64,000 nt of DNA, taken from positions 125,887 through 189,886 of the forward strand of contig QHNH01000010.1 in NCBI GenBank assembly GCA_003218375.1. Reading direction: 5' to 3'. Positions 1 through 64,000 of the stretch are shown piece after piece (positions within the stretch are counted from its first letter, which is position 1; every line of letters begins with the position of its first letter). The notes under the pieces were generated by a model, which saw nothing but the letters and a program-made list of their open reading frames with translations, had not been told where the DNA came from and ran no database searches. The translations under genes were made by a program, and so were the position numbers. Source of the stretch: Verrucomicrobiota bacterium. GTDB lineage: Bacteria > Verrucomicrobiota > Verrucomicrobiia > Chthoniobacterales > UBA10450.

Positions 1-1365
1 GACGGCGATCGAGGCTGGGAAATCACTGCCGTCGGCGCGAATAAAGGCGTTTCGGTAGGAATTGGCGTGGGCGCCACCGGTGACGGCGCTACAACAGCCG
101 GCTGTTTTTCGATGATCTCCTTGGCCGCGCTGGCCCCATTTTTCTTTATCGGCCTTTTTCCGTTTCCGTGGCGCGGGCGAGCGCTTGGAGGCAATGGCCC
201 CTTCGCCAGCGTCTCGCTTACCAGCGTAACGAGCGCGTCCGACATGAACGGCTTGGCAATCGTGGCGACGATGTTCGGATACTTCCGCGCCGCGGCGGTC
301 ATTTCGGAAACGTGACCCGACATCATCACGATCGGGATCCGCGCCGTCGTTTCGTTTTGCAACAGCCGCTCGCAGACCTGATCGCCGCGCAGATCGGGCA
401 GGCTGTAATCGAGCAGCACGAGATCGGGAATCATTACCTCGGCGCGCCGGACGCCTTCGCTTCCGGTAAACGCCGTGACGATCTGAAGGTTTGGATCGGC
501 CGTGGCCAACGCGTCCTCTACGAAGATCAACAGCATCTCGGTATCGTCGATGATGACGATTTTCTTGCCGCTCTTGACGTTCTTTTTCGGCGGCGGCTCG
601 GGGAGAGCCGGTGAAACCAATGGCGCTGGCGTCACCTCCGCGATCGAGGCCGTCTTGCGCAACGCCTCCAGAAAAATTTGCGACCACGGTCCGTGGATCG
701 TGCGAGGCGCGTCGATCACTCGCTCCCTTTCCCGGGCCCGCGGATTTTTCCAACGCATCATCTGGTGCAAGGCGCCCGGGCCGGTGAAATTTCCCGCGGC
801 GGCATGAGTAATCTGGCCCTCCAGGAAATGGATTTCGCCGCCCCGCTCATCCGGCGAGCGGAGGTGCAGGACCGCCGTCGCCAGGTTCAGGCACTCCAAG
901 GGAACGAGATCGCGCACATTGAGATCGCGCAGCGTTCCGCGGGAGTCACCCGAAACGGCGTTCGTCCACGGCCCGAGCAGGGCCTGGACTGCGGCCCCGA
1001 ATTCCGCCAGCTCGAAAGGTTTCTCGATGAATTGAATCGCGTTCGGCCCGTAGCGTTCGGAATGAAGTTCGGATGGAACGCCGGACGCAATCGCGAGAAA
1101 ACGCGCATTCGGATTAGCCACGGCGATCCGTTCGAGAAATTCGATCGCATTGGGCCGGGGCGGATCGAAATCGACGATCAGAAGTTGGGGGCTTATTTCG
1201 GCGATGCTCGCCTCTGCCTCCGCCAGGGACTCGACGGCGCGAACCCGATGGCGGGGCGCGAATTTTTTCAGCGCCGAAGTGATGGCGGCCGCGAGCGCAT
1301 CGTATTCTTCGACGAGAAGAACGCTAGGCGCTGTCCCGGCATGAGATTCTTGGGAAGCAGGCACG
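1..1365 (-). CDS. Two-receiver response regulator with PATAN (DUF4388) domain, 3' end outside window
   Basis: This gene is missing from the ORF track because it has no stop inside the window; I translated it from the reverse complement. A first receiver domain (about residues 14-130, phospho-acceptor in LLIVDFD at about D65, Lys in EKPF) is followed by a DUF4388/PATAN-like region (about 143-240, with GEIHFLEGQITHA) and a second, canonical receiver (about 267-385, VIIDD, D319 in LVLLDYSLPD, KPF). A Pro/Ala-rich tail then runs off the left edge. It is a cytoplasmic signalling protein, probably without a DNA-binding domain in the visible part. It lies 104 bp downstream of the efflux operon on the same strand, so co-expression is plausible. 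The start is uncertain: I chose GTG at 1365; an upstream TTG at 1415 would add a hydrophobic N-terminus that fits a receiver poorly. Confidence 0.82.
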
Positions 1366-1469
1366 GCGGTAGCGAGCGAAAAGGCCGAGGATAGAAGGAG
1401 CGCTGGGCATGTCAAAGCAAAGCAAGCGCAAGTTGCGTACCCCTGCGCCCGACTCGCCTGGTCCTGCTG

Positions 1470-2705
1470 CTACTCGAAACGCAGCGCTTCGATCGGGTCG
1501 AGCGCGGCGGCGCGGTAGGCAGGATAGAAACCGAAGCCGATACCGATCGCCGAACAAACCACCAGACCGGCGATGGCCCAGCCAAACGGGAAGATCAGAT
1601 CGGCCTGGAGCCACATCGCGAGGAGATCGCCTCCAATCACACCCAGGATGATTCCCAGGATTCCCCCGGCTTCCGAAATGAAAACTGCCTCGGTCAGGAA
1701 TTGCCGCAAAATATCGCGGCTGCGCGCTCCGATCGATTTGCGAATGCCGATCTCTTTCGTCCGTTCGGTCACGCTCACCAGCATAATGTTCATGATCCCG
1801 ATGCCGGCCGCGATGAGCGCGATCAGGCTAATGACGAACGCGCCGATCCGGACAATGTCAGCGATGGAAGTGAAGGCGCTTTTGAGGGAGTCGTTCGAGT
1901 AAATTTCAAAGTCGTCCGGCTGGTTCGGCTTCAGGCCCCGGGCCAGGCGCATCGCGCCAATACCTTTGTCGAGCGTGCGATTATAGCTTTCGGTCGAGAA
2001 GGATTGGGTGGCGATGTTTACCGTTCGCTTGGCGGATCCAAAATTCTCGAAGAAGCGGGTGATGGGTATGACGCAAATATCGTCCTGGCTTTGGCCGAAG
2101 GCCGAACCCTTTTCCGCCAAAACGCCAATAACCGACATGGGATGACCATTAATCTTGATCACTTTCCCGATGGGCGATTCGTGGGGAAAAAGATTCTTCT
2201 CGATGGTCTTCCCGATCATGATCACGTTGCGCGCCAGGTCCACGTCTTCGTCGGTAAGATTGCGGCCGTAGGCGAGGGAGTAGGAGTTCGCCGCCAGGAA
2301 ACTTTTGTTCGATCCCGCGACGGTCAACGCCGGCGGCGTTTTCAACCCGTTGTAGGTACACTGGCCTTTAAAATCGAAGCACTTGAGGCAAACGTCTCGC
2401 GCGATCCCTTCCATCAACTGCTGATACCGGATTGCCTGGGCAAACGTGATGTTCCGGCGGTTCTCGTACTTCTGCGCGTTGCGCCCGCCCTGGCCGCCGC
2501 TGACGGGGTACTTGGCAAATTGGAAAATGTTCGAGCCGAGAAAACTAATGCCGCTCTCGATCGAGGATTGGAGCGCGCCGATCGCCGTCATCACCGAGAT
2601 GACCGAAAACACCCCGATTGTAATCCCGACCATCGTCAGCCCCGAGCGCAACTTGTTTGCGCCTAACGACTGCATGGCCATGGAGATTATTTCGCGGAAC
2701 TGCAT
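1470..2705 (-). CDS. MacB-like ABC transporter permease (FtsX family), second copy
   Basis: This 411-aa protein has the MacB_PCD/FtsX layout: an N-terminal transmembrane helix (about 20-42), a large periplasmic domain (about 45-275), then three helices in the C-terminal FtsX domain carrying the family signature SVTERTKEIGIRKSIGA. It ends in the characteristic YRAAALDPIEALRFE. Such permeases do not move substrate across the inner membrane themselves; they couple ATP hydrolysis in the cytoplasm to mechanical work in the periplasm. It follows the first permease after 27 bp, in an operon with an ATPase and a periplasmic adaptor, so the two permeases may form a heterodimer. The substrate cannot be inferred from sequence. 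Confidence 0.9.
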   Translation of the reverse strand: MQFREIISMAMQSLGANKLRSGLTMVGITIGVFSVISVMTAIGALQSSIESGISFLGSNIFQFAKYPVSGGQGGRNAQKYENRRNITFAQAIRYQQLMEGIARDVCLKCFDFKGQCTYNGLKTPPALTVAGSNKSFLAANSYSLAYGRNLTDEDVDLARNVIMIGKTIEKNLFPHESPIGKVIKINGHPMSVIGVLAEKGSAFGQSQDDICVIPITRFFENFGSAKRTVNIATQSFSTESYNRTLDKGIGAMRLARGLKPNQPDDFEIYSNDSLKSAFTSIADIVRIGAFVISLIALIAAGIGIMNIMLVSVTERTKEIGIRKSIGARSRDILRQFLTEAVFISEAGGILGIILGVIGGDLLAMWLQADLIFPFGWAIAGLVVCSAIGIGFGFYPAYRAAALDPIEALRFE

Positions 2706-2732
2706 AGGTCCTATGTGTCCTATAGGTCGTAT

Positions 2733-3983
2733 CTACTCATATCGAAGCGCCGTCACCGGATCCAAGCGCGAAGCCGACCACGCCGGAGCGAAACCGGAAA
2801 TCAACCCGGTAAAGATGGAAACAAACATGCCGATGAGCACGAGGCCGAAAGAAAACTGGACAGGGAACGATGGGAACGCAGTCGCGATCCCAAAACACAG
2901 CGCATAGGCGAAGGTCAAACCGATCAGTCCGCCGAGAACGCAGAGTGAGGTCGATTCGATCAGGAACTGGAGCAGGATCGTCCGGCGCCGCGCGCCCAGG
3001 GCTTTGCGCGTCCCGATTTCCTTGGTGCGCTCTTTCACGCTCACGAACGTGATGTTCATGATTCCGATCGCGCCGACGAAAAGAGAAAGGCCCGTGATGA
3101 ACAGACCAGCCAGCGCGATCGAATTTTTCACCGGATCGAGGGTGCTCTTGAACGCCTGCTGCTCGTTGATGTTGAAATCGTCCTTCTTCTCCGGCGGCAG
3201 GGCGCGGACCCGCCGCATCAGGCCGGTCAATTCATCCTTTGCGTCCGCCAGCTTCAGCTTGTCGCGCACCTTCACGCGCACATCCGATTCACTCTTGGCG
3301 CTGAAGAATTTTTTAAACGTCGGCAGCGGGACGATCACGATCGAGTCCAGGCTGAAGAGACCGAGGAACGAGCCCTGGCGCGCGCCGACGCCGAGGACTC
3401 GAAATTGTTGCCCGCTGATCAGCACTTCTTTTCCCACGGGACTTTCCGAGGGAAAAAGGGAATCCGCTACATCGTAACCGAGAAGACAGACATTGGCCGC
3501 GGTCCTGTTTTCCAGCTCGTTGAAAAACCGACCCTCGTTGAAATCGACCACCGAGATGAGCGGATAATCAGCCGTCGTTCCCTGAACAAAAATGCCGGTC
3601 ACTTGGTTATCTCCGCGTTTGACGCTGCGCAGAACGTTGGAAGTCGGCACTGCGAGCACGAGGTTGGAGTTCGGCGTCGCCGCGATCATCCGGTTCAAGG
3701 GCTCGGCATATTCTGTCTTGATCTCGCGCCGATCTCGATAATCCCACCAATTGCTCACCCGCGCCCATGGGTGCTGGCTGACGTAGAGGACGTCATCTCC
3801 GAGGATGGACATGCTTTTGTCGAAACCTGTCTGGATGCCGGTGATGGCGGTGCCCATCAACGTTACCGCCACGATGCCAATGATCACGCCGAGCGCGGTC
3901 AACATCGAGCGCGTCTTGTTGGAATGCATCTGGGCGAACGCGATCTTCCAGCTTTCGCTCAGCTCGTAGACAAAGCGTTTCAT
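2733..3983 (-). CDS. MacB-like ABC transporter permease (FtsX family), first copy
   Basis: This 416-aa permease has one N-terminal helix (ALGVIIGIVAVTLMG), a periplasmic MacB_PCD domain and three C-terminal helices with SVKERTKEIGTRKALGA, ending in ASRLDPVTALRYE. The ORF track begins at 4088, but that extension overlaps the ATPase gene and has no family-like sequence. The ATG at 3983 (MKRFVYELSE) sits 4 bp after the ATPase stop and gives the normal N-terminus. It pairs with the next permease downstream; the two are clearly paralogous but far from identical, which suggests a heterodimeric transporter rather than a recent duplication. Confidence 0.91.
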   Translation of the reverse strand: MKRFVYELSESWKIAFAQMHSNKTRSMLTALGVIIGIVAVTLMGTAITGIQTGFDKSMSILGDDVLYVSQHPWARVSNWWDYRDRREIKTEYAEPLNRMIAATPNSNLVLAVPTSNVLRSVKRGDNQVTGIFVQGTTADYPLISVVDFNEGRFFNELENRTAANVCLLGYDVADSLFPSESPVGKEVLISGQQFRVLGVGARQGSFLGLFSLDSIVIVPLPTFKKFFSAKSESDVRVKVRDKLKLADAKDELTGLMRRVRALPPEKKDDFNINEQQAFKSTLDPVKNSIALAGLFITGLSLFVGAIGIMNITFVSVKERTKEIGTRKALGARRRTILLQFLIESTSLCVLGGLIGLTFAYALCFGIATAFPSFPVQFSFGLVLIGMFVSIFTGLISGFAPAWSASRLDPVTALRYE

Positions 3984-3987
3984 ACCG

Positions 3988-4734
<747 letters not shown>

Positions 4735-4768
4735 AATCCAAGGTCCGCGGCGCTACTCGTGCCGGCGC

Positions 4769-6127
4769 CTATTTCGTCGTGGTCGTTTCCTTTTCGATGA
4801 CGACCTTCGCTCCGTCTTTTAGTTTGCGGCTGATCGCGCTGTAGCTGCCGGAGATCACGTCGTCGCCCGGCTGGACGCCGCTCTTTATTTCCATGTAGGT
4901 GTCGTCCGCGATTCCGGTCGTGACCTTGATCCAGTGCGCTTTTCCATCCTTGCCCATCGTGAAAACGCCCTTGCTGATTTTCTCGCGTTCTTCCTTCTCG
5001 GTTTTCTTCTCGAGTTTCTGATTTTTGAATTCGGCGGCGTTGTCTCCCTTGTCGCTCGCCTCCTTTTTTTGTTTGCGCTTTTCGATCTCCTCCGGGCTCA
5101 GGTTGCTGTCGCCAGTTCGGATCGTGACGCTTTGCATCGGGACAGCGACGACATCCTTGACCATATTGGTTTGAATTTCGGCGGTGCAGCTCAGGCCGGG
5201 ACGTAATCGGACGTCGTTATCCTCGATGTGCGTTTTCACTTCGAAGTTGGTCACTTCCTCCTGCGTGCCGGTTCCAGTGGTTTTGCCGGTGTTCGCGATT
5301 TGCACCACGGTGCCGTGAAACTTGCGCTCGCCGTAAGCGTCAATCGTGACCAAGGCCTTATCGCCGATCTTGACGTTGACGACATCGTTCTCGTTCACGT
5401 CCACCCGCGCTTCCATGCTGCTGAGATCGGCCACCCGCATGACCTCCGTCCCGGCGAATTGGTTCGTCGCCACGACGCGCTCGCCGAGCTTGCTGTTCAA
5501 GATAGTCACCGTCCCATCGATCGGCGAATAGATCGTCGTTTTCGAAAGTTGATCGCGCGCCTGGCTGGAGCCCGCTTCCGCCCGCTCGATCTCATGCACG
5601 GTGCTTTCGTAAGTCGAACTCGCCACATCGCGCGCGGCCTGGGCGGCGTTATATTCCGATTCCGAAATCATTTTCTTGGTGAAGAGATCCTGGGACCGTT
5701 TCAAATCCTGTTCCGTTTTGGCCAGGGTCGCTTTCGCCTGAAGATTCATGGCCTTCGCGGCGCTGATCGCAGCCTGCTGTTGTTCGACGAGCGCCTTATA
5801 GGAGTCCGGCTTGATCTTCAACAGGAGATCGCCCTTCTTCACCACTTTGCCATCCTCCACGGGCAATTCCGTAATCTCGCCCGCCACTTCAGGTGAAATT
5901 TTCACTTCGGTCTCCGGCTGGATTTTTCCCGTGGCCGAGACCGTCTGCACGATGGTCTTACGAATCGCTTTCTCGGTCGTCACCGGGATCGGCTTCTCGC
6001 GCTTGCCCATGATCGAAGCCACCACGATCCACAGCACCAGGAGACCGATCGAACCGAAAATGATGTAACGCCTCCGACGGGAACGGCGTTTGCGAGGCGA
6101 AGCGGTGGGGGTGGCGACTTGGTGCAT
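4769..6127 (-). CDS. MacA-like periplasmic adaptor (HlyD/RND-type membrane fusion protein)
   Basis: A basic N-terminus is followed by one transmembrane anchor (about residues 24-42), then barrel-sandwich, coiled-coil hairpin (about 100-175) and beta-barrel domains with the familiar ISPEVAGEI and YSPIDGTV motifs. An unusual highly charged insertion rich in Lys and Glu lies near residues 335-375. It would link the inner-membrane ABC permeases to an outer-membrane channel, which is not encoded here. I chose ATG 6127 (MHQVATPTA) over the track start at 6271, because the added residues carry no family features and would put an extra arm in front of the anchor. It is the first gene of the efflux operon. 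Confidence 0.9.
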   Translation of the reverse strand: MHQVATPTASPRKRRSRRRRYIIFGSIGLLVLWIVVASIMGKREKPIPVTTEKAIRKTIVQTVSATGKIQPETEVKISPEVAGEITELPVEDGKVVKKGDLLLKIKPDSYKALVEQQQAAISAAKAMNLQAKATLAKTEQDLKRSQDLFTKKMISESEYNAAQAARDVASSTYESTVHEIERAEAGSSQARDQLSKTTIYSPIDGTVTILNSKLGERVVATNQFAGTEVMRVADLSSMEARVDVNENDVVNVKIGDKALVTIDAYGERKFHGTVVQIANTGKTTGTGTQEEVTNFEVKTHIEDNDVRLRPGLSCTAEIQTNMVKDVVAVPMQSVTIRTGDSNLSPEEIEKRKQKKEASDKGDNAAEFKNQKLEKKTEKEEREKISKGVFTMGKDGKAHWIKVTTGIADDTYMEIKSGVQPGDDVISGSYSAISRKLKDGAKVVIEKETTTTK

Positions 6128-6311
6128 GTCAGTTGTTGGGGGGCTGGTTGGGCCGATCGGAATCGGACTCTTTAGAGCTCTAGATAGCAAATTTCGTTCA
6201 CTCCTAAAATCACAATTTCCATCAAAACCGCATTTCGGCCGATATTGACGCTCATCTCTAAATAGATGCAACTACGAGATCGCTTGGATTCAAGCCTTTC
6301 CTAGGCTGGGG

Positions 6312-7355
6312 TCAAGTCGGGCTCGCGGGAGTAATCCGGCCGCGGATCTGGTGGATCGCCCAGGTCGCGTGCTCGGCGATGAGCGGCTCGGGGTCGAGAG
6401 CCGCTCGTTCCAGCGCGGATAAGTCGGTCTCATCGCCGACGTTCCCGAGCGCTACACAAACGTTGCGCAAAAACCCGCGGCGTTTGATTCGCTTGATGGG
6501 CGAACGGCGAAAAAGATCGCGGAAATCGGCATCGTCCAGTGCCAGATAATCGCGTAACCGCATACCCACTGCCGGACCCGCGGCGAAGGCCGCTTCGCGG
6601 GAAACCGCCGCGAAACGATTCCAGGGGCACGCTTCGAGGCAATCGTCGCAGCCATAAATCCGATCGCCGATGAGCGGACGCAATTCGAGCGGGATCGAAC
6701 CCTTCAGCTCGATTGTCAGGTAGGAAATGCAGCGCCGCGCGTCGAGCCGATGGGGCTCGGTGATCGCGCCGGTCGGGCATGCGGTGATGCAGCGCTGGCA
6801 ACTTCCGCAGCGCGGCGGCTGTGGATGGTCAGGCGGCAGGTCGAGCGTTGTCAGAATTTCGCCGAGGAAAAACCAGGTGCCGAGCTTCGGGTCGATCAGC
6901 ATCGTGCTCTTGCCGTGCCAGCCGATGCCGGCCTCGGCCGCGTGATCGCGCTCGAGGATCGGGCCGGTATCAACATAACATTTTTGGGTTCCGCCGAGCT
7001 CGCTAAGAAACGCGCCCAGCTCCTCGAGTCTGTTCAGCATCACGTCATGGTAATCGTCGCCCCAGGCGTATCGCGCGATTCGGCCCGGCGTTCGTGACGA
7101 TGCTTCCGGCCCTTGCCAGTAATTGAGCGCCACGATGATGATCGAGCGCGCCCCAGGCAAAACCTGTTGCGGATCGCAGCGCTTCTCCCGCCCGCGATCC
7201 ATCCATTGCATTTCACCGGCTCCGCCATCGCGCAACCAGGAACGAAATTCTTCCGCATGCGCAGGTGCGGATGCGTTCGCGACCCTGCACGAATCGAAGC
7301 CGAGCGCTTCCGCGCGAGCGATTATCTCATCCTTGATTGAGGCGATCGCGATCAT
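6312..7355 (-). CDS. queG: Epoxyqueuosine reductase QueG
   Basis: This 347-aa protein matches QueG, the cobalamin- and [4Fe-4S]-dependent enzyme that makes queuosine from epoxyqueuosine in tRNA. Two ferredoxin-like clusters are visible, CGSCQRCITACPTGAI and DDCLEACPWN, along with the conserved DTGPILERDHAAEAGIGWHGKS segment. The C-terminus carries a HEAT-like helical region (about residues 280-340), as in family members. Its start overlaps the aroK stop by 4 bp (ATGA), so the two are translationally linked. Confidence 0.95.
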   Translation of the reverse strand: MIAIASIKDEIIARAEALGFDSCRVANASAPAHAEEFRSWLRDGGAGEMQWMDRGREKRCDPQQVLPGARSIIIVALNYWQGPEASSRTPGRIARYAWGDDYHDVMLNRLEELGAFLSELGGTQKCYVDTGPILERDHAAEAGIGWHGKSTMLIDPKLGTWFFLGEILTTLDLPPDHPQPPRCGSCQRCITACPTGAITEPHRLDARRCISYLTIELKGSIPLELRPLIGDRIYGCDDCLEACPWNRFAAVSREAAFAAGPAVGMRLRDYLALDDADFRDLFRRSPIKRIKRRGFLRNVCVALGNVGDETDLSALERAALDPEPLIAEHATWAIHQIRGRITPASPT

Positions 7356-7873
7356 CGGTTCTCGATCTGGTTCAAGATTTTCTTCGCCACGGCATCATGA
7401 GTGAGGAGTGTAGTGTCCACCTGGATGTCCGCCGCCGCCTGGTAAAGCGGCAGGCGCACCCGTAATAATTCCTTCAGGGTCGCCCGCGGGTTTTCCGTGC
7501 GCAAGAGCGGCCGGGTCGTCCGCCGTGAAATGCGCCGGAAAAGGATTTCTTCGCCGGCCTCGAGGTGAACCACCGTCCCGAGCTGGCGCACCAGATCGGC
7601 ATTCTCCGGCCGCAGCAGGATCCCGCCGCCTGTCGTAATGATGGCCCCACGTTTGCCGGATAACTCCCGAAGCCCATCGGTTTCCGCGTCGCGAAATGCT
7701 TCCTCGCCATGAGTCTCGAAGATTTCAGAAACTGTGAGGCCGAAGCGCGCTGCGACCATCTCGTCCGTATCGAAACGCGGGAGGCCGGTCATTCGCGCCA
7801 GGGTCCGGCCGACGGAAGATTTTCCAGCTCCCATAAACCCGATCAGCACAATGGCGTCGCCGCGTTCCTGCAT
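7352..7873 (-). CDS. aroK: Shikimate kinase
   Basis: This 173-aa kinase phosphorylates shikimate at the 3-hydroxyl in chorismate synthesis. It has the P-loop GFMGAGKSSVG near the N-terminus, the substrate-binding Asp in FDTDE, and the GGGI segment after ITT, which contributes to shikimate binding. The lid/adenine region RTTRPLL is also present. Length is normal for the family. It overlaps queG by 4 bp and is divergent from purE, with only 54 bp between the two starts. Confidence 0.95.
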   Translation of the reverse strand: MQERGDAIVLIGFMGAGKSSVGRTLARMTGLPRFDTDEMVAARFGLTVSEIFETHGEEAFRDAETDGLRELSGKRGAIITTGGGILLRPENADLVRQLGTVVHLEAGEEILFRRISRRTTRPLLRTENPRATLKELLRVRLPLYQAAADIQVDTTLLTHDAVAKKILNQIENR

Positions 7874-7927
7874 TCGAAAAAGCTCTTTGCAAGCAGAGCA
7901 GTTCTAGGGAAGTGATGAAATCCTAAT

Positions 7928-8431
7928 ATGCCAACCCAAAAATCTTCCGCCGCCCTGGTCGCGGTTATCATGGGAAGCGCTTCCGATTGGGAAACGATGC
8001 GCCGCTCCGTCGAGCTGCTCGATGAGCTGGGCGTGCCGAATGAGTCGCACGTTCTTTCCGCGCATCGGACGCCGGACGCGACGGCTGATTTTGCCCGCAA
8101 AGCGGCGGATCGCGGTCTGCGCGTCATCATCGCGGGCGCGGGTGCCGCCGCGCATCTGGCGGGCGTGATCGCCGGCTACACGTGGTTGCCGGTTCTTGGC
8201 GTCCCGATTCCGTCGTCACAGTTGCAAGGACTCGATTCGCTTCTTTCCACCGCCCAAATGCCGAGCGGTGTGCCAGTCGGTACCCTCGCGATCGGTGCGG
8301 CAGGGGCGAAGAACGCAGCGCTTCTTGCAGCCGGCATCATCGCACTTTCCGACAATAGCATTCGAAAGGCCCTCGAGTCGTTTCGGAAAAAACAAACTGA
8401 ATCGGTGCTCGCCGCGCGGGTCCCGAAGTGA
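7928..8431 (+). CDS. purE: N5-carboxyaminoimidazole ribonucleotide mutase (PurE class I)
   Basis: This 167-aa enzyme rearranges N5-CAIR to CAIR in purine synthesis. The class I signature is complete: MGSASDWETM at the phosphate site, SAHRTPD, the AGAGAAAHLAGV segment and LPVLGVPI. No purK is adjacent. It overlaps the following sua5 gene by 4 bp (GTGA), so the two form a transcriptional unit divergent from aroK-queG. Confidence 0.96.
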   Translation: MPTQKSSAALVAVIMGSASDWETMRRSVELLDELGVPNESHVLSAHRTPDATADFARKAADRGLRVIIAGAGAAAHLAGVIAGYTWLPVLGVPIPSSQLQGLDSLLSTAQMPSGVPVGTLAIGAAGAKNAALLAAGIIALSDNSIRKALESFRKKQTESVLAARVPK

Positions 8432-9396
8432 AGACCGAGATCATCCCGTCGTCAGATTACGGGAAAGCGGTCACGCTTTTGCGCAACGGCGACATCGTCG
8501 CGCTGCCGACCGAAACCGTTTACGGACTCGCGGCCGACGCATTGCGTGAAGAGGCGGTTCTGAAAATCTTCGCGGCAAAGGCACGGCCGCGTTTTGATCC
8601 GCTGATTGTTCATCTGCCCGATCGCGCCTGGCTGGAAAAAATTGTCGATCTTAACCGCCAGGATCGGCAATTGATTGAGAAGCTCGCGGACGCTTTTTGG
8701 CCGGGACCACTGACGATTGTTCTGCCGAAACGCGAAATCGTTCCGGACATTGTGGCCGCCGGTCTGGTTACCGTTGCCGTTCGGATCAGCGCGCACCCGA
8801 TCTTCGCCGAAATCATTCGCGCGTTTGGCACACCGCTCGCCGCGCCGAGCGCAAATCGTTTCGGCCGGATCAGTCCGACTAACGCCGAACACGTCCGCGA
8901 AGAACTTGGTGGTCTGATTCCGCTTATCGTCGATGCCGGGCCAACCACGCATGGGCTAGAATCGACGATCGTCGCCCCGCGGCATGAGCGGATCGAGATA
9001 TTGCGACGCGGACCGGTGACGGAAGAGCAACTCGCAGAATTCGGCGAAGTCGTTGGCATCGGTCCGACATTGCATCCCGAAGCTCCCGGTCAGCTCCCGA
9101 CGCACTACGCTCCGAGGACGTCGCTGATTCTGGTCGACGACGCGGCGGCATTTGTGGTGCCGGCCGGAAAACGCTCCGGATTACTCAGTTGGAAAACCGA
9201 TGCGCTCGATCGGTTTGCGGCAGTGAAGCGTTTGAGTGAAAGGCAAAACGTTACCGAAGCGGCCAAAAACCTGTTCCGGTGCCTCCGCGAATTGGACGGC
9301 GAAGGACTCGACCTGATCGTCGCCGAAAAATTACCGGACGAAGGTCTTGGCGCCGCGATCAACGATCGGCTTCAGCGAGCCGCGACGCGCAACTGA
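8428..9396 (+). CDS. sua5: L-threonylcarbamoyladenylate synthase (Sua5/YwlC type)
   Basis: This 322-aa protein makes threonylcarbamoyl-AMP, the donor for t6A37 in ANN-decoding tRNAs. The YrdC-like catalytic domain (about residues 8-195) has LPTETVYGLA, KARPRFDPLIVH and the AAPSANRFGRISPT segment. A C-terminal Sua5 domain (about 220-322) ending GLGAAINDRLQRAA shows it is the long form rather than TsaC. The start is a GTG overlapping the purE stop. A repeat element begins about 25 bp after the stop. Confidence 0.94.
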   Translation: MKTEIIPSSDYGKAVTLLRNGDIVALPTETVYGLAADALREEAVLKIFAAKARPRFDPLIVHLPDRAWLEKIVDLNRQDRQLIEKLADAFWPGPLTIVLPKREIVPDIVAAGLVTVAVRISAHPIFAEIIRAFGTPLAAPSANRFGRISPTNAEHVREELGGLIPLIVDAGPTTHGLESTIVAPRHERIEILRRGPVTEEQLAEFGEVVGIGPTLHPEAPGQLPTHYAPRTSLILVDDAAAFVVPAGKRSGLLSWKTDALDRFAAVKRLSERQNVTEAAKNLFRCLRELDGEGLDLIVAEKLPDEGLGAAINDRLQRAATRN

Positions 9397-9420
9397 ACCA
9401 CAGGCGAGCCGCAGACGCAG

Positions 9421-9550
9421 TTCCTTCTCCCTGAGGGAGAAGGTTAGGATGAGGGTGCCTTTGCTACGCGGCATAGCCCAAAGTCTGTGATGACTTTCAC
9501 GTCCGATACCATTGACCCTCACCTCAGTCCTCTCCCTCAGGGAGAGGAAG
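9421..9550. repeat. Inverted-terminal-repeat element with CTCCCT(G/C)AGGGAG arms
   Basis: Two arms of about 35 bp (about 9424-9458 and 9515-9549) are inverted copies: the left reads TCTCCCTGAGGGAGA then ...GATGAGGGT and the right reads ACCCTCACCTC... then TCTCCCTCAGGGAGA. Each arm is itself a small palindrome, and about 55 bp of spacer separates them. The element fills the gap between the convergent sua5 and pyrG genes. It has no coding capacity and resembles REP/MITE-like intergenic repeats. Confidence 0.8.
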
Positions 9551-9601
9551 CCGGATGCAATGCGACGCATTTGTTCGCGCGCGACAAGCGTGGGCAGCGG
9601 T

Positions 9602-11982
<2,381 letters not shown>

Positions 11983-12050
11983 TAGGTCATGTGGAGATTT
12001 CTTCGGAGTTGTTTATATGAGCAGATAGGAGACTCAACTGCGCCAATCTC

Positions 12051-13679
12051 CTAGTGCTCGATCCGCAGGATGGCAAAATGGCCGCTAGAAAAGACAAGCG
12101 TGACAAAAGGCGCCGATAAGCACCGGTCGGCATATGGCGGCACGGCGTCGGTGAGCAACACATAGGAAACCCCGTGCTTTGCGGCCATCTGAATGAAATC
12201 GTCGCGTCGATGATCTGCCAGAGTGCGGGACATGTAGTCGGTGACGGCGATGCGTGGTTCATAGGCCACATAAGGATTCGAGAAAACCTGGTCGAGCGCC
12301 ACGGTTTTCCGCCCCGCCGCTCCGAGGATGATGAGGGCGTCATGGGGAGGTGCGAGAACGACTGTGTCGGGAGGCGTCTGACGGTGCAACCAGACAATCG
12401 TGTCGCCGAATCCGGCCAACGAAGTGTATTCCAAGGACATCCTTCGAGCCCGTTCGAAGTCGAAGCGATGAAGAAATGGCCCAAGTTGAAAAGGCAAAAG
12501 AATGCCGAGAGTAAGCAAAAGCATGATGGGAACGGGGAGTCTGCGCCACCGGGCGAGTAGCGTAGTGATCGCATCCGCGACGCAGTACAATCCGTAACCG
12601 AGGAGAAGCGTCCCAGCGAGTCGCAGATGAAATAACCAATGGAAAGGAGGTACCAGACCCGGAAGGTGGGCATTGGGCCAGGCCTGTCGCGCGTAGCCGT
12701 AGAGGAACATGACCGAGCATACGCCTAATGACGTTATCAAAGTGAGGCGAGTGGCACGGTTGATTCGACCGCGGAAAAGCATGACAAATCCGCCTAAGGC
12801 AATCGCATTCCGCAGGTTCAAGGCCCCCCAGAACAACTCGGATATGCGGTGCAGATCGGTTTCTTCCCAAATGAAATCCTGCGGGGCGGTATTCTTGACC
12901 TGGAGACCATAGTGCCAAAGAATCGTCCCCAGGAGCGGCGCGCTCACCACGAATGCTGGAACTAAGACCAAGCCCCAGCGAATTGCGACCGCGCGAACCC
13001 TTGCCCGCTCGCATGCCAATACGAGCGCCACCGATCCGGCCACGACCGCCGTCGCGGTGTGCGTGAGGAATGTCACTCCCAGCAACAGACCACAGGCCGC
13101 CCAGAGTCGATACCGGCCAATGTCGCGAGCGCGAAGTGCCACGATCACAGTTAAGGCGAATGGCACGAGCGACAGCAGGTTCGTAAACAACCACGGCGAA
13201 TACGACGGCGCAGCCCAAGGCGGAATCTCGTTGGGCCTCAGAAACAGAAATGCAAACAAGGCTGCCAATGCCGTCCATCGCCCGAACAGGCCAACGGCGA
13301 GTCCGAAAAGCGCGAGCGGCACCGCCAACCCAATAATCGCGCCGTAGTGTGCGTAGGCTTCGACCGGCTCAAGGGCAAAAACGCGAGCGATGCCTCCGAC
13401 CACGGCGGGCCCCAGGGGATTGTACCAGTTCTGTTCGCCAGCGTAGTAGGCGTCTGCCGGAAAATCGCCACGGATGATTGTCTGGGCAAGAGCAGCATCG
13501 CGAAAAAGATCGTCGTCGTAAGGCCACGCGAGATCGTAAGTCGCTAACCACGCCGGCCGGAATGCAATCCCCAACAGAAAGAGAAGTGCGCAAAAGCAGC
13601 CGAGCGCGGGAACGAAACGAGTCGGCGGAAACGGGGGCTGCATTTTGCTCGGCGAGCTCTGCGGCATGATCTCAGTCAA
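12051..13679 (-). CDS. Polytopic membrane protein, GT-C glycosyltransferase-like
   Basis: This 542-aa protein has an N-terminal helix, then an extracytoplasmic loop with acidic residues (YDDDLFRDAALAQ) and about ten further hydrophobic segments before a soluble C-terminal domain of about 120 residues. That layout, with a DD-type motif after the first helix, is typical of the GT-C superfamily (PMT/ArnT-like), which uses polyprenyl-phosphate sugars at the outer face of the inner membrane. I cannot assign a specific family. It overlaps gmhB by 4 bp and sits between heptose and Kdo genes, so a role in LPS or surface glycan assembly is a reasonable inference. Confidence 0.65.
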   Translation of the reverse strand: MTEIMPQSSPSKMQPPFPPTRFVPALGCFCALLFLLGIAFRPAWLATYDLAWPYDDDLFRDAALAQTIIRGDFPADAYYAGEQNWYNPLGPAVVGGIARVFALEPVEAYAHYGAIIGLAVPLALFGLAVGLFGRWTALAALFAFLFLRPNEIPPWAAPSYSPWLFTNLLSLVPFALTVIVALRARDIGRYRLWAACGLLLGVTFLTHTATAVVAGSVALVLACERARVRAVAIRWGLVLVPAFVVSAPLLGTILWHYGLQVKNTAPQDFIWEETDLHRISELFWGALNLRNAIALGGFVMLFRGRINRATRLTLITSLGVCSVMFLYGYARQAWPNAHLPGLVPPFHWLFHLRLAGTLLLGYGLYCVADAITTLLARWRRLPVPIMLLLTLGILLPFQLGPFLHRFDFERARRMSLEYTSLAGFGDTIVWLHRQTPPDTVVLAPPHDALIILGAAGRKTVALDQVFSNPYVAYEPRIAVTDYMSRTLADHRRDDFIQMAAKHGVSYVLLTDAVPPYADRCLSAPFVTLVFSSGHFAILRIEH

Positions 13680-14260
13680 GAGCGGTTTCGTCGGTTTGCC
13701 GTGCGCGCCTCTCGCTCATCGTTGGCTGCCAGAATAATGTCGGCAGCGTGGCCGATGTCGCGGGCGACCCAATCAGCTCCGGCGTCCGATTGGCTCATGC
13801 CGTAACCTGTTTGCACAAGAATCGTTCGCACGCTGGCGTTGCGTCCACACGCGATATCGCTGGCTTTGTCGCCGATTAAAAAAGAGCGGCGTAGATCGAG
13901 GCGATGATCGCGTTGCGCTTCGAAGATCATGCCGGGGCCGGGCTTGCGGCGAATCGAACCGCTCGTGGGCAGATCGGGACAATGATAACTCGCATCGATC
14001 AAGCCATCGCCGAGCTGTCGCAGAAACTCGGCTTCCACGGCTCGATACTCGGTCTCACTGAAATAGCCGCGCCCGATCCCGCTCTGGTTCGTGATGATGA
14101 CCAGCTTGTAACCGTTTTGTTTCAGCCGAGCCAACGCTTCGCGCCCCTGCGGGAACACCTCCACCTCCCGAGGGTCGCCGCAGTAATCGACATCGCGCAT
14201 GAGCGTGCCGTCGCGGTCAAGAAAAACGGCGGGCCAGCTCTCGTTAGACGAGCCGGTCAT
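13676..14260 (-). CDS. gmhB: D-glycero-beta-D-manno-heptose-1,7-bisphosphate 7-phosphatase
   Basis: This 194-aa HAD phosphatase removes the C7 phosphate in ADP-heptose synthesis. The nucleophile motif FLDRDGTLMRDVDY, the ITNQSGIGRG motif II and RRKPGPGM are clear. The zinc loop of E. coli GmhB (CPHH...CDC) is degraded here: only the first Cys of YHCPDLPTSGSIRRKP remains, so this copy probably does not bind zinc. It is translationally coupled to the GT-C-like gene, and its 5' end overlaps rfaE1 by 17 bp, placing it in a heptose operon. Confidence 0.92.
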   Translation of the reverse strand: MTGSSNESWPAVFLDRDGTLMRDVDYCGDPREVEVFPQGREALARLKQNGYKLVIITNQSGIGRGYFSETEYRAVEAEFLRQLGDGLIDASYHCPDLPTSGSIRRKPGPGMIFEAQRDHRLDLRRSFLIGDKASDIACGRNASVRTILVQTGYGMSQSDAGADWVARDIGHAADIILAANDEREARTANRRNRS

Positions 14261-15254
14261 TTTGAAAGCTCGCCGTTAACTCTTCCGGCGTTACGGTGGC
14301 GGTGCCCACTTTCCCGACTACGACCGCGCTGGCGTGGTTCGCGATCTCGGCTGCTTCCACTGGCGTCGCGTCGCAGCAGAGGGCCAACGTGAAGAGAGCG
14401 ATAGCGGTATCGCCAGCCCCGGAGACGTCGAAAACCTCTCTTGCTTTTGTCGGGATGTAATGTGGTTTCTCCCCTCGCTCGAACCGCATCATACCGTGCT
14501 CTCCAAGAGTGATAAGAAGCAGTTTCGTCTGCCATTTCCCGAGGAGGATTTTTCCAGCTTTCAAAAGGAGTTTGTCTTTCGTCGGCGGTTCGACTGGGTC
14601 ACTCGCCGGTATGCCGGCCGCGAGAAACGCTTCGTTTCGGTTTGGCTTAACTGCCGTCACCCACCTCCATTTGACCGGATGATCCGGGTTCGGATCCGCC
14701 GTCACGATCTTGCCGGCACGGCGCGCTTGATCGCAGATTCTTCGCACTAGTTCCGGACTCAAAAAGCCCTTCCCGTAATCCTCGAAGATTATCGCGTCGG
14801 TTTTGGCGAGGCGGCGCCGAACACTCGCAACGATACGTGATACCTGGGCGGGGGAAGGGGACCGCGCTTCTTCCCGATCCACACGTACGATCTGCTGATT
14901 TCGCGCGATGATGCGCGTCTTCACGGTCGTACGACAATGCTCATCTTCAATGGCCGCAGCAGTGCCGATTTTCTGCTCGGCCAAGAGATCACAAAGATGC
15001 CGTCCCCAACGATCGATGCCGAACATGCCGACGACGGCAACATTGCTTATGAATTCGCGTAGATTCCGCGCGACGTTCGCAGCACCCCCCGGATAGAAGA
15101 TCTCGCGTGTGACCTCGACCACCGGGACGGGCGCTTCCGGCGAAATCCGGCCAACTTTGCCCAAAACGAACTCGTCCAGCATCAGGTCGCCGATGACGAG
15201 GACCCGCTTTGTTTTGGCCCGGCCCAGAATCGCTTTCAACCGCTGCGTGTTCAT
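14244..15254 (-). CDS. rfaE1: D-glycero-beta-D-manno-heptose-7-phosphate kinase (RfaE domain I)
   Basis: This 336-aa PfkB/ribokinase-family enzyme phosphorylates heptose-7-phosphate at C1. PGGAANVARNL near residue 52 and the catalytic DVSGAGDTAIALF motif are present. The adenylyltransferase half found in fused HldE is absent, so domain II must be encoded elsewhere. It heads the minus-strand LPS operon rfaE1-gmhB-GT-C-like-kdsB-pyrG, in which gmhB starts inside its 3' end. Confidence 0.94.
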   Translation of the reverse strand: MNTQRLKAILGRAKTKRVLVIGDLMLDEFVLGKVGRISPEAPVPVVEVTREIFYPGGAANVARNLREFISNVAVVGMFGIDRWGRHLCDLLAEQKIGTAAAIEDEHCRTTVKTRIIARNQQIVRVDREEARSPSPAQVSRIVASVRRRLAKTDAIIFEDYGKGFLSPELVRRICDQARRAGKIVTADPNPDHPVKWRWVTAVKPNRNEAFLAAGIPASDPVEPPTKDKLLLKAGKILLGKWQTKLLLITLGEHGMMRFERGEKPHYIPTKAREVFDVSGAGDTAIALFTLALCCDATPVEAAEIANHASAVVVGKVGTATVTPEELTASFQNDRLV

Positions 15255-15424
15255 GTGGCGAAGTTTCTAGAAGCGAAAATCTCGGGCGAATGCCGCCAGC
15301 GGGCAGCGTTGTTGCGATTCAGAGTCAAGATCTTAAACGGGTAAATTTGTGCGGCAGAGACTTCTGTTTACTGTTAGGCCATTAATCCTGAATACGAAGG
15401 CGAAATCAACAGTCGAAGAGCCCG

Positions 15425-16234
15425 ATGATACCATTCGCTAGAATTTCTAAACTCACACTCACAGGCGCCGTCCTCGCGGCCATTTCCCTTTCGGCCCCGG
15501 CTGCCGAGACCCCGAAACGCGTGGACGTGAAACAGCTTTCCAAAAAAGTCGAGGACGTGGTGGTGCCGCTGCCTAATGAGGTTTTCGGCGCGCTCAATAA
15601 ACTCGGCGGCGTGAACTGGCGCGAGTACGTCCGAAACGACAAAGGGGCCAATTTCACGGAGCGCCCGCGGATCGCGCTCCTCCTCGGCGCGGTAATTGCC
15701 GACGGCTTTATCGCGGTGCAGGCGGAAGACGCACCAACGGTGAAGGAAATCGGCCAGCGCGTGCTGACGTTGTCGAAGGCGATCGGCGTGAGCAGCTCCA
15801 TCACGGCCCATGCGAAAGCGATCACAGACGCGGCGGACAAACGGAATTGGGCCAGCGTGCGCCAGGAACTCGATCGCACCCAGAACAGCGTCCAACAGGC
15901 GATGAACGAAGTGCACGACGAGAAATTGTCGCAGCTTGTCAGCCTCGGAGGCTGGCTCCGCGGGACGGAAGTCCTGACGGCGGTCGTGACGAAACGGTAT
16001 TCCGAGGAAGGCTCGGAGCTTCTCCATCAACCGGACCTGCTGAATTATTTTGAAACGCGACTCCAGGCGATGCCGGAGTTCAATCTGAAATTGCTCCAGG
16101 ATATTCATGCCGCCCTGATCGAAGTGCGGCCGCTGATCGATGTCGGTGATGGGAAAATTCCGGCAGCCTCGGTGAAAAAGATCAACGACATCACGACGCG
16201 GCTCGGCGATGCCATCACCAAGAAAACCCCCTGA
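15425..16234 (+). CDS. Secreted protein of unknown function
   Basis: This 269-aa protein starts with a signal peptide (about residues 1-26, cleavage near APAAETP). The mature part is mostly helical with no family I recognise; it contains no Cys and no obvious catalytic motif. A GGWLRGTEV stretch near residue 180 looks conserved-type. The following gene also encodes a small exported protein and starts 7 bp after this stop, so the two are probably co-transcribed and act in the periplasm. Function cannot be named from sequence. Confidence 0.72.
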   Translation: MIPFARISKLTLTGAVLAAISLSAPAAETPKRVDVKQLSKKVEDVVVPLPNEVFGALNKLGGVNWREYVRNDKGANFTERPRIALLLGAVIADGFIAVQAEDAPTVKEIGQRVLTLSKAIGVSSSITAHAKAITDAADKRNWASVRQELDRTQNSVQQAMNEVHDEKLSQLVSLGGWLRGTEVLTAVVTKRYSEEGSELLHQPDLLNYFETRLQAMPEFNLKLLQDIHAALIEVRPLIDVGDGKIPAASVKKINDITTRLGDAITKKTP

Positions 16235-16241
16235 ACTTTTC

Positions 16242-16691
16242 ATGACTGCTTTCCTCAAAACGACGTGGCGCGTGAGCCTTCTGGCGGCGCTGGCGTTTGT
16301 CGCGGTGCCGGCGGGACGTGGCTCGGTCGACGACGCCCAATCGTTCGCGCTCCAGGCCGCCGAGCCGTACGTCAAAGAGGGATTCCAGGTCCGGGAAGAT
16401 TACTGGGGCGGCGACTTGGGCGCGGGCGAGAAAAAAGCGGTGCGCCAGCAGTTGTTTAAGGGAAACGAATATTGGTTCTGGCTCGGCACGGAAGTGGAAG
16501 CGGCGAAAGTCTCCGTCCACATCTACGATTCGGAAGGGAAACTGGCCGAGATGCCGGATAGTTGGCAAAAGGGGCACTTCGCCGCCGCCCACATCACGCC
16601 GAAAAACACCGGGAGCTATTTCATCATCGTCGAGATCGAGCAGTCGCCGGAAGAACGGACTCACTGGGCGCTTGTTTACGGATTCCGCTAA
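16242..16691 (+). CDS. Small secreted protein of unknown function
   Basis: From ATG 16242 this gives a 149-aa protein with a signal peptide (TWRVSLLAALAFVAVPAG) and a compact beta-rich mature domain containing VHIYDSEGKLAE and SYFIIVEIEQSPEERTHWA. The track start at 16209 overlaps the previous gene and adds no signal-like sequence, so I rejected it. No known domain is recognised. It sits in tandem with the preceding exported protein. Confidence 0.7.
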   Translation: MTAFLKTTWRVSLLAALAFVAVPAGRGSVDDAQSFALQAAEPYVKEGFQVREDYWGGDLGAGEKKAVRQQLFKGNEYWFWLGTEVEAAKVSVHIYDSEGKLAEMPDSWQKGHFAAAHITPKNTGSYFIIVEIEQSPEERTHWALVYGFR

Positions 16692-16771
16692 ACGAGATGC
16701 GTGATACGCGATCCGAGATGCGCGATGATCCATAATCTCGTATCCTGTATCTCGCATCTCGCATCTCGGTA
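16692..16771. repeat. Palindromic GAGATGCG-type repeat upstream of phoH
   Basis: An 80-bp segment is built from variants of GAGATGCG(T/C)GAT on the left and ATCTCGCATCTCG on the right, making a long imperfect hairpin. It fills the whole gap between the small secreted gene and the phoH ATG at 16774. It could fold in the RNA just before the phoH start, so an effect on translation is possible but not shown. Confidence 0.7.
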
Positions 16772-16773
16772 CT

Positions 16774-17757
16774 ATGACAGAAACGCGCACGCTGCAGTTC
16801 GATAGCGCCCGTTCGGTGCAATCGCTCTACGCGAATGATCTCAAGCTCTTGAAGACGCTCGAAGATTCGCTCGGAGTGAAAGTGACGACGCGCGAAGGCT
16901 GGGTGAAACTGGAAGGCGAACCGCAGAAGGTCGATCAAGCCCAACGCGTCTTCGAGCAATTGGAACAGGCCCGGCAAAAGGGCGTCGACATCCACAAGCA
17001 TGAATTCAGCTACGCTCTTAACTCCGTGACCGAAGCGCGCCCGGACAATCTCAGCGACGTAGTCGACGTGAAGATCGTCACGTCGGCCCGCAAGGCGCCA
17101 ATCGTCGCGCGGACGCTCGGCCAGCGGAATTACGTCGAGGCGATCCAGAAGAACGACATCGTCTTTGGCGTGGGTCCGGCCGGGACGGGGAAGACTTATC
17201 TCGCCGTGGCCATGGCGGTGGCAGCGCTGAAGAAGGAGCAGGTCAATCGCATTATCCTGACGCGTCCCGCCGTGGAAGCCGGCGAAGCGCTGGGATTTCT
17301 CCCGGGCGATTTGCAGGAAAAGATCACGCCCTACCTGCGGCCACTTTATGATGCGCTGCGCGACATGCTCGACGCGGAAGAGATCGAACGTTCGGTCGCA
17401 CGGCAGACAATCGAGGTGGCGCCGCTGGCTTACATGCGCGGCCGGACCCTCAGCAACGCTTTTATTATTCTGGATGAAGCGCAGAACACGACGACCGAGC
17501 AAATGTTCATGCTCCTGACGCGGATGGGGCCGAACTCGAAATGCGTGGTGACGGGCGACGTGACCCAGATCGATTTGCCGGCGAACAAGCGCTCGGGATT
17601 AGTCGAGGCGCTCCAGGCCTTGAAGAATGTGCCGGGGATTTCGTTCGTTTATTTCAACGAGCGCGATGTCGTCCGGCATGAACTCGTCCGCGCGGTCATT
17701 GGCGCGTATCAACAGCATCGCTCACCCGCGAACCTCGCGCCCGGTTCCCGCAAGTAA
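16774..17757 (+). CDS. phoH: PhoH family ATPase
   Basis: This 327-aa protein has an N-terminal KH-like region (about residues 10-75) and a PhoH P-loop domain with GPAGTGKTYLAVAMA, RPAVEAGEALGFLPGD and the Walker B ILDEAQNTT. PhoH/YbeZ proteins are RNA-linked ATPases usually encoded with ybeY. The usual neighbour, a 7TM-HD gene, does follow here 4 bp downstream, although it is broken; ybeY is not in the window. Confidence 0.95.
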   Translation: MTETRTLQFDSARSVQSLYANDLKLLKTLEDSLGVKVTTREGWVKLEGEPQKVDQAQRVFEQLEQARQKGVDIHKHEFSYALNSVTEARPDNLSDVVDVKIVTSARKAPIVARTLGQRNYVEAIQKNDIVFGVGPAGTGKTYLAVAMAVAALKKEQVNRIILTRPAVEAGEALGFLPGDLQEKITPYLRPLYDALRDMLDAEEIERSVARQTIEVAPLAYMRGRTLSNAFIILDEAQNTTTEQMFMLLTRMGPNSKCVVTGDVTQIDLPANKRSGLVEALQALKNVPGISFVYFNERDVVRHELVRAVIGAYQQHRSPANLAPGSRK

Positions 17758-17761
17758 CGCC

Positions 17762-19293
17762 ATGTTCGATTTCCTTAAACGCAGCCAGCTCATCAAACGC
17801 GGTCTCGCTTCCCGCAAGACCCGTCGCCGCCGAACCACGAACGAGCTGTTCCACAGTCTTGAGTACGCCCGGGGGATGAAGTTCGTCATCTTCGCCGCGT
17901 TCGTGGCCGGGCTCGCCGCCTTGATCTTCAGCGGTCAACAACCGGAGCCGACGAAGAATTTTGTGATCGCGCTGCTCTTCTTCGCCACGGCGCTGACCCA
18001 GCTCTGGATCAACCAGCCAACGACCTTCCTTCGCAGCTCGCGCTTGCTGCTCGTGTTCGGCGTGATTTTCGTCCAGCTCGCCGCGACGAAGTTTCTCCTC
18101 GTCCTTTGCAACAGCGGCTCCTTCGCGTTCCTGCGACCGGAAACCGTGGGATTGATCGCGCCCTACGCTTTTGCGCCGCTTTTGCTCAGCGTGCTGCTCG
18201 GACGGAACCACGGCCTCTATGCTTCGGTTTTCGTCAGCCTCTGGAGCAGCATTCTGTTCGGAAAAGTCGATGCGCCCTTGCTTGTCTGCGGATTGATTAG
18301 CGGATTCACCGCCGTTTACCTCACCCTCCAAGTGCGAAAACGGAGCCGCCTGATCCGCGCCGGTTTCGGCGTGGGGATCGCGACCTGGGTGTTGTCGATG
18401 ACGTTCGGCATCATCGGGCCGATCGATTTCCTTTCGCCGAACACGATCGATTGGAAAATGCTCGGCATCCAAAGCGCGCTCGCCATCGGCAACGGGATCG
18501 TGACGGCGACGATCGTGGGCGGCGTCCTGCCGATGTTCGAGCATCTCTTCCAGGTCACAACCGATATTTCCTGGCTGGAAGCGTCCGATCTCAATCACCC
18601 GTTGCTGCTTGCTCGTACTTCCACGATGTCGGCAAGCTGGTTAAGCCGGAATATTTCACCGAGAACATGAACTTCGAGCGCAACCCGCACGACGATCTCG
18701 CGCCGACCATGAGCGCGCTCATCATCATCGCGCACGTGAAAGAGGGCGTCGATCTCGCGCTCAAGCACCGGTTGAACCGCCAGATCATCGACATCATCCA
18801 GGAGCACCACGGCACTTCGCTCGTATATTATTTCTACAAGCGCGCCCTCCAGCAACAGGAAGACGCACGCACCGGCGGCAAGATCATGAACCTGCGTGAA
18901 GAAGATGTGCCCGAGGTAAGCGAGGAAACGTTCCGCTACAGCGGCCCGAAACCGCAGACGAAAGAAAGCGCCATCATCAGTCTCGCGGACATGATCGAAA
19001 GCGCGTCGCGCAGTTTGGAAAAACCGACGCCCGCGAAGATCGAACAGCTCGTGACCGATTTGATCAGCCAGCGGATCGCGGACGGGCAGCTCGTCGAGTG
19101 CGATCTGACTCTTTCCGATTTGAACCTCATCGCGGAACGTTTTCGTTTCACTTTGATGACGATGCTCCACACCCGCATCGCGTATCCGAAGCAGGACGCC
19201 AAGATCACGCCGATCCGCGATGAGAGCATGCGGCCGGACGTGATGGCCGGCACGCGGAAACCAGAGTCGGCCCCTCCGATCTCAGCGGCCTGA
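17762..19293 (+). pseudogene. 7TM-HD phosphohydrolase (PgpH/YqfF-like), disrupted by internal loss and frameshift
   Basis: The first frame (17762-18670) encodes a basic N-terminus and about seven transmembrane helices, reaching the conserved WLEASDLNHPLL. The matching HD domain then continues in another frame from about 18604 (ACSYFHDVGK, then EHHGT) to 19293. Family members carry about 37 residues between these points, including the first metal-binding His in a TYHHS-like motif; these are absent. The frame change implies a loss of 3n+1 bases, about 110 bp. If real, the c-di-AMP phosphodiesterase activity known for PgpH would be lost. It follows phoH, the normal context. Assembly error is a live alternative. 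Confidence 0.85.
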
Positions 19294-19296
19294 CCC

Positions 19297-20064
19297 GTGA
19301 GCGACCCGGCGCTTGATCGACTGCGGAACTGGAACGCGGATGTCGGTATCGTCCTCGGCTCGGGGCTGAACGTTCTGGTCTCTGCGGCCGATTCCGCGAA
19401 CAGCGTTGGGTATTCGGAGTTTCCCGAGTTGCCCAAACCCTCGGTACCCGGGCACACGGGCCGGTTCGTTTTGGGAAATATCGGCAGCACCCGCGTGCTC
19501 TTCGCGCAGGGTCGTGTTCATCTTTATGAAGGACACACGGCGCGACAAGTGACCGGCGGGATCCGAATCCTGGCCGCGGCCGGAATCAAACGCCTCATCC
19601 TCACGAACGCCGCCGGTGTGGCGAACCAGAATTTTTCACCAGGCTCCTGGATGATGATCAGCGACCATCTCAATCTGACTGGCACCACGCCGTTGCTCGG
19701 CAGCGCTCAGTTCCTGGATCTGACGGAAACGTATTCCAAGAAATGGCGCGCGGAATTCAGTCGCGCAGCGAAAGCGGAGAACATCACACTCTACGAAGGC
19801 GTTTATGCCGGTCTGCTCGGGCCGCAATACGAAACGCCCGCGGAAGTACGGATGTTGCGCTCGTTAGGCGCGGATGCCATCGGCATGTCCACCGTGCTCG
19901 AAGCGATCCAGGCGCGCGCCCTCGGTCTGGAAGTTGCCGGTTTCTCCTGCCTGACGAATTGGGCCGCGGGAATCGGTTCAGAAAATCTCAGTCACGAAGA
20001 AGTGCTCGAAACCGGCAAAGCAGCCGCGAAGACTTTTTCACATTTGCTTGATGCTTCGCTGTAG
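19297..20064 (+). CDS. punA: Purine nucleoside phosphorylase
   Basis: This 255-aa enzyme cleaves purine nucleosides with phosphate. It has GIVLGSGLN at the phosphate site, GRVHLYEGH, LTNAAGV and the LGPQYETPAEVRML segment of trimeric PNP/MTAP-type enzymes. The start is a GTG 3 bp after the previous frame's stop. Its TAG stop lies in the first bases of a TGTAGC...GCTACA repeat. Confidence 0.93.
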   Translation: MSDPALDRLRNWNADVGIVLGSGLNVLVSAADSANSVGYSEFPELPKPSVPGHTGRFVLGNIGSTRVLFAQGRVHLYEGHTARQVTGGIRILAAAGIKRLILTNAAGVANQNFSPGSWMMISDHLNLTGTTPLLGSAQFLDLTETYSKKWRAEFSRAAKAENITLYEGVYAGLLGPQYETPAEVRMLRSLGADAIGMSTVLEAIQARALGLEVAGFSCLTNWAAGIGSENLSHEEVLETGKAAAKTFSHLLDASL

Positions 20065-20112
20065 CTACGCCCCCGGTGGGACATTCCGACAGCCAACAGG
20101 GCCGTGGCTACA
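20061..20112. repeat. TGTAGC...GCTACA inverted-repeat element
   Basis: A short element opens with TGTAGCTACG and closes with CCGTGGCTACA; the ends are inverted copies. It starts in the last codons of the purine nucleoside phosphorylase gene and supplies its stop codon. Similar TGTAGCC-ended elements occur at about 29.2, 57.4 and 62.2 kb. Confidence 0.6.
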
Positions 20113-20181
20113 ACGTACGTAACGAGAATAGGATCAGCTACTCTGAGTGCACTCGGGTTAGCTGCATTGCATCGTCAGGCC

Positions 20182-20712
20182 TCATGATCGGATTTTAAGA
20201 TAGACGCGATATGCGTGTAAGCGGTCAATGCACTCAAAATTGCGGGTCGAAATATATATGGCTTCGGTGTCGCTGATTTGGCGCCAACGGTAGCCGTAAA
20301 CGTAGCGCTCAGAATCGAGGTCAAAAGTGTTTTGGAGTCGTCCGATCTTGGCCCCGTCTTCATCTGTCCAAGGATTTTCAAAGCAGTTATCGTCATACAC
20401 GATAAAAATGTCGATGTTGGTTCGACGAAAGGAATGGTTTCTCTGAAGAGCCGCAAGGACGTCAGAGGAGCCGAACACGAGAAAATCCCAATCCCCAGGG
20501 GGATCGGAACTTGGGTTGGCGCGACTACCAAAGAGCCAAATCGAATCGATTGCCGGGAAAGCGAGGGTCAGATCATCCAAGTAGCCCTTAATGTCGTCGG
20601 GAATCCGCGGTAATTCTACGGTTGGTCTGGTCGCATGAATCTTGCCGAGGCTCATCAAAAAATCTGCGATAATTGCTTCAACTGGCGGGAACATGCTCCC
20701 GCAAATGGACAA
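20182..20712 (-). CDS. Nucleotidyltransferase-fold protein
   Basis: This 176-aa protein contains a minimal nucleotidyltransferase motif, LFGSRANPSSDPPGDWDFLVF (residues about 60-80), with the GSRA loop and DWD metal-binding acids, followed by a third acidic position in NIDIFIVYDD. This is the Pol-beta/MNT-like fold seen in many small transferases and antitoxin-like proteins. No HEPN partner is adjacent. Its codon use and AT content look lower in GC than flanking core genes, consistent with an accessory islet. Confidence 0.7.
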   Translation of the reverse strand: MSICGSMFPPVEAIIADFLMSLGKIHATRPTVELPRIPDDIKGYLDDLTLAFPAIDSIWLFGSRANPSSDPPGDWDFLVFGSSDVLAALQRNHSFRRTNIDIFIVYDDNCFENPWTDEDGAKIGRLQNTFDLDSERYVYGYRWRQISDTEAIYISTRNFECIDRLHAYRVYLKIRS

Positions 20713-20774
20713 GTGTTAATGAATTCAAACTGGTCACCGTCCCGATAAGCGGTTAGCCGGTACGGATGGTAGGC

Positions 20775-21125
20775 TTATGACAGTTTTGTGAGGGTTTCAT
20801 TCATGGCCTTCTTTAAATGCTCAAGTCTCGTATCTTGAGCTTCACTTAATTCATTCAAGAGAAGTTGGAGCACTGGGATGGAAGCAAACGCATATTGCTT
20901 ATAGCGTTGAAGCTGGTAAATCGCAGCCACTTGCTGAGCCATTTTAATAGTTCTTCCAGATTCATCTGTACCCGAGGCGAGACAAACCATTTTATGAAAT
21001 GACTGATATTGTTTTTCCTCCTGGTCTCTGTTTCTCTGATCGATCCACTTAACGAGGCCAATCACAAAGGAAAAAGCAGCACCGCTCAGCGCGATTTGCG
21101 AAAGATATTTCAAAACCTCTTCCAT
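20775..21125 (-). CDS. Small single-helix membrane protein of unknown function
   Basis: This 116-aa ORF starts with one likely transmembrane helix (about residues 8-26, LSGAAFSFVIGLVKWI), followed by a charged helical region. No family is recognised. It has an AT-richer composition than neighbouring core genes and sits alone between the nucleotidyltransferase and DUF2442 genes, in an islet of small accessory genes on one strand. Confidence 0.5.
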   Translation of the reverse strand: MEEVLKYLSQIALSGAAFSFVIGLVKWIDQRNRDQEEKQYQSFHKMVCLASGTDESGRTIKMAQQVAAIYQLQRYKQYAFASIPVLQLLLNELSEAQDTRLEHLKKAMNETLTKLS

Positions 21126-21196
21126 ATAGAATGCATTGACATATTGACCACTACTTGGCGCGGGCCAGCGGCCTTTTGCGGCTTGGATATTCGCGC

Positions 21197-21436
21197 CTAC
21201 GACGCGAGGAGACTGCGAATCGAGATGTCTTCATCGACATCGTCCCAGTGAATTCCTACACCGCGTCCAATGAGCCGCCATTTTGTGCGTTGCGCGGGGG
21301 TGGCGCGGAGCAGACGCGGGAACCACGCTAACGGCGCAGACACCCGCCGGCCATCGGCGAGCGTGACCACCAATTCGTCGGCCGTGCAAGCGACATCCAC
21401 CGCATCTGCAATGGGCTTATTGGCTAAAGTGCTCAT
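21197..21436 (-). CDS. DUF2442-like protein
   Basis: From ATG 21436 this is a 79-aa protein with the DUF2442 pattern: a DELVVTLADGRRVSAPLAWFPRL core and a WRLIGRGVGIHWDDVDEDI segment. The track start at 21472 adds residues that lie within the preceding gene and look non-family. The gene overlaps the end of the DUF4160 gene by 20 bp. DUF4160-DUF2442 pairs are common in mobile or accessory loci; their function is not established. Confidence 0.8.
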   Translation of the reverse strand: MSTLANKPIADAVDVACTADELVVTLADGRRVSAPLAWFPRLLRATPAQRTKWRLIGRGVGIHWDDVDEDISIRSLLAS

Positions 21437-21653
21437 CCCAAGCGACGATAAACTCGTCGCAATGTTCCGCAATGAGAGAGTGCAACTCGCTCAGCTCCGC
21501 GCTTCGAAAGCCGCGCGACTCGACCAGCTCAATCGGCTCCAACCAGAACTTGGCGTAGCGTTCCGCCTGTTCCACATGAACATGCCGCGGCTCCTGACCT
21601 TCGCGACTGAAGAAGAAAAACCGAAAGCCGCGAATCCGCAAAATCTCCGGCAT
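21417..21653 (-). CDS. DUF4160-like protein
   Basis: From ATG 21653 this encodes 78 residues matching DUF4160: MPEILRIRGFRFFFFSREG, then EPRHVHVEQAERYAKFWLEP and a C-terminal IAEHCDEFIVAWDEHF. The track start twelve codons upstream adds a segment unlike the family. It is followed by an overlapping DUF2442 gene, the usual partner. A toxin-antitoxin-like role has been suggested for such pairs but I see nothing here that proves it. Confidence 0.82.
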   Translation of the reverse strand: MPEILRIRGFRFFFFSREGQEPRHVHVEQAERYAKFWLEPIELVESRGFRSAELSELHSLIAEHCDEFIVAWDEHFSQ

Positions 21654-21719
21654 GCGGACGAACGATAACAGCGCTACTTCCCATCGCAACAGATCAAGCG
21701 GCCTAACGAGAGATAATCT

Positions 21720-22241
21720 TCACGGACGAATCTCGATCGGAGTTCCATCGGGGACGGCGCGGAAGATTTCTTCGATCTCGAAGTCGGTGACGGCCACGCA
21801 GCCCACGGTCCAATCCTCCCGATGATGGAATCGTCCGATCCAGCCGCGGCCGTTCGGCAAACCGTGAATCATGATGTCGCTGCCGGCTGAAAGACCCTGA
21901 GCGGCAGCCCGGTCGATGTCGCGCTGCTCCGGATAAGAAACGTGCAACGCCAGATGGTAATCGCTGTCCGGTTTGTGGAAATCGATCGAGTAAACACCTT
22001 CCGGGGTGCGCTGATCGCCTTCGTACTCCTTCGCTCCAACCGGCGCCCTGCCCAGAGCGACCCGATACGTTTTGAGCGTGCTGCCGTTCCGCAGAAGCGT
22101 CAGCCGGCGCGCGGATTTTTCGACAAGAACGCGGTCCGCCACCGCCTCGCGGGGCAGGGGATCGATGTTCAATTGCGCCACGGCAGCCACGCCGATCGCT
22201 GCCAGGCAAAGCAACAGGAGAAAAAGCAAAAGCAGTTTCAA
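21720..22241 (-). CDS. L,D-transpeptidase (YkuD family)
   Basis: This 173-aa protein has a signal peptide or N-terminal anchor rich in Leu (residues 2-21) and a YkuD catalytic domain: RRLTLLRNGSTLKTYRVALG, TPEGVYSIDF, IMIHGLP and the active-site block DWTVGCVAV. The family pattern has Ser/Thr before x-G-C; here it is Thr. It would form 3-3 cross-links or attach proteins to peptidoglycan in the periplasm. It lies 21 bp after nuoC on the same strand, a neighbour with no obvious functional link. Confidence 0.92.
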   Translation of the reverse strand: MKLLLLFLLLLCLAAIGVAAVAQLNIDPLPREAVADRVLVEKSARRLTLLRNGSTLKTYRVALGRAPVGAKEYEGDQRTPEGVYSIDFHKPDSDYHLALHVSYPEQRDIDRAAAQGLSAGSDIMIHGLPNGRGWIGRFHHREDWTVGCVAVTDFEIEEIFRAVPDGTPIEIRP

Positions 22242-22262
22242 CGACGATAGCTGACCAGCGCG

Positions 22263-22841
22263 TTATTGCTCGATCGGTCGGCGCGCGCGCGGCTCGCGAT
22301 CTTTCGTTGTCGCGCTGCTCGGCAGGGTAACGAAGGGGCCGCCTTCCAGCGGCGCGCTTTCCGAGAACGCAACGTCGGGCATGTTGCTCGGCAGTCCTTC
22401 AAGCGGAAATTCTTTCCGGAGGGGAAAATACGGATAACCGTCCCACATCAAAATCCGGCGCAAATCCGGATGGCCGGCAAACCGGATTCCCATCATGTCG
22501 TAGATCTCGCGCTCGTGCCAGTTGGCCGTGGGCCAAATGTCGGAAACCGTCGGCACCTCTCCTTCATCTTCGGAGATGCGCAGCTTCAAACGCAGATGAA
22601 CCGCGATTGTCATCGAATAAAGTTCATAAACAATTTCGAAGCGCGGCTCGTCGCCGAAATTATCCACGCTGGTGATATCGAGCAGGTAATCGAAGCCCAG
22701 GTCGTCCCGGCAGAACTTCGCCACCTCGCGCAGGTCGGCCGAGAGAATGACGAAGGTCGATTCGCCCCGGAATTCGATTTTCTCCTGCAGCTTCTCGCCC
22801 AGCATTTTGCTGAGCGATGCGAACAGTTCTGGGCCGGTCAT
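22263..22841 (-). CDS. nuoC: NADH-quinone oxidoreductase subunit C
   Basis: From ATG 22841 this is a 192-aa peripheral subunit of complex I. The 30-kDa subunit signature is visible as [30 protein letters not shown]. The track start at 23072 lies far inside nuoB and is a shadow extension. The start overlaps the nuoB stop by 4 bp. nuoD and later subunits are not downstream; an L,D-transpeptidase gene follows instead. Confidence 0.93.
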
Positions 22842-23374
22842 GCCGTTACCGTTTCGCGTTCGTCCATCAATCCGCGTTTCTGTTCGCGAAATGAGCTTTC
22901 GCCGGAAATCTTTTCCTGGAGCTTCATCAACCCCTCGAGGAGCGCTTCTGGACGCGGCGGGCATCCGGAAACGTAAACGTCGACCGGCAGCAGTTGATCG
23001 ATTCCCTGGAGCACGGCGTAAGACCGATACATCCCGCCCGTCGAAGCGCACGCGCCCATGGCGATGACCCATTTTGGCTCCGGCATCTGCTCGTAGATTC
23101 GTTTCACGGCGAGCGCCATCTTATAAGTCACGGTGCCGGCCACAATCATCACGTCGCACTGCCGCGGAGAGAAACGCATCACCTCGGCGCCGAACCGCGA
23201 GATATCGAAACGCGACGCTGCCGTCGCCATCAGCTCGATGGCGCAGCAGGCGAGACCCATCGGCATCGGCCAGAGCGAATTCTTCCGCATCCAATTCATG
23301 GCCGCGTCCACGCGGGTGAAAATGATGTTGCCTTCGATCTTCGAATCGTAAACCGCCGGACGCACCTCACGCAT
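22838..23374 (-). CDS. nuoB: NADH-quinone oxidoreductase subunit B
   Basis: This 178-aa subunit carries the N2 [4Fe-4S] cluster that passes electrons to quinone. The four Cys ligands are visible in [14 protein letters not shown] and VSGCPPRPE. It overlaps nuoC by 4 bp. nuoA, normally directly upstream, is missing: the next gene upstream on this strand is unrelated (truA side), with the hybrid kinase ending nearby. The rest of complex I must be encoded elsewhere. Confidence 0.95.
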
Positions 23375-23431
23375 GGCGAAACACTAGAGTCGCGGCCTAA
23401 CGCCGCAAGGAGAATCAGAGAGGCAAGCGTG

Positions 23432-26400
23432 CTAGCCTGCGGCCTGCATCGGATAATCGGGCACGATGTTGACGTGGCTCGATTCGATGACTTCGTGAAC
23501 AATCTTCCCTAGCTCGGCCGCTTCGTACGGTTTCGCGATCACGCCGCGGAACCCGAAATCCTGGTAGCGGCTCATAGTCGCGTCCATCGCGTAACCGCTG
23601 GAGACGATCGCGTTCACGGTTGGATCGATCTCGATGAGTTTCTTGAGCGCTTCCTTGCCGCCCATGCCGCCGGGCAAAGTCAGGTCCAGGATAACAGCAT
23701 CGAAACGCTCGCCGGCCTCGAGTTTCTGCCGGTAAAGCTCGACTCCTTCGAGGGCGCTCTCCGCCTGGCTGACTTTGTATCCAAGACGCTCGAGCGTGAA
23801 TTCCACCAGGGCGCGGATCGCTTCTTCGTCGTCCACGATCAGGATGCGGCCCGTGCCGGAGATAACTTCGTTGAGCTGGCGTGGGGGTTCGACGGGCACC
23901 TGTTGATGCCGCAGCGCTGGGAGGTAAATCGTGAAGGTCGAGCCGAAGTGGACCTTGGAATCGACAGTGATGAGACCGTTGTGGTTCTTGACGATCGAAT
24001 AGGTGGTGGCCAGGCCGAGACCGTTGCCCTTCGGCTTCGTCGTGAAATACGGATCAAAAATCCGCTTCAGGCAATCTTCCGAAATGCCGGTGCCTTCGTC
24101 GCGAAGCGCGATGCGAATGTAATCGCCGGGGGCCAGATCCGCGATGGCGGGCGAGGTGTCGGAGTCGTAACTGAAATTGTCGCAGCTGGCGCGAAGGGTT
24201 CCGCCGTTGGGCATGGCCTGGTCGGCATTCACCACAAGGTTCGCGATGACCTGGCTGATCTGCCCCGGATCAATCTCGGCCGGCCAAAGGTCCGCACCGA
24301 AGAGAAACTCGCTGCGGCTGTGCGAACCGCGGAGCGAGAAACTCACGGTGTCCTGGATCAGTTTGCCGATCGACGCAGTTTTCTTAATGGGCGCGCCGCC
24401 CCGGGCAAAAGTGAGGAGTTGCTGGGCGAGATCGCGGGCGCGCATCGACGCGTTCTTGGCATCATTGAGCCGCGTTCCCATCTCGTCATTCGGCGGCAGA
24501 AGGAGAGAGGCGAGCGAAATATTTCCGATGATCGCCGTGAGGAGGTTGTTGAAATCGTGTGCAATTCCGCCGGCGAGCAAGCCGAGTTGTTCCAGGGTCT
24601 CGGCTTTGCGTCGCTCGGCTTCATTGCGCTGACGTTCGGTGATGTCGCGGAAAACAAGGACCACGCCGGCGACTTCGTTCTTGCTGTCGCGAATGGGGGA
24701 GGCGACCTGTTCGATGACGTGCTCGCGGCCCTGGCGCGAACGCAAGGTCGCGTTTTCCGGCATGCTGAGCAGGATCGATTGCGCTTCGTTGCGGGAACCA
24801 GTTTTCTGCGCGCGCGCCTGCGCCTGCAGATCGATCGCGATATTGTAAACGGATTTCAGGGAGCGGCCGATAGCTTCCTTCGAGGTCCAGCCGGTCAGGT
24901 TCTCCCCGGCGTTGTTGATCATGATGATCTTGCCCTGAACGTCGGTGGTGATGACGCCGTCCTCGATGGAACGCAGGGTAACGGCAAGGCTTTCCTTGTC
25001 CGCTGCGATCTCCTGCTCGAAACGTCTGCGCTCGGTCACGTCGCGCACCATGGCGACGAAGAGTTTCTGTTTGTCGACCACCATCTGGCTCAGGGAAATT
25101 TCGATTGGGAAGGTCGCGTGCCGCCGGGTGCGGCCCACGGCCATGGTGGTGCTCCCCGTTCGCTTCGCCAGGTCATCCCACGCGCAAACCACGGGCTCGG
25201 GCTCGTTGCCGTAGCTCTTCGGCACGAGTTTGGTGAACTTGTGGCCGACCATCTCGTTGTTAATGCAGCCGAACATTTTTTCCGCGGACGGATTCATCGA
25301 GCAGATGATGCCTTGCTCATCCACGGTGATCATCCCGTCGAGAATGTTTTCGATGATCGACCGGATGCGGGTCTCGATTCCTTCGAGCTTGGCTAACTGT
25401 CGGCGCACCAGGACAAAGCTGTAGCTGTTCGACACGATCAGCAGTCCGACCGCGAACACGCAGAGCAGCGCCAGTCCCGTTGTTTTCACGATCCGGTCCC
25501 GGCTCGCGACGCTCGAGCGCGATTCGTAGAGATTCACTTCGTCTGTCTGGAATTTCTTCAACATCTCCCGGATGTCGGTCATCAGACCTTCGCCGTTGTT
25601 TTTCGCGACCAGAGCCGCCACGTCTTTGCCCGTCCGCCTCGCTTCCATCTCTGGGATCGCCACAGCCTGGGTCCAGCGTTCCACTCCTTTTTTGATTTCA
25701 TTCAGCGCGTCCGATTGTTCCGGGACATTCGCGACGAGAATGGAGAGGTAACCGTGGTAAGTATAAAAATCGGCTGTCGCGCGCCGATAGGCGTCGGCGA
25801 AACCAGTGTCGCCGGTGAGGAGATAGCCGCGCTTTTCTTTCTGCATTTCGATCACGGAGCGTTCGAGCTTGGTGAGGAAGTCGAGGATCTGGGTGGATTG
25901 CGCGGCCCACTCCTGTTCGCGCATCCGCTGGTTCAAGACGATTTGCTCCTCATTCTGGAGCGATTGGAGAATATCCCGGGCTTGATTGAGCAGCCCGTTG
26001 CCGAGAGGGCCGTAGGATTCGCCCGCAGTTTCCGCCAAGTGGGCCGAACCTTTGGTTTGCCGCTCATTCATTTGAGGTAAGGCGACTTCATCCAACCATT
26101 TCTGGACGATCTCCTGTATTTTCATGACGCGCTTGCGCTGTTTCGGACTGTCCAGGATCAGCACCGTCAGCTCTTCCACGCGCTGTTTGATGAGTTCCCG
26201 CCGGCTCTGGAAAGGCTCGAGTTTGGAAGCGTTGCCGTCCAGCAAGTAACCGCGATGTCCAGTTTCCAGCGCGGCAATATCGTTTTCCAGCACGCTGCTA
26301 AGCCGCATGACTTCGAGGGTGTGGGCCCGTAGGGTTTCCTGGTGGTGATTCCGGAGGGTGACGAAGAGAAACAGCCCGGCTAGGAAAGTGATGACGACGA

Positions 26401-26536
26401 TTCCGACCGCTGTGCCGGAGAGCAGTTTAAAATGGAAATGCTTCGGGCTAAAAAGCCACGCGGCGCTCCGGCCAATGAGACCACGACGAACCATGGTTTT
26501 CGGGGGTACGTCGATCTGGGTCATTATAGATTCCAC
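23432..26536 (-). CDS. Hybrid sensor histidine kinase with two CHASE3-like domains, two PAS domains and a receiver
   Basis: This 1034-aa inner-membrane sensor has one helix (about 37-60), a periplasmic part with two CHASE3-like blocks (each with a GYLL motif: TGHRGYLLDG and KRGYLLTGD), a second helix (about 350-375), two PAS domains (about 388-510 and 515-640, each followed by a PAC-like RDITER or RDVTER), a dimerisation box with the phospho-His in LAGGIAHDFNNLL, an ATPase domain (NADQAMPNGG, GTGISE, GNGLGLA) and a C-terminal receiver (phospho-Asp in VILDLTLPG). The H-box is the HDFNNLLT subtype common in hybrid kinases. The start may be the Met at 26524. No partner regulator is adjacent. Confidence 0.95.
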   Translation of the reverse strand: MESIMTQIDVPPKTMVRRGLIGRSAAWLFSPKHFHFKLLSGTAVGIVVITFLAGLFLFVTLRNHHQETLRAHTLEVMRLSSVLENDIAALETGHRGYLLDGNASKLEPFQSRRELIKQRVEELTVLILDSPKQRKRVMKIQEIVQKWLDEVALPQMNERQTKGSAHLAETAGESYGPLGNGLLNQARDILQSLQNEEQIVLNQRMREQEWAAQSTQILDFLTKLERSVIEMQKEKRGYLLTGDTGFADAYRRATADFYTYHGYLSILVANVPEQSDALNEIKKGVERWTQAVAIPEMEARRTGKDVAALVAKNNGEGLMTDIREMLKKFQTDEVNLYESRSSVASRDRIVKTTGLALLCVFAVGLLIVSNSYSFVLVRRQLAKLEGIETRIRSIIENILDGMITVDEQGIICSMNPSAEKMFGCINNEMVGHKFTKLVPKSYGNEPEPVVCAWDDLAKRTGSTTMAVGRTRRHATFPIEISLSQMVVDKQKLFVAMVRDVTERRRFEQEIAADKESLAVTLRSIEDGVITTDVQGKIIMINNAGENLTGWTSKEAIGRSLKSVYNIAIDLQAQARAQKTGSRNEAQSILLSMPENATLRSRQGREHVIEQVASPIRDSKNEVAGVVLVFRDITERQRNEAERRKAETLEQLGLLAGGIAHDFNNLLTAIIGNISLASLLLPPNDEMGTRLNDAKNASMRARDLAQQLLTFARGGAPIKKTASIGKLIQDTVSFSLRGSHSRSEFLFGADLWPAEIDPGQISQVIANLVVNADQAMPNGGTLRASCDNFSYDSDTSPAIADLAPGDYIRIALRDEGTGISEDCLKRIFDPYFTTKPKGNGLGLATTYSIVKNHNGLITVDSKVHFGSTFTIYLPALRHQQVPVEPPRQLNEVISGTGRILIVDDEEAIRALVEFTLERLGYKVSQAESALEGVELYRQKLEAGERFDAVILDLTLPGGMGGKEALKKLIEIDPTVNAIVSSGYAMDATMSRYQDFGFRGVIAKPYEAAELGKIVHEVIESSHVNIVPDYPMQAAG

Positions 26537-26607
26537 AAAAGCAAGTAACCTGCCATGCCCTCTGGACCACCCTACGGAGGCCGCGGACTCCGAGGTGAAA
26601 AGCAGGC

Positions 26608-27249
26608 TTAGTACCGGACGCGAACAAGAAATAAACCGGCGGCCGGCGCGACGTGGCGCGCGTGGGAAAATCGCGGCCTCGGATGATGAAGCCGCGACTG
26701 AATTTCGTCCGCGGATGCTTTACCAAAACCGAGGTCAACGAGCGCACCGACCATCAGCCGCACCATCTTGTAAAGGAAAGAGGCGAAGTCGTGGCGTCCC
26801 GTGAACAAGGGCGCCGCGGCCGCCAGAGCAGCGCGCTCGAGCGGCTCGCGCACATGCCAGACCCGCCCGTTCTCCAAAGGTGGCAACACTTCACCGCTCC
26901 AGATCCGGTAACGATAGATTTTTCCTTTTGCCGAAAAACGGGCGTGAAACGATTCCGCAACGAACCGGCACTGCATGATTCGGATCGCGGGTGGGAGCAC
27001 GCCATTCAAGGCGGAGCGCCATCGCTCCGCGCCATAACGCTTCGCGGGAAGATCGACATGGGCGCACTGCGCGAGCGCATGCACGCCGGCGTCGGTGCGG
27101 CCAGCCCCGTGAACGCGGACGCGCTCGGAACAAATTTGTTGGATGGCGCTTTCGAGATGGTCCTGAATCCCATTGCCGTTCCTCTGGCTTTGCCAACCGG
27201 AAAACGACGCGCCGTCATAGGCGACGATCAACTTGAGCCGGGCCGGCAT
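26608..27249 (-). CDS. truA: tRNA pseudouridine synthase A with an internal gap
   Basis: TruA converts U38-40 of tRNA anticodon arms to pseudouridine. The N-terminal half is normal, including the catalytic Asp in GAGRTDAGVHA. At 213 aa it is short: FTGRHDFASF is followed directly by LYKMVRLMVGAL. In family members about 35 residues lie between, covering a conserved RTI-containing strand. The apparent loss is in frame (about 105-108 bp) near 26770-26785 and removes part of the C-terminal half, so activity is doubtful. It follows ruvX after 6 bp. Either the gene is decaying or the assembly skipped bases. Confidence 0.88.
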   Translation of the reverse strand: MPARLKLIVAYDGASFSGWQSQRNGNGIQDHLESAIQQICSERVRVHGAGRTDAGVHALAQCAHVDLPAKRYGAERWRSALNGVLPPAIRIMQCRFVAESFHARFSAKGKIYRYRIWSGEVLPPLENGRVWHVREPLERAALAAAAPLFTGRHDFASFLYKMVRLMVGALVDLGFGKASADEIQSRLHHPRPRFSHARHVAPAAGLFLVRVRY

Positions 27250-27255
27250 CCAGGA

Positions 27256-27705
27256 TCACGAGCCGCCGGGAATTCCGGTCGCCGGCAAACTGTCGAGGTA
27301 ACTTTGCAGGATCATTTGGGCCGCGACCTGGTCGACGACGCCGCGGGAATCGCGCGTCTTTCGCCCGCTCTCGCGCAGGGCGCGGTTCGCCGCCGTCGTG
27401 GTGAGACGTTCGTCCCAGGTCAGGACTTCGCATGGCAGCAGCGCCTGCAACTTTTTCGCGAACGCCAGCGCCTCGGTCGCGCCGGTGCCGACGCTGCCGT
27501 TCATGTGGCGAGGTAACCCGACGATCACTCGCTCGGCGTCTTTCTCGCGCACAATCTCAGCGATCCGCCGCGCCGCATCCGCGGTCGCCGGAATCGTTTC
27601 CACCGGATGGGCCAGCATTCCCAGCTCGTCGGAAACGGCCACGCCGATGCGGGCCCGGCCGAGATCGATCCCGAGGATTCGCCGCCGCAATTGCAGATCG
27701 CTCAT
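27256..27705 (-). CDS. ruvX: Putative pre-16S rRNA nuclease / Holliday junction resolvase-like (YqgF/RuvX)
   Basis: From ATG 27705 this is a 149-aa RNase H-fold protein with LGIDLGRARIGVAVSD, VGLPRHMNG and WDERLTT, all conserved in YqgF/RuvX, which matures the 5' end of 16S rRNA in E. coli. The track start at 27942 lies inside manC and is rejected. The start overlaps the manC stop by 4 bp. Confidence 0.93.
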   Translation of the reverse strand: MSDLQLRRRILGIDLGRARIGVAVSDELGMLAHPVETIPATADAARRIAEIVREKDAERVIVGLPRHMNGSVGTGATEALAFAKKLQALLPCEVLTWDERLTTTAANRALRESGRKTRDSRGVVDQVAAQMILQSYLDSLPATGIPGGS

Positions 27706-28775
27706 TGCAATTCGTCCGGCACCTGGCCCAGCAGGTTCTTGATCTTCTCCGCCTGGTGGCGGTGACAAATCAGGATCGCGTCCGGCGTTCGGACCACGAT
27801 CAGGTTGTGCACCCCGAGCAGTGCGATCCGCGCGCCGTCCGGATTGAACACGATGTTGTTCGACGACTCGAGTGCGGTGATCTCGCAATTGGCGGCGTTT
27901 CCTTCCGCGTCGTTTTTGAAATATTTCGAGACCGCCCGCCAACTGCCGACGTCATCCCAATCGAAGCCGGCTTCCACGACGAGAACGCGATCCGCTTTTT
28001 CCATGATCGCGTAATCAAACGAGATCCGCGGCAGATCACGGAAGCGGTCCGACAGCGTTTTTTTGAAATTATCGTGCGCACGCAACTGGGAAATGAAGCT
28101 GGCCAGTTCCGGCGTGTGACGGTTGAATTCGCTCAGGACGGACGGCACCGACCAGACAAACATCCCGGCGTTCCACCGGAAATTTCCTTTGCGGAGAAAC
28201 GATTCCGCCAGGTCCGTGTTCGGCTTCTCGCGAAAACGGATGACGCGATGAACCGAGGTTTCCGGGCTTACCGTGCGCAGCTTCACCGCTTCGCCTTGCT
28301 CGATGTAGCCGTAACCCGGGCACGCCCAGGTGGGCTTGATCCCAATTGTGACCAGCGCGCCGGTTTCCTCCGCTGCCGCCGCCGCCCCGGTTAGCGTTTT
28401 CTGGAATGCCGCGGTGTCGTTAATCACATGATCCGCGGGCAGCACGATCATTGTCGCCGAATGATCTCGCGCCGCGACCCAGCCCGCGCCGAGCGCGACC
28501 GCCGCCGCGGTATCCCGCTTCGCCGGCTCGGCCACGATGTTTTCCTTCGGCACCTTGGGCAGCAATTCTCGCACGGCCGCTTCCTGGTCGACGTTGGTCA
28601 GAATGAGGAGGCGTTCCGGCGCGATCAATCCCTCCAACCGCGCCACCGCTTGTTCGAGAAGCGTCTGCTTGGCGACGAGATGAAGGAGTTGCTTTGGCCG
28701 CGCTCGCCGGCTCAATGGCCAGAAGCGTTCGCCGCTGCCGCCGGCGAGGATGAGTGCGTAAAGCGAGTTGGGCAT
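27702..28775 (-). CDS. manC: Mannose-1-phosphate guanylyltransferase
   Basis: This 357-aa enzyme makes GDP-mannose from mannose-1-phosphate and GTP. The nucleotide-binding signature ALILAGGSGERFWPLSR, PKQLL, the VLPADHVI motif and the FREKP segment are intact. The fused isomerase domain of longer ManC/ManA proteins is absent, which is usual for this length. It is coupled to ruvX. GDP-mannose is probably used for surface polysaccharide. Confidence 0.95.
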   Translation of the reverse strand: MPNSLYALILAGGSGERFWPLSRRARPKQLLHLVAKQTLLEQAVARLEGLIAPERLLILTNVDQEAAVRELLPKVPKENIVAEPAKRDTAAAVALGAGWVAARDHSATMIVLPADHVINDTAAFQKTLTGAAAAAEETGALVTIGIKPTWACPGYGYIEQGEAVKLRTVSPETSVHRVIRFREKPNTDLAESFLRKGNFRWNAGMFVWSVPSVLSEFNRHTPELASFISQLRAHDNFKKTLSDRFRDLPRISFDYAIMEKADRVLVVEAGFDWDDVGSWRAVSKYFKNDAEGNAANCEITALESSNNIVFNPDGARIALLGVHNLIVVRTPDAILICHRHQAEKIKNLLGQVPDELQ

Positions 28776-28871
28776 GATTCGTTAGGTGAAAAAAGGCAGC
28801 CGGCACGCGAGCGCGCGGGCAGCGAGATTTTCCCGTTTCCTTTTCGGAAACGAGACGTATAAGGGTATGCG

Positions 28872-29174
28872 ATGTCTCTTTCGATATCCATTCCAAAAAC
28901 CGCCGAGCAGGTGCCGCTCGATGGTTTGATGACGCTCGCGCGCACGGCGTTCGGGCTCGGGATTGGAATGCTGGTCGCCGATCGAATCCGTCACCCGTTT
29001 CGGCAAGCCACCGCGATCGCACTGGTTTCCGTCGGCGCGCTGGCGGCAGTGCCGTTGCTGGTGAAAGTCGCGATGGAAAGAATTAACCGGCCGGAATCCG
29101 AACGCGGCAGCCGAAACCGGCTGCGCTCGATCCGGGACGATTCCGGTTTTCGCTCCGACACCGACGCGCTTTAA
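28872..29174 (+). CDS. Small membrane protein of unknown function
   Basis: This 100-aa protein has one or two hydrophobic stretches (about residues 20-36 and 46-66), the second ALVSVGALAAVPLLVKVAM, followed by a basic and then acidic C-terminal tail. No family is recognised. It is divergent from manC, with about 96 bp between starts, and a TGTAGCC-type repeat follows its stop. Confidence 0.55.
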   Translation: MSLSISIPKTAEQVPLDGLMTLARTAFGLGIGMLVADRIRHPFRQATAIALVSVGALAAVPLLVKVAMERINRPESERGSRNRLRSIRDDSGFRSDTDAL

Positions 29175-29179
29175 GATTC

Positions 29180-29270
29180 TTCTGTAGCCGCTTCGCTGTG
29201 CGAAGCGCGGGAATGGATCTTCATAGTCCGATACCGCTCTCGCGCTGCCCACAGGGCAGCGGCTACAGAA
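29180..29270. repeat. TGTAGCCGC...GCGGCTACA inverted-repeat element
   Basis: The element begins TTCTGTAGCCGCT and ends AGCGGCTACAGAA, an exact inverted pair of 13 bases. An inner hairpin, CGCTTCGCTGTGCGAAGCG, follows the left end. It lies between the small membrane protein and the carboxylase gene and has no coding capacity. Its ends match the repeats at about 20.1 and 62.2 kb. Confidence 0.8.
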
Positions 29271-29318
29271 GGTGGCAGCTTGATTCCATTGACGGGCCAG
29301 CGTAAGCCTTTCGCGCCC

Positions 29319-30947
29319 ATGTCGTCTCGAACTCCTATTGCTCCCCCGCCGGAGGGCTTGCGCGAACGCTGCGCCGCGATCGCCCGCGAAGAAAGCACCC
29401 TGCGCGAAGGCGGCGGCAAGGCCGGCCAGGATCGTCAGCATAAAATGGGTCGCCTGCTCGCGCGCGAACGCATCGGCCAGTTGCTCGACAAGGGGTCGCC
29501 GTTTTTCGAAGTCGAACTTTGGGCCGCTTACAAAATGTATCAGCAATGGGGAAACATCCCCGCCGCGGGCGCGGTCGCCGGCATCGGGAACATCTCCGGC
29601 GTTCCCTGCATGATCATCGCCAACGACGCGACCGTGAAAGCCGGCGCGTTTTTTCCCGCCACCGCCAAGAAGTTGATCCGCGCCCAGCGGATCGCCTTCG
29701 AATGCGCGCTGCCTGTTATCTATCTCGTCGATTCCGCCGGCGTGTTTCTCCCGATGCAGGACGAGATTTTTCCCGACGAAGACGATTTCGGCCGGATCTT
29801 CCGGAACAACTCCGTGATCTCCGCCGCGGGCCTGCCGCAGTTCGCCGCCATCATGGGAAACTGCGTCGCGGGCGGCGCGTATCTGCCGGTGCTTTGCGAT
29901 AAAATCCTGATGACCGAAGGCAGCGGTCTTTATCTCGCCGGCCCTTCACTGGTTAAAGCGGCTATCGGGCAAATCGTCGAAGCGGAGGAATTGGGCGGCG
30001 CGAAGATGCACGCCGAAATCAGCGGCACGGTTGATTTCTACGAAAAGGACGACCCGTCGTGCTTGAAACGTTTGCGTTCCCTTATCGCACTTTTGCCGGA
30101 GGCGGCGAAGGACATTCCCAAAACAAAACCGACTGCGCCGGCGCAAAAGCCGCAGGCGGTTTACGACCTGATGAGTCTCGACGGCAACAAACCGTACGAC
30201 GCGCGCGATCTTCTCGCGTCCATCATCGATGCCGACTCGCTCGATGAATACAAGGCCGACTACGGCAAGACGCTTGTCACGACCTATGCGCGGATCGCCG
30301 GCCGCCCCGTGGGAATCGTCGCGAGCCAGCGCATTCAATCGCGCACGAAAGCGGAAGGCATCCAGATGGGAGGCGTTATCTACGCCGATAGCGCCGACAA
30401 AGCCGCGCGCTTCATCCTGGATTGCAACCAGACCGGTTTGCCGATCATCTTTTTCCAGGACGTCACCGGTTTCATGGTGGGTCGCGACGCCGAACAGAGC
30501 GGGATCATCCGCAGCGGCGCGAAGCTGGTGAATGCGGTCAGCAATTCCACCGTGCCGAAAATCACGGTGGTCGTCGGCGGCTCATTCGGCGCGGGCAACT
30601 ACGCGCTCTGCGGCAAGGCCTACGATCCTCGCTTCATCCTGGCGTGGCCGACCGCGCGCTACGCCGTCATGGGCGCGGCCCAGGCGTCCGATACCATCTT
30701 CAGCGTGCTCGCCCGTGCGAGCGAGCGCGGCGACAAGAAATCTTCGCCCGAAGAACTGGAAGAATTACGCGCGACCGTGAAAGCGAATTACGAAGAGCAG
30801 ACCGACATCCGCTACGGCGCGGCGCGCGGTTGGGTAGACGCGATCATCCAGCCGCACGAAACGCGCGAGGTCCTTTCGCTCCTCCTCCAGTACGTTTCGC
30901 GTCCCACGCCGAAAGCGCGATTTCATACCGGCGTAATTCAGACTTAG
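29319..30947 (+). CDS. mccB: Acyl-CoA carboxylase, carboxyltransferase (beta) subunit, methylcrotonyl-CoA type
   Basis: This 542-aa carboxyltransferase has the two crotonase-fold halves of the family: the first with VDSAGVFLPMQDE and GNCVAGGAYLPVL, the second with QDVTGFMVG and GGSFGAGNYALCG. It moves CO2 from biotin to an acyl-CoA, most likely 3-methylcrotonyl-CoA, because HMG-CoA lyase and an enoyl-CoA hydratase follow at once. The biotin carboxylase subunit is not in the window. I prefer ATG 29319 to the TTG at 29280. Its 3' end overlaps the convergent HMG-CoA lyase gene by 4 bp. Confidence 0.9.
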   Translation: MSSRTPIAPPPEGLRERCAAIAREESTLREGGGKAGQDRQHKMGRLLARERIGQLLDKGSPFFEVELWAAYKMYQQWGNIPAAGAVAGIGNISGVPCMIIANDATVKAGAFFPATAKKLIRAQRIAFECALPVIYLVDSAGVFLPMQDEIFPDEDDFGRIFRNNSVISAAGLPQFAAIMGNCVAGGAYLPVLCDKILMTEGSGLYLAGPSLVKAAIGQIVEAEELGGAKMHAEISGTVDFYEKDDPSCLKRLRSLIALLPEAAKDIPKTKPTAPAQKPQAVYDLMSLDGNKPYDARDLLASIIDADSLDEYKADYGKTLVTTYARIAGRPVGIVASQRIQSRTKAEGIQMGGVIYADSADKAARFILDCNQTGLPIIFFQDVTGFMVGRDAEQSGIIRSGAKLVNAVSNSTVPKITVVVGGSFGAGNYALCGKAYDPRFILAWPTARYAVMGAAQASDTIFSVLARASERGDKKSSPEELEELRATVKANYEEQTDIRYGAARGWVDAIIQPHETREVLSLLLQYVSRPTPKARFHTGVIQT

Positions 30948-31807
30948 CCGTTCGCGAATTCTTCGGCGATCGCGCCGTTCATTCGCAGGACGGATGCGAA
31001 TGAATTCTCGATCGGCAATGTGACGCCTCGCTGCTCCAGCGCCCGAACGACTTCTTCCGTCGGAATATTTCCAACCAGATTATCCTGCGCGAATGGACAT
31101 CCGCCCAGTCCGCCGATCGCGGAATCGAAACGCCGGCAACCGGCATCGAAGACGGCCAAAACTTTCGCGTCCGCTCCGGCACGCGTGCTGTGCATGTGAA
31201 CTCCCACCTCGCATTCGAAGCTCTCGCGTAGGACCGCAGCCGTTACCCGATGGACCAATTCCGGCTCGGCCGCGCCCACCGTGTCGGCTAACGAAATCGC
31301 GCCAACGCCGAGGCTCGCGATCTTCGCGGCTGCTTCGACGACTCTCTCTTCGTTCCAGGGATCGTGATAAGGATTCCCGAACGCCATCGAAACGTACGCG
31401 ACCATTCCCAGCCCAGCCTCGTCCGCTATCTCCTTGATTCGTTTCAGCAGCGCCTCGTTTTCTTCCCGCGATTGGTTCTGGTTCCGCCGCAGGAACGTTT
31501 CCGAAATCGAGCAGGGATAACCGAGCGTGTTTACTTTCCCGGTCGCGATCGCGCGCGCCGCGCCTTTCTCGTTAACGACGATTCCGATGATCTCCACGCC
31601 CTCGAGCGGACCGAGTTGGGCCAGCACGTCTTCGCTGTCCGCCATCTGCGGCACCGCTTTCGGCGAAACAAAGCTGACCGCGTCGATGTGCCGGAAGCCA
31701 GCGGCGACGAGGCCGCGCAAGTATTCCACTTTGCGCTCGGTCGGAATTTTCCCCGGCAAACCCTGCCAGGCGTCCCGCGGGCATTCGATGAGCTTGACGG
31801 ATTCCAT
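30944..31807 (-). CDS. mvaB: Hydroxymethylglutaryl-CoA lyase
   Basis: This 287-aa TIM-barrel lyase splits HMG-CoA into acetyl-CoA and acetoacetate, the last step of leucine breakdown. It starts with IECPRDAWQGL (an E-C-P-R-D variant of the usual E-V-G-P-R-D motif), followed by FVSPKAVPQMAD. The metal ligands lie in HMHSTRAG, and the active-site Cys is in GLGGCPFAQ. It is convergent with the carboxylase gene and divergent from the hydratase gene. Confidence 0.93.
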   Translation of the reverse strand: MESVKLIECPRDAWQGLPGKIPTERKVEYLRGLVAAGFRHIDAVSFVSPKAVPQMADSEDVLAQLGPLEGVEIIGIVVNEKGAARAIATGKVNTLGYPCSISETFLRRNQNQSREENEALLKRIKEIADEAGLGMVAYVSMAFGNPYHDPWNEERVVEAAAKIASLGVGAISLADTVGAAEPELVHRVTAAVLRESFECEVGVHMHSTRAGADAKVLAVFDAGCRRFDSAIGGLGGCPFAQDNLVGNIPTEEVVRALEQRGVTLPIENSFASVLRMNGAIAEEFANG

Positions 31808-31932
31808 CGTGACGGATGTTACTGACAGAATAACGCTTTAGCGCAATTCGTGAATCGAGAATCGTGAATCGATTTGCTTGAATTTCGATGTAACGATGTA
31901 ACGCCTCACAATTTAACGGAGCTTCCCATCCC

Positions 31933-32694
31933 ATGCCAGTCGTTCTCGTCGAAAAGCAAACGCCACAGATCACCGTTCTCACGCTCAACCGTCCCGAGCG
32001 TCGCAATGCGCTCACCATCGAATTGATGACCGAGCTGACGGCTGCGATCGAAAGCGCCGGCACCGACCCGAAGCAACGCATCCTGATTCTGCGCGGCGCC
32101 GGGAAAGCATTCTGCACCGGTTTGGATTTGGAGGAAGCCGTCAAAGTGGACCCTCAAATCACGGCGGAGAATGTTGCGCGGACCCTGCTCGCGCTCGCTG
32201 AAACGCGGCTGGTCACGATCGCCATGGTCCACGGCGCGGCGGTCGCCGGCGGCGCGGGACTCATGTCCGCCTGCGATTTCGCCATCGCCGCCGAGCGCAC
32301 GAGATTCGGTTACCCCGAAGTGAGGCGCGGCCTCGTCGCCAGTCTTGTGATGACGTTTCTGCGACGGCAACTACGCGAACGGGATTTGCGCGAACTGCTC
32401 CTGGCTTCCGAACTTATCAGCGCCGAGCGCGCCCGAGAGATTGGTCTCGTGAATCGCGTGATCCCGGCAGACGAACTCGAAAAGGAAGCGCAAAAAATCG
32501 CCGCTGCGGTTCTGCAAGGGGCTCCGGGCGCGATCTCGAATTCCAAACGCTTGATGGAGGAGCTTTGCTCAACCTCGGTTCGTGAAGACGTCGACCTCGC
32601 GCTTCGCCATCACCTGGAAGCGCGCGAATCCGCCGAAGCCAAAGAAGGCATCGCCGCCTTCAACGAAAAGCGCCCGCCAAACTGGCTTTCATAG
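31933..32694 (+). CDS. Enoyl-CoA hydratase/isomerase family protein, probably methylglutaconyl-CoA hydratase
   Basis: This 253-aa crotonase-fold protein has LNRPERRNAL, the oxyanion-hole segment ILRGAGKAFCTGLDL and VHGAAVAGGAGLMSACDF. A catalytic Glu lies in GYPEVRRGLV. The family alone does not fix substrate; the neighbouring mccB and HMG-CoA lyase genes make 3-methylglutaconyl-CoA the best guess, which would complete the path from methylcrotonyl-CoA to acetoacetate. Confidence 0.87.
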   Translation: MPVVLVEKQTPQITVLTLNRPERRNALTIELMTELTAAIESAGTDPKQRILILRGAGKAFCTGLDLEEAVKVDPQITAENVARTLLALAETRLVTIAMVHGAAVAGGAGLMSACDFAIAAERTRFGYPEVRRGLVASLVMTFLRRQLRERDLRELLLASELISAERAREIGLVNRVIPADELEKEAQKIAAAVLQGAPGAISNSKRLMEELCSTSVREDVDLALRHHLEARESAEAKEGIAAFNEKRPPNWLS

Positions 32695-32696
32695 GT

Positions 32697-35081
32697 TCAA
32701 GGTGAACCTCGCGCACCTTCCTTGTCCTCGGCCCCGGGCAGAAAAAGGTCAAGAACCGCAAGCTGGTCCTCGTAAATATCCCGCGTGCTGGTTTCAGCGT
32801 GGCGCGGATCAAGCCGAAATGCCTCCTGGGTGAGTTCATTGTGCGCGGCGAGATTCTTGTCAGGATCGACGCCCATTCGATGCAGTGCGAGATGGTCGAG
32901 CGCCAATTGGTAGGTCACCCACGCCTGTTTTTGATCGGGGCCACTCATGTAAACGGTTCCTTTCTGCATGAACAGTTTCGCGACGTAGGTGCCTCCATTT
33001 TCCAAGATTGCTGCTCGCAGGGGATCCCGGAGTATTTGCTGCGCCTGTTCGTGATAGAAGACCGAAAGGATAGGCGCCGTGCATCGCGCAATTTCACCAA
33101 AGTCCGCTACGACGTTCAGCCGGTTAATATTCAGAAGACTGGCTCTCGAGCTTTGATCGGCGGCTTCCGCAATCAGCTTCGCCCGGTTCGCGGGATCCGA
33201 TTCCTTTACGGCGCGCATGTAGAGCGTGTAACCCAATCCGTGAAACCCCCTGTAGTCATATTCTTCCAGCAGGGCCAACTGCCGAAATAATCGCTCCATC
33301 TTTGCCAGGTCGGCGGCGTCGCGAACGGAATAATTAAACCAGCCGTACGCAAACAGAGCATCAATGTAGTCAGGCTTGCGTGAAATCGCGGCATCATAAT
33401 GCCGTTCCGCCTCCTCATATCTTCCCACCGAAGAATTCAGGTCAGCGAGATATTTTTCTACGATGTGTATCAGTTGCTCCCGCTCAGTCGCCCGCAACTT
33501 TTTCAGGTGGTTTTGAATGGAGATGCCAACGGCCGCATCCCATTCGGGAGCTTGCATCTCGAGAAATGAATCGGCTAGATATCGGCCGTTCAGCGCTCTG
33601 TAATCCGTGGTTTCCAAAGCGAGACTCCTCTCAAATTCCGATTTCGCCAGCTTGTACTGGCCTTGTTCCAAAAAACTGTAACCCACTGCGTTGTGAAAGG
33701 CCGTTTGCTCACGTTGACGCTTGATCTCCCGGTATTTATCCAGTGGCGTAACTTGAAACAGCGCCATGTAGAAAAGCGAAGCCAGGACTGACATTCCCAG
33801 TGTGATCAAGAACCAATAGTCTTTTATGGTTCTCGCGATTCGGGGCAACCACGCGCCTGTCGAAGGCAACTGCGTTTCATTTGACACCTGCTTCAACGTC
33901 GGAGTGGGACGTTCTCCTTGAGTTATCTGCGTGCCGCTGGGCGAAGGCGTTTGCGGCTCGGCCAACGGAGCAAAAAGAAAAACGGCACCAGCAAGGCATA
34001 GGAAGAGTAGCAGGGATAGCTGCGTCTCATCCTGCTCGGTGCTGGCGAAGCGGACGCCGAGGCCGATCAGGCGCACGGGCTTTCCAGTGCGGGCGAACGC
34101 TTCGTGGAGAAGGGAGCGAAATTGTTCGAGCGACGGCTGAAGGCCGGCGCGCTCGACGGTCGTGCGCGTAAAGTCGGCGAACTTTAGCTTCACGAAAATC
34201 TTGGTGATCGTCCGGGTCGATTCTTTCTGCGCGAGGTCGGCCATCAGTTCCTCGAACAACTCGGGCAGTTTCTCTTCGCATTCGGCCAGGGTCTCGAGGT
34301 CGGTGGAGAAAGTTTCTTCGTTGCTGAGTGACTTGCGTTCGCGGTCAGGTTCGACGGGACGGTCATCGATGCCGCGGCAAAGATCATAAAGCTCGATCCC
34401 GAATTTCCCGAAGTGTTCCTGGAGCGCGAAGCGCGACAGTCGCTGCATATCGCCGCAGGTGGCGATGCCCAGCTTGTCCAGCTTCTGCTCGGTCACTTCG
34501 CCAATCCCCCAGAGTTTTCGCACCGGCAACTCTTTCATGAACGCGGGCACCTTCTCCTGCTTCACTGCGACCTGGCCGTTCGGCTTTTTGAGGTCACTCG
34601 CGATTTTCGCGATCAATTTGTTAGGCCCGATGCCGGCGGACGCGGTCAGTTTCGTTTTGCGAAAGATCAGGCCGCGGATGACCTGCGCGAGCGGGGCGGG
34701 CGCGCCGGGATGATCGGTCACGTCGAGATAAGCTTCATCGAGGGAGAGTGGTTCGACGAGCGGGGTGAACCGGAACAGGATCTCGCGGATGACAGCAGCC
34801 TCTTTCCGGTAAACATCGAAGCGGGTCGGAAGAATGATGAGGTTCGGGCAGCGTTGGAGCGCCATGAAGGTCGGCATGGCCGAGCGGACGCCGAACTTGC
34901 GCGCTTCGTAATTGCAGGTCGTCAGGACCCCGCGCCGGTCTCGCGCGCCGCCCACGCCGACCGGCTTGCCTTTCAACGATGGCTGGTCGCGCACTTCGAT
35001 CGCCGCGTAAAAGCAATCCATGTCGAGATGGATGATGGAGCGCGCTCTGTTGCCGGATCCCACGAGAACAATTTGCTTCAA
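32697..35081 (-). CDS. dinB: DNA polymerase IV (DinB) fused in frame to a membrane-anchored TPR protein
   Basis: Residues 1 to about 357 are a complete Y-family polymerase: HLDMDCFYAAIEVRD, SLDEAYLDVT with the catalytic acids, and a C-terminal QLSL that matches the start of a clamp-binding QLSLF motif. Instead of stopping, the frame runs on into a hydrophobic LLFLCLAGAVFLFAP, a Pro/Thr-rich linker, a second helix (WFLITLGMSVLASLFYMALF) and about 300 residues of TPR-like helices. Normal DinB ends at the clamp motif. The likeliest history is loss of the dinB stop, the spacer and the next gene's start (junction near 34010). A real fusion would tether a lesion-bypass polymerase to the membrane, which I consider unlikely to be adaptive. 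Confidence 0.88.
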   Translation of the reverse strand: MKQIVLVGSGNRARSIIHLDMDCFYAAIEVRDQPSLKGKPVGVGGARDRRGVLTTCNYEARKFGVRSAMPTFMALQRCPNLIILPTRFDVYRKEAAVIREILFRFTPLVEPLSLDEAYLDVTDHPGAPAPLAQVIRGLIFRKTKLTASAGIGPNKLIAKIASDLKKPNGQVAVKQEKVPAFMKELPVRKLWGIGEVTEQKLDKLGIATCGDMQRLSRFALQEHFGKFGIELYDLCRGIDDRPVEPDRERKSLSNEETFSTDLETLAECEEKLPELFEELMADLAQKESTRTITKIFVKLKFADFTRTTVERAGLQPSLEQFRSLLHEAFARTGKPVRLIGLGVRFASTEQDETQLSLLLFLCLAGAVFLFAPLAEPQTPSPSGTQITQGERPTPTLKQVSNETQLPSTGAWLPRIARTIKDYWFLITLGMSVLASLFYMALFQVTPLDKYREIKRQREQTAFHNAVGYSFLEQGQYKLAKSEFERSLALETTDYRALNGRYLADSFLEMQAPEWDAAVGISIQNHLKKLRATEREQLIHIVEKYLADLNSSVGRYEEAERHYDAAISRKPDYIDALFAYGWFNYSVRDAADLAKMERLFRQLALLEEYDYRGFHGLGYTLYMRAVKESDPANRAKLIAEAADQSSRASLLNINRLNVVADFGEIARCTAPILSVFYHEQAQQILRDPLRAAILENGGTYVAKLFMQKGTVYMSGPDQKQAWVTYQLALDHLALHRMGVDPDKNLAAHNELTQEAFRLDPRHAETSTRDIYEDQLAVLDLFLPGAEDKEGARGSP

Positions 35082-35101
35082 GGAGCGGCGCTTTCCAAAC
35101 C

Positions 35102-35191
35102 AGGTAGGGACGCTTTTCCGAAGCGTCCGACTTATTCAGATTGCGGGCGTCTCACAGAATAGTCGGATGCCTCGGAAAGGCGTCCCTACCT
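35102..35191. repeat. AGGTAGGGACG...CGTCCCTACCT inverted-repeat element
   Basis: Ends are inverted copies: AGGTAGGGACGCTTTTCCG at left and CGGAAAGGCGTCCCTACCT at right, with inner CGTCCGAC. It lies between dinB and the divergent UPF0173 gene. A second copy of the same type is at 56.55-56.65 kb. Confidence 0.85.
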
Positions 35192-35240
35192 GACGCGATC
35201 GATTCCTTGAAAAAATTCCCGCGTCGCCTGATGTATCGGG

Positions 35241-35921
35241 ATGAAATTCACTTACTACGGCCACGCCTGTTTCGCTGTCCAGGCTGGGGGCAAGAATCTT
35301 CTCTTCGATCCTTTCATCTCGCCGAATCCGCTCGCCCGTAAGATCGAGATCAAGAACGTCGCAGCCGATTTCATCCTGGTTTCGCATGGCCATGGCGATC
35401 ACATCGCAGACCTGGTGGACATCGCGAATCGGACCGGGGCGACGGTGATCGCCCCGTTCGAAGTGGGGAGCTGGTTCGAAGGAAAAGGCGTGAAGAACGT
35501 CCAGTCAATGAACCACGGTGGCGCCGCTAAAATGGATTTCGGCCGGGTGAAACTCACCAGCGCCATTCACAGCAGCTCGATGCCGGACGGTTCCTACGGC
35601 GGCAACCCATGCGGATTCGTGGTCGAAAGCGCTGATGGAAATTTCTACTATTCAGGCGACACGGCACTGACCTTCGACATGAAGCTCGTGGGCGAGGGAA
35701 CGAAGCTCCGCTTCGCGGTTTTCCCGATCGGCGATTTCTTCACGATGGGGATCGATGACGCCTTGCGCGCCGCCGAATTCGCCGCGGCGAACAAATTCGT
35801 CGGCGTCCACTACGACACCTTTCCGCCGATCAAGCTCGATCGCGCTGGGGCGATGAAAGCGGCCCGCGCGGCCGGCAAAGAATTGCTACTGCCGGCTATC
35901 GGCGAGACGCTCGATATCTGA
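35241..35921 (+). CDS. UPF0173 metal-dependent hydrolase (metallo-beta-lactamase fold)
   Basis: This 226-aa protein has the family start KFTYYGHACFAV, the metal-binding VSHGHGDHIAD and DTALTFDMKL, with a further His in FVGVHYDTFP. UPF0173 proteins are soluble hydrolases of unknown physiological substrate. Length and motif order are typical. It stands alone, with a terminator-like structure belonging to the convergent Spy-like gene just downstream. Confidence 0.9.
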   Translation: MKFTYYGHACFAVQAGGKNLLFDPFISPNPLARKIEIKNVAADFILVSHGHGDHIADLVDIANRTGATVIAPFEVGSWFEGKGVKNVQSMNHGGAAKMDFGRVKLTSAIHSSSMPDGSYGGNPCGFVVESADGNFYYSGDTALTFDMKLVGEGTKLRFAVFPIGDFFTMGIDDALRAAEFAAANKFVGVHYDTFPPIKLDRAGAMKAARAAGKELLLPAIGETLDI

Positions 35922-35938
35922 CGAGAACCGCTTCGCTC

Positions 35939-35983
35939 CGAAAAAAAAGAAGAAGCGGCGGCGACCTCATCGGCCACCGCCGC
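35939..35983 (-). terminator. Rho-independent terminator for the Spy-like gene
   Basis: On the minus strand a GC-rich stem (GCGGCGG paired with CCGCCGC, 35955-35961 with 35977-35983) is followed by a U-rich run, seen on the plus strand as A8 at 35941-35948. It lies just after the minus-strand Spy-like stop. The stem could also act for the UPF0173 gene, but no T-run follows on that strand. Confidence 0.6.
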
Positions 35984-36007
35984 TCGTTCCGTCAACCCAA
36001 TTGTTAG

Positions 36008-36406
36008 TTATTGCTTCTTCATCGCGTCGCGCATTTCCTCGCGCGCTTTGCGCATGTCTTCGCGCGCTTTTTTCAGCGCGTCGAATTTCTGCTGCTGCGC
36101 TGGCGTCAGGATCGGTCGGATCTGCGTCATCGCGTTCTCGCGAATAGCCATGATCTTTTGTTTCGCTTCCTGGCGGGCCGCCATGACTTGTGGCTTCGCC
36201 TGGTCGAAGATCGGCTGGATCTTCGCCCGCTGCTCCGGAGTGAGGTCCAGCGCTTTGGTTAAATGTTCCATCGGGTTTCCCCGCTTGTGTTGCCAGCGGT
36301 TAGGCCGGTCATTGTTGTTCGCCGCGGGATCCTGCGCCTGGCCGATGGTTACGGTGGCGAACAAGGCAACGCACGCAGCGCTCAGTGTGATCAATCTTGA
36401 TTTCAT
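36008..36406 (-). CDS. Spy/CpxP-like periplasmic LTXXQ protein
   Basis: From ATG 36406 this is a 132-aa secreted protein with a signal peptide ending near IGQAQD and two LTxxQ-type motifs (LDLTPEQRAKI and ILTPAQQQKF) in a helical, strongly basic mature part. Spy/CpxP proteins act as periplasmic chaperones or stress sensors. A purine-rich stretch (AAAGAGAAAAAG) precedes this ATG, which favours it over the TTG at 36469 used in the track. Confidence 0.85.
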   Translation of the reverse strand: MKSRLITLSAACVALFATVTIGQAQDPAANNNDRPNRWQHKRGNPMEHLTKALDLTPEQRAKIQPIFDQAKPQVMAARQEAKQKIMAIRENAMTQIRPILTPAQQQKFDALKKAREDMRKAREEMRDAMKKQ

Positions 36407-36521
36407 CTTTTTCTCTTTTCTTCTTTCATCAGGCGCCGCGTTCTTCACCAACGCCTTGTGGAAGTGCAAACCCGGCGACGCGGGGGAAGTTGCGGTTGGT
36501 TCGGAAAAAATTCTGAGGAAA

Positions 36522-37052
36522 CTATGACTTTGGCTTGGGCGGCGGCAGCTCGAGGCGTGCTTTGATCACTTGCGTTCCGTCGCTCAGCTCGATGTTTCCA
36601 TCGGAGATTTTCAATATGCGCAAAGAGACGGCAACGGAAGCCGTCGGCGTATGGATCGTGATCTCTTCGCCTTCGCCGAGGAGCCGGCCGTTGATGATCG
36701 CCAGCCGCGGATGGCCCAGGGAGATCGCGCTGACATGGATCAGGTCGGCGCTGATTTTGATGACGATCGGCTCGGGCGGAGAAATGCTGTGAGTCGACAC
36801 GGCCAGGAGATGGCGTTCCTCTTCCGCGTGCTGCAAGGCCGCTTGTCTCCGGACATAGAGGACGCTGATCGTGCAAAGCAGGACCGCACCCAGGATGATT
36901 CCAACAAAGATGGCGCGCCCATTGCCGGAAAAAAGCGAGACGCTTTTCAGCCGCGACCTCATGCTGACGCGTTCGGGCGGACGCACCCGCAGCTCGGGCA
37001 CGACTGTGCTGAGTAGCCGGGGTGCGGCCGTCTTCTGGGAGATCAAGCGCAT
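36522..37052 (-). CDS. Membrane-anchored periplasmic protein, weakly GspB-like
   Basis: This 176-aa protein has one transmembrane helix (about residues 50-68, FVGIILGAVLLCTISVLYV) and a periplasmic domain with HPRLAIINGRLLGEGEEI, a phrase reminiscent of the INGR-containing C-terminal domain of type II secretion accessory proteins (GspB/MshK type). No other secretion gene is nearby, so the match is only suggestive. It ends in a Pro/Lys tail. Confidence 0.55.
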   Translation of the reverse strand: MRLISQKTAAPRLLSTVVPELRVRPPERVSMRSRLKSVSLFSGNGRAIFVGIILGAVLLCTISVLYVRRQAALQHAEEERHLLAVSTHSISPPEPIVIKISADLIHVSAISLGHPRLAIINGRLLGEGEEITIHTPTASVAVSLRILKISDGNIELSDGTQVIKARLELPPPKPKS

Positions 37053-37223
37053 GGCTTTGCTAAAGCATCGGCTATTCCAAACTTAACGAATCGTAAGAGC
37101 GGCGCCCGTTTGTTAGGTCGGCCGGGGCGGGTTCGATCACGAGCGGGAGCACGAGGACGATTACGATGAGGCAGGCGGATAAAGGATTGACCGCGGGAGG
37201 GGAGCACAGGCAACACTCTGGGA

Positions 37224-39041
37224 ATGTTCAGACGCATATTGAAATGGACGCTGCGGATCCTGGCGCTCCTGGTGATCGCGCTCGCCATCTTCCTCATCAA
37301 TCTCATCTGGTTCCGGCCCTGGAGCCTGAATCTGTTTTATGAAAAGGTCTTCGCCCAGGTGCTCTTCGAAGAGCCGGAGCTTCTCTCGTCGCTCGGGCTG
37401 GTGGAACGATTCGGCATCACCGGCCACAACGGAAAATTGGGCGACGTGTCGCCGGCTCATCAGCAGCGCTACTTCGATCGGGCCAGGAAAAACCTGGAAG
37501 ACCTCCACGCCTATCCGCTCGAGAAACAGAACCCCTCCCAGCAGCTCTCCACTCACATCCTCGAGTGGTACATGAGCCGCGAGATCGAAGGAGAAAAATA
37601 TCAATTCCACAACTACCCGGTTAACCAGCTCTTCGGCGTGCAGAACGAGTTCCCGTCCTTCATGGCAAACACGCACCGGCTGCTCGCGCCGCGGGACTGC
37701 GAATATTACCAGCAGCGCCTGAACGCGGTCGGCACGAAGTTCGACCAACTGCTCGAGAGCCTGAAGCTTCGCGAGCAAAAAGGGATTCTGCCGCCGCGTT
37801 TCGTCGTGGAAAAAGTTCTCGTCGAGATGAACAACTTCGTCACGCAGCCGCCTCCGGAAAATATTCTGGCCACCTCCTTCAAAACGCGCACGGCGAAAAT
37901 CGACGGGATGCCGGACGAACAGCGGGCGACGTTCCAGAAAAAAATCGAGACCGCGATCACGGACCGCGTTTATCCCGCCTACCATAAGCTGATTGATTAC
38001 TTCACGGCTCTTCTCCCGAAGACCACAACGGAAGACGGCGCCTGGAAATTGCCGGACGGCGACGCGTTCTACGCCTACGCGTTGCGCAAGAGCACGACTA
38101 CGACCCTCAAGCCCGAGGAAGTCCACGATCTCGGCTTGCGCGAGGTCGCGCGGATCGAAGCGGAAATGCGGACATTGCTCGACACAAATGGTTACGCCGG
38201 CCGCCCGATCGGCGAAGCGATGGACGCGTTGCGGAAGGATCCGCGCTTCCTGTTTTCGAATGACGACAAAGGTCGCGCCGATGCGCTCGCGGAATACACG
38301 CGGTTGATCGATGACGCGATCGAACGCTGCCGGCTCCTGTTCGCGACGGTGCCGAAAGCGAAGATCGAAGTGCAACGCGTGCCGGTGTTCAAGGAAGCGA
38401 CGGCGCCGGGCGCTTACTATAATGGCGCGTCGATGGATCGGACGCGGCCGGGGACTTTCTACGCGAACCTGCGCGACATGAACGAACTTCCGAAGTGGGG
38501 AATGCGCACGCTGGCGTATCACGAAGGCGTGCCCGGCCATCACTGGCAGATCGCGACGGCGCAGGAATTGAAAGGGCTGCCGCAATTCCGGAAATTGATT
38601 CCGTTCACGGCTTACCAGGAAGGCTGGGCGCTCTACACGGAATGGCTGGCGAAAGAAGCTGGCTGGTATGACGGGGATCCGTTCGGCGATCTCGGCCGGT
38701 TGCAGGCGGAACTTTTCCGCGCGGTGCGGCTCGTGGTCGATACAGGCATTCACTCAAAACGCTGGCCGCGCGAACAAGCGATCACGTACATGCGCGAAAA
38801 AACGGGCATGGGCGAAAAGGAGGTCACGGCCGAGATCGAGCGTTACATCGTGAACCCAGGACAGGCATGCGCCTACAAAGTTGGGATGCTCAAGATCCAG
38901 GAACTGCGCAAGCGCGCCCAGGCGGAGCTGGGAACGAAGTTCGATCAGCGACAGTTTCATGACGTGGTCCTGAAAAACGGCGCCCTGCCGCTGGAGATTC
39001 TCGAGGAACAGGTCGTCGCTTACATTCAGAAAACCAAGTAG
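37224..39041 (+). CDS. DUF885 family protein (putative metallopeptidase-like), membrane-anchored
   Basis: This 605-aa protein begins with a single helix (about 8-30) and continues as a large DUF885 domain. The hallmark YHEGVPGHHWQ (HExxPGHH) lies near residue 433, with a downstream YQEGWALYTEW that probably gives a further Glu ligand. Members are thought to be zinc-dependent peptidases acting outside the cytoplasm; substrate is unknown. A long minus-strand ORF over the same bases (37161-38753) is a shadow. A repeat element follows the stop within 5 bp. Confidence 0.9.
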   Translation: MFRRILKWTLRILALLVIALAIFLINLIWFRPWSLNLFYEKVFAQVLFEEPELLSSLGLVERFGITGHNGKLGDVSPAHQQRYFDRARKNLEDLHAYPLEKQNPSQQLSTHILEWYMSREIEGEKYQFHNYPVNQLFGVQNEFPSFMANTHRLLAPRDCEYYQQRLNAVGTKFDQLLESLKLREQKGILPPRFVVEKVLVEMNNFVTQPPPENILATSFKTRTAKIDGMPDEQRATFQKKIETAITDRVYPAYHKLIDYFTALLPKTTTEDGAWKLPDGDAFYAYALRKSTTTTLKPEEVHDLGLREVARIEAEMRTLLDTNGYAGRPIGEAMDALRKDPRFLFSNDDKGRADALAEYTRLIDDAIERCRLLFATVPKAKIEVQRVPVFKEATAPGAYYNGASMDRTRPGTFYANLRDMNELPKWGMRTLAYHEGVPGHHWQIATAQELKGLPQFRKLIPFTAYQEGWALYTEWLAKEAGWYDGDPFGDLGRLQAELFRAVRLVVDTGIHSKRWPREQAITYMREKTGMGEKEVTAEIERYIVNPGQACAYKVGMLKIQELRKRAQAELGTKFDQRQFHDVVLKNGALPLEILEEQVVAYIQKTK

Positions 39042-39045
39042 TCGA

Positions 39046-39154
39046 CCGGAACATAGACATCCTGTCTGTGCGCCCAACGGGTTTGCAACCCGTTGACCGT
39101 CCGGCAGCGGGCAAAATGCCCGCGGGGCACACAGGCTAAAAGCCTATGTTCCGG
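39046..39154. repeat. CCGGAACATAG...CTATGTTCCGG inverted-repeat element with inner hairpins
   Basis: The 109-bp element has inverted ends (CCGGAACATAG and CTATGTTCCGG), a second nested pair (CTGTCTGTGC/GCACACAG) and two internal hairpins, CAACGGGTTTGCAACCCGTTG and GCGGGCAAAATGCCCGC. It lies between the converging DUF885 and dehydrogenase genes and runs over the last codons of the dehydrogenase gene. Confidence 0.85.
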
Positions 39155-42100
39155 CGGCCTGCCTGCCTCGCGCCGCCGTCGGGATCGCGAAACTTTCGAT
39201 TCGCTCCTTAATGTCGTGCACAAAGTTCGCGGCGCCGGCGCCGTTCACGACGCGATGATCGAACGTCAGTGAAAGCGTGATGACTTCCGCGAGCTGACTT
39301 TTCTTACCGTCGCCAATCGTTTCGTAATGCGCGGAGCCGACAAAGAGAGTCCCCACCGACGGCGGCACTACGATCGGCGCCGCGGCCCGAACACCGAATG
39401 CGCCCAGGCTGCTGATGACGAGCGGCGCATTCATCGCATCCACTCGGCCGGTGCGCGTTTCCGCGACGGTCTCGTTGTAGCGCTGAACGAAATCGGTCCA
39501 GTCGCGCGTGTTCGCATGAGTGACGACCGCCGTCGCGAGCCGATCGTCCTCGAGCGCGACGGCGATCCCGAGATCGAATTCGTCGTTCTCCACGATTTGG
39601 TCGTCGTCCAAAATGATCCGGCGAAATGGCGCGTGCTTTTCCATCGCCCGGACAACCGCCCACGCCACCATCACCGACGGCGACGCGGCATTCTTGCCCT
39701 CTTTCTTTTTCGCTTTCTCGCGCGCCGATCGAATCGCGTCCCAGCGCGCATCGATCTGAAGGTTTGCCGGAATGACGCGACCCAGCCTTCGCACGATCGT
39801 TGGCGAAAGCGCCGGCTCGATCGCTTTGCTTTTCTCTTTCTGTAGAGGCAGCCGCGCCGGCTGTTCGGCTATCGGTTCGGTATCACCATTTCTTTCGGCG
39901 GAAGCTTCGGATGACGATTGCAGCGCCCCGTCTTCGACTTGGATCGTCCCGAGTTCCTGCCCGATATCGACGGTCGCACCGACCTCGGTTTTCCATTCTC
40001 CCATCGTCCCGGCAATCGACGACTCGATCGGATAAACCGCCTTGTCGGTTTCCACTTCGCAAAGCGGATCGTCGAGCGCGATCTTGTCGCCTGGTTTCTT
40101 CAACAGCGTTACGATTTTCGCGTTGCGAATCCCTTCGCCCATGATCGGCACGATGATCTTTTGTTTGTTTGCCATGCGAGCGGGTTCTTTCTTTGGAGCC
40201 GGCCTGCCCTCAGGCCGGGGAGTTTCGATTCTGTCCGCAGGCGTAACGGCACGAGGGCGTGCCGTCTCCATGGCCATCGCGCGGCGCAGCGCGGCCACGA
40301 TGCGTTTCACATCCGGCAACGCCGCATACTCGTAGATCGGGTTGTACCCGATCATCACGTTCGCCTTGCTGACGAGAATCGGCGGCGCGTTCAGCTCGCT
40401 CCAAATCTCCGGCAAGCCCGCGAGATGCGCCACGATCATCTGGCCGACGCTGCAATTCTCGCTGTCCTCCTGGACGACAACGAGCCGTCCCGTCCGTGCG
40501 ACCGATTCCTCAATCGCCGCGCGATCCCACGGCACGATCGAGCGCAGATCGATCAGATCGACGCCGATCTCGCCGTCGATTTCCGCGAGCGCCTCGAGCG
40601 ATTTCTCGACGGTGTTGCCCCAGGCGACGAGCGTGACATCCGAGCCGGCATTGCGTTTTCGCGCCACTCCGAGCGGCGCCGCCTTCACCGGTTTCGTCGA
40701 TTCGTGCTCGGCCCAAAGCAAATGTTTCGGGACGAGCACGAACGTCGGATCTTCGCAGTGCATCGCCGTCCACAACAATCCGGCGGCGTCCTCCGGCGTG
40801 CTCGGGATGGCGACGTTGATCCCGGGATAATGGGCGAGTGCTGCCTCGTTCGCCTGGCTGTGCCACAAACTTCCCCCCGGAAGATACGCGCCGTACGGAG
40901 CGTAAATCACGACCGGGCAAGTCCAGGTGCCGAACGAGCGCCAGCGCAAGGTCGAGAGATTCGTCACGAGCTGGTTCCACGCGGGGCCGATGAAGTCGAT
41001 GAATTGCAGCTCGAACACCGGCCGCTTTCCGTACGAAGCGAGACCGCAGGCGACACCGAGGATCGTCGATTCAGCGAGCGGCGAGTTGTAGACCTGCTTC
41101 GGAAATTCGGTCGAAAGTTTTTGGGTCAGACGAAACACGCCGCCTTTCGGATCTTCAATGTCTTCGCCGAAGATGATGCGGCCGCTGTTCTCTTTCAGTC
41201 CAAGACGCAACGTCTGGTTGATCACGTCGCCGATGCGGTATTTACCCGGCGGCAGAACTTCATCGTCCAACTCTGGCAAATCGGCGGTGATCTGGATCTG
41301 CAACTCGTCCGCGGTGGGATCTTCCGCACGCTCGGCTTCCGCGAATTCATTGCGGATCCGCTCTTTGATTTCCTGGTCGAGCTTCGCGTATTCGTCGGCG
41401 GTTATGACGCCGTCGGCGATCAAGCGCTCGCTCCAGCGCTTTAACGGATCGCAGTTCTCGCACTCGGCCAATTCATCGGCAGTGCGGTAAAGTTTTTGGT
41501 CGTCGGAACTGGTGTGGCTCGAGAGCCGTTCCATGTTCACCCAGAAAAACGCGGGCCCGCCGCCGGCGCGCATCGACTCGAATGCTTTCGCACCCGCGTC
41601 GTAGATTTGCTGCACGTCGCTGCCATCAAGTTCCTGCCAGTCGTTAGGCTGAAGAACATCGAGCGCGCGCGGGTTAATTTTTCGCGTCGGACTGCTGATG
41701 CCGTATTTATTGTCCTCGACGACGAAGAGCACCGGCAGCTTTCGTTCTTTCGCAAAACAAACCGCTTCGAAAAAATCGCCCTGGCGCGTGGCGGCGTCGC
41801 CCACCGTGGTGACGACGACGTTCGGTTTGCTATCGAGTTGGATTCCCCACGCGATGCCGCACGCGGGGAGAAGCTGCGAGCCAGTCGGCGTGGGCACGCT
41901 CCAAATTCCTCGCGAGGCATAGCTATAATGCGACGGCATCTGGCGCCCGTGACTTTGGCCTTTGCGCTTCGCAAAATAATCGAGCGCCAATTCGCGCGAT
42001 GCCACACCGCGACCGAGGACGAGCGCACGGTCGCGGTAGTAGGGCACCACGTAATCGCCCTCGACCATGGCCACGCCGAGCGCCGCCAGCCCTTCGTGTC

Positions 42101-42227
42101 CCATGCCGGAAACATGGAAATGCCCTTTGCCCTGGCGATTCAAGTTTTGCTCGCGCAGGTCGCCGTGCCGGCTCTCGAGCAGGATCGTGAGCACGCGCAG
42201 TTTGTCTTCTTTATTAAGAGCGGGCAT
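39144..42227 (-). CDS. Single-chain branched-chain 2-oxoacid dehydrogenase: E1alpha-E1beta-E2 fusion
   Basis: From ATG 42227 this is 1027 aa. E1alpha (about 1-340) has the ThDP site [13 protein letters not shown]...VVEDN and [13 protein letters not shown], closer to branched-chain than pyruvate enzymes. E1beta (about 350-650) has [15 protein letters not shown] linker then leads into E2: a lipoyl domain ([14 protein letters not shown], from 40175, where an internal ATG starts MANKQKII) and a catalytic domain. E1alpha-E1beta fusions are known; adding E2 is rare. The E2 lacks a recognisable E1/E3-binding domain between SPTIVRRL and VIPANLQI, and the active-site motif reads DHRVVNG instead of DHRxxDG. 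The linker DNA holds two palindromes. No E3 gene is adjacent. Confidence 0.88.
40199..40265. repeat. Two palindromes inside the E1-E2 linker
   Basis: CCGGCCTGCCCTCAGGCCGG (40199-40218) and ACGGCACGAGGGCGTGCCGT (40246-40265) are near-perfect hairpins 27 bp apart. They resemble the intergenic palindromes elsewhere in the window but are read in frame as the linker between the E1beta and E2 parts. This suggests that a former intergenic spacer was captured by loss of the E1 stop codon. Confidence 0.75.
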
Positions 42228-42297
42228 GGCGGAACCGGTGATGGTTGATCGGAACGGGCCAACACTCAACTGTCGATGCACCAGCATCAACCTCGTT

Positions 42298-42382
42298 TCG
42301 GAGGGACGTGCTTCCGCACGTCCGACTTGTTGTTTACGGCGGCGCGAAAGTTTTGGGACGTGCGGAAGCACTTCCCTCCGAG
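42298..42382. repeat. TCGGAGGGACG...CCCTCCGAG inverted-repeat element
   Basis: Left end TCGGAGGGACGTGCTTCCGC and right end GCGGAAGCACTTCCCTCCGA are inverted copies, with inner ACGTCC. It sits between the divergent dehydrogenase and thrC genes, ending 14 bp before the thrC GTG. A second copy of this type is at 55.15-55.24 kb. Confidence 0.85.
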
Positions 42383-42396
42383 TAAGAGTTCGCTAC

Positions 42397-43506
42397 GTGA
42401 GCCAAACAAATGAAGTCACGGCTCCACTACGGGGCAGGGGAGTAATCGATCGCTATCGCGAATTCCTTCCGGTTTCGGATGCAACTCCCGTCGTGTCGTT
42501 AGGCGAAGGCGCAACGCCGTTGATTTTTTCTCCGCGCCTCAGCGCGATCGTCAGCCGCGGGTGTGAAGTTTATCTGAAGTACGAAGGATTGAATCCGACC
42601 TGTTCGTTCAAGGATCGCGGCATGACGGTAGCCGTTTCGAAAGCGCTGGAACGAGGAGCGGCCGCGGTCATCTGCGCGTCGACCGGCAACACCTCAGCGT
42701 CGGCCGCCGCGTATGCGGCCCGCGCCGGACTTCGATGTGCGGTTGTCTTGCCGGCAGGGAAAATCGCGAGCGGCAAATTGGTCCAGGCTTTCGCTTACGG
42801 CGCGAACGTCATCCCGATCGAAGGCAACTTCGACGATGCGCTCGTGATCGTGCGGAAGTTAGGCGAGCGCGCCGATTTCGCGATCGTCAACTCGATCAAT
42901 CCGGACCGGATCGCCGGCCAGATGACCGCCGCGTTTGAAATCGTGGACGATCTCGGGGATGCGCCCGCTCTCCATCTTCTGCCACTCGGCAACGCCGGAA
43001 ATCTCACCGCGTATTGGGCTGGCTACCGCGAATATCACGGCGCCGGAAAATCGCGAACAATTCCGGCGATGATCGGCTTTCAAGCAGCCGGCGCCGCACC
43101 TATCTTCCGTGGACGCGTCGTCGAAAATCCGGAAACGATCGCTTCCGCGATCCGGATCGGAAATCCCGCGAGCTGGAAAGCAGCGAGCCAGGCCGTCGCG
43201 AATTCCAAAGGCGCGGTCGATATCGTGACGGACGACGAGATCCTCGCCGCGCAGCATTGGCTCGCGAAGAACGAAGGAATTTTCGTCGAGCCCGCCAGCG
43301 CCGCTCCGATCGCCGGCCTGATGAAATGCTGCGACGACGCGCGCCGTCCCGCGTACTCGTTTGCGCAAATTCCGGAAGGTAGCCGAATCGTTTGTACCGT
43401 CACGGGTCACGGCTTGAAAGACCCCGATGTCATTGCCACCAGTTCCGCCGGTTTGAAAACAGTCGCGGCGAGCGAAGACGCTGTCCTGCGCGCCATTGAT
43501 TTTTAG
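42397..43506 (+). CDS. thrC: Threonine synthase
   Basis: This 369-aa PLP enzyme turns O-phosphohomoserine into threonine. The PLP-Lys is in [11 protein letters not shown], followed by [18 protein letters not shown], and the phosphate-binding LPLGNAGN is present. I chose GTG 42397 (MSQTNEV): the track start at 42067 lies in the opposite gene and the added residues are shadow sequence. lysC follows 75 bp downstream, matching shared aspartate-family biosynthesis. Confidence 0.94.
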
Positions 43507-43581
43507 CTGAGTTGACAGCCGCCCCGTATAAGCGAAACCATCCGCCGTGATTCTTCGCCTTCATTCCGTGCCGACTGCGCC

Positions 43582-44817
43582 ATGCGCCTGATCGTCCAGA
43601 AATACGGCGGCACCTCGGTCGGGTCGCCCGAGCGCATCCGGAATGTCGCGGGCAAAATTCTCGAGACCCAGCAGCAGGGTTGCCGGGTCGTGGCCGTGAT
43701 TTCCGCGATGGCGGGAGTGACTGATAACCTGATCAAACTCGCGCGCGAAACCGCGCCGCAACCGGAAGAGCGCGAACTGGACGTGTTGCTGGCGACCGGT
43801 GAGCAGGCTGCAATCGCGCTCATTGCGATGGCGATCAATGCGCTCGGGGGCCGGGCGATTTCGCTCACGGGCGCGGAAGCCGGCATCCTGACCGATCGCG
43901 CCCATACCCGCGCCAAGATCGCCAACATCACGCCGCGCCAAATCCACGCCTTGCTCGCAGAAGATTACGTCGTGGTCGTCGCCGGTTTCCAGGGACAAAA
44001 CGCCGATGGCGAAACCACGACCCTCGGTCGCGGCGGCTCCGATCTAACCGCGATCGCGCTCGCCGGCGCATTGAATGCCGATGCCTGCCAGATCTTCACC
44101 GACGTGGACGGCGTCTTCACGTGCGATCCGCGCGTCGTCTCGGATGCCCAGAAGATCGATGAAGTTTCCTACGACGAACTGCTCGAGATGGCCGGCGCCG
44201 GCTCGAAGGTGATGCAATCGCGCGCCGTCGAGTTCGCCAAGAAATTCGGCGTGGAATTCGAAGTGCGCTCCAGCCTCAAGGACGCGCCAGGAACGATCGC
44301 GAAAGAAGAGACCGCGAACATGGAAGACGTGGTCATCCGCGGGATCAGTCTGGAGCGCAATCAGGCGAAGGTCACAGTGGATGATGTCCGCGACGAGCCC
44401 GGCATCGCCGGTCAGATCTTTTCGACCATCGCCCGCAGCAACATCAGCGTGGACATGATTGTGCAGAGCGTCTCCGCGCACGGAACGACGGATGTTTCCT
44501 TCACGATGCATGAAAGCGATCTGCCCGCCGCGACCGAGCTGCTGACGCCGCTGGTCAAGGAAGTCCGGGCCGCCGGCCTGATCACCAAAGCGGGCGTGGC
44601 GAAGCTGAGCGTGGTCGGGATCGGCATGCGCTCCCATTCCGGCGTCGCCGCGCGGTTGTTCGATTGCCTCGGCAAAGGGGGCATCAACATCCAATTAATC
44701 TCGACCTCCGAAATCAAAATCGCCGTCGTCATCGACGGCCAGGACGCCGACCGCGCCGCCCAACTCACGCACGCCGAGTTCGGCCTCGCCAAGTTCGTCC
44801 CGCCGTCGCCGGAGTAG
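43582..44817 (+). CDS. lysC: Aspartate kinase
   Basis: This 411-aa enzyme phosphorylates aspartate at the head of the lysine, methionine and threonine pathways. It has the kinase signature VQKYGGTSVGS, TLGRGGSDLTA, and two C-terminal ACT domains (from about residue 265) that usually bind Lys/Thr for feedback control. It is the monofunctional type, not fused to homoserine dehydrogenase. It probably shares a transcript with thrC. Confidence 0.96.
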   Translation: MRLIVQKYGGTSVGSPERIRNVAGKILETQQQGCRVVAVISAMAGVTDNLIKLARETAPQPEERELDVLLATGEQAAIALIAMAINALGGRAISLTGAEAGILTDRAHTRAKIANITPRQIHALLAEDYVVVVAGFQGQNADGETTTLGRGGSDLTAIALAGALNADACQIFTDVDGVFTCDPRVVSDAQKIDEVSYDELLEMAGAGSKVMQSRAVEFAKKFGVEFEVRSSLKDAPGTIAKEETANMEDVVIRGISLERNQAKVTVDDVRDEPGIAGQIFSTIARSNISVDMIVQSVSAHGTTDVSFTMHESDLPAATELLTPLVKEVRAAGLITKAGVAKLSVVGIGMRSHSGVAARLFDCLGKGGINIQLISTSEIKIAVVIDGQDADRAAQLTHAEFGLAKFVPPSPE

Positions 44818-44904
44818 TCGGCGGCACGAACTGACCTCGCCCCGACCAAGGGGGATTTATTCAATACTCTAACCTTCTCCTCGCTCACCTTACAACATCA
44901 GACA

Positions 44905-44926
44905 ATATATGTCATATGAAGTCACG
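44905..44926 (+). repeat. Left copy of an imperfect 22-bp direct repeat flanking the 45-kb islet
   Basis: The repeat reads ATATATGTCATATGAAGT plus CACG; the partner at 46424-46445 differs at two positions (20/22 identical, same orientation). The two bracket about 1.5 kb that holds a decayed gene, a tiny ORF and a membrane protein gene. It could be a target-site duplication, an attachment site or a shared regulatory motif. Confidence 0.55.
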
Positions 44927-44945
44927 TGGGGTTGCTGCTATATGG

Positions 44946-45400
44946 TTATGGTAATTGAAGACTCGGCACAGAACGCTTAACCGCCAAGATTGTAAGGACT
45001 GGGAGGTATTTCGTCAGAAAGTCGGGGCGACTGATATTGTCGGCGTCGTCACCGAAATTCTCTTTCACCCACAGCGGGTAAGACGATTTTCGCCTGACCG
45101 GGTCCTCCATAGCAAATCGCAGCTCAAAAAGCTCCATACGCGGCGTAAGGCTGGAAAAAACAAAGCGATAGCAGTCGGACGCAAAGCCGATTAGGGCCTC
45201 TGTTTCGTACAGTGAATGTTCAACCTCGGCATCTGGTTCGAACGCCCCGTGTTTAATAAAGTTTTGGAAATAGCTGAAACGGGCCGCATGTGCCGGACGT
45301 TGTTCAGACCGGATCGCCGCCTTGAAACCACAGCGTAATTGCCGTCTCCAATTGCCCCACAGCGGCCCTCTTTTTGTTGACGCGGATGGTCTTCTCGCCG
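44946..45400 (-). pseudogene. Remnant of an uncharacterised small-protein gene, split by a frameshift with internal loss
   Basis: One minus-strand frame encodes NKKRAAVGQLETAITLWFQGGDPV and then meets a stop at 45305. A second frame, without a start Met until 45137, continues with ARFSYFQNFIKHG and runs to 44946. From memory, intact members of this widespread uncharacterised family have these two parts in one chain (K-x-x-AA-x-x-QL...AI...GDP(V/I)S-x-HTL...NFFKHA) with about 40 residues between. The missing middle plus frame change makes this a broken gene. Its composition is AT-richer than neighbours. The family recollection should be checked by search. Confidence 0.6.
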
Positions 45401-45455
45401 GGCCTTACTAGAGGCTTTGCCCTTTCGTGTCCTCTAGATTTGCGGCGACCCACGC

Positions 45456-45608
45456 ATGGAATCGATCACATTATGCCCGCATCCGCGAACGCTCGATATG
45501 ACGGCGGATTACATGCGCCGGAAAGAGGATGCTGTCTTTGAACGTTTAACGGGCCTCCTGCTGCTGCTGCTGGGTGGAGTTATTTTACCGGTCACTCTGA
45601 GCTTTTGA
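45456..45608 (+). CDS. Possible 50-aa small membrane protein
   Basis: This short ORF is below the track cut-off. It starts MESITLCPHP, has a charged YMRRKEDAVFERL stretch and ends in one hydrophobic helix, LTGLLLLLLGGVILPVTLSF, encoded partly by five CTG codons in a row. There is no clear ribosome site. The topology is plausible for a small membrane protein, but chance cannot be excluded. Confidence 0.3.
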   Translation: MESITLCPHPRTLDMTADYMRRKEDAVFERLTGLLLLLLGGVILPVTLSF

Positions 45609-45672
45609 TCGCCACGCCCTCAAAGCGAGTGACGAACTCAGTCTCATAGCGTTCGAACATTACCGCGGCGTC

Positions 45673-46278
45673 TTATCGAGCCATCGGCAGCGGCTGAGGA
45701 AGTGCAACCGAATGGTCTTTAGCGAGCTGTTCGAGCTGGGTGTTAATCCGCAGATAATCTTCGCGGGAACGCATGTTAGCCCACGCTGCACGTAGTTCTT
45801 TCACCGTCTGATCGGGCACCGCTGGCGTAATTACATTTAGTCTTTGGTCAAAACTGGTGTTGAGCTGTAGGTCCAAAAGGATCCCGCCGGCTATAACCAT
45901 TGCGCCAAGGGTCAAGGCTGATCCCAACACGACGCCTCTGATCCGCCCGCGCAATGGGTGGGCTAACCTTTGCCGGCGTCGATTCTCCGCCCACCGCCGT
46001 GTCCATTCTTCGGGCAGCAGCCTTAAGCCTACCAAGCTCAACCCAAACGATGCACACACCATCATTAACCATAGTGCGAATAGTGCTGGCACCCAATCAC
46101 GCTTTCCAAGCGAAGCGTTGTAATATTGGCTGTCGATCAAGCCCGCCAACAACGCGCCGCCATATCGAAGGATCAATCCCCATGCGCTGCCAAGTAGAGG
46201 CTGAATTATCAGCAGAAGAAGCAGACCTGAAACGATACCGGCCCTAATATTCGCGCGAAACGCTCTGCTAATTGGCAT
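45673..46278 (-). CDS. Polytopic membrane protein of unknown function
   Basis: This 201-aa protein has about four hydrophobic helices (near residues 12-30, 36-52, 64-84 and 114-134) and a soluble C-terminal tail of about 60 residues. No family is recognised. It lies within the direct-repeat-bounded islet and has no obvious operon partner. The AT-richer composition relative to core genes suggests transfer. Confidence 0.55.
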   Translation of the reverse strand: MPISRAFRANIRAGIVSGLLLLLIIQPLLGSAWGLILRYGGALLAGLIDSQYYNASLGKRDWVPALFALWLMMVCASFGLSLVGLRLLPEEWTRRWAENRRRQRLAHPLRGRIRGVVLGSALTLGAMVIAGGILLDLQLNTSFDQRLNVITPAVPDQTVKELRAAWANMRSREDYLRINTQLEQLAKDHSVALPQPLPMAR

Positions 46279-46561
46279 TCGCGAAATCTATCACTTCACG
46301 CTTGCGCAGCCAAGCGCAAGCAGCTGTCGATTCGTCACGGCGCGTCAAGACGGCAAAAAATTGAACGGACCGAAAGCTCATTCGTTAGGCCGCCTTACGA
46401 GGAAAAACGTGAACTGTCTCTTCATATATGTCACATGAAGTAACGATTTGTTGCGACGTTTGCGGGTCGTCGACCGAAGATACGTACCGAGGAGGCCTCC
46501 CGGGAAATCGCGGGGCTTTCTGTGTTTTTCCCTGCCCGCGCCGCCAACCAGCGCGCTCTGG
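46279..46561. other. Intergenic stretch at the right edge of the islet
   Basis: No gene is seen here. It contains a CGTTAGGC octamer (46383-46390) and the right copy of the 22-bp direct repeat (46424-46445). Local GC is mixed. Confidence 0.5.
46424..46445 (+). repeat. Right copy of the imperfect 22-bp direct repeat
   Basis: ATATATGTCACATGAAGT plus AACG; it matches the left copy at 44905-44926 in 20 of 22 positions and in the same direction. Confidence 0.55.
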
Positions 46562-46924
46562 TTAGTCCGGCATGCGCGCGACGTTGCCGAAATTATCGAA
46601 GAGAGCCCATTTGCCGTTCGCTTCCTGGAAGAAGTTGGCGTCGAAGGCGAGTTTCCCGTCCGCGTTGAGGATCTGGACCGGGTAAACAGTCGTGCCTTCC
46701 GGGGCGGTGCCGCCTTTGGAGATTTGTTTTTCGCCGCGCTTGAACGTCTGGTCCGGCATCATCGCGGCCAGTTTGCGAATGATCTCTTCGGAAGGTCCCT
46801 CGCCCGACTTGGTATCTTCGGCGGCAAACAGAGCCGGCATTCGGTCCACTCCCAGAGCTGACTGCGATGAGCCAACGAGAGAGGACGCCATGCATAAAGC
46901 CACAAACGCATATTTCAATTTCAT
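46562..46924 (-). CDS. Small secreted protein of unknown function
   Basis: From ATG 46924 this is a 120-aa protein with a signal peptide (KYAFVALCMASSLVGSSQSA) and a short mature domain containing TTVYPVQILNADGKLAFDANFFQEANGKWALFDNFG (quoted parts: VYPVQILN, WALFDNFG). The pattern looks like a small beta-sandwich. No family is recognised. The track start at 46978 would bury the signal peptide, so I prefer the internal Met. Confidence 0.6.
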   Translation of the reverse strand: MKLKYAFVALCMASSLVGSSQSALGVDRMPALFAAEDTKSGEGPSEEIIRKLAAMMPDQTFKRGEKQISKGGTAPEGTTVYPVQILNADGKLAFDANFFQEANGKWALFDNFGNVARMPD

Positions 46925-47100
46925 GATGCCGACATATCGCCGAAGAATTCTCGCGCTTCCATCTTTTTGGGCGCTCACTAGGTCAGCGAAGATAGGCGCG
47001 CAACGAAGACCAGATCGTGGGGTTTTTTACGTTTCCGGTATTCGAATGTTGACGAGCGGCCCTCGCTCGGGACATTGCCGGGCACTTCAAAAAGCACACC

Positions 47101-48303
47101 ATGACTAACACGACTTTTCTCCGTTCTCTGCTCGCCGCGGCTGCGCTGGCGGCATTGCCGTTTGGCGCGAAAACCTTGCGCGCGGCAACCGGCGACATCC
47201 TGGAAACAAATGAAGGAAACGTGATCCGGCTAAGGACGCTGGGCGGCACGCCAACCACGTTCGCGACCGGTTTGTCCAACCCGAAAGGCATTGTCTTTGA
47301 CGGCAATGGGCATGTTTATGTGGCCGATGCCGGCAAGAACGCGATCATCGTTTTCACTCTGCCTGATGGGACCGGATCAACTTTCGTTTCGGGGCTGAGC
47401 TCCCCCATCGGACTGGCTTTCGATATCGCCAGCAATCTGTATGAGGCCGACTCCGGCAGCGGCAATATTTTTAAGTTCGCTCCCGACGCGACGAAAACGA
47501 CTTTTGCCTCGAATGCAGGAGCACCCTCGGGTCTGGCGTTCGATAACAGCGGCAATCTTTTCGTAGCGGATTTCAGCGGCGGCAAGATTTACAAATACAC
47601 GCCGGCCGGGACCCAAAGCACTTTTGCGTCGGGCCTGGACCATCCGGCGGGGCTCGCGTTTGATAGCGCGGGAAATCTTTTTGAAGCGGATTCCGGCAGC
47701 GGCACCATTTTCAAATTCGCGCCTGATGGAACGAAGACGAGTTTTGCGACGGGATTGGGGCGGCCGTACGGCCTCGCGGTCGATGCGGGCGACAACCTGG
47801 TCGTGGCCGACAACGCAAACGGCGCGACGCTCCGTTACACACCGGCGGCGGTGAAGTCCACCGTCTTCCAGAGCAACTTCAACACGCCGCAGTTCCTCGC
47901 GATCGAGCCGGCGCAGCATCGATTGCTTAACATCAGCACCCGCGGTTTTATCCAGGGCGGCAACGACGTTTTGATCGCCGGTTTCGTCGTGGGCGGAACC
48001 GGGCCGGTCGGCACTTCGATTCTGGTGCGCGCTCTCGGGCCATCGCTCTCTGCTTTTGGGATCAGCAATCCGCTGCCCGACCCGGTGGTGGAATTGCGTG
48101 ACGCTTCCGGGACTTTGCTGGCTTCGAACAACGATTGGAGGGACACCCAGGAAACAGCGATCTCGGGAACTTCGCTCGCGCCAACGAACGATCGGGAATC
48201 CGCGATTCTGACCTCGCTCCACGGCGGCGCCTTCACGGCGATTGTCGGCAGCGCTACGGGTGCGCCCGGCACGGTGGTGGTGGAAGTTTATAACTTGCCG
48301 TAG
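47101..48303 (+). CDS. Secreted NHL/SMP-30-like beta-propeller protein
   Basis: This 400-aa protein has a signal peptide (about 1-28) and six or so repeats of about 42 residues with the pattern GLAFD-x-x-GNL-(F/Y)-x-AD-x-x-(S/G)G-x-I-(F/Y)KF, a beta-propeller. The last 120 residues form a separate domain (ILVRALGPSLSAFG ... VVEVYNLP) that is very common at C-termini of exported proteins in Verrucomicrobiota and related groups. It is probably surface-bound or secreted; ligand unknown. Confidence 0.82.
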   Translation: MTNTTFLRSLLAAAALAALPFGAKTLRAATGDILETNEGNVIRLRTLGGTPTTFATGLSNPKGIVFDGNGHVYVADAGKNAIIVFTLPDGTGSTFVSGLSSPIGLAFDIASNLYEADSGSGNIFKFAPDATKTTFASNAGAPSGLAFDNSGNLFVADFSGGKIYKYTPAGTQSTFASGLDHPAGLAFDSAGNLFEADSGSGTIFKFAPDGTKTSFATGLGRPYGLAVDAGDNLVVADNANGATLRYTPAAVKSTVFQSNFNTPQFLAIEPAQHRLLNISTRGFIQGGNDVLIAGFVVGGTGPVGTSILVRALGPSLSAFGISNPLPDPVVELRDASGTLLASNNDWRDTQETAISGTSLAPTNDRESAILTSLHGGAFTAIVGSATGAPGTVVVEVYNLP

Positions 48304-48352
48304 CCGGTTCGCGTCCGAGTCGTTAGGCCAATTGGGCCTGCGACCTCCGGTC

Positions 48353-48610
48353 TCACAATTTGATCAGCGCCATGATCAAAAGATCCATGGCCAGGATCCA
48401 GACGAGAATCACCTGCCAGAGCCGCAGGTTCCGCGCACCGTAATGGTCGCCCGCGACTTGCGGGTCACGCTCGAAAAGCCGCTTGCGGATCCGGAAGATG
48501 TGGAGCCCGCTGAAAAAAACGATCGCCAGGAGAACGCTGAAGACGATTCGAAGCGCGAGGACCGAGTCGCGGTGTTCATGGACAACGGCGAGGATGGCGC
48601 TGCTATCCAT
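48353..48610 (-). CDS. Small membrane protein of unknown function
   Basis: From Met 48610 this is an 85-aa protein with two hydrophobic helices (RIVFSVLLAIVFFSGLHIF and VILVWILAMDLLIMALI) joined by a charged loop. The ten extra residues from 48640 are possible. No family is recognised. It lies 27 bp or more downstream of nadK on the same strand, so co-transcription with nadK-tlyA is likely. Confidence 0.6.
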   Translation of the reverse strand: MDSSAILAVVHEHRDSVLALRIVFSVLLAIVFFSGLHIFRIRKRLFERDPQVAGDHYGARNLRLWQVILVWILAMDLLIMALIKL

Positions 48611-48667
48611 ATATGATAGATCGCCGATGCGCTCCGGCATGGCCGGATGGAAGGCGCTAGCGTCGCG

Positions 48668-49534
48668 CTAGATATTGCTGCCGCTCCATTTCAGTTTCTG
48701 CCTAACCACGCCGAAGAACGAGACCCCTGGCAAGGATGCGAGCGGCAGGACGCGGCCTGATTTTTTAATTTCCACGCGCGTGGCGTTTTCGATCCGCAAC
48801 GGCTCGCGACCATCCACTGTCACAAAGACCGGATATTCGCGCTCGGTCACTTGGATTTCGATCACGGCATCTTCGTCCACGATGATCGAGCGATTCGTCA
48901 GGACGTGTGGGCAGATCGGCGTGATGACGAACGCGCCGGATTCCGGGGCCAGAATCGGCCCGCCCGCGGAAAGCGAGTAGGCCGTCGATCCAGTCGGCGT
49001 GGCGACAATCAGTCCGTCGGCGTTAAACTCCGTGAGCACTTCGCCATTCACGCTCGTTTTGAGGCGGATCAGGCGGGAAACTTCGCCGCGGCTGAAAACG
49101 ACGTCGTTCAATCCGGTCATGGTGGAACTTTCGCCGCCCGGAGTTTTCACCGCGACGTCGAGCAACGTTCGCTCGCTGAAAATCATTTTACCGGCTGCGA
49201 TGCATTCGACGGCTTCCACGTAGGCGCTGGAATTTGAGCAGGTCAGGAAACCAAGCGCGCCAATGTTAATCCCGAAGACGGGCTTGATGTTGTCGCCGAG
49301 CTGGCCCACCAAGTGAAGAATCGTACCGTCGCCGCCCAGGACAACGAGCAGGTCCGCTTCACGGCCCAGATCCGGAATCGCGCGGCCCCCCGGGAGCCCG
49401 GCCAAAGCGGCCGTGTTCTCCTCCAGCAATACCGTCAAGCCAGCCCGCTCCAGCTCCCTGACCAGCGTGCGCGTCAGCTCGGCGACCCCAGGTTTACCGG
49501 TGTGCGCGGTTAAACCGATTTTGTTCGGACGCAT
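48668..49534 (-). CDS. nadK: NAD kinase
   Basis: This 288-aa kinase makes NADP from NAD. The GGDGT motif (VVLGGDGTILH) and the second conserved block NADGLIVATPTGSTAYSLSAGGP are intact. Length is normal. Its 5' end overlaps the tlyA gene by 25 bp. Confidence 0.96.
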   Translation of the reverse strand: MRPNKIGLTAHTGKPGVAELTRTLVRELERAGLTVLLEENTAALAGLPGGRAIPDLGREADLLVVLGGDGTILHLVGQLGDNIKPVFGINIGALGFLTCSNSSAYVEAVECIAAGKMIFSERTLLDVAVKTPGGESSTMTGLNDVVFSRGEVSRLIRLKTSVNGEVLTEFNADGLIVATPTGSTAYSLSAGGPILAPESGAFVITPICPHVLTNRSIIVDEDAVIEIQVTEREYPVFVTVDGREPLRIENATRVEIKKSGRVLPLASLPGVSFFGVVRQKLKWSGSNI

Positions 49535-50259
49535 ATGAAGAATTCCTGGTTTCCATCGGTGCCCGTAATGTCGGAAGGAGCGATGCCCATCACCTCATGG
49601 CCCGCCTCGAGCACGAAGTCGCGAATTTTCTCCTGCGCTTTCTCGTGCAAAGCCGGCTCGCGCACGATGCCGCCGCGGCCCACATCCGAAGCTTGGAGCT
49701 CAAACTGCGGTTTGATGAGCGCGAGGATCATTCCGTTGGGAGTTACCAACTCGAACGCGTTCGGCAAGACCAAAGTCAGGGAAATGAAGGAAACGTCGAT
49801 GACGCAAAGGTCGATTGGATCGGGGACATCAGCGCGGCTAAGAAAACGGGCGTTGAGTTTTTCGCGCACGATTACGCGTTGGTCGCTCCTGATTTTCCAG
49901 GCCAGTTGGCCATGCCCAACATCGATCGCATAGACTTTCGTTACGCCGCGTTGCAGCAAGCAATCGGTGAACCCACCGGTCGAGGCGCCGATATCCAGTG
50001 CCGTGAGTCCATTCACCGCGAGGCCGAAGTGCGTCAGGGCGCCTTCCAGTTTCACCCCGCCCCGGCCGACGTATGCCGATGGCGCCCGCACCGAAACCGC
50101 GGCATCGGACGGCACTTTCACGGAGGCTTTGTCGACCACGGCGTCCCCTACCCTGATTTCTCCGGCCATGATCGCGCGCTGGGCTTGTTCCCGGCTCGGG
50201 AAGAATCCGCGCTCAACCAAAAACGTATCCAGCCGGGTTCTTTTCGACGTCGCCGTCAT
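49510..50259 (-). CDS. tlyA: TlyA family rRNA (cytidine-2'-O)-methyltransferase
   Basis: This 249-aa protein has an N-terminal S4 RNA-binding domain (RLDTFLVERGFFPSREQAQRAI) and an FtsJ-like methyltransferase domain with the SAM motif LDIGASTGGFTDCLLQ and the K-D-K-E-type residues in IKPQFEL. TlyA methylates 16S and/or 23S rRNA; older annotations call it haemolysin. It overlaps nadK, a common arrangement. Confidence 0.94.
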   Translation of the reverse strand: MTATSKRTRLDTFLVERGFFPSREQAQRAIMAGEIRVGDAVVDKASVKVPSDAAVSVRAPSAYVGRGGVKLEGALTHFGLAVNGLTALDIGASTGGFTDCLLQRGVTKVYAIDVGHGQLAWKIRSDQRVIVREKLNARFLSRADVPDPIDLCVIDVSFISLTLVLPNAFELVTPNGMILALIKPQFELQASDVGRGGIVREPALHEKAQEKIRDFVLEAGHEVMGIAPSDITGTDGNQEFFICVRTKSV

Positions 50260-50376
50260 GCCGAGACCGAGTTTTGCGGTTGAAAATATTTATCGCTTAT
50301 TGACGTAATAGTATTTGAAACATGGCTGTTCACCAATGATTTACCTTTGGCACCAGACGACGTTACAGCGTTTCGA

Positions 50377-50637
50377 TTAGTCATGCGCGGCATACTCGCG
50401 CAGCAACTTCTCGATCGACTCAAGATCTTCGACTGCAGCCCGGCGGCGCTGGTATTTCCGAAAGACAACGTCCTTGAGCTGCAGCAGATCGTCGAGCAAC
50501 GGCCGATCGTAGTAAGTCCATTCCAGCTCGTCCGAGGATTTGGCCTGGAAACGCCAGACGCCGCCAAACTTCGTCACCCGCACTTCGCGCTTGCGGCCCT
50601 CGGCGTCTTTCTCGGTCCATATGTGTTGACTGCGCAT
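50377..50637 (-). CDS. Conserved-looking small protein of unknown function
   Basis: This 86-aa soluble protein is highly charged, with KFGGVWRFQAKSSDELEWTYYDRP in the centre (a short beta meander by eye) and a helical C-terminus. No domain is recognised. It is divergent from the CPBP gene with 25 bp between starts. Reading-frame quality and composition fit a real gene. Confidence 0.55.
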   Translation of the reverse strand: MRSQHIWTEKDAEGRKREVRVTKFGGVWRFQAKSSDELEWTYYDRPLLDDLLQLKDVVFRKYQRRRAAVEDLESIEKLLREYAAHD

Positions 50638-50662
50638 CCAGCCCGAATCTTACATTAGCCGC

Positions 50663-51544
50663 TTGAAAGACACAGCCAGATTGCTCGCTTATTTCGCCGC
50701 CACGATTCTTTTCGGGGCGCTGGCCGCGCCTCTCCTGTTCTGGGCGGCGCAATGGCTGGCCGGACACGGAATTTTTCCCGGCCTGGCCGAATTCGAGTTC
50801 GAGTCGTTCTTCCACCGCGCCTTGATGCTGGGCGCAATCGTTTTTCTCTGGCCGTTCCTGCGCTCGCTTCGGGTCAAAAGTCCGCGCGCCCTGGGGCTGG
50901 AACGAAATCGGCGCTGGCTGCGCGACGTCCTGATCGGGTTCCTTCTCTCGAGCCTGCCCATTATCCTGTGCGAAATTTTCCTGGTTCAACGCGGCCTCTA
51001 TTCGATGCGGCCCGGGGTCTCCTGGGTCGCGATCCTGCCGCTCGTCGTCAGCGCGGTTATCGTTCCGCTGATCGAAGAGCCACTCTTCCGTGGCTTATTC
51101 CTGGGTGTGTTACTGCGGGGACTGCGACCGTGGCCGGCAAATCTTTTGAGCGCGGCGATTTTTTCCATCGTCCATTTCCTCAAGGCGCCGGACCAAACCG
51201 CCACGACGGTTCGCTGGTTTTCCGGCTTTGTTTCGTTGTCGCATTCGTTCGACCAATTCCGCGAGCCGATGTTGGTCCTCGGTGGCTTTACCACTTTGTT
51301 TGCGATCGGGATCGTCCTTGGGCACGCCCGGCTCGGCACGCGATCGCTTTGGTTGTCGATCGGTTTGCACACGGGCTGGATCCTGGCGAGCGAAGTGTTC
51401 GGAAAAATCGCGCGGCGGGAAATCGTCGCGTTGCCGTGGATCGGGAGGAATTTGCTGGTCGGGCTGGTGCCGTTGGCCGTGTGCCTTCTGACCTGGGTGC
51501 TGCTCAGGGCGTGGTTAAAATATGCCGGCACTCGCGATACCTAA
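50663..51544 (+). CDS. CPBP family intramembrane metalloprotease
   Basis: This 293-aa protein has about eight hydrophobic helices and the CPBP (ABI) motifs: EEPLFRG (the EExxxR motif) and a following FSIVHFL (FxxxH), which ligate the metal within the membrane. Family members process prenylated proteins or act in immunity to bacteriocins; the substrate here is unknown. The only suitable start is TTG at 50663, directly before the first helix. Its end overlaps comF by 23 bp. Confidence 0.85.
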   Translation: MKDTARLLAYFAATILFGALAAPLLFWAAQWLAGHGIFPGLAEFEFESFFHRALMLGAIVFLWPFLRSLRVKSPRALGLERNRRWLRDVLIGFLLSSLPIILCEIFLVQRGLYSMRPGVSWVAILPLVVSAVIVPLIEEPLFRGLFLGVLLRGLRPWPANLLSAAIFSIVHFLKAPDQTATTVRWFSGFVSLSHSFDQFREPMLVLGGFTTLFAIGIVLGHARLGTRSLWLSIGLHTGWILASEVFGKIARREIVALPWIGRNLLVGLVPLAVCLLTWVLLRAWLKYAGTRDT

Positions 51545-52250
51545 ACTTCTTCACGCTTTGACGTCGCTTTTCTATCCGGCGACATGTGTTGTTTGCGCGG
51601 CGAATGTCGAGCGCTCGGAATACCTCTGCGCGGATTGCCAGCGTCGCGCGCCGCGGATCGTAGCGCCGTTCTGCGCGAAATGCTCGGAACCCTTTCCAGG
51701 CGCGATCACCCAAAGCTTCCGTTGCGCGAATTGCGAACATCGCGTCCTGCATTTCGATTGTGCCGTCGCAGCCTACCGCAGCCGCGGGTTGGTTCGCAAA
51801 CTGGTGCACGAATTCAAATACGCAAAGCAACGTCACCTTCGCTATCCCGTGGCCGGATGGCTTCGCGAAACCCTGAGCGATCCGCGCCTCCGCGGCCGGG
51901 ACTTCGACGTCATCATTCCGGTTCCGCTTCACCCAGCCCGGGAACGCGAGCGCGGATTCAATCAGGCGACGCTCCTGGCTGAGCTGCTGGCTGCCTCCAC
52001 CACGGCGCCGCTGCGTGCGGTCTTGGAGCGCACCCGTTACACCACCACCCAGACCGCTTACGATCGCGCTGAGCGCATGGAAAATTTGCATGGCGCGTTC
52101 CGTTTACGAAAAAACCAGGACGTGCGAGACTTCCGGGTGCTTCTGATCGACGATGTATTAACTACCGGATCGACGCTGAGCGAATGCGCGCGCGTCCTGA
52201 GAGCCGCGGGCGCGGTTTCCGTTCACGCGGCAACGGCGGCCCGGGCCTAA
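51522..52250 (+). CDS. ComF family phosphoribosyltransferase-like protein
   Basis: This 242-aa protein has an N-terminal zinc-ribbon-like region with CVVCAAN, CADCQRR, CAKCSEPF and CANCEHR, then a phosphoribosyltransferase domain with the PRPP loop LLIDDVLTTGSTLSECA. ComF is needed for DNA uptake in naturally competent bacteria, but homologues occur widely. Its stop is part of GCCTAACG, one of the recurrent octamers. accD follows after 4 bp. Confidence 0.92.
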   Translation: MPALAIPKLLHALTSLFYPATCVVCAANVERSEYLCADCQRRAPRIVAPFCAKCSEPFPGAITQSFRCANCEHRVLHFDCAVAAYRSRGLVRKLVHEFKYAKQRHLRYPVAGWLRETLSDPRLRGRDFDVIIPVPLHPARERERGFNQATLLAELLAASTTAPLRAVLERTRYTTTQTAYDRAERMENLHGAFRLRKNQDVRDFRVLLIDDVLTTGSTLSECARVLRAAGAVSVHAATAARA

Positions 52251-52254
52251 CGAC

Positions 52255-53106
52255 ATGGCTATTTTCAAGAGACCTCCGATCGGCGGCGGCGGTGGAAGGA
52301 AACGCCGCGGCGATATTCCGCAGGGGCTTTTTCAAAAATGTCCGGGCTGCAAAGAGGTCGTGCATGAGATTGAGCTCGCGCAGAATCAGCGGGTCTGTCC
52401 GCGCTGCGAATATCATTTCTCCCAGTCCGCCAAGGAGCGCATCGAGAATCTGCTCGATGAAGGGACGTTCGTGGAACGCGACGGTGGACTGCGGTCGGTG
52501 GATACCCTCCAGTTCCAAGGCATGGCAAGTTACAAGGACCGCCTGAAAAAATACCAGGACGCGACCGGCCTGACGGACGCAGTCTTGAGCGGCTACGGAA
52601 TGATCGAAGGTTACAAGGTCGCGGTCGCCGTGATGGATTTCAGTTTCCTCGCGGCCACGATGGGCTCTGTGGTGGGCGAGCGCATCACCCGCACCATCGA
52701 ATTTGGAACGGAGAACCGTTGCGCGGTGATTATCGTTTCCGCGTCCGGCGGCGCCCGCATGTACGAAGGCATGCTCAGCCTGATGCAAATGGCCAAGACG
52801 AGCGGCGCCCTCGCCCGCCATGCCTGCGAGCGGCTGCCTTACATTTCGGTGCTGACCAATCCCACCACGGCCGGCGTGATGGCCAGCTTCGCCTCGTTAG
52901 GCGACGTCATCATTGCCGAACCGAAGAGCATGATCGGATTTGCCGGACCGCGCGTGATCAAGGAAACGACGCACCAGGATTTGCCGGAACGTTTCCAGAC
53001 CGCGGAGTTTCTCGAGGAACATGGCCTGATCGATTTGATCGTTCATCGCAAAAAGATGCGCGCCCAGATCGGCGAGTTTCTCAGCTTCTTTTCGAGTACG
53101 CAGTGA
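52255..53106 (+). CDS. accD: Acetyl-CoA carboxylase carboxyltransferase subunit beta
   Basis: This 283-aa subunit has a zinc ribbon (CPGCKEV ... CPRCEYH) and a carboxyltransferase domain with SASGGARMYEG and IGFAGPRVI. With AccA it transfers CO2 to acetyl-CoA to make malonyl-CoA for fatty acids. It overlaps folC by 4 bp (GTGA), the accD-folC order seen in many bacteria. Confidence 0.96.
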   Translation: MAIFKRPPIGGGGGRKRRGDIPQGLFQKCPGCKEVVHEIELAQNQRVCPRCEYHFSQSAKERIENLLDEGTFVERDGGLRSVDTLQFQGMASYKDRLKKYQDATGLTDAVLSGYGMIEGYKVAVAVMDFSFLAATMGSVVGERITRTIEFGTENRCAVIIVSASGGARMYEGMLSLMQMAKTSGALARHACERLPYISVLTNPTTAGVMASFASLGDVIIAEPKSMIGFAGPRVIKETTHQDLPERFQTAEFLEEHGLIDLIVHRKKMRAQIGEFLSFFSSTQ

Positions 53107-54338
53107 ACTATGAACAGGCGCTCGCCTGGCTCTACGGAACCCAGCGTTTCGGGATCAAGCTCGGGCTCGAGAATATCCAGCGGTTGCTGTGCGAGCTGAA
53201 CGTTCCGGGAAAAGATCAGCGGATCGTCCACGTCGCCGGGACCAACGGCAAAGGCTCGGTCTGCGCGATGATCGATTCCATCTGCCGCGCCGCGTATCGC
53301 ACCGGTCTCTTCACCTCCCCTCACCTCGTCACCTACCGCGAACGCATCCGGGTCAACGGCGAAATGATCGCGCCCGATGAAGTCGCGCGCGGCTTGAGCG
53401 CTCTCCGCGAAACGATCCGGCATTGGGATCCGCATCCGACATTTTTTGAAATCACCACCGCGCTCGCGCTCGACCATTTCAAAAGGAAGGAATGCGAAGT
53501 GATCGCGCTTGAGACCGGTCTCGGCGGAAGACTCGATGCGACGAATGCGGTCACGCCGGTCGTATCCGTGATCACGCCCATTGGGTACGACCACGAGAAA
53601 TGGCTCGGCCACACGCTCGAAGCCATCGCCGGCGAAAAGGCCGGGATCATTAAGCCGCATCTTCCCGTTGTGTCCGCGAAACAGGAAGCCGCCGTCGAAA
53701 AAGTTATCCGCGCCCGCGCCTCAGAATGTGAAGCGCCGTTGGAATTTGTAACCCAGCCGCACGTGTCGAGTCCCGTCGGGCTCGCTGGGAAACACCAGCG
53801 AGATAACGCGGCCCTCGCCGTCGTCGGTTTGCGTTCCGGTAAGATCCTCGTCTCCGACGATGCGATTCAACGCGGTCTGGCGAAGATCGACTGGCCCGCG
53901 CGTTTCCAACTCTGGGATGCGCGCACCATCATCGATGGCGCGCATAATCCCGCCGCCGCGCAGGTCCTTGCCCAAACCTGGCGCGAACAATTTGGCGATG
54001 ACCGCGCAACGATCATTCTCGCGGTCCTCCGCGAGAAAGACGTCGCCGGTATTTGCCGCGCCCTCGCCCCCATTGCCGCGCGCTTCATTCTCCCGCCTAT
54101 TCGCTCCGAGCGCGCGCTCTCGCCTAACGAGTTAATTTCTCACCTCTCCCCCATTACTCCATCACTCCCAGCCGCCAGTCCGGCTCGGACCTCCATCACC
54201 TCCTCTCTCCTCGCCGCGCTCGAATCCGCTCGCGCCATCCCCGAGCGCATTCTCATCACCGGCTCACTCCATTTCGCCGGCGAAGCGCTCGCGACGTTGG
54301 ATGGAAACCCAGATGCGCTCGAAGATTGCGCGCAATAA
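53103..54338 (+). CDS. folC: Folylpolyglutamate synthase / dihydrofolate synthase
   Basis: From GTG 53103 this is 411 aa. The Mur-ligase-type P-loop VAGTNGKGSVCAMI, the ETGLGGRLDATN block, the KHQRDNAALAV substrate region and IDGAHNPAAA are all present. It adds glutamate to folates (and perhaps to dihydropteroate). The track start at 52719 lies inside accD. The Ser/Pro-rich stretch near residues 345-375 looks like a low-complexity insert. Confidence 0.94.
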   Translation: MNYEQALAWLYGTQRFGIKLGLENIQRLLCELNVPGKDQRIVHVAGTNGKGSVCAMIDSICRAAYRTGLFTSPHLVTYRERIRVNGEMIAPDEVARGLSALRETIRHWDPHPTFFEITTALALDHFKRKECEVIALETGLGGRLDATNAVTPVVSVITPIGYDHEKWLGHTLEAIAGEKAGIIKPHLPVVSAKQEAAVEKVIRARASECEAPLEFVTQPHVSSPVGLAGKHQRDNAALAVVGLRSGKILVSDDAIQRGLAKIDWPARFQLWDARTIIDGAHNPAAAQVLAQTWREQFGDDRATIILAVLREKDVAGICRALAPIAARFILPPIRSERALSPNELISHLSPITPSLPAASPARTSITSSLLAALESARAIPERILITGSLHFAGEALATLDGNPDALEDCAQ

Positions 54339-54380
54339 ACTGAACCGAAATGTGGGAGGGGCCTTGGCGTCCCGACTACT

Positions 54381-55097
54381 TTAAATCGCCTGCCGCGCAA
54401 TCAGCGCCCGTCGCTTTCTCCCGTGCAACCAGCCATGGACCCACATGATGACAAAGAGCGAGAGATAAACGAAGCCGGCCAGGTCCACTTGATTCACGGT
54501 CAACGCCACCAGCACCGAGACCAAGCCGACGCTGGCCATGCAAAGCATTCCGTACAATTCCCAGCGGGTATCCAGCGTCTCGATTGCATTGAGCTCCAAT
54601 TCCCCACGCCGACGGTAGGCGTGCAGATAGAGCGCGGCCAGGACGAGATAAATGGCGGCGAAGCCCATTCCGTAAATCACAAACAAGGTCGAGCCTTGGG
54701 CGTGAGTGAGCTGACCTCTGGCGCCGCGCAGGATCATTCCGTTGATGAAGAGGTTGAAAAGAAACTTCAGCGGATAGACGTAAAGCAAAACAATGAAGAG
54801 CATGAAGCAGGTCAGGAACCGGACGAACCCATCCTCAAGGCCGTAGCGCCGGCTGTAGTGGTAATGATCGTTCCAGATCATGGCGAGGATCGTGAAACAG
54901 ATGCCGAAGGCGAGAAATCCGCGCATCGTTTCCATCAATTCGCCGAACCCTTTCGGGACCTCGAGCGAGACGACGAGCAACGTCACCGCAAACCCAAAGA
55001 CTGCGTCGCTGAATGATTCCAGCCGCGTAACCTCCCGCCCGCGAATCCGGAACCCATCCTTTTCAGTTTCGCGCTCGAGCCGCGCCTGTCGCAACAT
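54381..55097 (-). CDS. TMEM175 / DUF1211 family membrane protein
   Basis: This 238-aa protein has about six helices and the DUF1211/TMEM175 pore-helix signature RLESFSDAVFGFAVTLLVV. Bacterial members can act as potassium channels. A His/Tyr-rich NDHYHYSRRYG follows the second helix. It stands alone between folC (convergent) and a repeat element. Function beyond the family is not shown. Confidence 0.87.
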   Translation of the reverse strand: MLRQARLERETEKDGFRIRGREVTRLESFSDAVFGFAVTLLVVSLEVPKGFGELMETMRGFLAFGICFTILAMIWNDHYHYSRRYGLEDGFVRFLTCFMLFIVLLYVYPLKFLFNLFINGMILRGARGQLTHAQGSTLFVIYGMGFAAIYLVLAALYLHAYRRRGELELNAIETLDTRWELYGMLCMASVGLVSVLVALTVNQVDLAGFVYLSLFVIMWVHGWLHGRKRRALIARQAI

Positions 55098-55151
55098 GAA
55101 TTCTTTCTAAGGGCAGTAGGAACCTCCGACAAGGCAAAGTCGCGCGCCAGT

Positions 55152-55238
55152 TCGGAGGGACGGGCTTCGGCACGTCCCATTCTCCATCGGAGCTGTGGCC
55201 CTGAGAAATTCGGACGTTCCGAAGCACATCCCTCCGAG
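55152..55238. repeat. TCGGAGGGACG...CCCTCCGAG inverted-repeat element, second copy
   Basis: Ends TCGGAGGGACGGGCTTCGGC and GTTCCGAAGCACATCCCTCC plus GAG are inverted copies of each other and match the element at 42.3 kb. It lies between the TMEM175-like gene and acpS. Confidence 0.8.
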
Positions 55239-55246
55239 CCAGGCGT

Positions 55247-55630
55247 CTATGGTCCTTCCACGACAATCACCGCAATCGCGTGATGCTCGGTGTGGCTGAG
55301 CGAGATCGAAACCTTCGAGACGCTTCGTTCCTCCGCCAGCTTCTTCGCGCCGCCCTCCAGGACCAGAAATGGTTCGCCACTCGGTTTGCGGTGGATATCG
55401 ATGTCCTTCCAGCCCATCGCCTTTCCGATCCCGGTGCCAAACGCTTTCGAGACCGCTTCCTTCGCCGCGAACCGCGCCGCCAAATGGCGCGCCGGATATT
55501 TCATCGATTGCGAATACTCGATCTCGCCCGCCGTAAAAATGCGATGGAGAAACCGCTCGCCGAACCGCTCGAGCGAATGCTCGATCCGCGCGTTCTCCAC
55601 CAGATCCACGCCGATCCCAAGCACGCTCAC
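55247..55630 (-). CDS. acpS: Holo-[acyl-carrier-protein] synthase
   Basis: From GTG 55630 this is 127 aa. It has LGIGVDLVENARIE with the metal-binding Asp, RFAAKEAVSKAFGTGI with the catalytic Glu/Lys, and SLSHTEHHAIAVIVVE. It attaches 4'-phosphopantetheine to ACP. The track start at 55675 runs into GCTCCAA repeats and is rejected. pdxJ precedes it on the same strand, a common pair. Confidence 0.95.
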   Translation of the reverse strand: MSVLGIGVDLVENARIEHSLERFGERFLHRIFTAGEIEYSQSMKYPARHLAARFAAKEAVSKAFGTGIGKAMGWKDIDIHRKPSGEPFLVLEGGAKKLAEERSVSKVSISLSHTEHHAIAVIVVEGP

Positions 55631-55633
55631 GAA

Positions 55634-55758
55634 GAAGCTCCAAATTCCAAGCTCCAAGCTCCAAAGAAGCTCCAAACACCAAGCTCCAAACTCGCACGTC
55701 GGCCTTGGCGCTTCGTCATTAATTCGTCATTCGTCATTCGGATTTCGTCATTCGAATC
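55634..55758. repeat. GCTCCAA and TCGTCATT short repeat tracts
   Basis: Seven or so variants of AAGCTCCAA (55634-55694) are followed by four of TCGTCATTC (about 55714-55755). They fill the gap between acpS and pdxJ and overlap the last bases of pdxJ. These are not CRISPR repeats: units are 7-10 bp, contiguous and imperfect. Confidence 0.75.
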
Positions 55759-56509
55759 ATCCTTTGTAATTCTCCATCAACGCCAGCATCTCACGCACAG
55801 CCGTTTCAAATCCCACAAACACCGAACGCGCCACGATCGAATGACCGATGTTCAGTTCCACCAGGTGCGGGATTTTGTGGATGAGCGCCATGTTCCGGTA
55901 GTTGATCCCGTGCCCGGCGTTCACCTGCATCTTCAGCTCCGCCGCGCCATGCGCCGCCGCGCGTAATCTCTCCAGCTCCTGTTGCGCGATCTTGTCGGTA
56001 AATGCATTCGCCAATTTACCGGTGTGCAGTTCCACGATATCGGCGCCGAGCTCGGCGGCAGTATCGATCTGCTCCAGAATCGGATCGATGAACATGCTCA
56101 CCCGCACCCCGGCGGCATGAAACCGTTTCACTGTCGTCACCAGCTCCTTCTTGTTCGCCACCAGATCGAGTCCGCCTTCGGTCGTCACTTCCTGGCGTTT
56201 TTCCGGAACCAGGCAAACTTCGTCGGGCACGATTCGCAGCGCGATATCCACGATCTCCGGCGTGTTTCCCAGCTCCAGGTTCAACTTCGTCATGATGCTC
56301 TCGCGCAACCGCTGGATGTCGCGGTCCTGGATGTGCCGCCGATCCGCGCGCAAATGCGCCGTGATCCCGTGCGCTCCCGCCCGTTCGCAAATCCCCGCGA
56401 TCGCGATCGGGTCCGGCTCCGCGTTCTTCGACTCCGGCATTGTCGCATACCGAGCCTGCCGCAGCGTGGCGACATGATCGATATTTACCCCGAGCCGAAG
56501 CTGATTCAC
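55757..56509 (-). CDS. pdxJ: Pyridoxine 5'-phosphate synthase
   Basis: From GTG 56509 this is a 250-aa TIM-barrel enzyme with LGVNIDHVATLRQAR, GITAHLRADRRHIQDRD, and VNAGHGINYRN. It condenses 1-deoxyxylulose 5-phosphate and aminoacetone phosphate in DXP-dependent vitamin B6 synthesis. The track start at 56860 spans a repeat element and is not credible. acpS lies downstream. Confidence 0.95.
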   Translation of the reverse strand: MNQLRLGVNIDHVATLRQARYATMPESKNAEPDPIAIAGICERAGAHGITAHLRADRRHIQDRDIQRLRESIMTKLNLELGNTPEIVDIALRIVPDEVCLVPEKRQEVTTEGGLDLVANKKELVTTVKRFHAAGVRVSMFIDPILEQIDTAAELGADIVELHTGKLANAFTDKIAQQELERLRAAAHGAAELKMQVNAGHGINYRNMALIHKIPHLVELNIGHSIVARSVFVGFETAVREMLALMENYKG

Positions 56510-56552
56510 GGAGGCAATAGGAAGCAGCCAATGAAACGGAGCAAGTTTTTCC

Positions 56553-56647
56553 ACAGGTAGGGACGCCTTTCCGAGGCGTCCGACTTCCTCGAGAATCGCT
56601 TCGCAGCAGAAATTTGTCGGACGCGTCGGAAACGCATCCCTACCTGT
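56553..56647. repeat. AGGTAGGGACG...CCCTACCT inverted-repeat element, second copy
   Basis: Ends ACAGGTAGGGACGCCTTTCC and GGAAACGCATCCCTACCTGT are inverted copies and match the element at 35.1 kb. It lies between the divergent pdxJ and DUF2064 genes, so a promoter for either gene must work around it. Confidence 0.85.
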
Positions 56648-56690
56648 AAAAAGGCTTGTCGGTCCCCCTCGCCCTTTCGTATCCAGAGGC

Positions 56691-57377
56691 GTGTCCCGAC
56701 GCGCTGTTCTCATCTTCGCCGAGAAAGTGCATGTCGATCTGGCCCGACGCTCGTTTCCGAAAGCGGCGCGGCGGCTCTTGAATCTTCCCGCGTTCGCCTC
56801 GGAAATTTTGCCGGAGATCGAGGTCCATCTTTTCACGTCCGCCGGAAACGCGAGCGTCACCGGACCACGTATTCATCGCCAGTCCGGGCACGGTTTTGCC
56901 GAGCGATTTGAAAACGCGATCGAGACGATTGCCCAGCTCGGTTACGATGAAGTCGTCGCGGTGGGCCGCGATTGCCCGGGCCTGGGCGCGCTCGACATTG
57001 AGCGCGCGTTCGCTGAGCTAACGTCGAAGAAGCTGGTTCTCGGGCCGGATCATCGCGGCGGTTGTTATCTCATCGCGTTTCGCATCGCCGATCGCGAGCT
57101 GCTCCGCGACGTTCGCTGGAAACGAAACACGGATTGCGACCAACTGGTCCAGCGCGCCGGCGCCGGACATGTTTCCCTGCTGCCCGTTAAACACGATCTG
57201 GATTCCTGGACTGACCTGCGACTGTTTGCGCGCACGAATGAATCGCTCGCTCGCCTCGCCGCATTCGTCCTGAGCCTGGTCAGCCCGGCTCGAACGCGTC
57301 TCATTGAATTTGTAAGCATCGCGTCGCAGCGAATGCGGGTCCGCCAGCAAATGCCGCCGCCGGCATTTGCGGCCTAA
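56691..57377 (+). CDS. DUF2064 (TIGR04282-like) glycosyltransferase, arsenosugar-associated
   Basis: This 228-aa nucleotide-sugar-transferase-fold protein has the DUF2064 core: AVLIFAEKVHVD, then HGFAERFENAI, VGRDCPGL and GPDHRGGCYLI (family form GP-x-x-DGGYYLI). TIGR04282-type members are the 'rSAM/selenodomain-associated' transferases that recur beside arsenosugar genes. It is the first gene of a plus-strand run that includes ArsM and ArsS. The start is GTG. It may add or remodel the sugar moiety; the substrate is inferred only from context. Its stop lies in a GCCTAACG octamer. Confidence 0.75.
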   Translation: MSRRAVLIFAEKVHVDLARRSFPKAARRLLNLPAFASEILPEIEVHLFTSAGNASVTGPRIHRQSGHGFAERFENAIETIAQLGYDEVVAVGRDCPGLGALDIERAFAELTSKKLVLGPDHRGGCYLIAFRIADRELLRDVRWKRNTDCDQLVQRAGAGHVSLLPVKHDLDSWTDLRLFARTNESLARLAAFVLSLVSPARTRLIEFVSIASQRMRVRQQMPPPAFAA

Positions 57378-57398
57378 CGACCGCGCCTGAACGCGATT

Positions 57399-57421
57399 GT
57401 AGCCGGGATCGGTGATCCCGG
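57399..57421 (+). repeat. TGTAGCCGGGATC hairpin, half copy
   Basis: TGTAGCCGGGATCGGTGATC followed by CCGG is a hairpin unit identical to the left half of the element at 62.2 kb; no right half is found here. Confidence 0.7.
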
Positions 57422-57480
57422 TTTGCCCAAACCCTCAGCAGCAGACGTTCTAGAGAACGCCCTATCCCAACCCAATTTGC

Positions 57481-58950
57481 ATGTTACCAATTACTAGACC
57501 TAACAACCGCCGCATCGCTCTCCACTTTGCGGGTTACTTCTTTTGTTTCGTCATCCTGTCCTGCCATGTGGCGGCTGCCGAAACGAAATCCGATTCGGAA
57601 CGCCTCGAGAAACTCGAACGCGCCGTCGAGCTTCTCCAAAAGCGAAACACCGAGCTGGAAGCGGAAGTAAAGAGCCTCAAGCAACAGAAGTCCGCGCCGG
57701 CTGCACCGCTCAGCGCGGAGAAGCGCTCCCGATTCGTTCCCGATTCCAAATCGGCTATCGTCGAGAAAACCGAAACGAAGGCGGAGAAGAAGTCCGTCTA
57801 CGTCGTTCCAGGCGCCTCCGAGTTTAAGCTCACGCTCGGCGGCCTTCTCCAAACCCAGTACGAAGCGGGCGACGTTTTCGCGTTCGAAGGGCGCTTCGGC
57901 TCCGGCGCGATCAAGGACCGTTTCCGCCTCCGTCGCGCGCGGATCAATGTAGTGGGCGATTTCGCCGAGCAATTCGATTTCAAGCTCGAGGGCGAATTCG
58001 AACAAAGCGATGTCGGCCTCACGGTCCGCGACGCCACCGGCAAGACCCTCGCTTCCAATTCCACGCGGACAGCCTTTGGCGCCACTGACCTTTACATTAA
58101 CTGGCACCGTTACCCCGAATTTCAAATCAAGGTGGGACAATACAAGGCGCCATTTGGCCTCGAGCAGATAAGTCCTGATCCGAAGCTGTTCACGATCGAG
58201 CGCAGCCAGGTCACGAGCGCGCTCACGCCGGAGCGCCAGGTGGGCGTGGAGGTTTGGGGCAAACCATTCGCGAGCGTGTTCCCGGACCAGAAGGATTTGC
58301 TCGTTTACTACGCCGGGCTTTTCAACGGGAACGGGCGCAACATCTCGGTAAACGATAACAACGAATACATGTATGTCGGCCGGATCGAAGTGCAGGCCTT
58401 GAAGGCGAAAATCTTCAACGAAAACGCGACGGTGAAATTCGGCGCGAATGCGTTATCAAGCCGGGATGAAGCGGGCACGGTCCTTTCGCCTACTGGAACC
58501 CTGAGGGTAAACAGTGACGGCTCCCTCACTTCGTTCACCGCTCCTTCCGCCGCCGAAAGAGAAGGCTACGGCTTTGACGCCGCCTTCCATTACGGCCCCT
58601 TCGATCTGATCGCGGAGTATCTCAGCGAGAGTTATGAAGGTCGCACCGTCAACGGCGTGGCGCCGGCCTTCAAAGATTTCCGCGCGGACGGGTACTACCT
58701 CCAGGGCACCTACTTCATCGTTCCGGAAAAGCTCCAGCTCTTCGCCAAGTACGAAAGCTTCAACCCCGGCCAGGTCGCGAATGACGACATCCGGTCGATC
58801 ACCGGCGGCGTGAACTACTACATCCACGGCGATGACATCAAGATTCTCGCCCACTACATCCATACCTGGTCGGATTTCCGCCAAAACCATCCCGCCTTTG
58901 GTTCTGACGAGTTCGATGAAGTCATCCTCCGGCTTCAGGTCCTTTTCTAA
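57481..58950 (+). CDS. Phosphate-selective porin O/P family protein
   Basis: This 489-aa outer-membrane protein has a signal peptide (about 1-34), a coiled-coil region (about 38-66, LEKLERAVELLQKRNTELEAEV in part) and a long beta-rich barrel beginning FKLTLGGLLQTQYEAG and containing GQYKAPFGLEQ. OprO/OprP barrels pass phosphate, and arsenate is a close mimic. It lies 12 bp before arsM on the same strand and in front of a PiT transporter, so it probably forms the outer gate of the arsenic/phosphate system. Confidence 0.85.
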   Translation: MLPITRPNNRRIALHFAGYFFCFVILSCHVAAAETKSDSERLEKLERAVELLQKRNTELEAEVKSLKQQKSAPAAPLSAEKRSRFVPDSKSAIVEKTETKAEKKSVYVVPGASEFKLTLGGLLQTQYEAGDVFAFEGRFGSGAIKDRFRLRRARINVVGDFAEQFDFKLEGEFEQSDVGLTVRDATGKTLASNSTRTAFGATDLYINWHRYPEFQIKVGQYKAPFGLEQISPDPKLFTIERSQVTSALTPERQVGVEVWGKPFASVFPDQKDLLVYYAGLFNGNGRNISVNDNNEYMYVGRIEVQALKAKIFNENATVKFGANALSSRDEAGTVLSPTGTLRVNSDGSLTSFTAPSAAEREGYGFDAAFHYGPFDLIAEYLSESYEGRTVNGVAPAFKDFRADGYYLQGTYFIVPEKLQLFAKYESFNPGQVANDDIRSITGGVNYYIHGDDIKILAHYIHTWSDFRQNHPAFGSDEFDEVILRLQVLF

Positions 58951-58962
58951 CCCTCGAAAACT

Positions 58963-60117
58963 ATGAACACCATCAACGCTGAATCCGAAGTCCGAAAACG
59001 TTACGCCGCCGGCGCGCAGGCTACTGAAGCGAAACTTTGCTGCCCGGTCGATTACAACGCGGAATACCTCAAGGTCATTCCAAAGGAAGTCATCGAACGC
59101 GATTACGGTTGCGGCGATCCCAGTAAGTATCTCCGGGAAGGCGAAACGGTCCTCGACCTGGGAAGCGGCACCGGAAAGATTTGTTTCATCGCAGCCCAGG
59201 TGGTGGGACCGCAGGGAAAAGTCATCGGCGTCGACATGACCGACGAGATGCTCGAGGTCGCGCGCCGGAACGCGCCGATCGTGGCGGAGCGGGTCGGCTA
59301 TGCGAATGTCGAGTTTCGCAAAGGCCGGATCCAGGACCTTGCCCTCAGCATTGACGTGCTCGACGCGGAATTGAAACGGCGCCCGATCAATGATGCTTCG
59401 TCCTTCCTGGCCGCTGATGAGCTCGCCCAGGAACTGCGCGTGAAGCATCCCCTCATCGCGAACGACTCAGTCGACGTGGTTGTTTCCAACTGCGTCCTGA
59501 ATCTGGTCGAAGCGAACGCAAAGCGGCAGCTCTTCGACGAAATCTTTCGCGTGCTGAAGATCGGCGGTCGCGCAGTGATCTCGGACATCGTGAGCGATGA
59601 AGAAGTGCCCGAGCACCTCCAGAACGATCCGGAGCTTTGGAGCGGTTGCATCTCCGGTGCGTTGACGGAGGAAGGTTTCCTTGCCGCGTTCACCGCCGCC
59701 GGTTTCTACGGCGTCCAGATTCTCAAGCGGGACGAGCAACCGTGGCAGACGGTCGAAGGGATCGAGTTTCGTTCGGTAACGGTCGAGGCGCTCAAAGGAA
59801 AACAAGGACCGTGTGTCGAGCGAAACCAGGCCGTTATCTACAAAGGACCATTCAAGGAGGTGCTCGATGACGACAACCACCGGATGGAGCGCGGCCGGCG
59901 CTATGCGGTGTGCGATAAGACCTACAACATCTACCGCAAGGCCCCCTACTCCGCCTCCTTCGAGTTCATCGAACCATTGACCCCGATTCCGCTGCAAGAA
60001 GCAAAGCCCTTCGATTGCTCACGCACTTCCCTGCGTCACCCCAAGGAGACAAAGGGCCAGGACTACAACGTCACCACCGACGCCTCGCAGTGCTGCGATG
60101 GTGGCAGCTGCTGCTAG
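58963..60117 (+). CDS. arsM: Arsenite S-adenosylmethionine methyltransferase
   Basis: This 384-aa enzyme methylates As(III) stepwise with SAM. The SAM motif LDLGSGTGK is clear, and the three As-binding Cys of the family are visible at about C50 (DYGCGDP), C177 (VVSNCVLN) and C229 (WSGCISGAL). A CC pair at 26-27 and a C-terminal CCDGGSCC tail add thiols. About 30 extra residues lie between the SAM domain and C177, as in versions from arsenosugar clusters. It precedes PiT and ArsS genes, so dimethylated arsenic is the likely product passed on. Confidence 0.93.
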
Positions 60118-60132
60118 CGAGAATAGGATTCC

Positions 60133-61254
60133 ATGCTTCTCATCGCTCTCTTCCTCGCCACCTGTTTCCTCGCCTATTCCAACGGGGCGAACGATAATTT
60201 TAAAGGGGTAGCTTCACTTTACGGTTGTCGTGCGGCCAGCTACCGCACCGCGATTACCTGGGCGACAATCACCACCTTCGCCGGCTCGATTGCTTCGATC
60301 TTTCTCGCGCAAGCTTTGCTGAAGAAATTCTCCGGCAAAGGCCTGGTGCCGGACACACTGGTTGGTTCGGAGCAATTCCTTCTCGCGGTAGCTCTCGGTG
60401 TGGCTATTACGGTCATCCTGGCCACGCTCCTGGGATTTCCGATCTCAACCACCCACGGCATCACCGGCGCCATCGTGGGATGTGGACTCGTCGCGGTGGG
60501 AACGGGAGTGAATTTCGGCGCGCTCGGCAAGGGCTTTGTGCTTCCCCTCTTGCTTAGTCCAGTCCTGGCAATCGTGCTGGGCGGCCTGCTTTACTTTATC
60601 TTTCGAAGTTTGCGGCTCATCTGCGGGGTCCGAAAGGAATGGTGCATCTGTGTTGGCACCGAGGAACGAGTTGTCGCTCTTCCCCAACCAGGCTCCATTC
60701 TCTCCATGCGAAGCGCGCCTGCGCCGATCACACTTACTATCGACGAACAGGAGACTTGTCGCGAGCGCTATGCGGGTTCGATGTTCGGACTTAGCGCGCA
60801 GCAGGTGATGGACGCCGCACATTTCCTCAGCGCCGGCGCTGTCAGTTTCGCCCGCGGCTTGAACGATACTCCCAAAATCGTCGCGATGCTGCTCCTCCTG
60901 AAGTGGATGGACATCCGCTGGGGTTTCTTCGCCGTCGCTCTAACGATGGCGATTGGTGGATTGCTCAACGCCCGTAAAGTAGCGGAAACCATGAGTCACA
61001 AAATTACCGCAATGAACCATGGGCAGGGCTTCTCCGCCAACCTGACGACCGGCATTCTGGTTATCGTCGCCAGCTTCTTTGGCCTGCCGGTTTCGACCAC
61101 CCACGTTTCCGTCGGCGCGCTTTTTGGAATGAGTGTAACCACCGGACAGGCCAATCCGCGAGTTATGTTGAATATCGTCCTGTCGTGGCTCATCACTTTG
61201 CCGTGCGCGGCACTCATCGCCGGTGTCGCCTATGCGATTCTTCGCAACCTATGA
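60133..61254 (+). CDS. PiT family inorganic phosphate (arsenate) transporter
   Basis: This 373-aa inner-membrane protein has the duplicated PiT signature: SNGANDNFKGV and RGLNDTPKIV, with FPISTTHGIT and LPVSTTHVSV in the two halves, and about ten helices. The central cytoplasmic loop is odd: LICGVRKEWCICVG and QETC put four Cys close together. That could give thiol-based arsenic sensing or binding. It is between arsM and arsS and overlaps arsS by 4 bp (ATGA). Low-affinity PiT carriers are known to admit arsenate, so arsenic import or dual use is inferred. Confidence 0.9.
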   Translation: MLLIALFLATCFLAYSNGANDNFKGVASLYGCRAASYRTAITWATITTFAGSIASIFLAQALLKKFSGKGLVPDTLVGSEQFLLAVALGVAITVILATLLGFPISTTHGITGAIVGCGLVAVGTGVNFGALGKGFVLPLLLSPVLAIVLGGLLYFIFRSLRLICGVRKEWCICVGTEERVVALPQPGSILSMRSAPAPITLTIDEQETCRERYAGSMFGLSAQQVMDAAHFLSAGAVSFARGLNDTPKIVAMLLLLKWMDIRWGFFAVALTMAIGGLLNARKVAETMSHKITAMNHGQGFSANLTTGILVIVASFFGLPVSTTHVSVGALFGMSVTTGQANPRVMLNIVLSWLITLPCAALIAGVAYAILRNL

Positions 61255-62225
61255 ACCTAACGACGGACAATAGCTTCTCGCGTAAGCTGGCCGAGCACTC
61301 CCTGCCGCTTCGTCATACGAAGACCGAGGTGCTCCAGCTCAATGTCGGCAAACTCTGCAACCTCACCTGCATCCATTGCCATGTGAATGCCGGGCCGAAA
61401 CGTAAGGAGATCATGACCCGCGCCACGATCGACCAGCTCATTGACTGGCTGGCGAAGACGGATATCCCCACCGTCGATCTTACCGGCGGCGCGCCCGAGA
61501 TGATCCCGGATTTCAAGTATCTCATCGAACGGTTGAAAGCGCTCGCGCCGCCGCGCCATATCATCGATCGCTGTAACCTCACGATCCTGCTCGAACCGGG
61601 CTACGGAGATTACGCGCAGTTCCTGGCCAAGCACGAAATCGAGATCATTGCTTCGATGCCGTGCTATTCGCCAGCGAATGTGAATGCGCAGCGCGGCAAC
61701 GGCGTGTTCGACGGAAGCATCAAGGCGCTCCAGCTCTTGAACTCGTTAGGTTACGGCCGCGAACCGCAGCTTCCGCTTCATCTCGTCTACAATCCGAACG
61801 GCGCGTTCCTGCCCGGCCCGCAGGAGGAACTCGAAGCCGACTACAAGCGCGAGCTGAAGGAACATTTCGGGATCGTCTTTAACAAGCTTTACACGATCAC
61901 GAACCTGCCGATCGCCCGGTTCGCCTCCTACTTGAAGAACAACAACCTCCTGGGCGATTATATGGCGCTGCTCAACGACGCCTTCAACCCCGCGACGGTG
62001 AACGGGCTGATGTGCCGCAATACCATTAATGTTAGTTGGCAGGGCGAAGTGTTCGATTGCGACTTCAACCAAATGCTCAAGATGCAATGGCGTGAGGGCG
62101 AACACGGCTTGCATCTGTGGGACGTCGATCCCGCGCTGGTGGAAAACCGGGAGATCGCGACGGGCGACCATTGCTTCGGCTGCACCGCCGGCGCCGGCTC
62201 GAGCTGCGGCGGCGCGCTGCTCTAG
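61251..62225 (+). CDS. arsS: Arsenosugar biosynthesis radical SAM protein ArsS
   Basis: From ATG 61251 this is 324 aa. The radical SAM cluster motif CNLTCIHC is at C36-C40-C43, followed by DLTGGAPEM and a C-terminal cysteine-rich part (LMCRNTINVSW, CDFNQ, CFGCTAGAGSSCGG). ArsS transfers the 5'-deoxyadenosyl group of SAM to a methylated arsenical, making the precursor of arsenosugars. Its stop is near a repeat. The gene closes the cluster; the nucleosidase step must be encoded elsewhere. Confidence 0.93.
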   Translation: MNLTTDNSFSRKLAEHSLPLRHTKTEVLQLNVGKLCNLTCIHCHVNAGPKRKEIMTRATIDQLIDWLAKTDIPTVDLTGGAPEMIPDFKYLIERLKALAPPRHIIDRCNLTILLEPGYGDYAQFLAKHEIEIIASMPCYSPANVNAQRGNGVFDGSIKALQLLNSLGYGREPQLPLHLVYNPNGAFLPGPQEELEADYKRELKEHFGIVFNKLYTITNLPIARFASYLKNNNLLGDYMALLNDAFNPATVNGLMCRNTINVSWQGEVFDCDFNQMLKMQWREGEHGLHLWDVDPALVENREIATGDHCFGCTAGAGSSCGGALL

Positions 62226-62226
62226 C

Positions 62227-62303
62227 TGTTGTAGCCGGGATCGGTGATCCCGGTCGGGTCAGCGGAATTTTGCGCGGGCGGGATCAACGATCCGGCTACA
62301 ACA
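62227..62303. repeat. TGTTGTAGCCGGGATC...GATCCGGCTACAACA inverted-repeat element
   Basis: Ends TGTTGTAGCCGG and CCGGCTACAACA are exact inverted copies. The left half contains the hairpin GGGATCGGTGATCCC. It lies just after arsS and runs 8 bp into the 3' end of the YjbR-like gene, giving that gene its TAG stop (TTGTAG on the minus strand). Confidence 0.85.
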
Positions 62304-62619
62304 AATCCTTTGGCGCTTTGTTCCGCCACGCGATTTCCATCGCCCGCTTCAACGTCGTCCTATCAACCGCTTCGAGGTGAACTGTCGTGCTCCCTCTCTT
62401 TCCCCACGCTCCTTTGGCCGGCGCGAAGACCTTCGGATAGCTCTGCCTGAAACGCGCTTGTTCCTCCGGGGGCAGAATGACCATGCCGTGGTCTTTGTCC
62501 GGATAACCGAGCGTAACGAAGATCTTTCCGCCCACCCGAAAATCGGGGTGGTTCATGTGCGCGCTTTCCTCGACCTCCGGCAGACTCAGCGCAATGGGGC
62601 GAAAGTCGGCGGCGATCAT
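62296..62619 (-). CDS. MmcQ/YjbR family protein
   Basis: This 107-aa protein has the YjbR fold signature: ALSLPEVEESAHMNHPDFRVGGKIF, MVILPPEEQARF and a C-terminal AWRNKAPKDLL. Members bind DNA in some cases; function is not settled. Its start overlaps the GNAT stop by 4 bp, so the two are co-translated. Its stop codon lies inside the adjoining repeat. Confidence 0.85.
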   Translation of the reverse strand: MIAADFRPIALSLPEVEESAHMNHPDFRVGGKIFVTLGYPDKDHGMVILPPEEQARFRQSYPKVFAPAKGAWGKRGSTTVHLEAVDRTTLKRAMEIAWRNKAPKDLL

Positions 62620-63113
62620 TGTCTTGATGGTGTGGGAGAGTAAGTCATGATGACAACGTTTTGTTCACGGTAGTTGGTGTGTTCGTCCAAAGCCCAGCCG
62701 AGCGCAGCATAAAATTTTTCACTGTGGACAGTGTACAAGTACAGGAGTGGTACCTCCAGTTTGCCGGCTTCGGCCATGATACGTTGGACCAGTTCAGCAC
62801 CGATTCCTTTCCGTCGATGTGGTTCGCCGACAAAGACGCCTGCCAGCCACGGCGTCAATTCCATCCGCGTCTCCATGTCATGAGCCACGAGACTCGCAGA
62901 GCCGAGGACCTCGCTGTCGTCAAGCGCAACAACGGTGAGCGGAATCCGATCGCGATTGGAAAAACCTTCGAGGCGGGCCCTTCGCTTTTCAACAGTGTCG
63001 CCCGGGCGGGTATGGCCCCACTCGCGGTGTTGCCATTCCGCGAGCGTGGAAAGCACGCTCGGATGGTCGGCGAGGTATTCGATCGTCATAGGATCTTCAT
63101 TCGAATCTAGCAA
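62616..63113 (-). CDS. GNAT family N-acetyltransferase
   Basis: This 165-aa protein has the acetyl-CoA-binding motif VGEPHRRKGIGAELVQRIM (about residues 92-110) and the C-terminal FYAALGW turn of GNAT enzymes. The acceptor is unknown. The start may be the Met at 63089. It is coupled to the YjbR-like gene. Confidence 0.88.
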   Translation of the reverse strand: MLDSNEDPMTIEYLADHPSVLSTLAEWQHREWGHTRPGDTVEKRRARLEGFSNRDRIPLTVVALDDSEVLGSASLVAHDMETRMELTPWLAGVFVGEPHRRKGIGAELVQRIMAEAGKLEVPLLYLYTVHSEKFYAALGWALDEHTNYREQNVVIMTYSPTPSRQ

Positions 63114-63155
63114 CTGTCATTGACCCACGCTGTCATTTCTTTCACGCTCCCCGCC

Positions 63156-64000
63156 ATGAAATCTTTGGTCCTGGTTTTCCTGCTTGCTCTCTCGCTCCTG
63201 GCAGTGTTGCCCTCGGCGCTCGCCCAGGGCACACCCCCTTCCCCAACGGCCGCGCCCGCTCCATCCATCGCGCCCGGGACCGATCCCGCAACCGCCACCC
63301 GCGCCTGGCTCGACACCGTTCCGCCGGACAAAAAGGCCAGATCCGACGCTTACTTCGAAGGCGGCTACTGGCTGATCCTCTGGAATTTCCTGGTCGCGGC
63401 CGCGATTTCCATCTTTCTCCTGGCCTCACGCATTTCGGCGCGGATGCGCGATTTCGCCGAGCGAACAACGCGGTTCAAGGCGTTGCAAGTCATCATCTAC
63501 GGCATCCTCTTCCTCCTCGTTACCTACGTGCTCGGATTTCCGCTCAACGTTTACGAGCGCTTCATCCGGGAGCACGCCTACGGCATGGCGACGCAGAATT
63601 TTTCCCAGTGGTTTACCGAACAACTGATCATGGTCGCCGTGAATCTCGTCGTAACGAGCCTGCTTCTGGTCGGGCTTTACGCGGTGTTTCGCCGCGCGCC
63701 GCGGACCTGGTGGGTCTGGGGGACCATCGTCTCGATCGTCTTCACGGTGCTTGGCCTCATTCTCGCCCCGGTTTACATCGAGCCACTCTTCAACACCTAC
63801 AAGCCGCTCAACGATCCGGCCGTCAGCGAACCGATCCTTGCCATGGCCCGGGCCAATGAAATCCCGGTGACGCAGGTGTTCGAAGTGGACGCCTCGCGGC
63901 AAACGAAACGCGTCAGCGCGAATGTCGCCGGTTTCATGGGCACCACCCGGATCGCGCTCAACGATAATCTGCTGAAGCAATGCACCCTGCCGGAGATCCG
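63156..64000 (+). CDS. M48 family metallopeptidase (Ste24-like), 3' end outside window
   Basis: This gene is not in the ORF track because it runs off the right edge. From ATG 63156 it encodes a signal peptide (KSLVLVFLLALSLLAVLPSALAQ), a Pro/Ala-rich stretch, and then the M48 N-terminal module with helices near residues 75-95, 112-130, 160-180 and 190-212. IEPLFNTYKPLND and VFEVDASRQTKRVSANVAGF are typical of Ste24/CAAX-type proteases. The HExxH motif would lie just past the window. Confidence 0.85.
   Translation, partial: MKSLVLVFLLALSLLAVLPSALAQGTPPSPTAAPAPSIAPGTDPATATRAWLDTVPPDKKARSDAYFEGGYWLILWNFLVAAAISIFLLASRISARMRDFAERTTRFKALQVIIYGILFLLVTYVLGFPLNVYERFIREHAYGMATQNFSQWFTEQLIMVAVNLVVTSLLLVGLYAVFRRAPRTWWVWGTIVSIVFTVLGLILAPVYIEPLFNTYKPLNDPAVSEPILAMARANEIPVTQVFEVDASRQTKRVSANVAGFMGTTRIALNDNLLKQCTLPEI

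Follow-up and report, generated by a model that had tools for sequence, protein, structure and literature searches.

REPIN-type palindromes in the linkers of a single-chain E1alpha-E1beta-E2 2-oxoacid dehydrogenase of the Chthoniobacterales

The window analysed here, a stretch of 64,000 nucleotides, carries on its minus strand a gene for a protein in which the E1alpha, E1beta and E2 components of a 2-oxoacid dehydrogenase follow each other in one chain. This arrangement, put forward in the original prediction, is borne out by an uninterrupted frame with five Pfam domains, all scoring over their cut-offs; no curated NCBIfam model reached its cut-off over the protein. A GTG upstream of the ATG start would lengthen the frame to 1075 amino acids. 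The DNA encoding the linker between E1 and E2 contains a REPIN, an inverted doublet of REP palindromes. The features of the locus are as follows.

39144..42227, minus strand: fused E1alpha-E1beta-lipoyl-E2 2-oxoacid dehydrogenase, one open frame of 1027 aa with ATG start
41313..42161, minus strand: E1alpha domain PF00676 (E1_dh), residues 23-305, Pfam
40716..41231, minus strand: E1beta pyrimidine-binding domain PF02779 (Transket_pyr), residues 333-504, Pfam
40299..40667, minus strand: E1beta C-terminal domain PF02780 (Transketolase_C), residues 521-643, Pfam
40194..40270, minus strand: complete 77-bp REPIN (TGGAG, palindrome, spacer, palindrome, CTCCA), coding for about residues 653-678
40246..40265, minus strand: first REP palindrome, ACGGCACGAGGGCGTGCCGT, gene strand ACGGCACGCCCTCGTGCCGT, with a 16-bp core
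40199..40218, minus strand: second REP palindrome, CCGGCCTGCCCTCAGGCCGG, gene strand CCGGCCTGAGGGCAGGCCGG, in the opposite orientation
40173..40262, minus strand: E1-E2 linker, predicted disordered, residues 656-685
40173..40175, minus strand: internal ATG, residue 685, not conserved among relatives
39942..40160, minus strand: lipoyl domain PF00364 (Biotin_lipoyl), residues 690-762
39813..39926, minus strand: inner E2 linker, residues 768-805, REP-free in the window, with REPs in many relatives
39189..39761, minus strand: E2 acyltransferase domain PF00198 (2-oxoacid_dh), residues 823-1013

Among 34 aligned fusion proteins, the three domains of the thiamine-diphosphate-dependent E1 (PF00676, PF02779 and PF02780), the lipoyl domain and the acyltransferase domain are present in every member. 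The residues Gly143 and Asn173 of the thiamine motif and their neighbours, the lipoyl lysine Lys729, the active-site His991 within DHRVVNG, and Asn995 are invariant. A canonical E2 is built as lipoyl domain, peripheral subunit-binding domain (PSBD) and catalytic domain; the fusion protein departs from this plan, since PF02817, the PSBD, was found in none of the 34 at E values up to 10. The same model did find the domain in two E2s from separate complexes of the same genome. In an AlphaFold2 model of the fusion protein (mean pLDDT 80, pTM 0.68) most of the domain parts are confident, the stretch between the lipoyl and the catalytic domain, which holds no PSBD, is mostly unstructured, and the two longest stretches with a pLDDT below 50, residues 656-685 and 768-805, are the two linkers.

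With the complexes that have an alpha2beta2 E1 (Gram-positive pyruvate dehydrogenase (PDH), branched-chain 2-oxoacid dehydrogenase) the protein shares its E1alpha, E1beta, lipoyl and acyltransferase domains, and the best solved relatives of its E1 include 1um9 (2-oxo acid dehydrogenase) as well as 1ik6 and 1w85 (pyruvate dehydrogenase E1); it differs from these complexes in being a single chain and in lacking the PSBD. Actinobacterial OdhA/KGD also unites E1 with an E2 acyltransferase domain in a single chain (PMC8146983), but there the acyltransferase is N-terminal to a 2-oxoglutarate E1 of the one-chain type and the E2p of PDH supplies the lipoyl groups, whereas the present protein runs E1alpha-E1beta-lipoyl-E2 with a lipoyl domain of its own and is not of the OdhA/KGD kind. 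Our best inference from the sequence is that it is an acyl-CoA-forming 2-oxoacid dehydrogenase. With thiamine diphosphate as cofactor, the E1 part would decarboxylate a 2-oxoacid; the acyl group would travel on the tethered lipoyl arm to the E2 domain and be transferred there to CoA, and the lipoyl group would be reoxidised by an E3 from a separate gene. The protein is an unusual member of its class, one whose covalent tether appears to replace the subunit-binding domain in keeping E1 on E2. The genome also encodes separate-subunit complexes, PDH-like on contig C10 and branched-chain-type on C12, as well as a 2-oxoglutarate dehydrogenase E2 with an E3 on C42, which makes the fused chain an extra enzyme. 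At two Opitutaceae loci a fused enoyl-CoA hydratase/3-hydroxyacyl-CoA dehydrogenase gene lies just upstream on the same strand, which hints at a predicted role in branched-chain or other acyl-CoA catabolism. The neighbour in the window and in several other Chthoniobacterales is a divergent threonine synthase-like gene, with an aspartokinase gene beyond it.

The fusion is widely conserved. Full-length matches in a single frame occur in 27 genomes of the genus and family (the own genome included) and in one genome from another family of the order, out of 58 genomes of these three ranks. A scan of one genome per species, which overlaps in part with this set, gave 80 further fusion loci, all verrucomicrobial, from Chthoniobacterales and Opitutaceae at 53-88% identity, and in a phylum sample full-length fusions extend to further families of the class at 47-63% identity. 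The linker proved free of stop codons in all 110 loci read (85 distinct sequences, the own genome included), so that conservation in relatives, which the original prediction had proposed as a check, was found, and the stop between E1 and E2 in close relatives, which by its own account would have spoken against it, was seen in none. The linker is masked by N in one locus (L027), and a metagenome-assembled genome (L115) has a frameshift within the lipoyl domain, outside the linker. A frameshift or assembly artefact behind the fusion was rejected: independent assemblies agree, and the stops located in the checked phylum-sample matches all lie at residue 1017 or later. Because the chain runs through without a break in both Chthoniobacterales and Opitutaceae, which are separate groups, and in more distant members of the class (46-50% identity), it was not made by a recent stop loss, and since the Opitutaceae proteins are fused with REP-free linkers, the repeat entered a protein that was already fused. 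Judged by this sequence comparison, the fusion is old and predates the REPINs in its linkers.

REPINs have been described as inverted REP doublets that are mainly extragenic and lie near Y1 tyrosine transposase genes (PMC3116915). The element in the window fits this description, being an inverted pair of REPs with a conserved head that is multicopy, dispersed and mainly extragenic; unlike the usual REPIN it is kept in frame within a coding linker. Exact matches to the core of the first palindrome, GGCACGCCCTCGTGCC, number 19 in the 3.96-Mb genome, where its reversed control gave 0, and CCGGCCTGAGGGCAGGCCGG has 7 copies at up to 1 mismatch, again with 0 for the control. Chance is thereby ruled out, and the two 20-bp palindromes are confirmed as being of the intergenic kind suspected from the letters alone. 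Of the 18 other exact core copies, 15 lie outside any open frame and one stands in frame within pheT; the dispersed copies of the element share defined ends. The 77-bp REPIN is predicted to fold into one hairpin (-38.5 kcal/mol, z -1.84). That the two palindromes form one composite element was missed by the original prediction, as were the upstream GTG and the like behaviour of the lipoyl-catalytic linker in relatives. The first-palindrome core was also found in the genomes of genus-mate G005 (52 copies), G006 (9), G001 (4) and G003 (1), with none in G002, G004 and G007 and 0 for the controls; a TGGAG-type element stands in the fusion linkers of the first four and not in those of G002 and G007, and the linker of G004 was not recovered. 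TGGAG-family REPs lie on both sides of Y1_Tnp genes, two in G000 and one in G005, an arrangement usual for REPs and RAYTs (PMC3116915); these genes are likely the RAYT-type transposases of the element, and we infer that these RAYTs move the REPIN. Four further complete REPIN-like doublets lie in the window, at 29184-29266, 35104-35189, 56557-56643 and 42300-42379, the last in the gap that separates the fusion gene from its divergent threonine synthase-like neighbour. A single TGGAG-family REP also stands in frame within pheT (phenylalanyl-tRNA synthetase beta; L197, G000 C27, about 34067), with the sequence ..DQPARGRAGSITI...

A clean empty site for the REPIN of the window was not encountered. 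The REPIN-free linker of a genus-mate (L117) has the same length, so that insertion and replacement look alike at this site, and since the length of 77 bp does not divide by three, additional bases must have entered or left alongside. The original prediction further suggested that E2 might be made separately from an internal start. The ATG is indeed present at 40175, at residue 685, but separate synthesis gained no support: only 20 of the 56 sequences from Chthoniobacterales and 6 of the 28 from Opitutaceae have an ATG no more than about 15 codons from the lipoyl domain, and none of these has a Shine-Dalgarno-like motif, a weak test as the main start has no obvious one either.

REPs were then counted in the relatives with a finder that takes a GTAG or GGAG head followed by a palindrome; as it accepts loose matches, some of the family assignments and tree changes given below are uncertain. 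The Chthoniobacterales fusion genes hold 58 REP halves in 10.6 kb of E1-E2 linker (5.5 per kb) and 37 in 10.0 kb of inner E2 linker (3.7 per kb), compared with 21 in 108.7 kb of E1 body (0.19 per kb), 0.07 per kb in the catalytic domain and 0 in the lipoyl domain. The Opitutaceae have 0 in 5.5 kb of E1-E2 linker and 0.17 per kb in the inner linker. Counting perfect palindromes by themselves gives the same picture: they number 24 in the E1-E2 linker and 15 in the inner one, where codon shuffles gave 1.3 and 0.3, and all 40 shuffles were beaten by 30 of 56 Chthoniobacterales linkers and by none of 28 from Opitutaceae. Complete REPINs within long open frames amount to 25 in 753 kb of loci, 23 of them in the fusion gene. 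A general invasion of E2 linkers by REPs was not seen: in the own genome, those of the PDH, branched-chain-like and 2-oxoglutarate dehydrogenase E2s showed none.

The occupants differ between relatives. A second REP family, GTAGCCGSGRTC..., is scattered through 17 of 34 genomes, where the reversed control gave 0 matches, and occupies the fusion linker in G005, G010, G018 and G019. On a tree of 84 fusion proteins built with the linkers left out, no fewer than 29 changes of REP type and 15 of REP presence are needed. Near relatives differ by clean indels of REP size that keep the frame. Within one close pair, L105 has an extra GTAG half where L087 shows a 42-base gap, and another fusion linker (L072:4408-4432) has a 27-base in-frame insert coding for part of SAFAEATADK, which probably belongs to a further family of small repeats. 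In Chthoniobacterales, and not in Opitutaceae, both linkers are filled by REP-like elements from several unrelated families. The motif TGGAGGCGGCTGTCC occurs in linkers bearing GTAG heads; its genome-wide match count of 0 was obtained with a head other than the GTAG of the linkers. In one genome (L019; G019 C14, 9200-9276 and 9554-9577) GTAG REPINs stand in both fusion linkers together. Two identical GTAGCCGGGATCGGTGATCCCGG REPs lie elsewhere in the window, at 57399-57421 and 62231-62253, and their family fills the fusion linker in other genera.

We consider it well supported, with a probability of roughly 85%, that E1alpha, E1beta and a short, PSBD-less E2 (one lipoyl domain and the acyltransferase) were fused long ago, and that REPINs later invaded the linkers of the fusion, in frame and repeatedly. 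RAYT transposases would move the REPINs, and those insertions that are in frame and free of stops would be retained, the copy in the window being one such complete TGGAG-type REPIN. The linkers would be hit because disordered spacers tolerate nearly any stop-free sequence, and as they need just flexibility and an open frame, repeated invasion in Chthoniobacterales would follow. Tolerance, with the insertions presumably neutral, is the simplest reading. One step further, and put forward tentatively with the odds against it, the linkers could be a standing landing site which successive REPIN families enter, to be kept as protein spacer or as functional mRNA or DNA hairpin, so that a mobile population would repeatedly provide one conserved enzyme with coding sequence for its linkers.

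Several observations recall a single event, in which one REPIN entered the gene in a Chthoniobacterales ancestor and later drifted, or was converted, to the resident REP family. In many genes the first GTAG head lies at a near-constant offset, mostly 54-63 nt into the linker stretch, and gene-strand GTAG heads are in codon phase 0 in 23 of 23 linker cases. Part of this constancy is an expected filter, since the GTAG-CCGSG sequence holds stops in the other two frames. Moreover, relatives differ in span (60, 62, 75, 77 and 81 bp), in head (GTAG or GGAG) and in palindrome, both linkers are hit, and whole REP halves are gained or lost in frame, which makes one entry improbable. Somewhat less probable again is a hairpin retained for a role of its own, such as delaying the ribosome between E1 and E2 or shielding the mRNA. 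It would agree with the near-perfect palindromes in many species, the paired arm differences between genus-mates and the greater number of complete REPINs in the linkers than in all flanking DNA of the same loci, but perfect palindromes are also expected from recent insertion alone, many relatives have no recognisable linker REP and the Opitutaceae manage without. The stop loss of the original prediction, by which adjacent E1 and E2 genes with an intergenic repeat between them lost the E1 stop and made the repeat a linker, retains its captured intergenic-type repeat and the ATG before the lipoyl domain but is itself very improbable, as loss of the stop from a REP-bearing spacer is contradicted by the uninterrupted, REP-free linkers of fused Opitutaceae and other families of the class, and one ancestral intergenic repeat leaves unexplained the different REP families at the same site in different genera.

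That REPs can lie in frame is known in kind since 2013, when Opitutus terrae, of the Verrucomicrobia, was reported as the richest case of in-frame GTAG REPs (PMC3733652). In-frame repeats in proteins are often dimers coding for 20-30 amino acids, with the Rickettsia palindromic elements behaving likewise, recB of two Xanthomonas species has such repeats at about the same site, and it was suggested that a place in flexible linkers may explain why they do no harm (PMC3733652). Dehydrogenases are not mentioned in the main text of that paper. The present case differs from the repeats of Opitutus terrae and Rickettsia in that many species and several families, one of them TGGAG-headed, meet in two linkers of one enzyme. 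Among open-access papers we found no description of an E1alpha-E1beta-E2 single chain, of the PSBD-less architecture, of the TGGAG family or of the deep recurrence at two fixed linkers, so that two things appear to be new here, the PSBD-less fused enzyme and the recurrent exchange of REPs at fixed linkers across many species. Together they offer a clear, replicated case of 'extragenic' mobile palindromes turned into protein sequence, with one enzyme, two linkers, several families and dozens of species. With the REP-free relatives as outgroup, the question whether intragenic REPs are tolerated or useful becomes testable.

The nearest other E1alpha-E1beta fusions in the phylum, at 34-39% identity (L217:22-3522 and L222:466-3783, both on the minus strand, and the others of L218-L223), continue, where checked, with a lipoyl domain followed by a 3-oxoacyl-ACP synthase III (KAS III) domain in place of an E2, as confirmed by Pfam for L217 and L222. 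No open-access paper was found on such an E1alpha-E1beta-lipoyl-KAS III single chain; going by its domains, it might prime fatty-acid-like synthesis straight from a 2-oxoacid.
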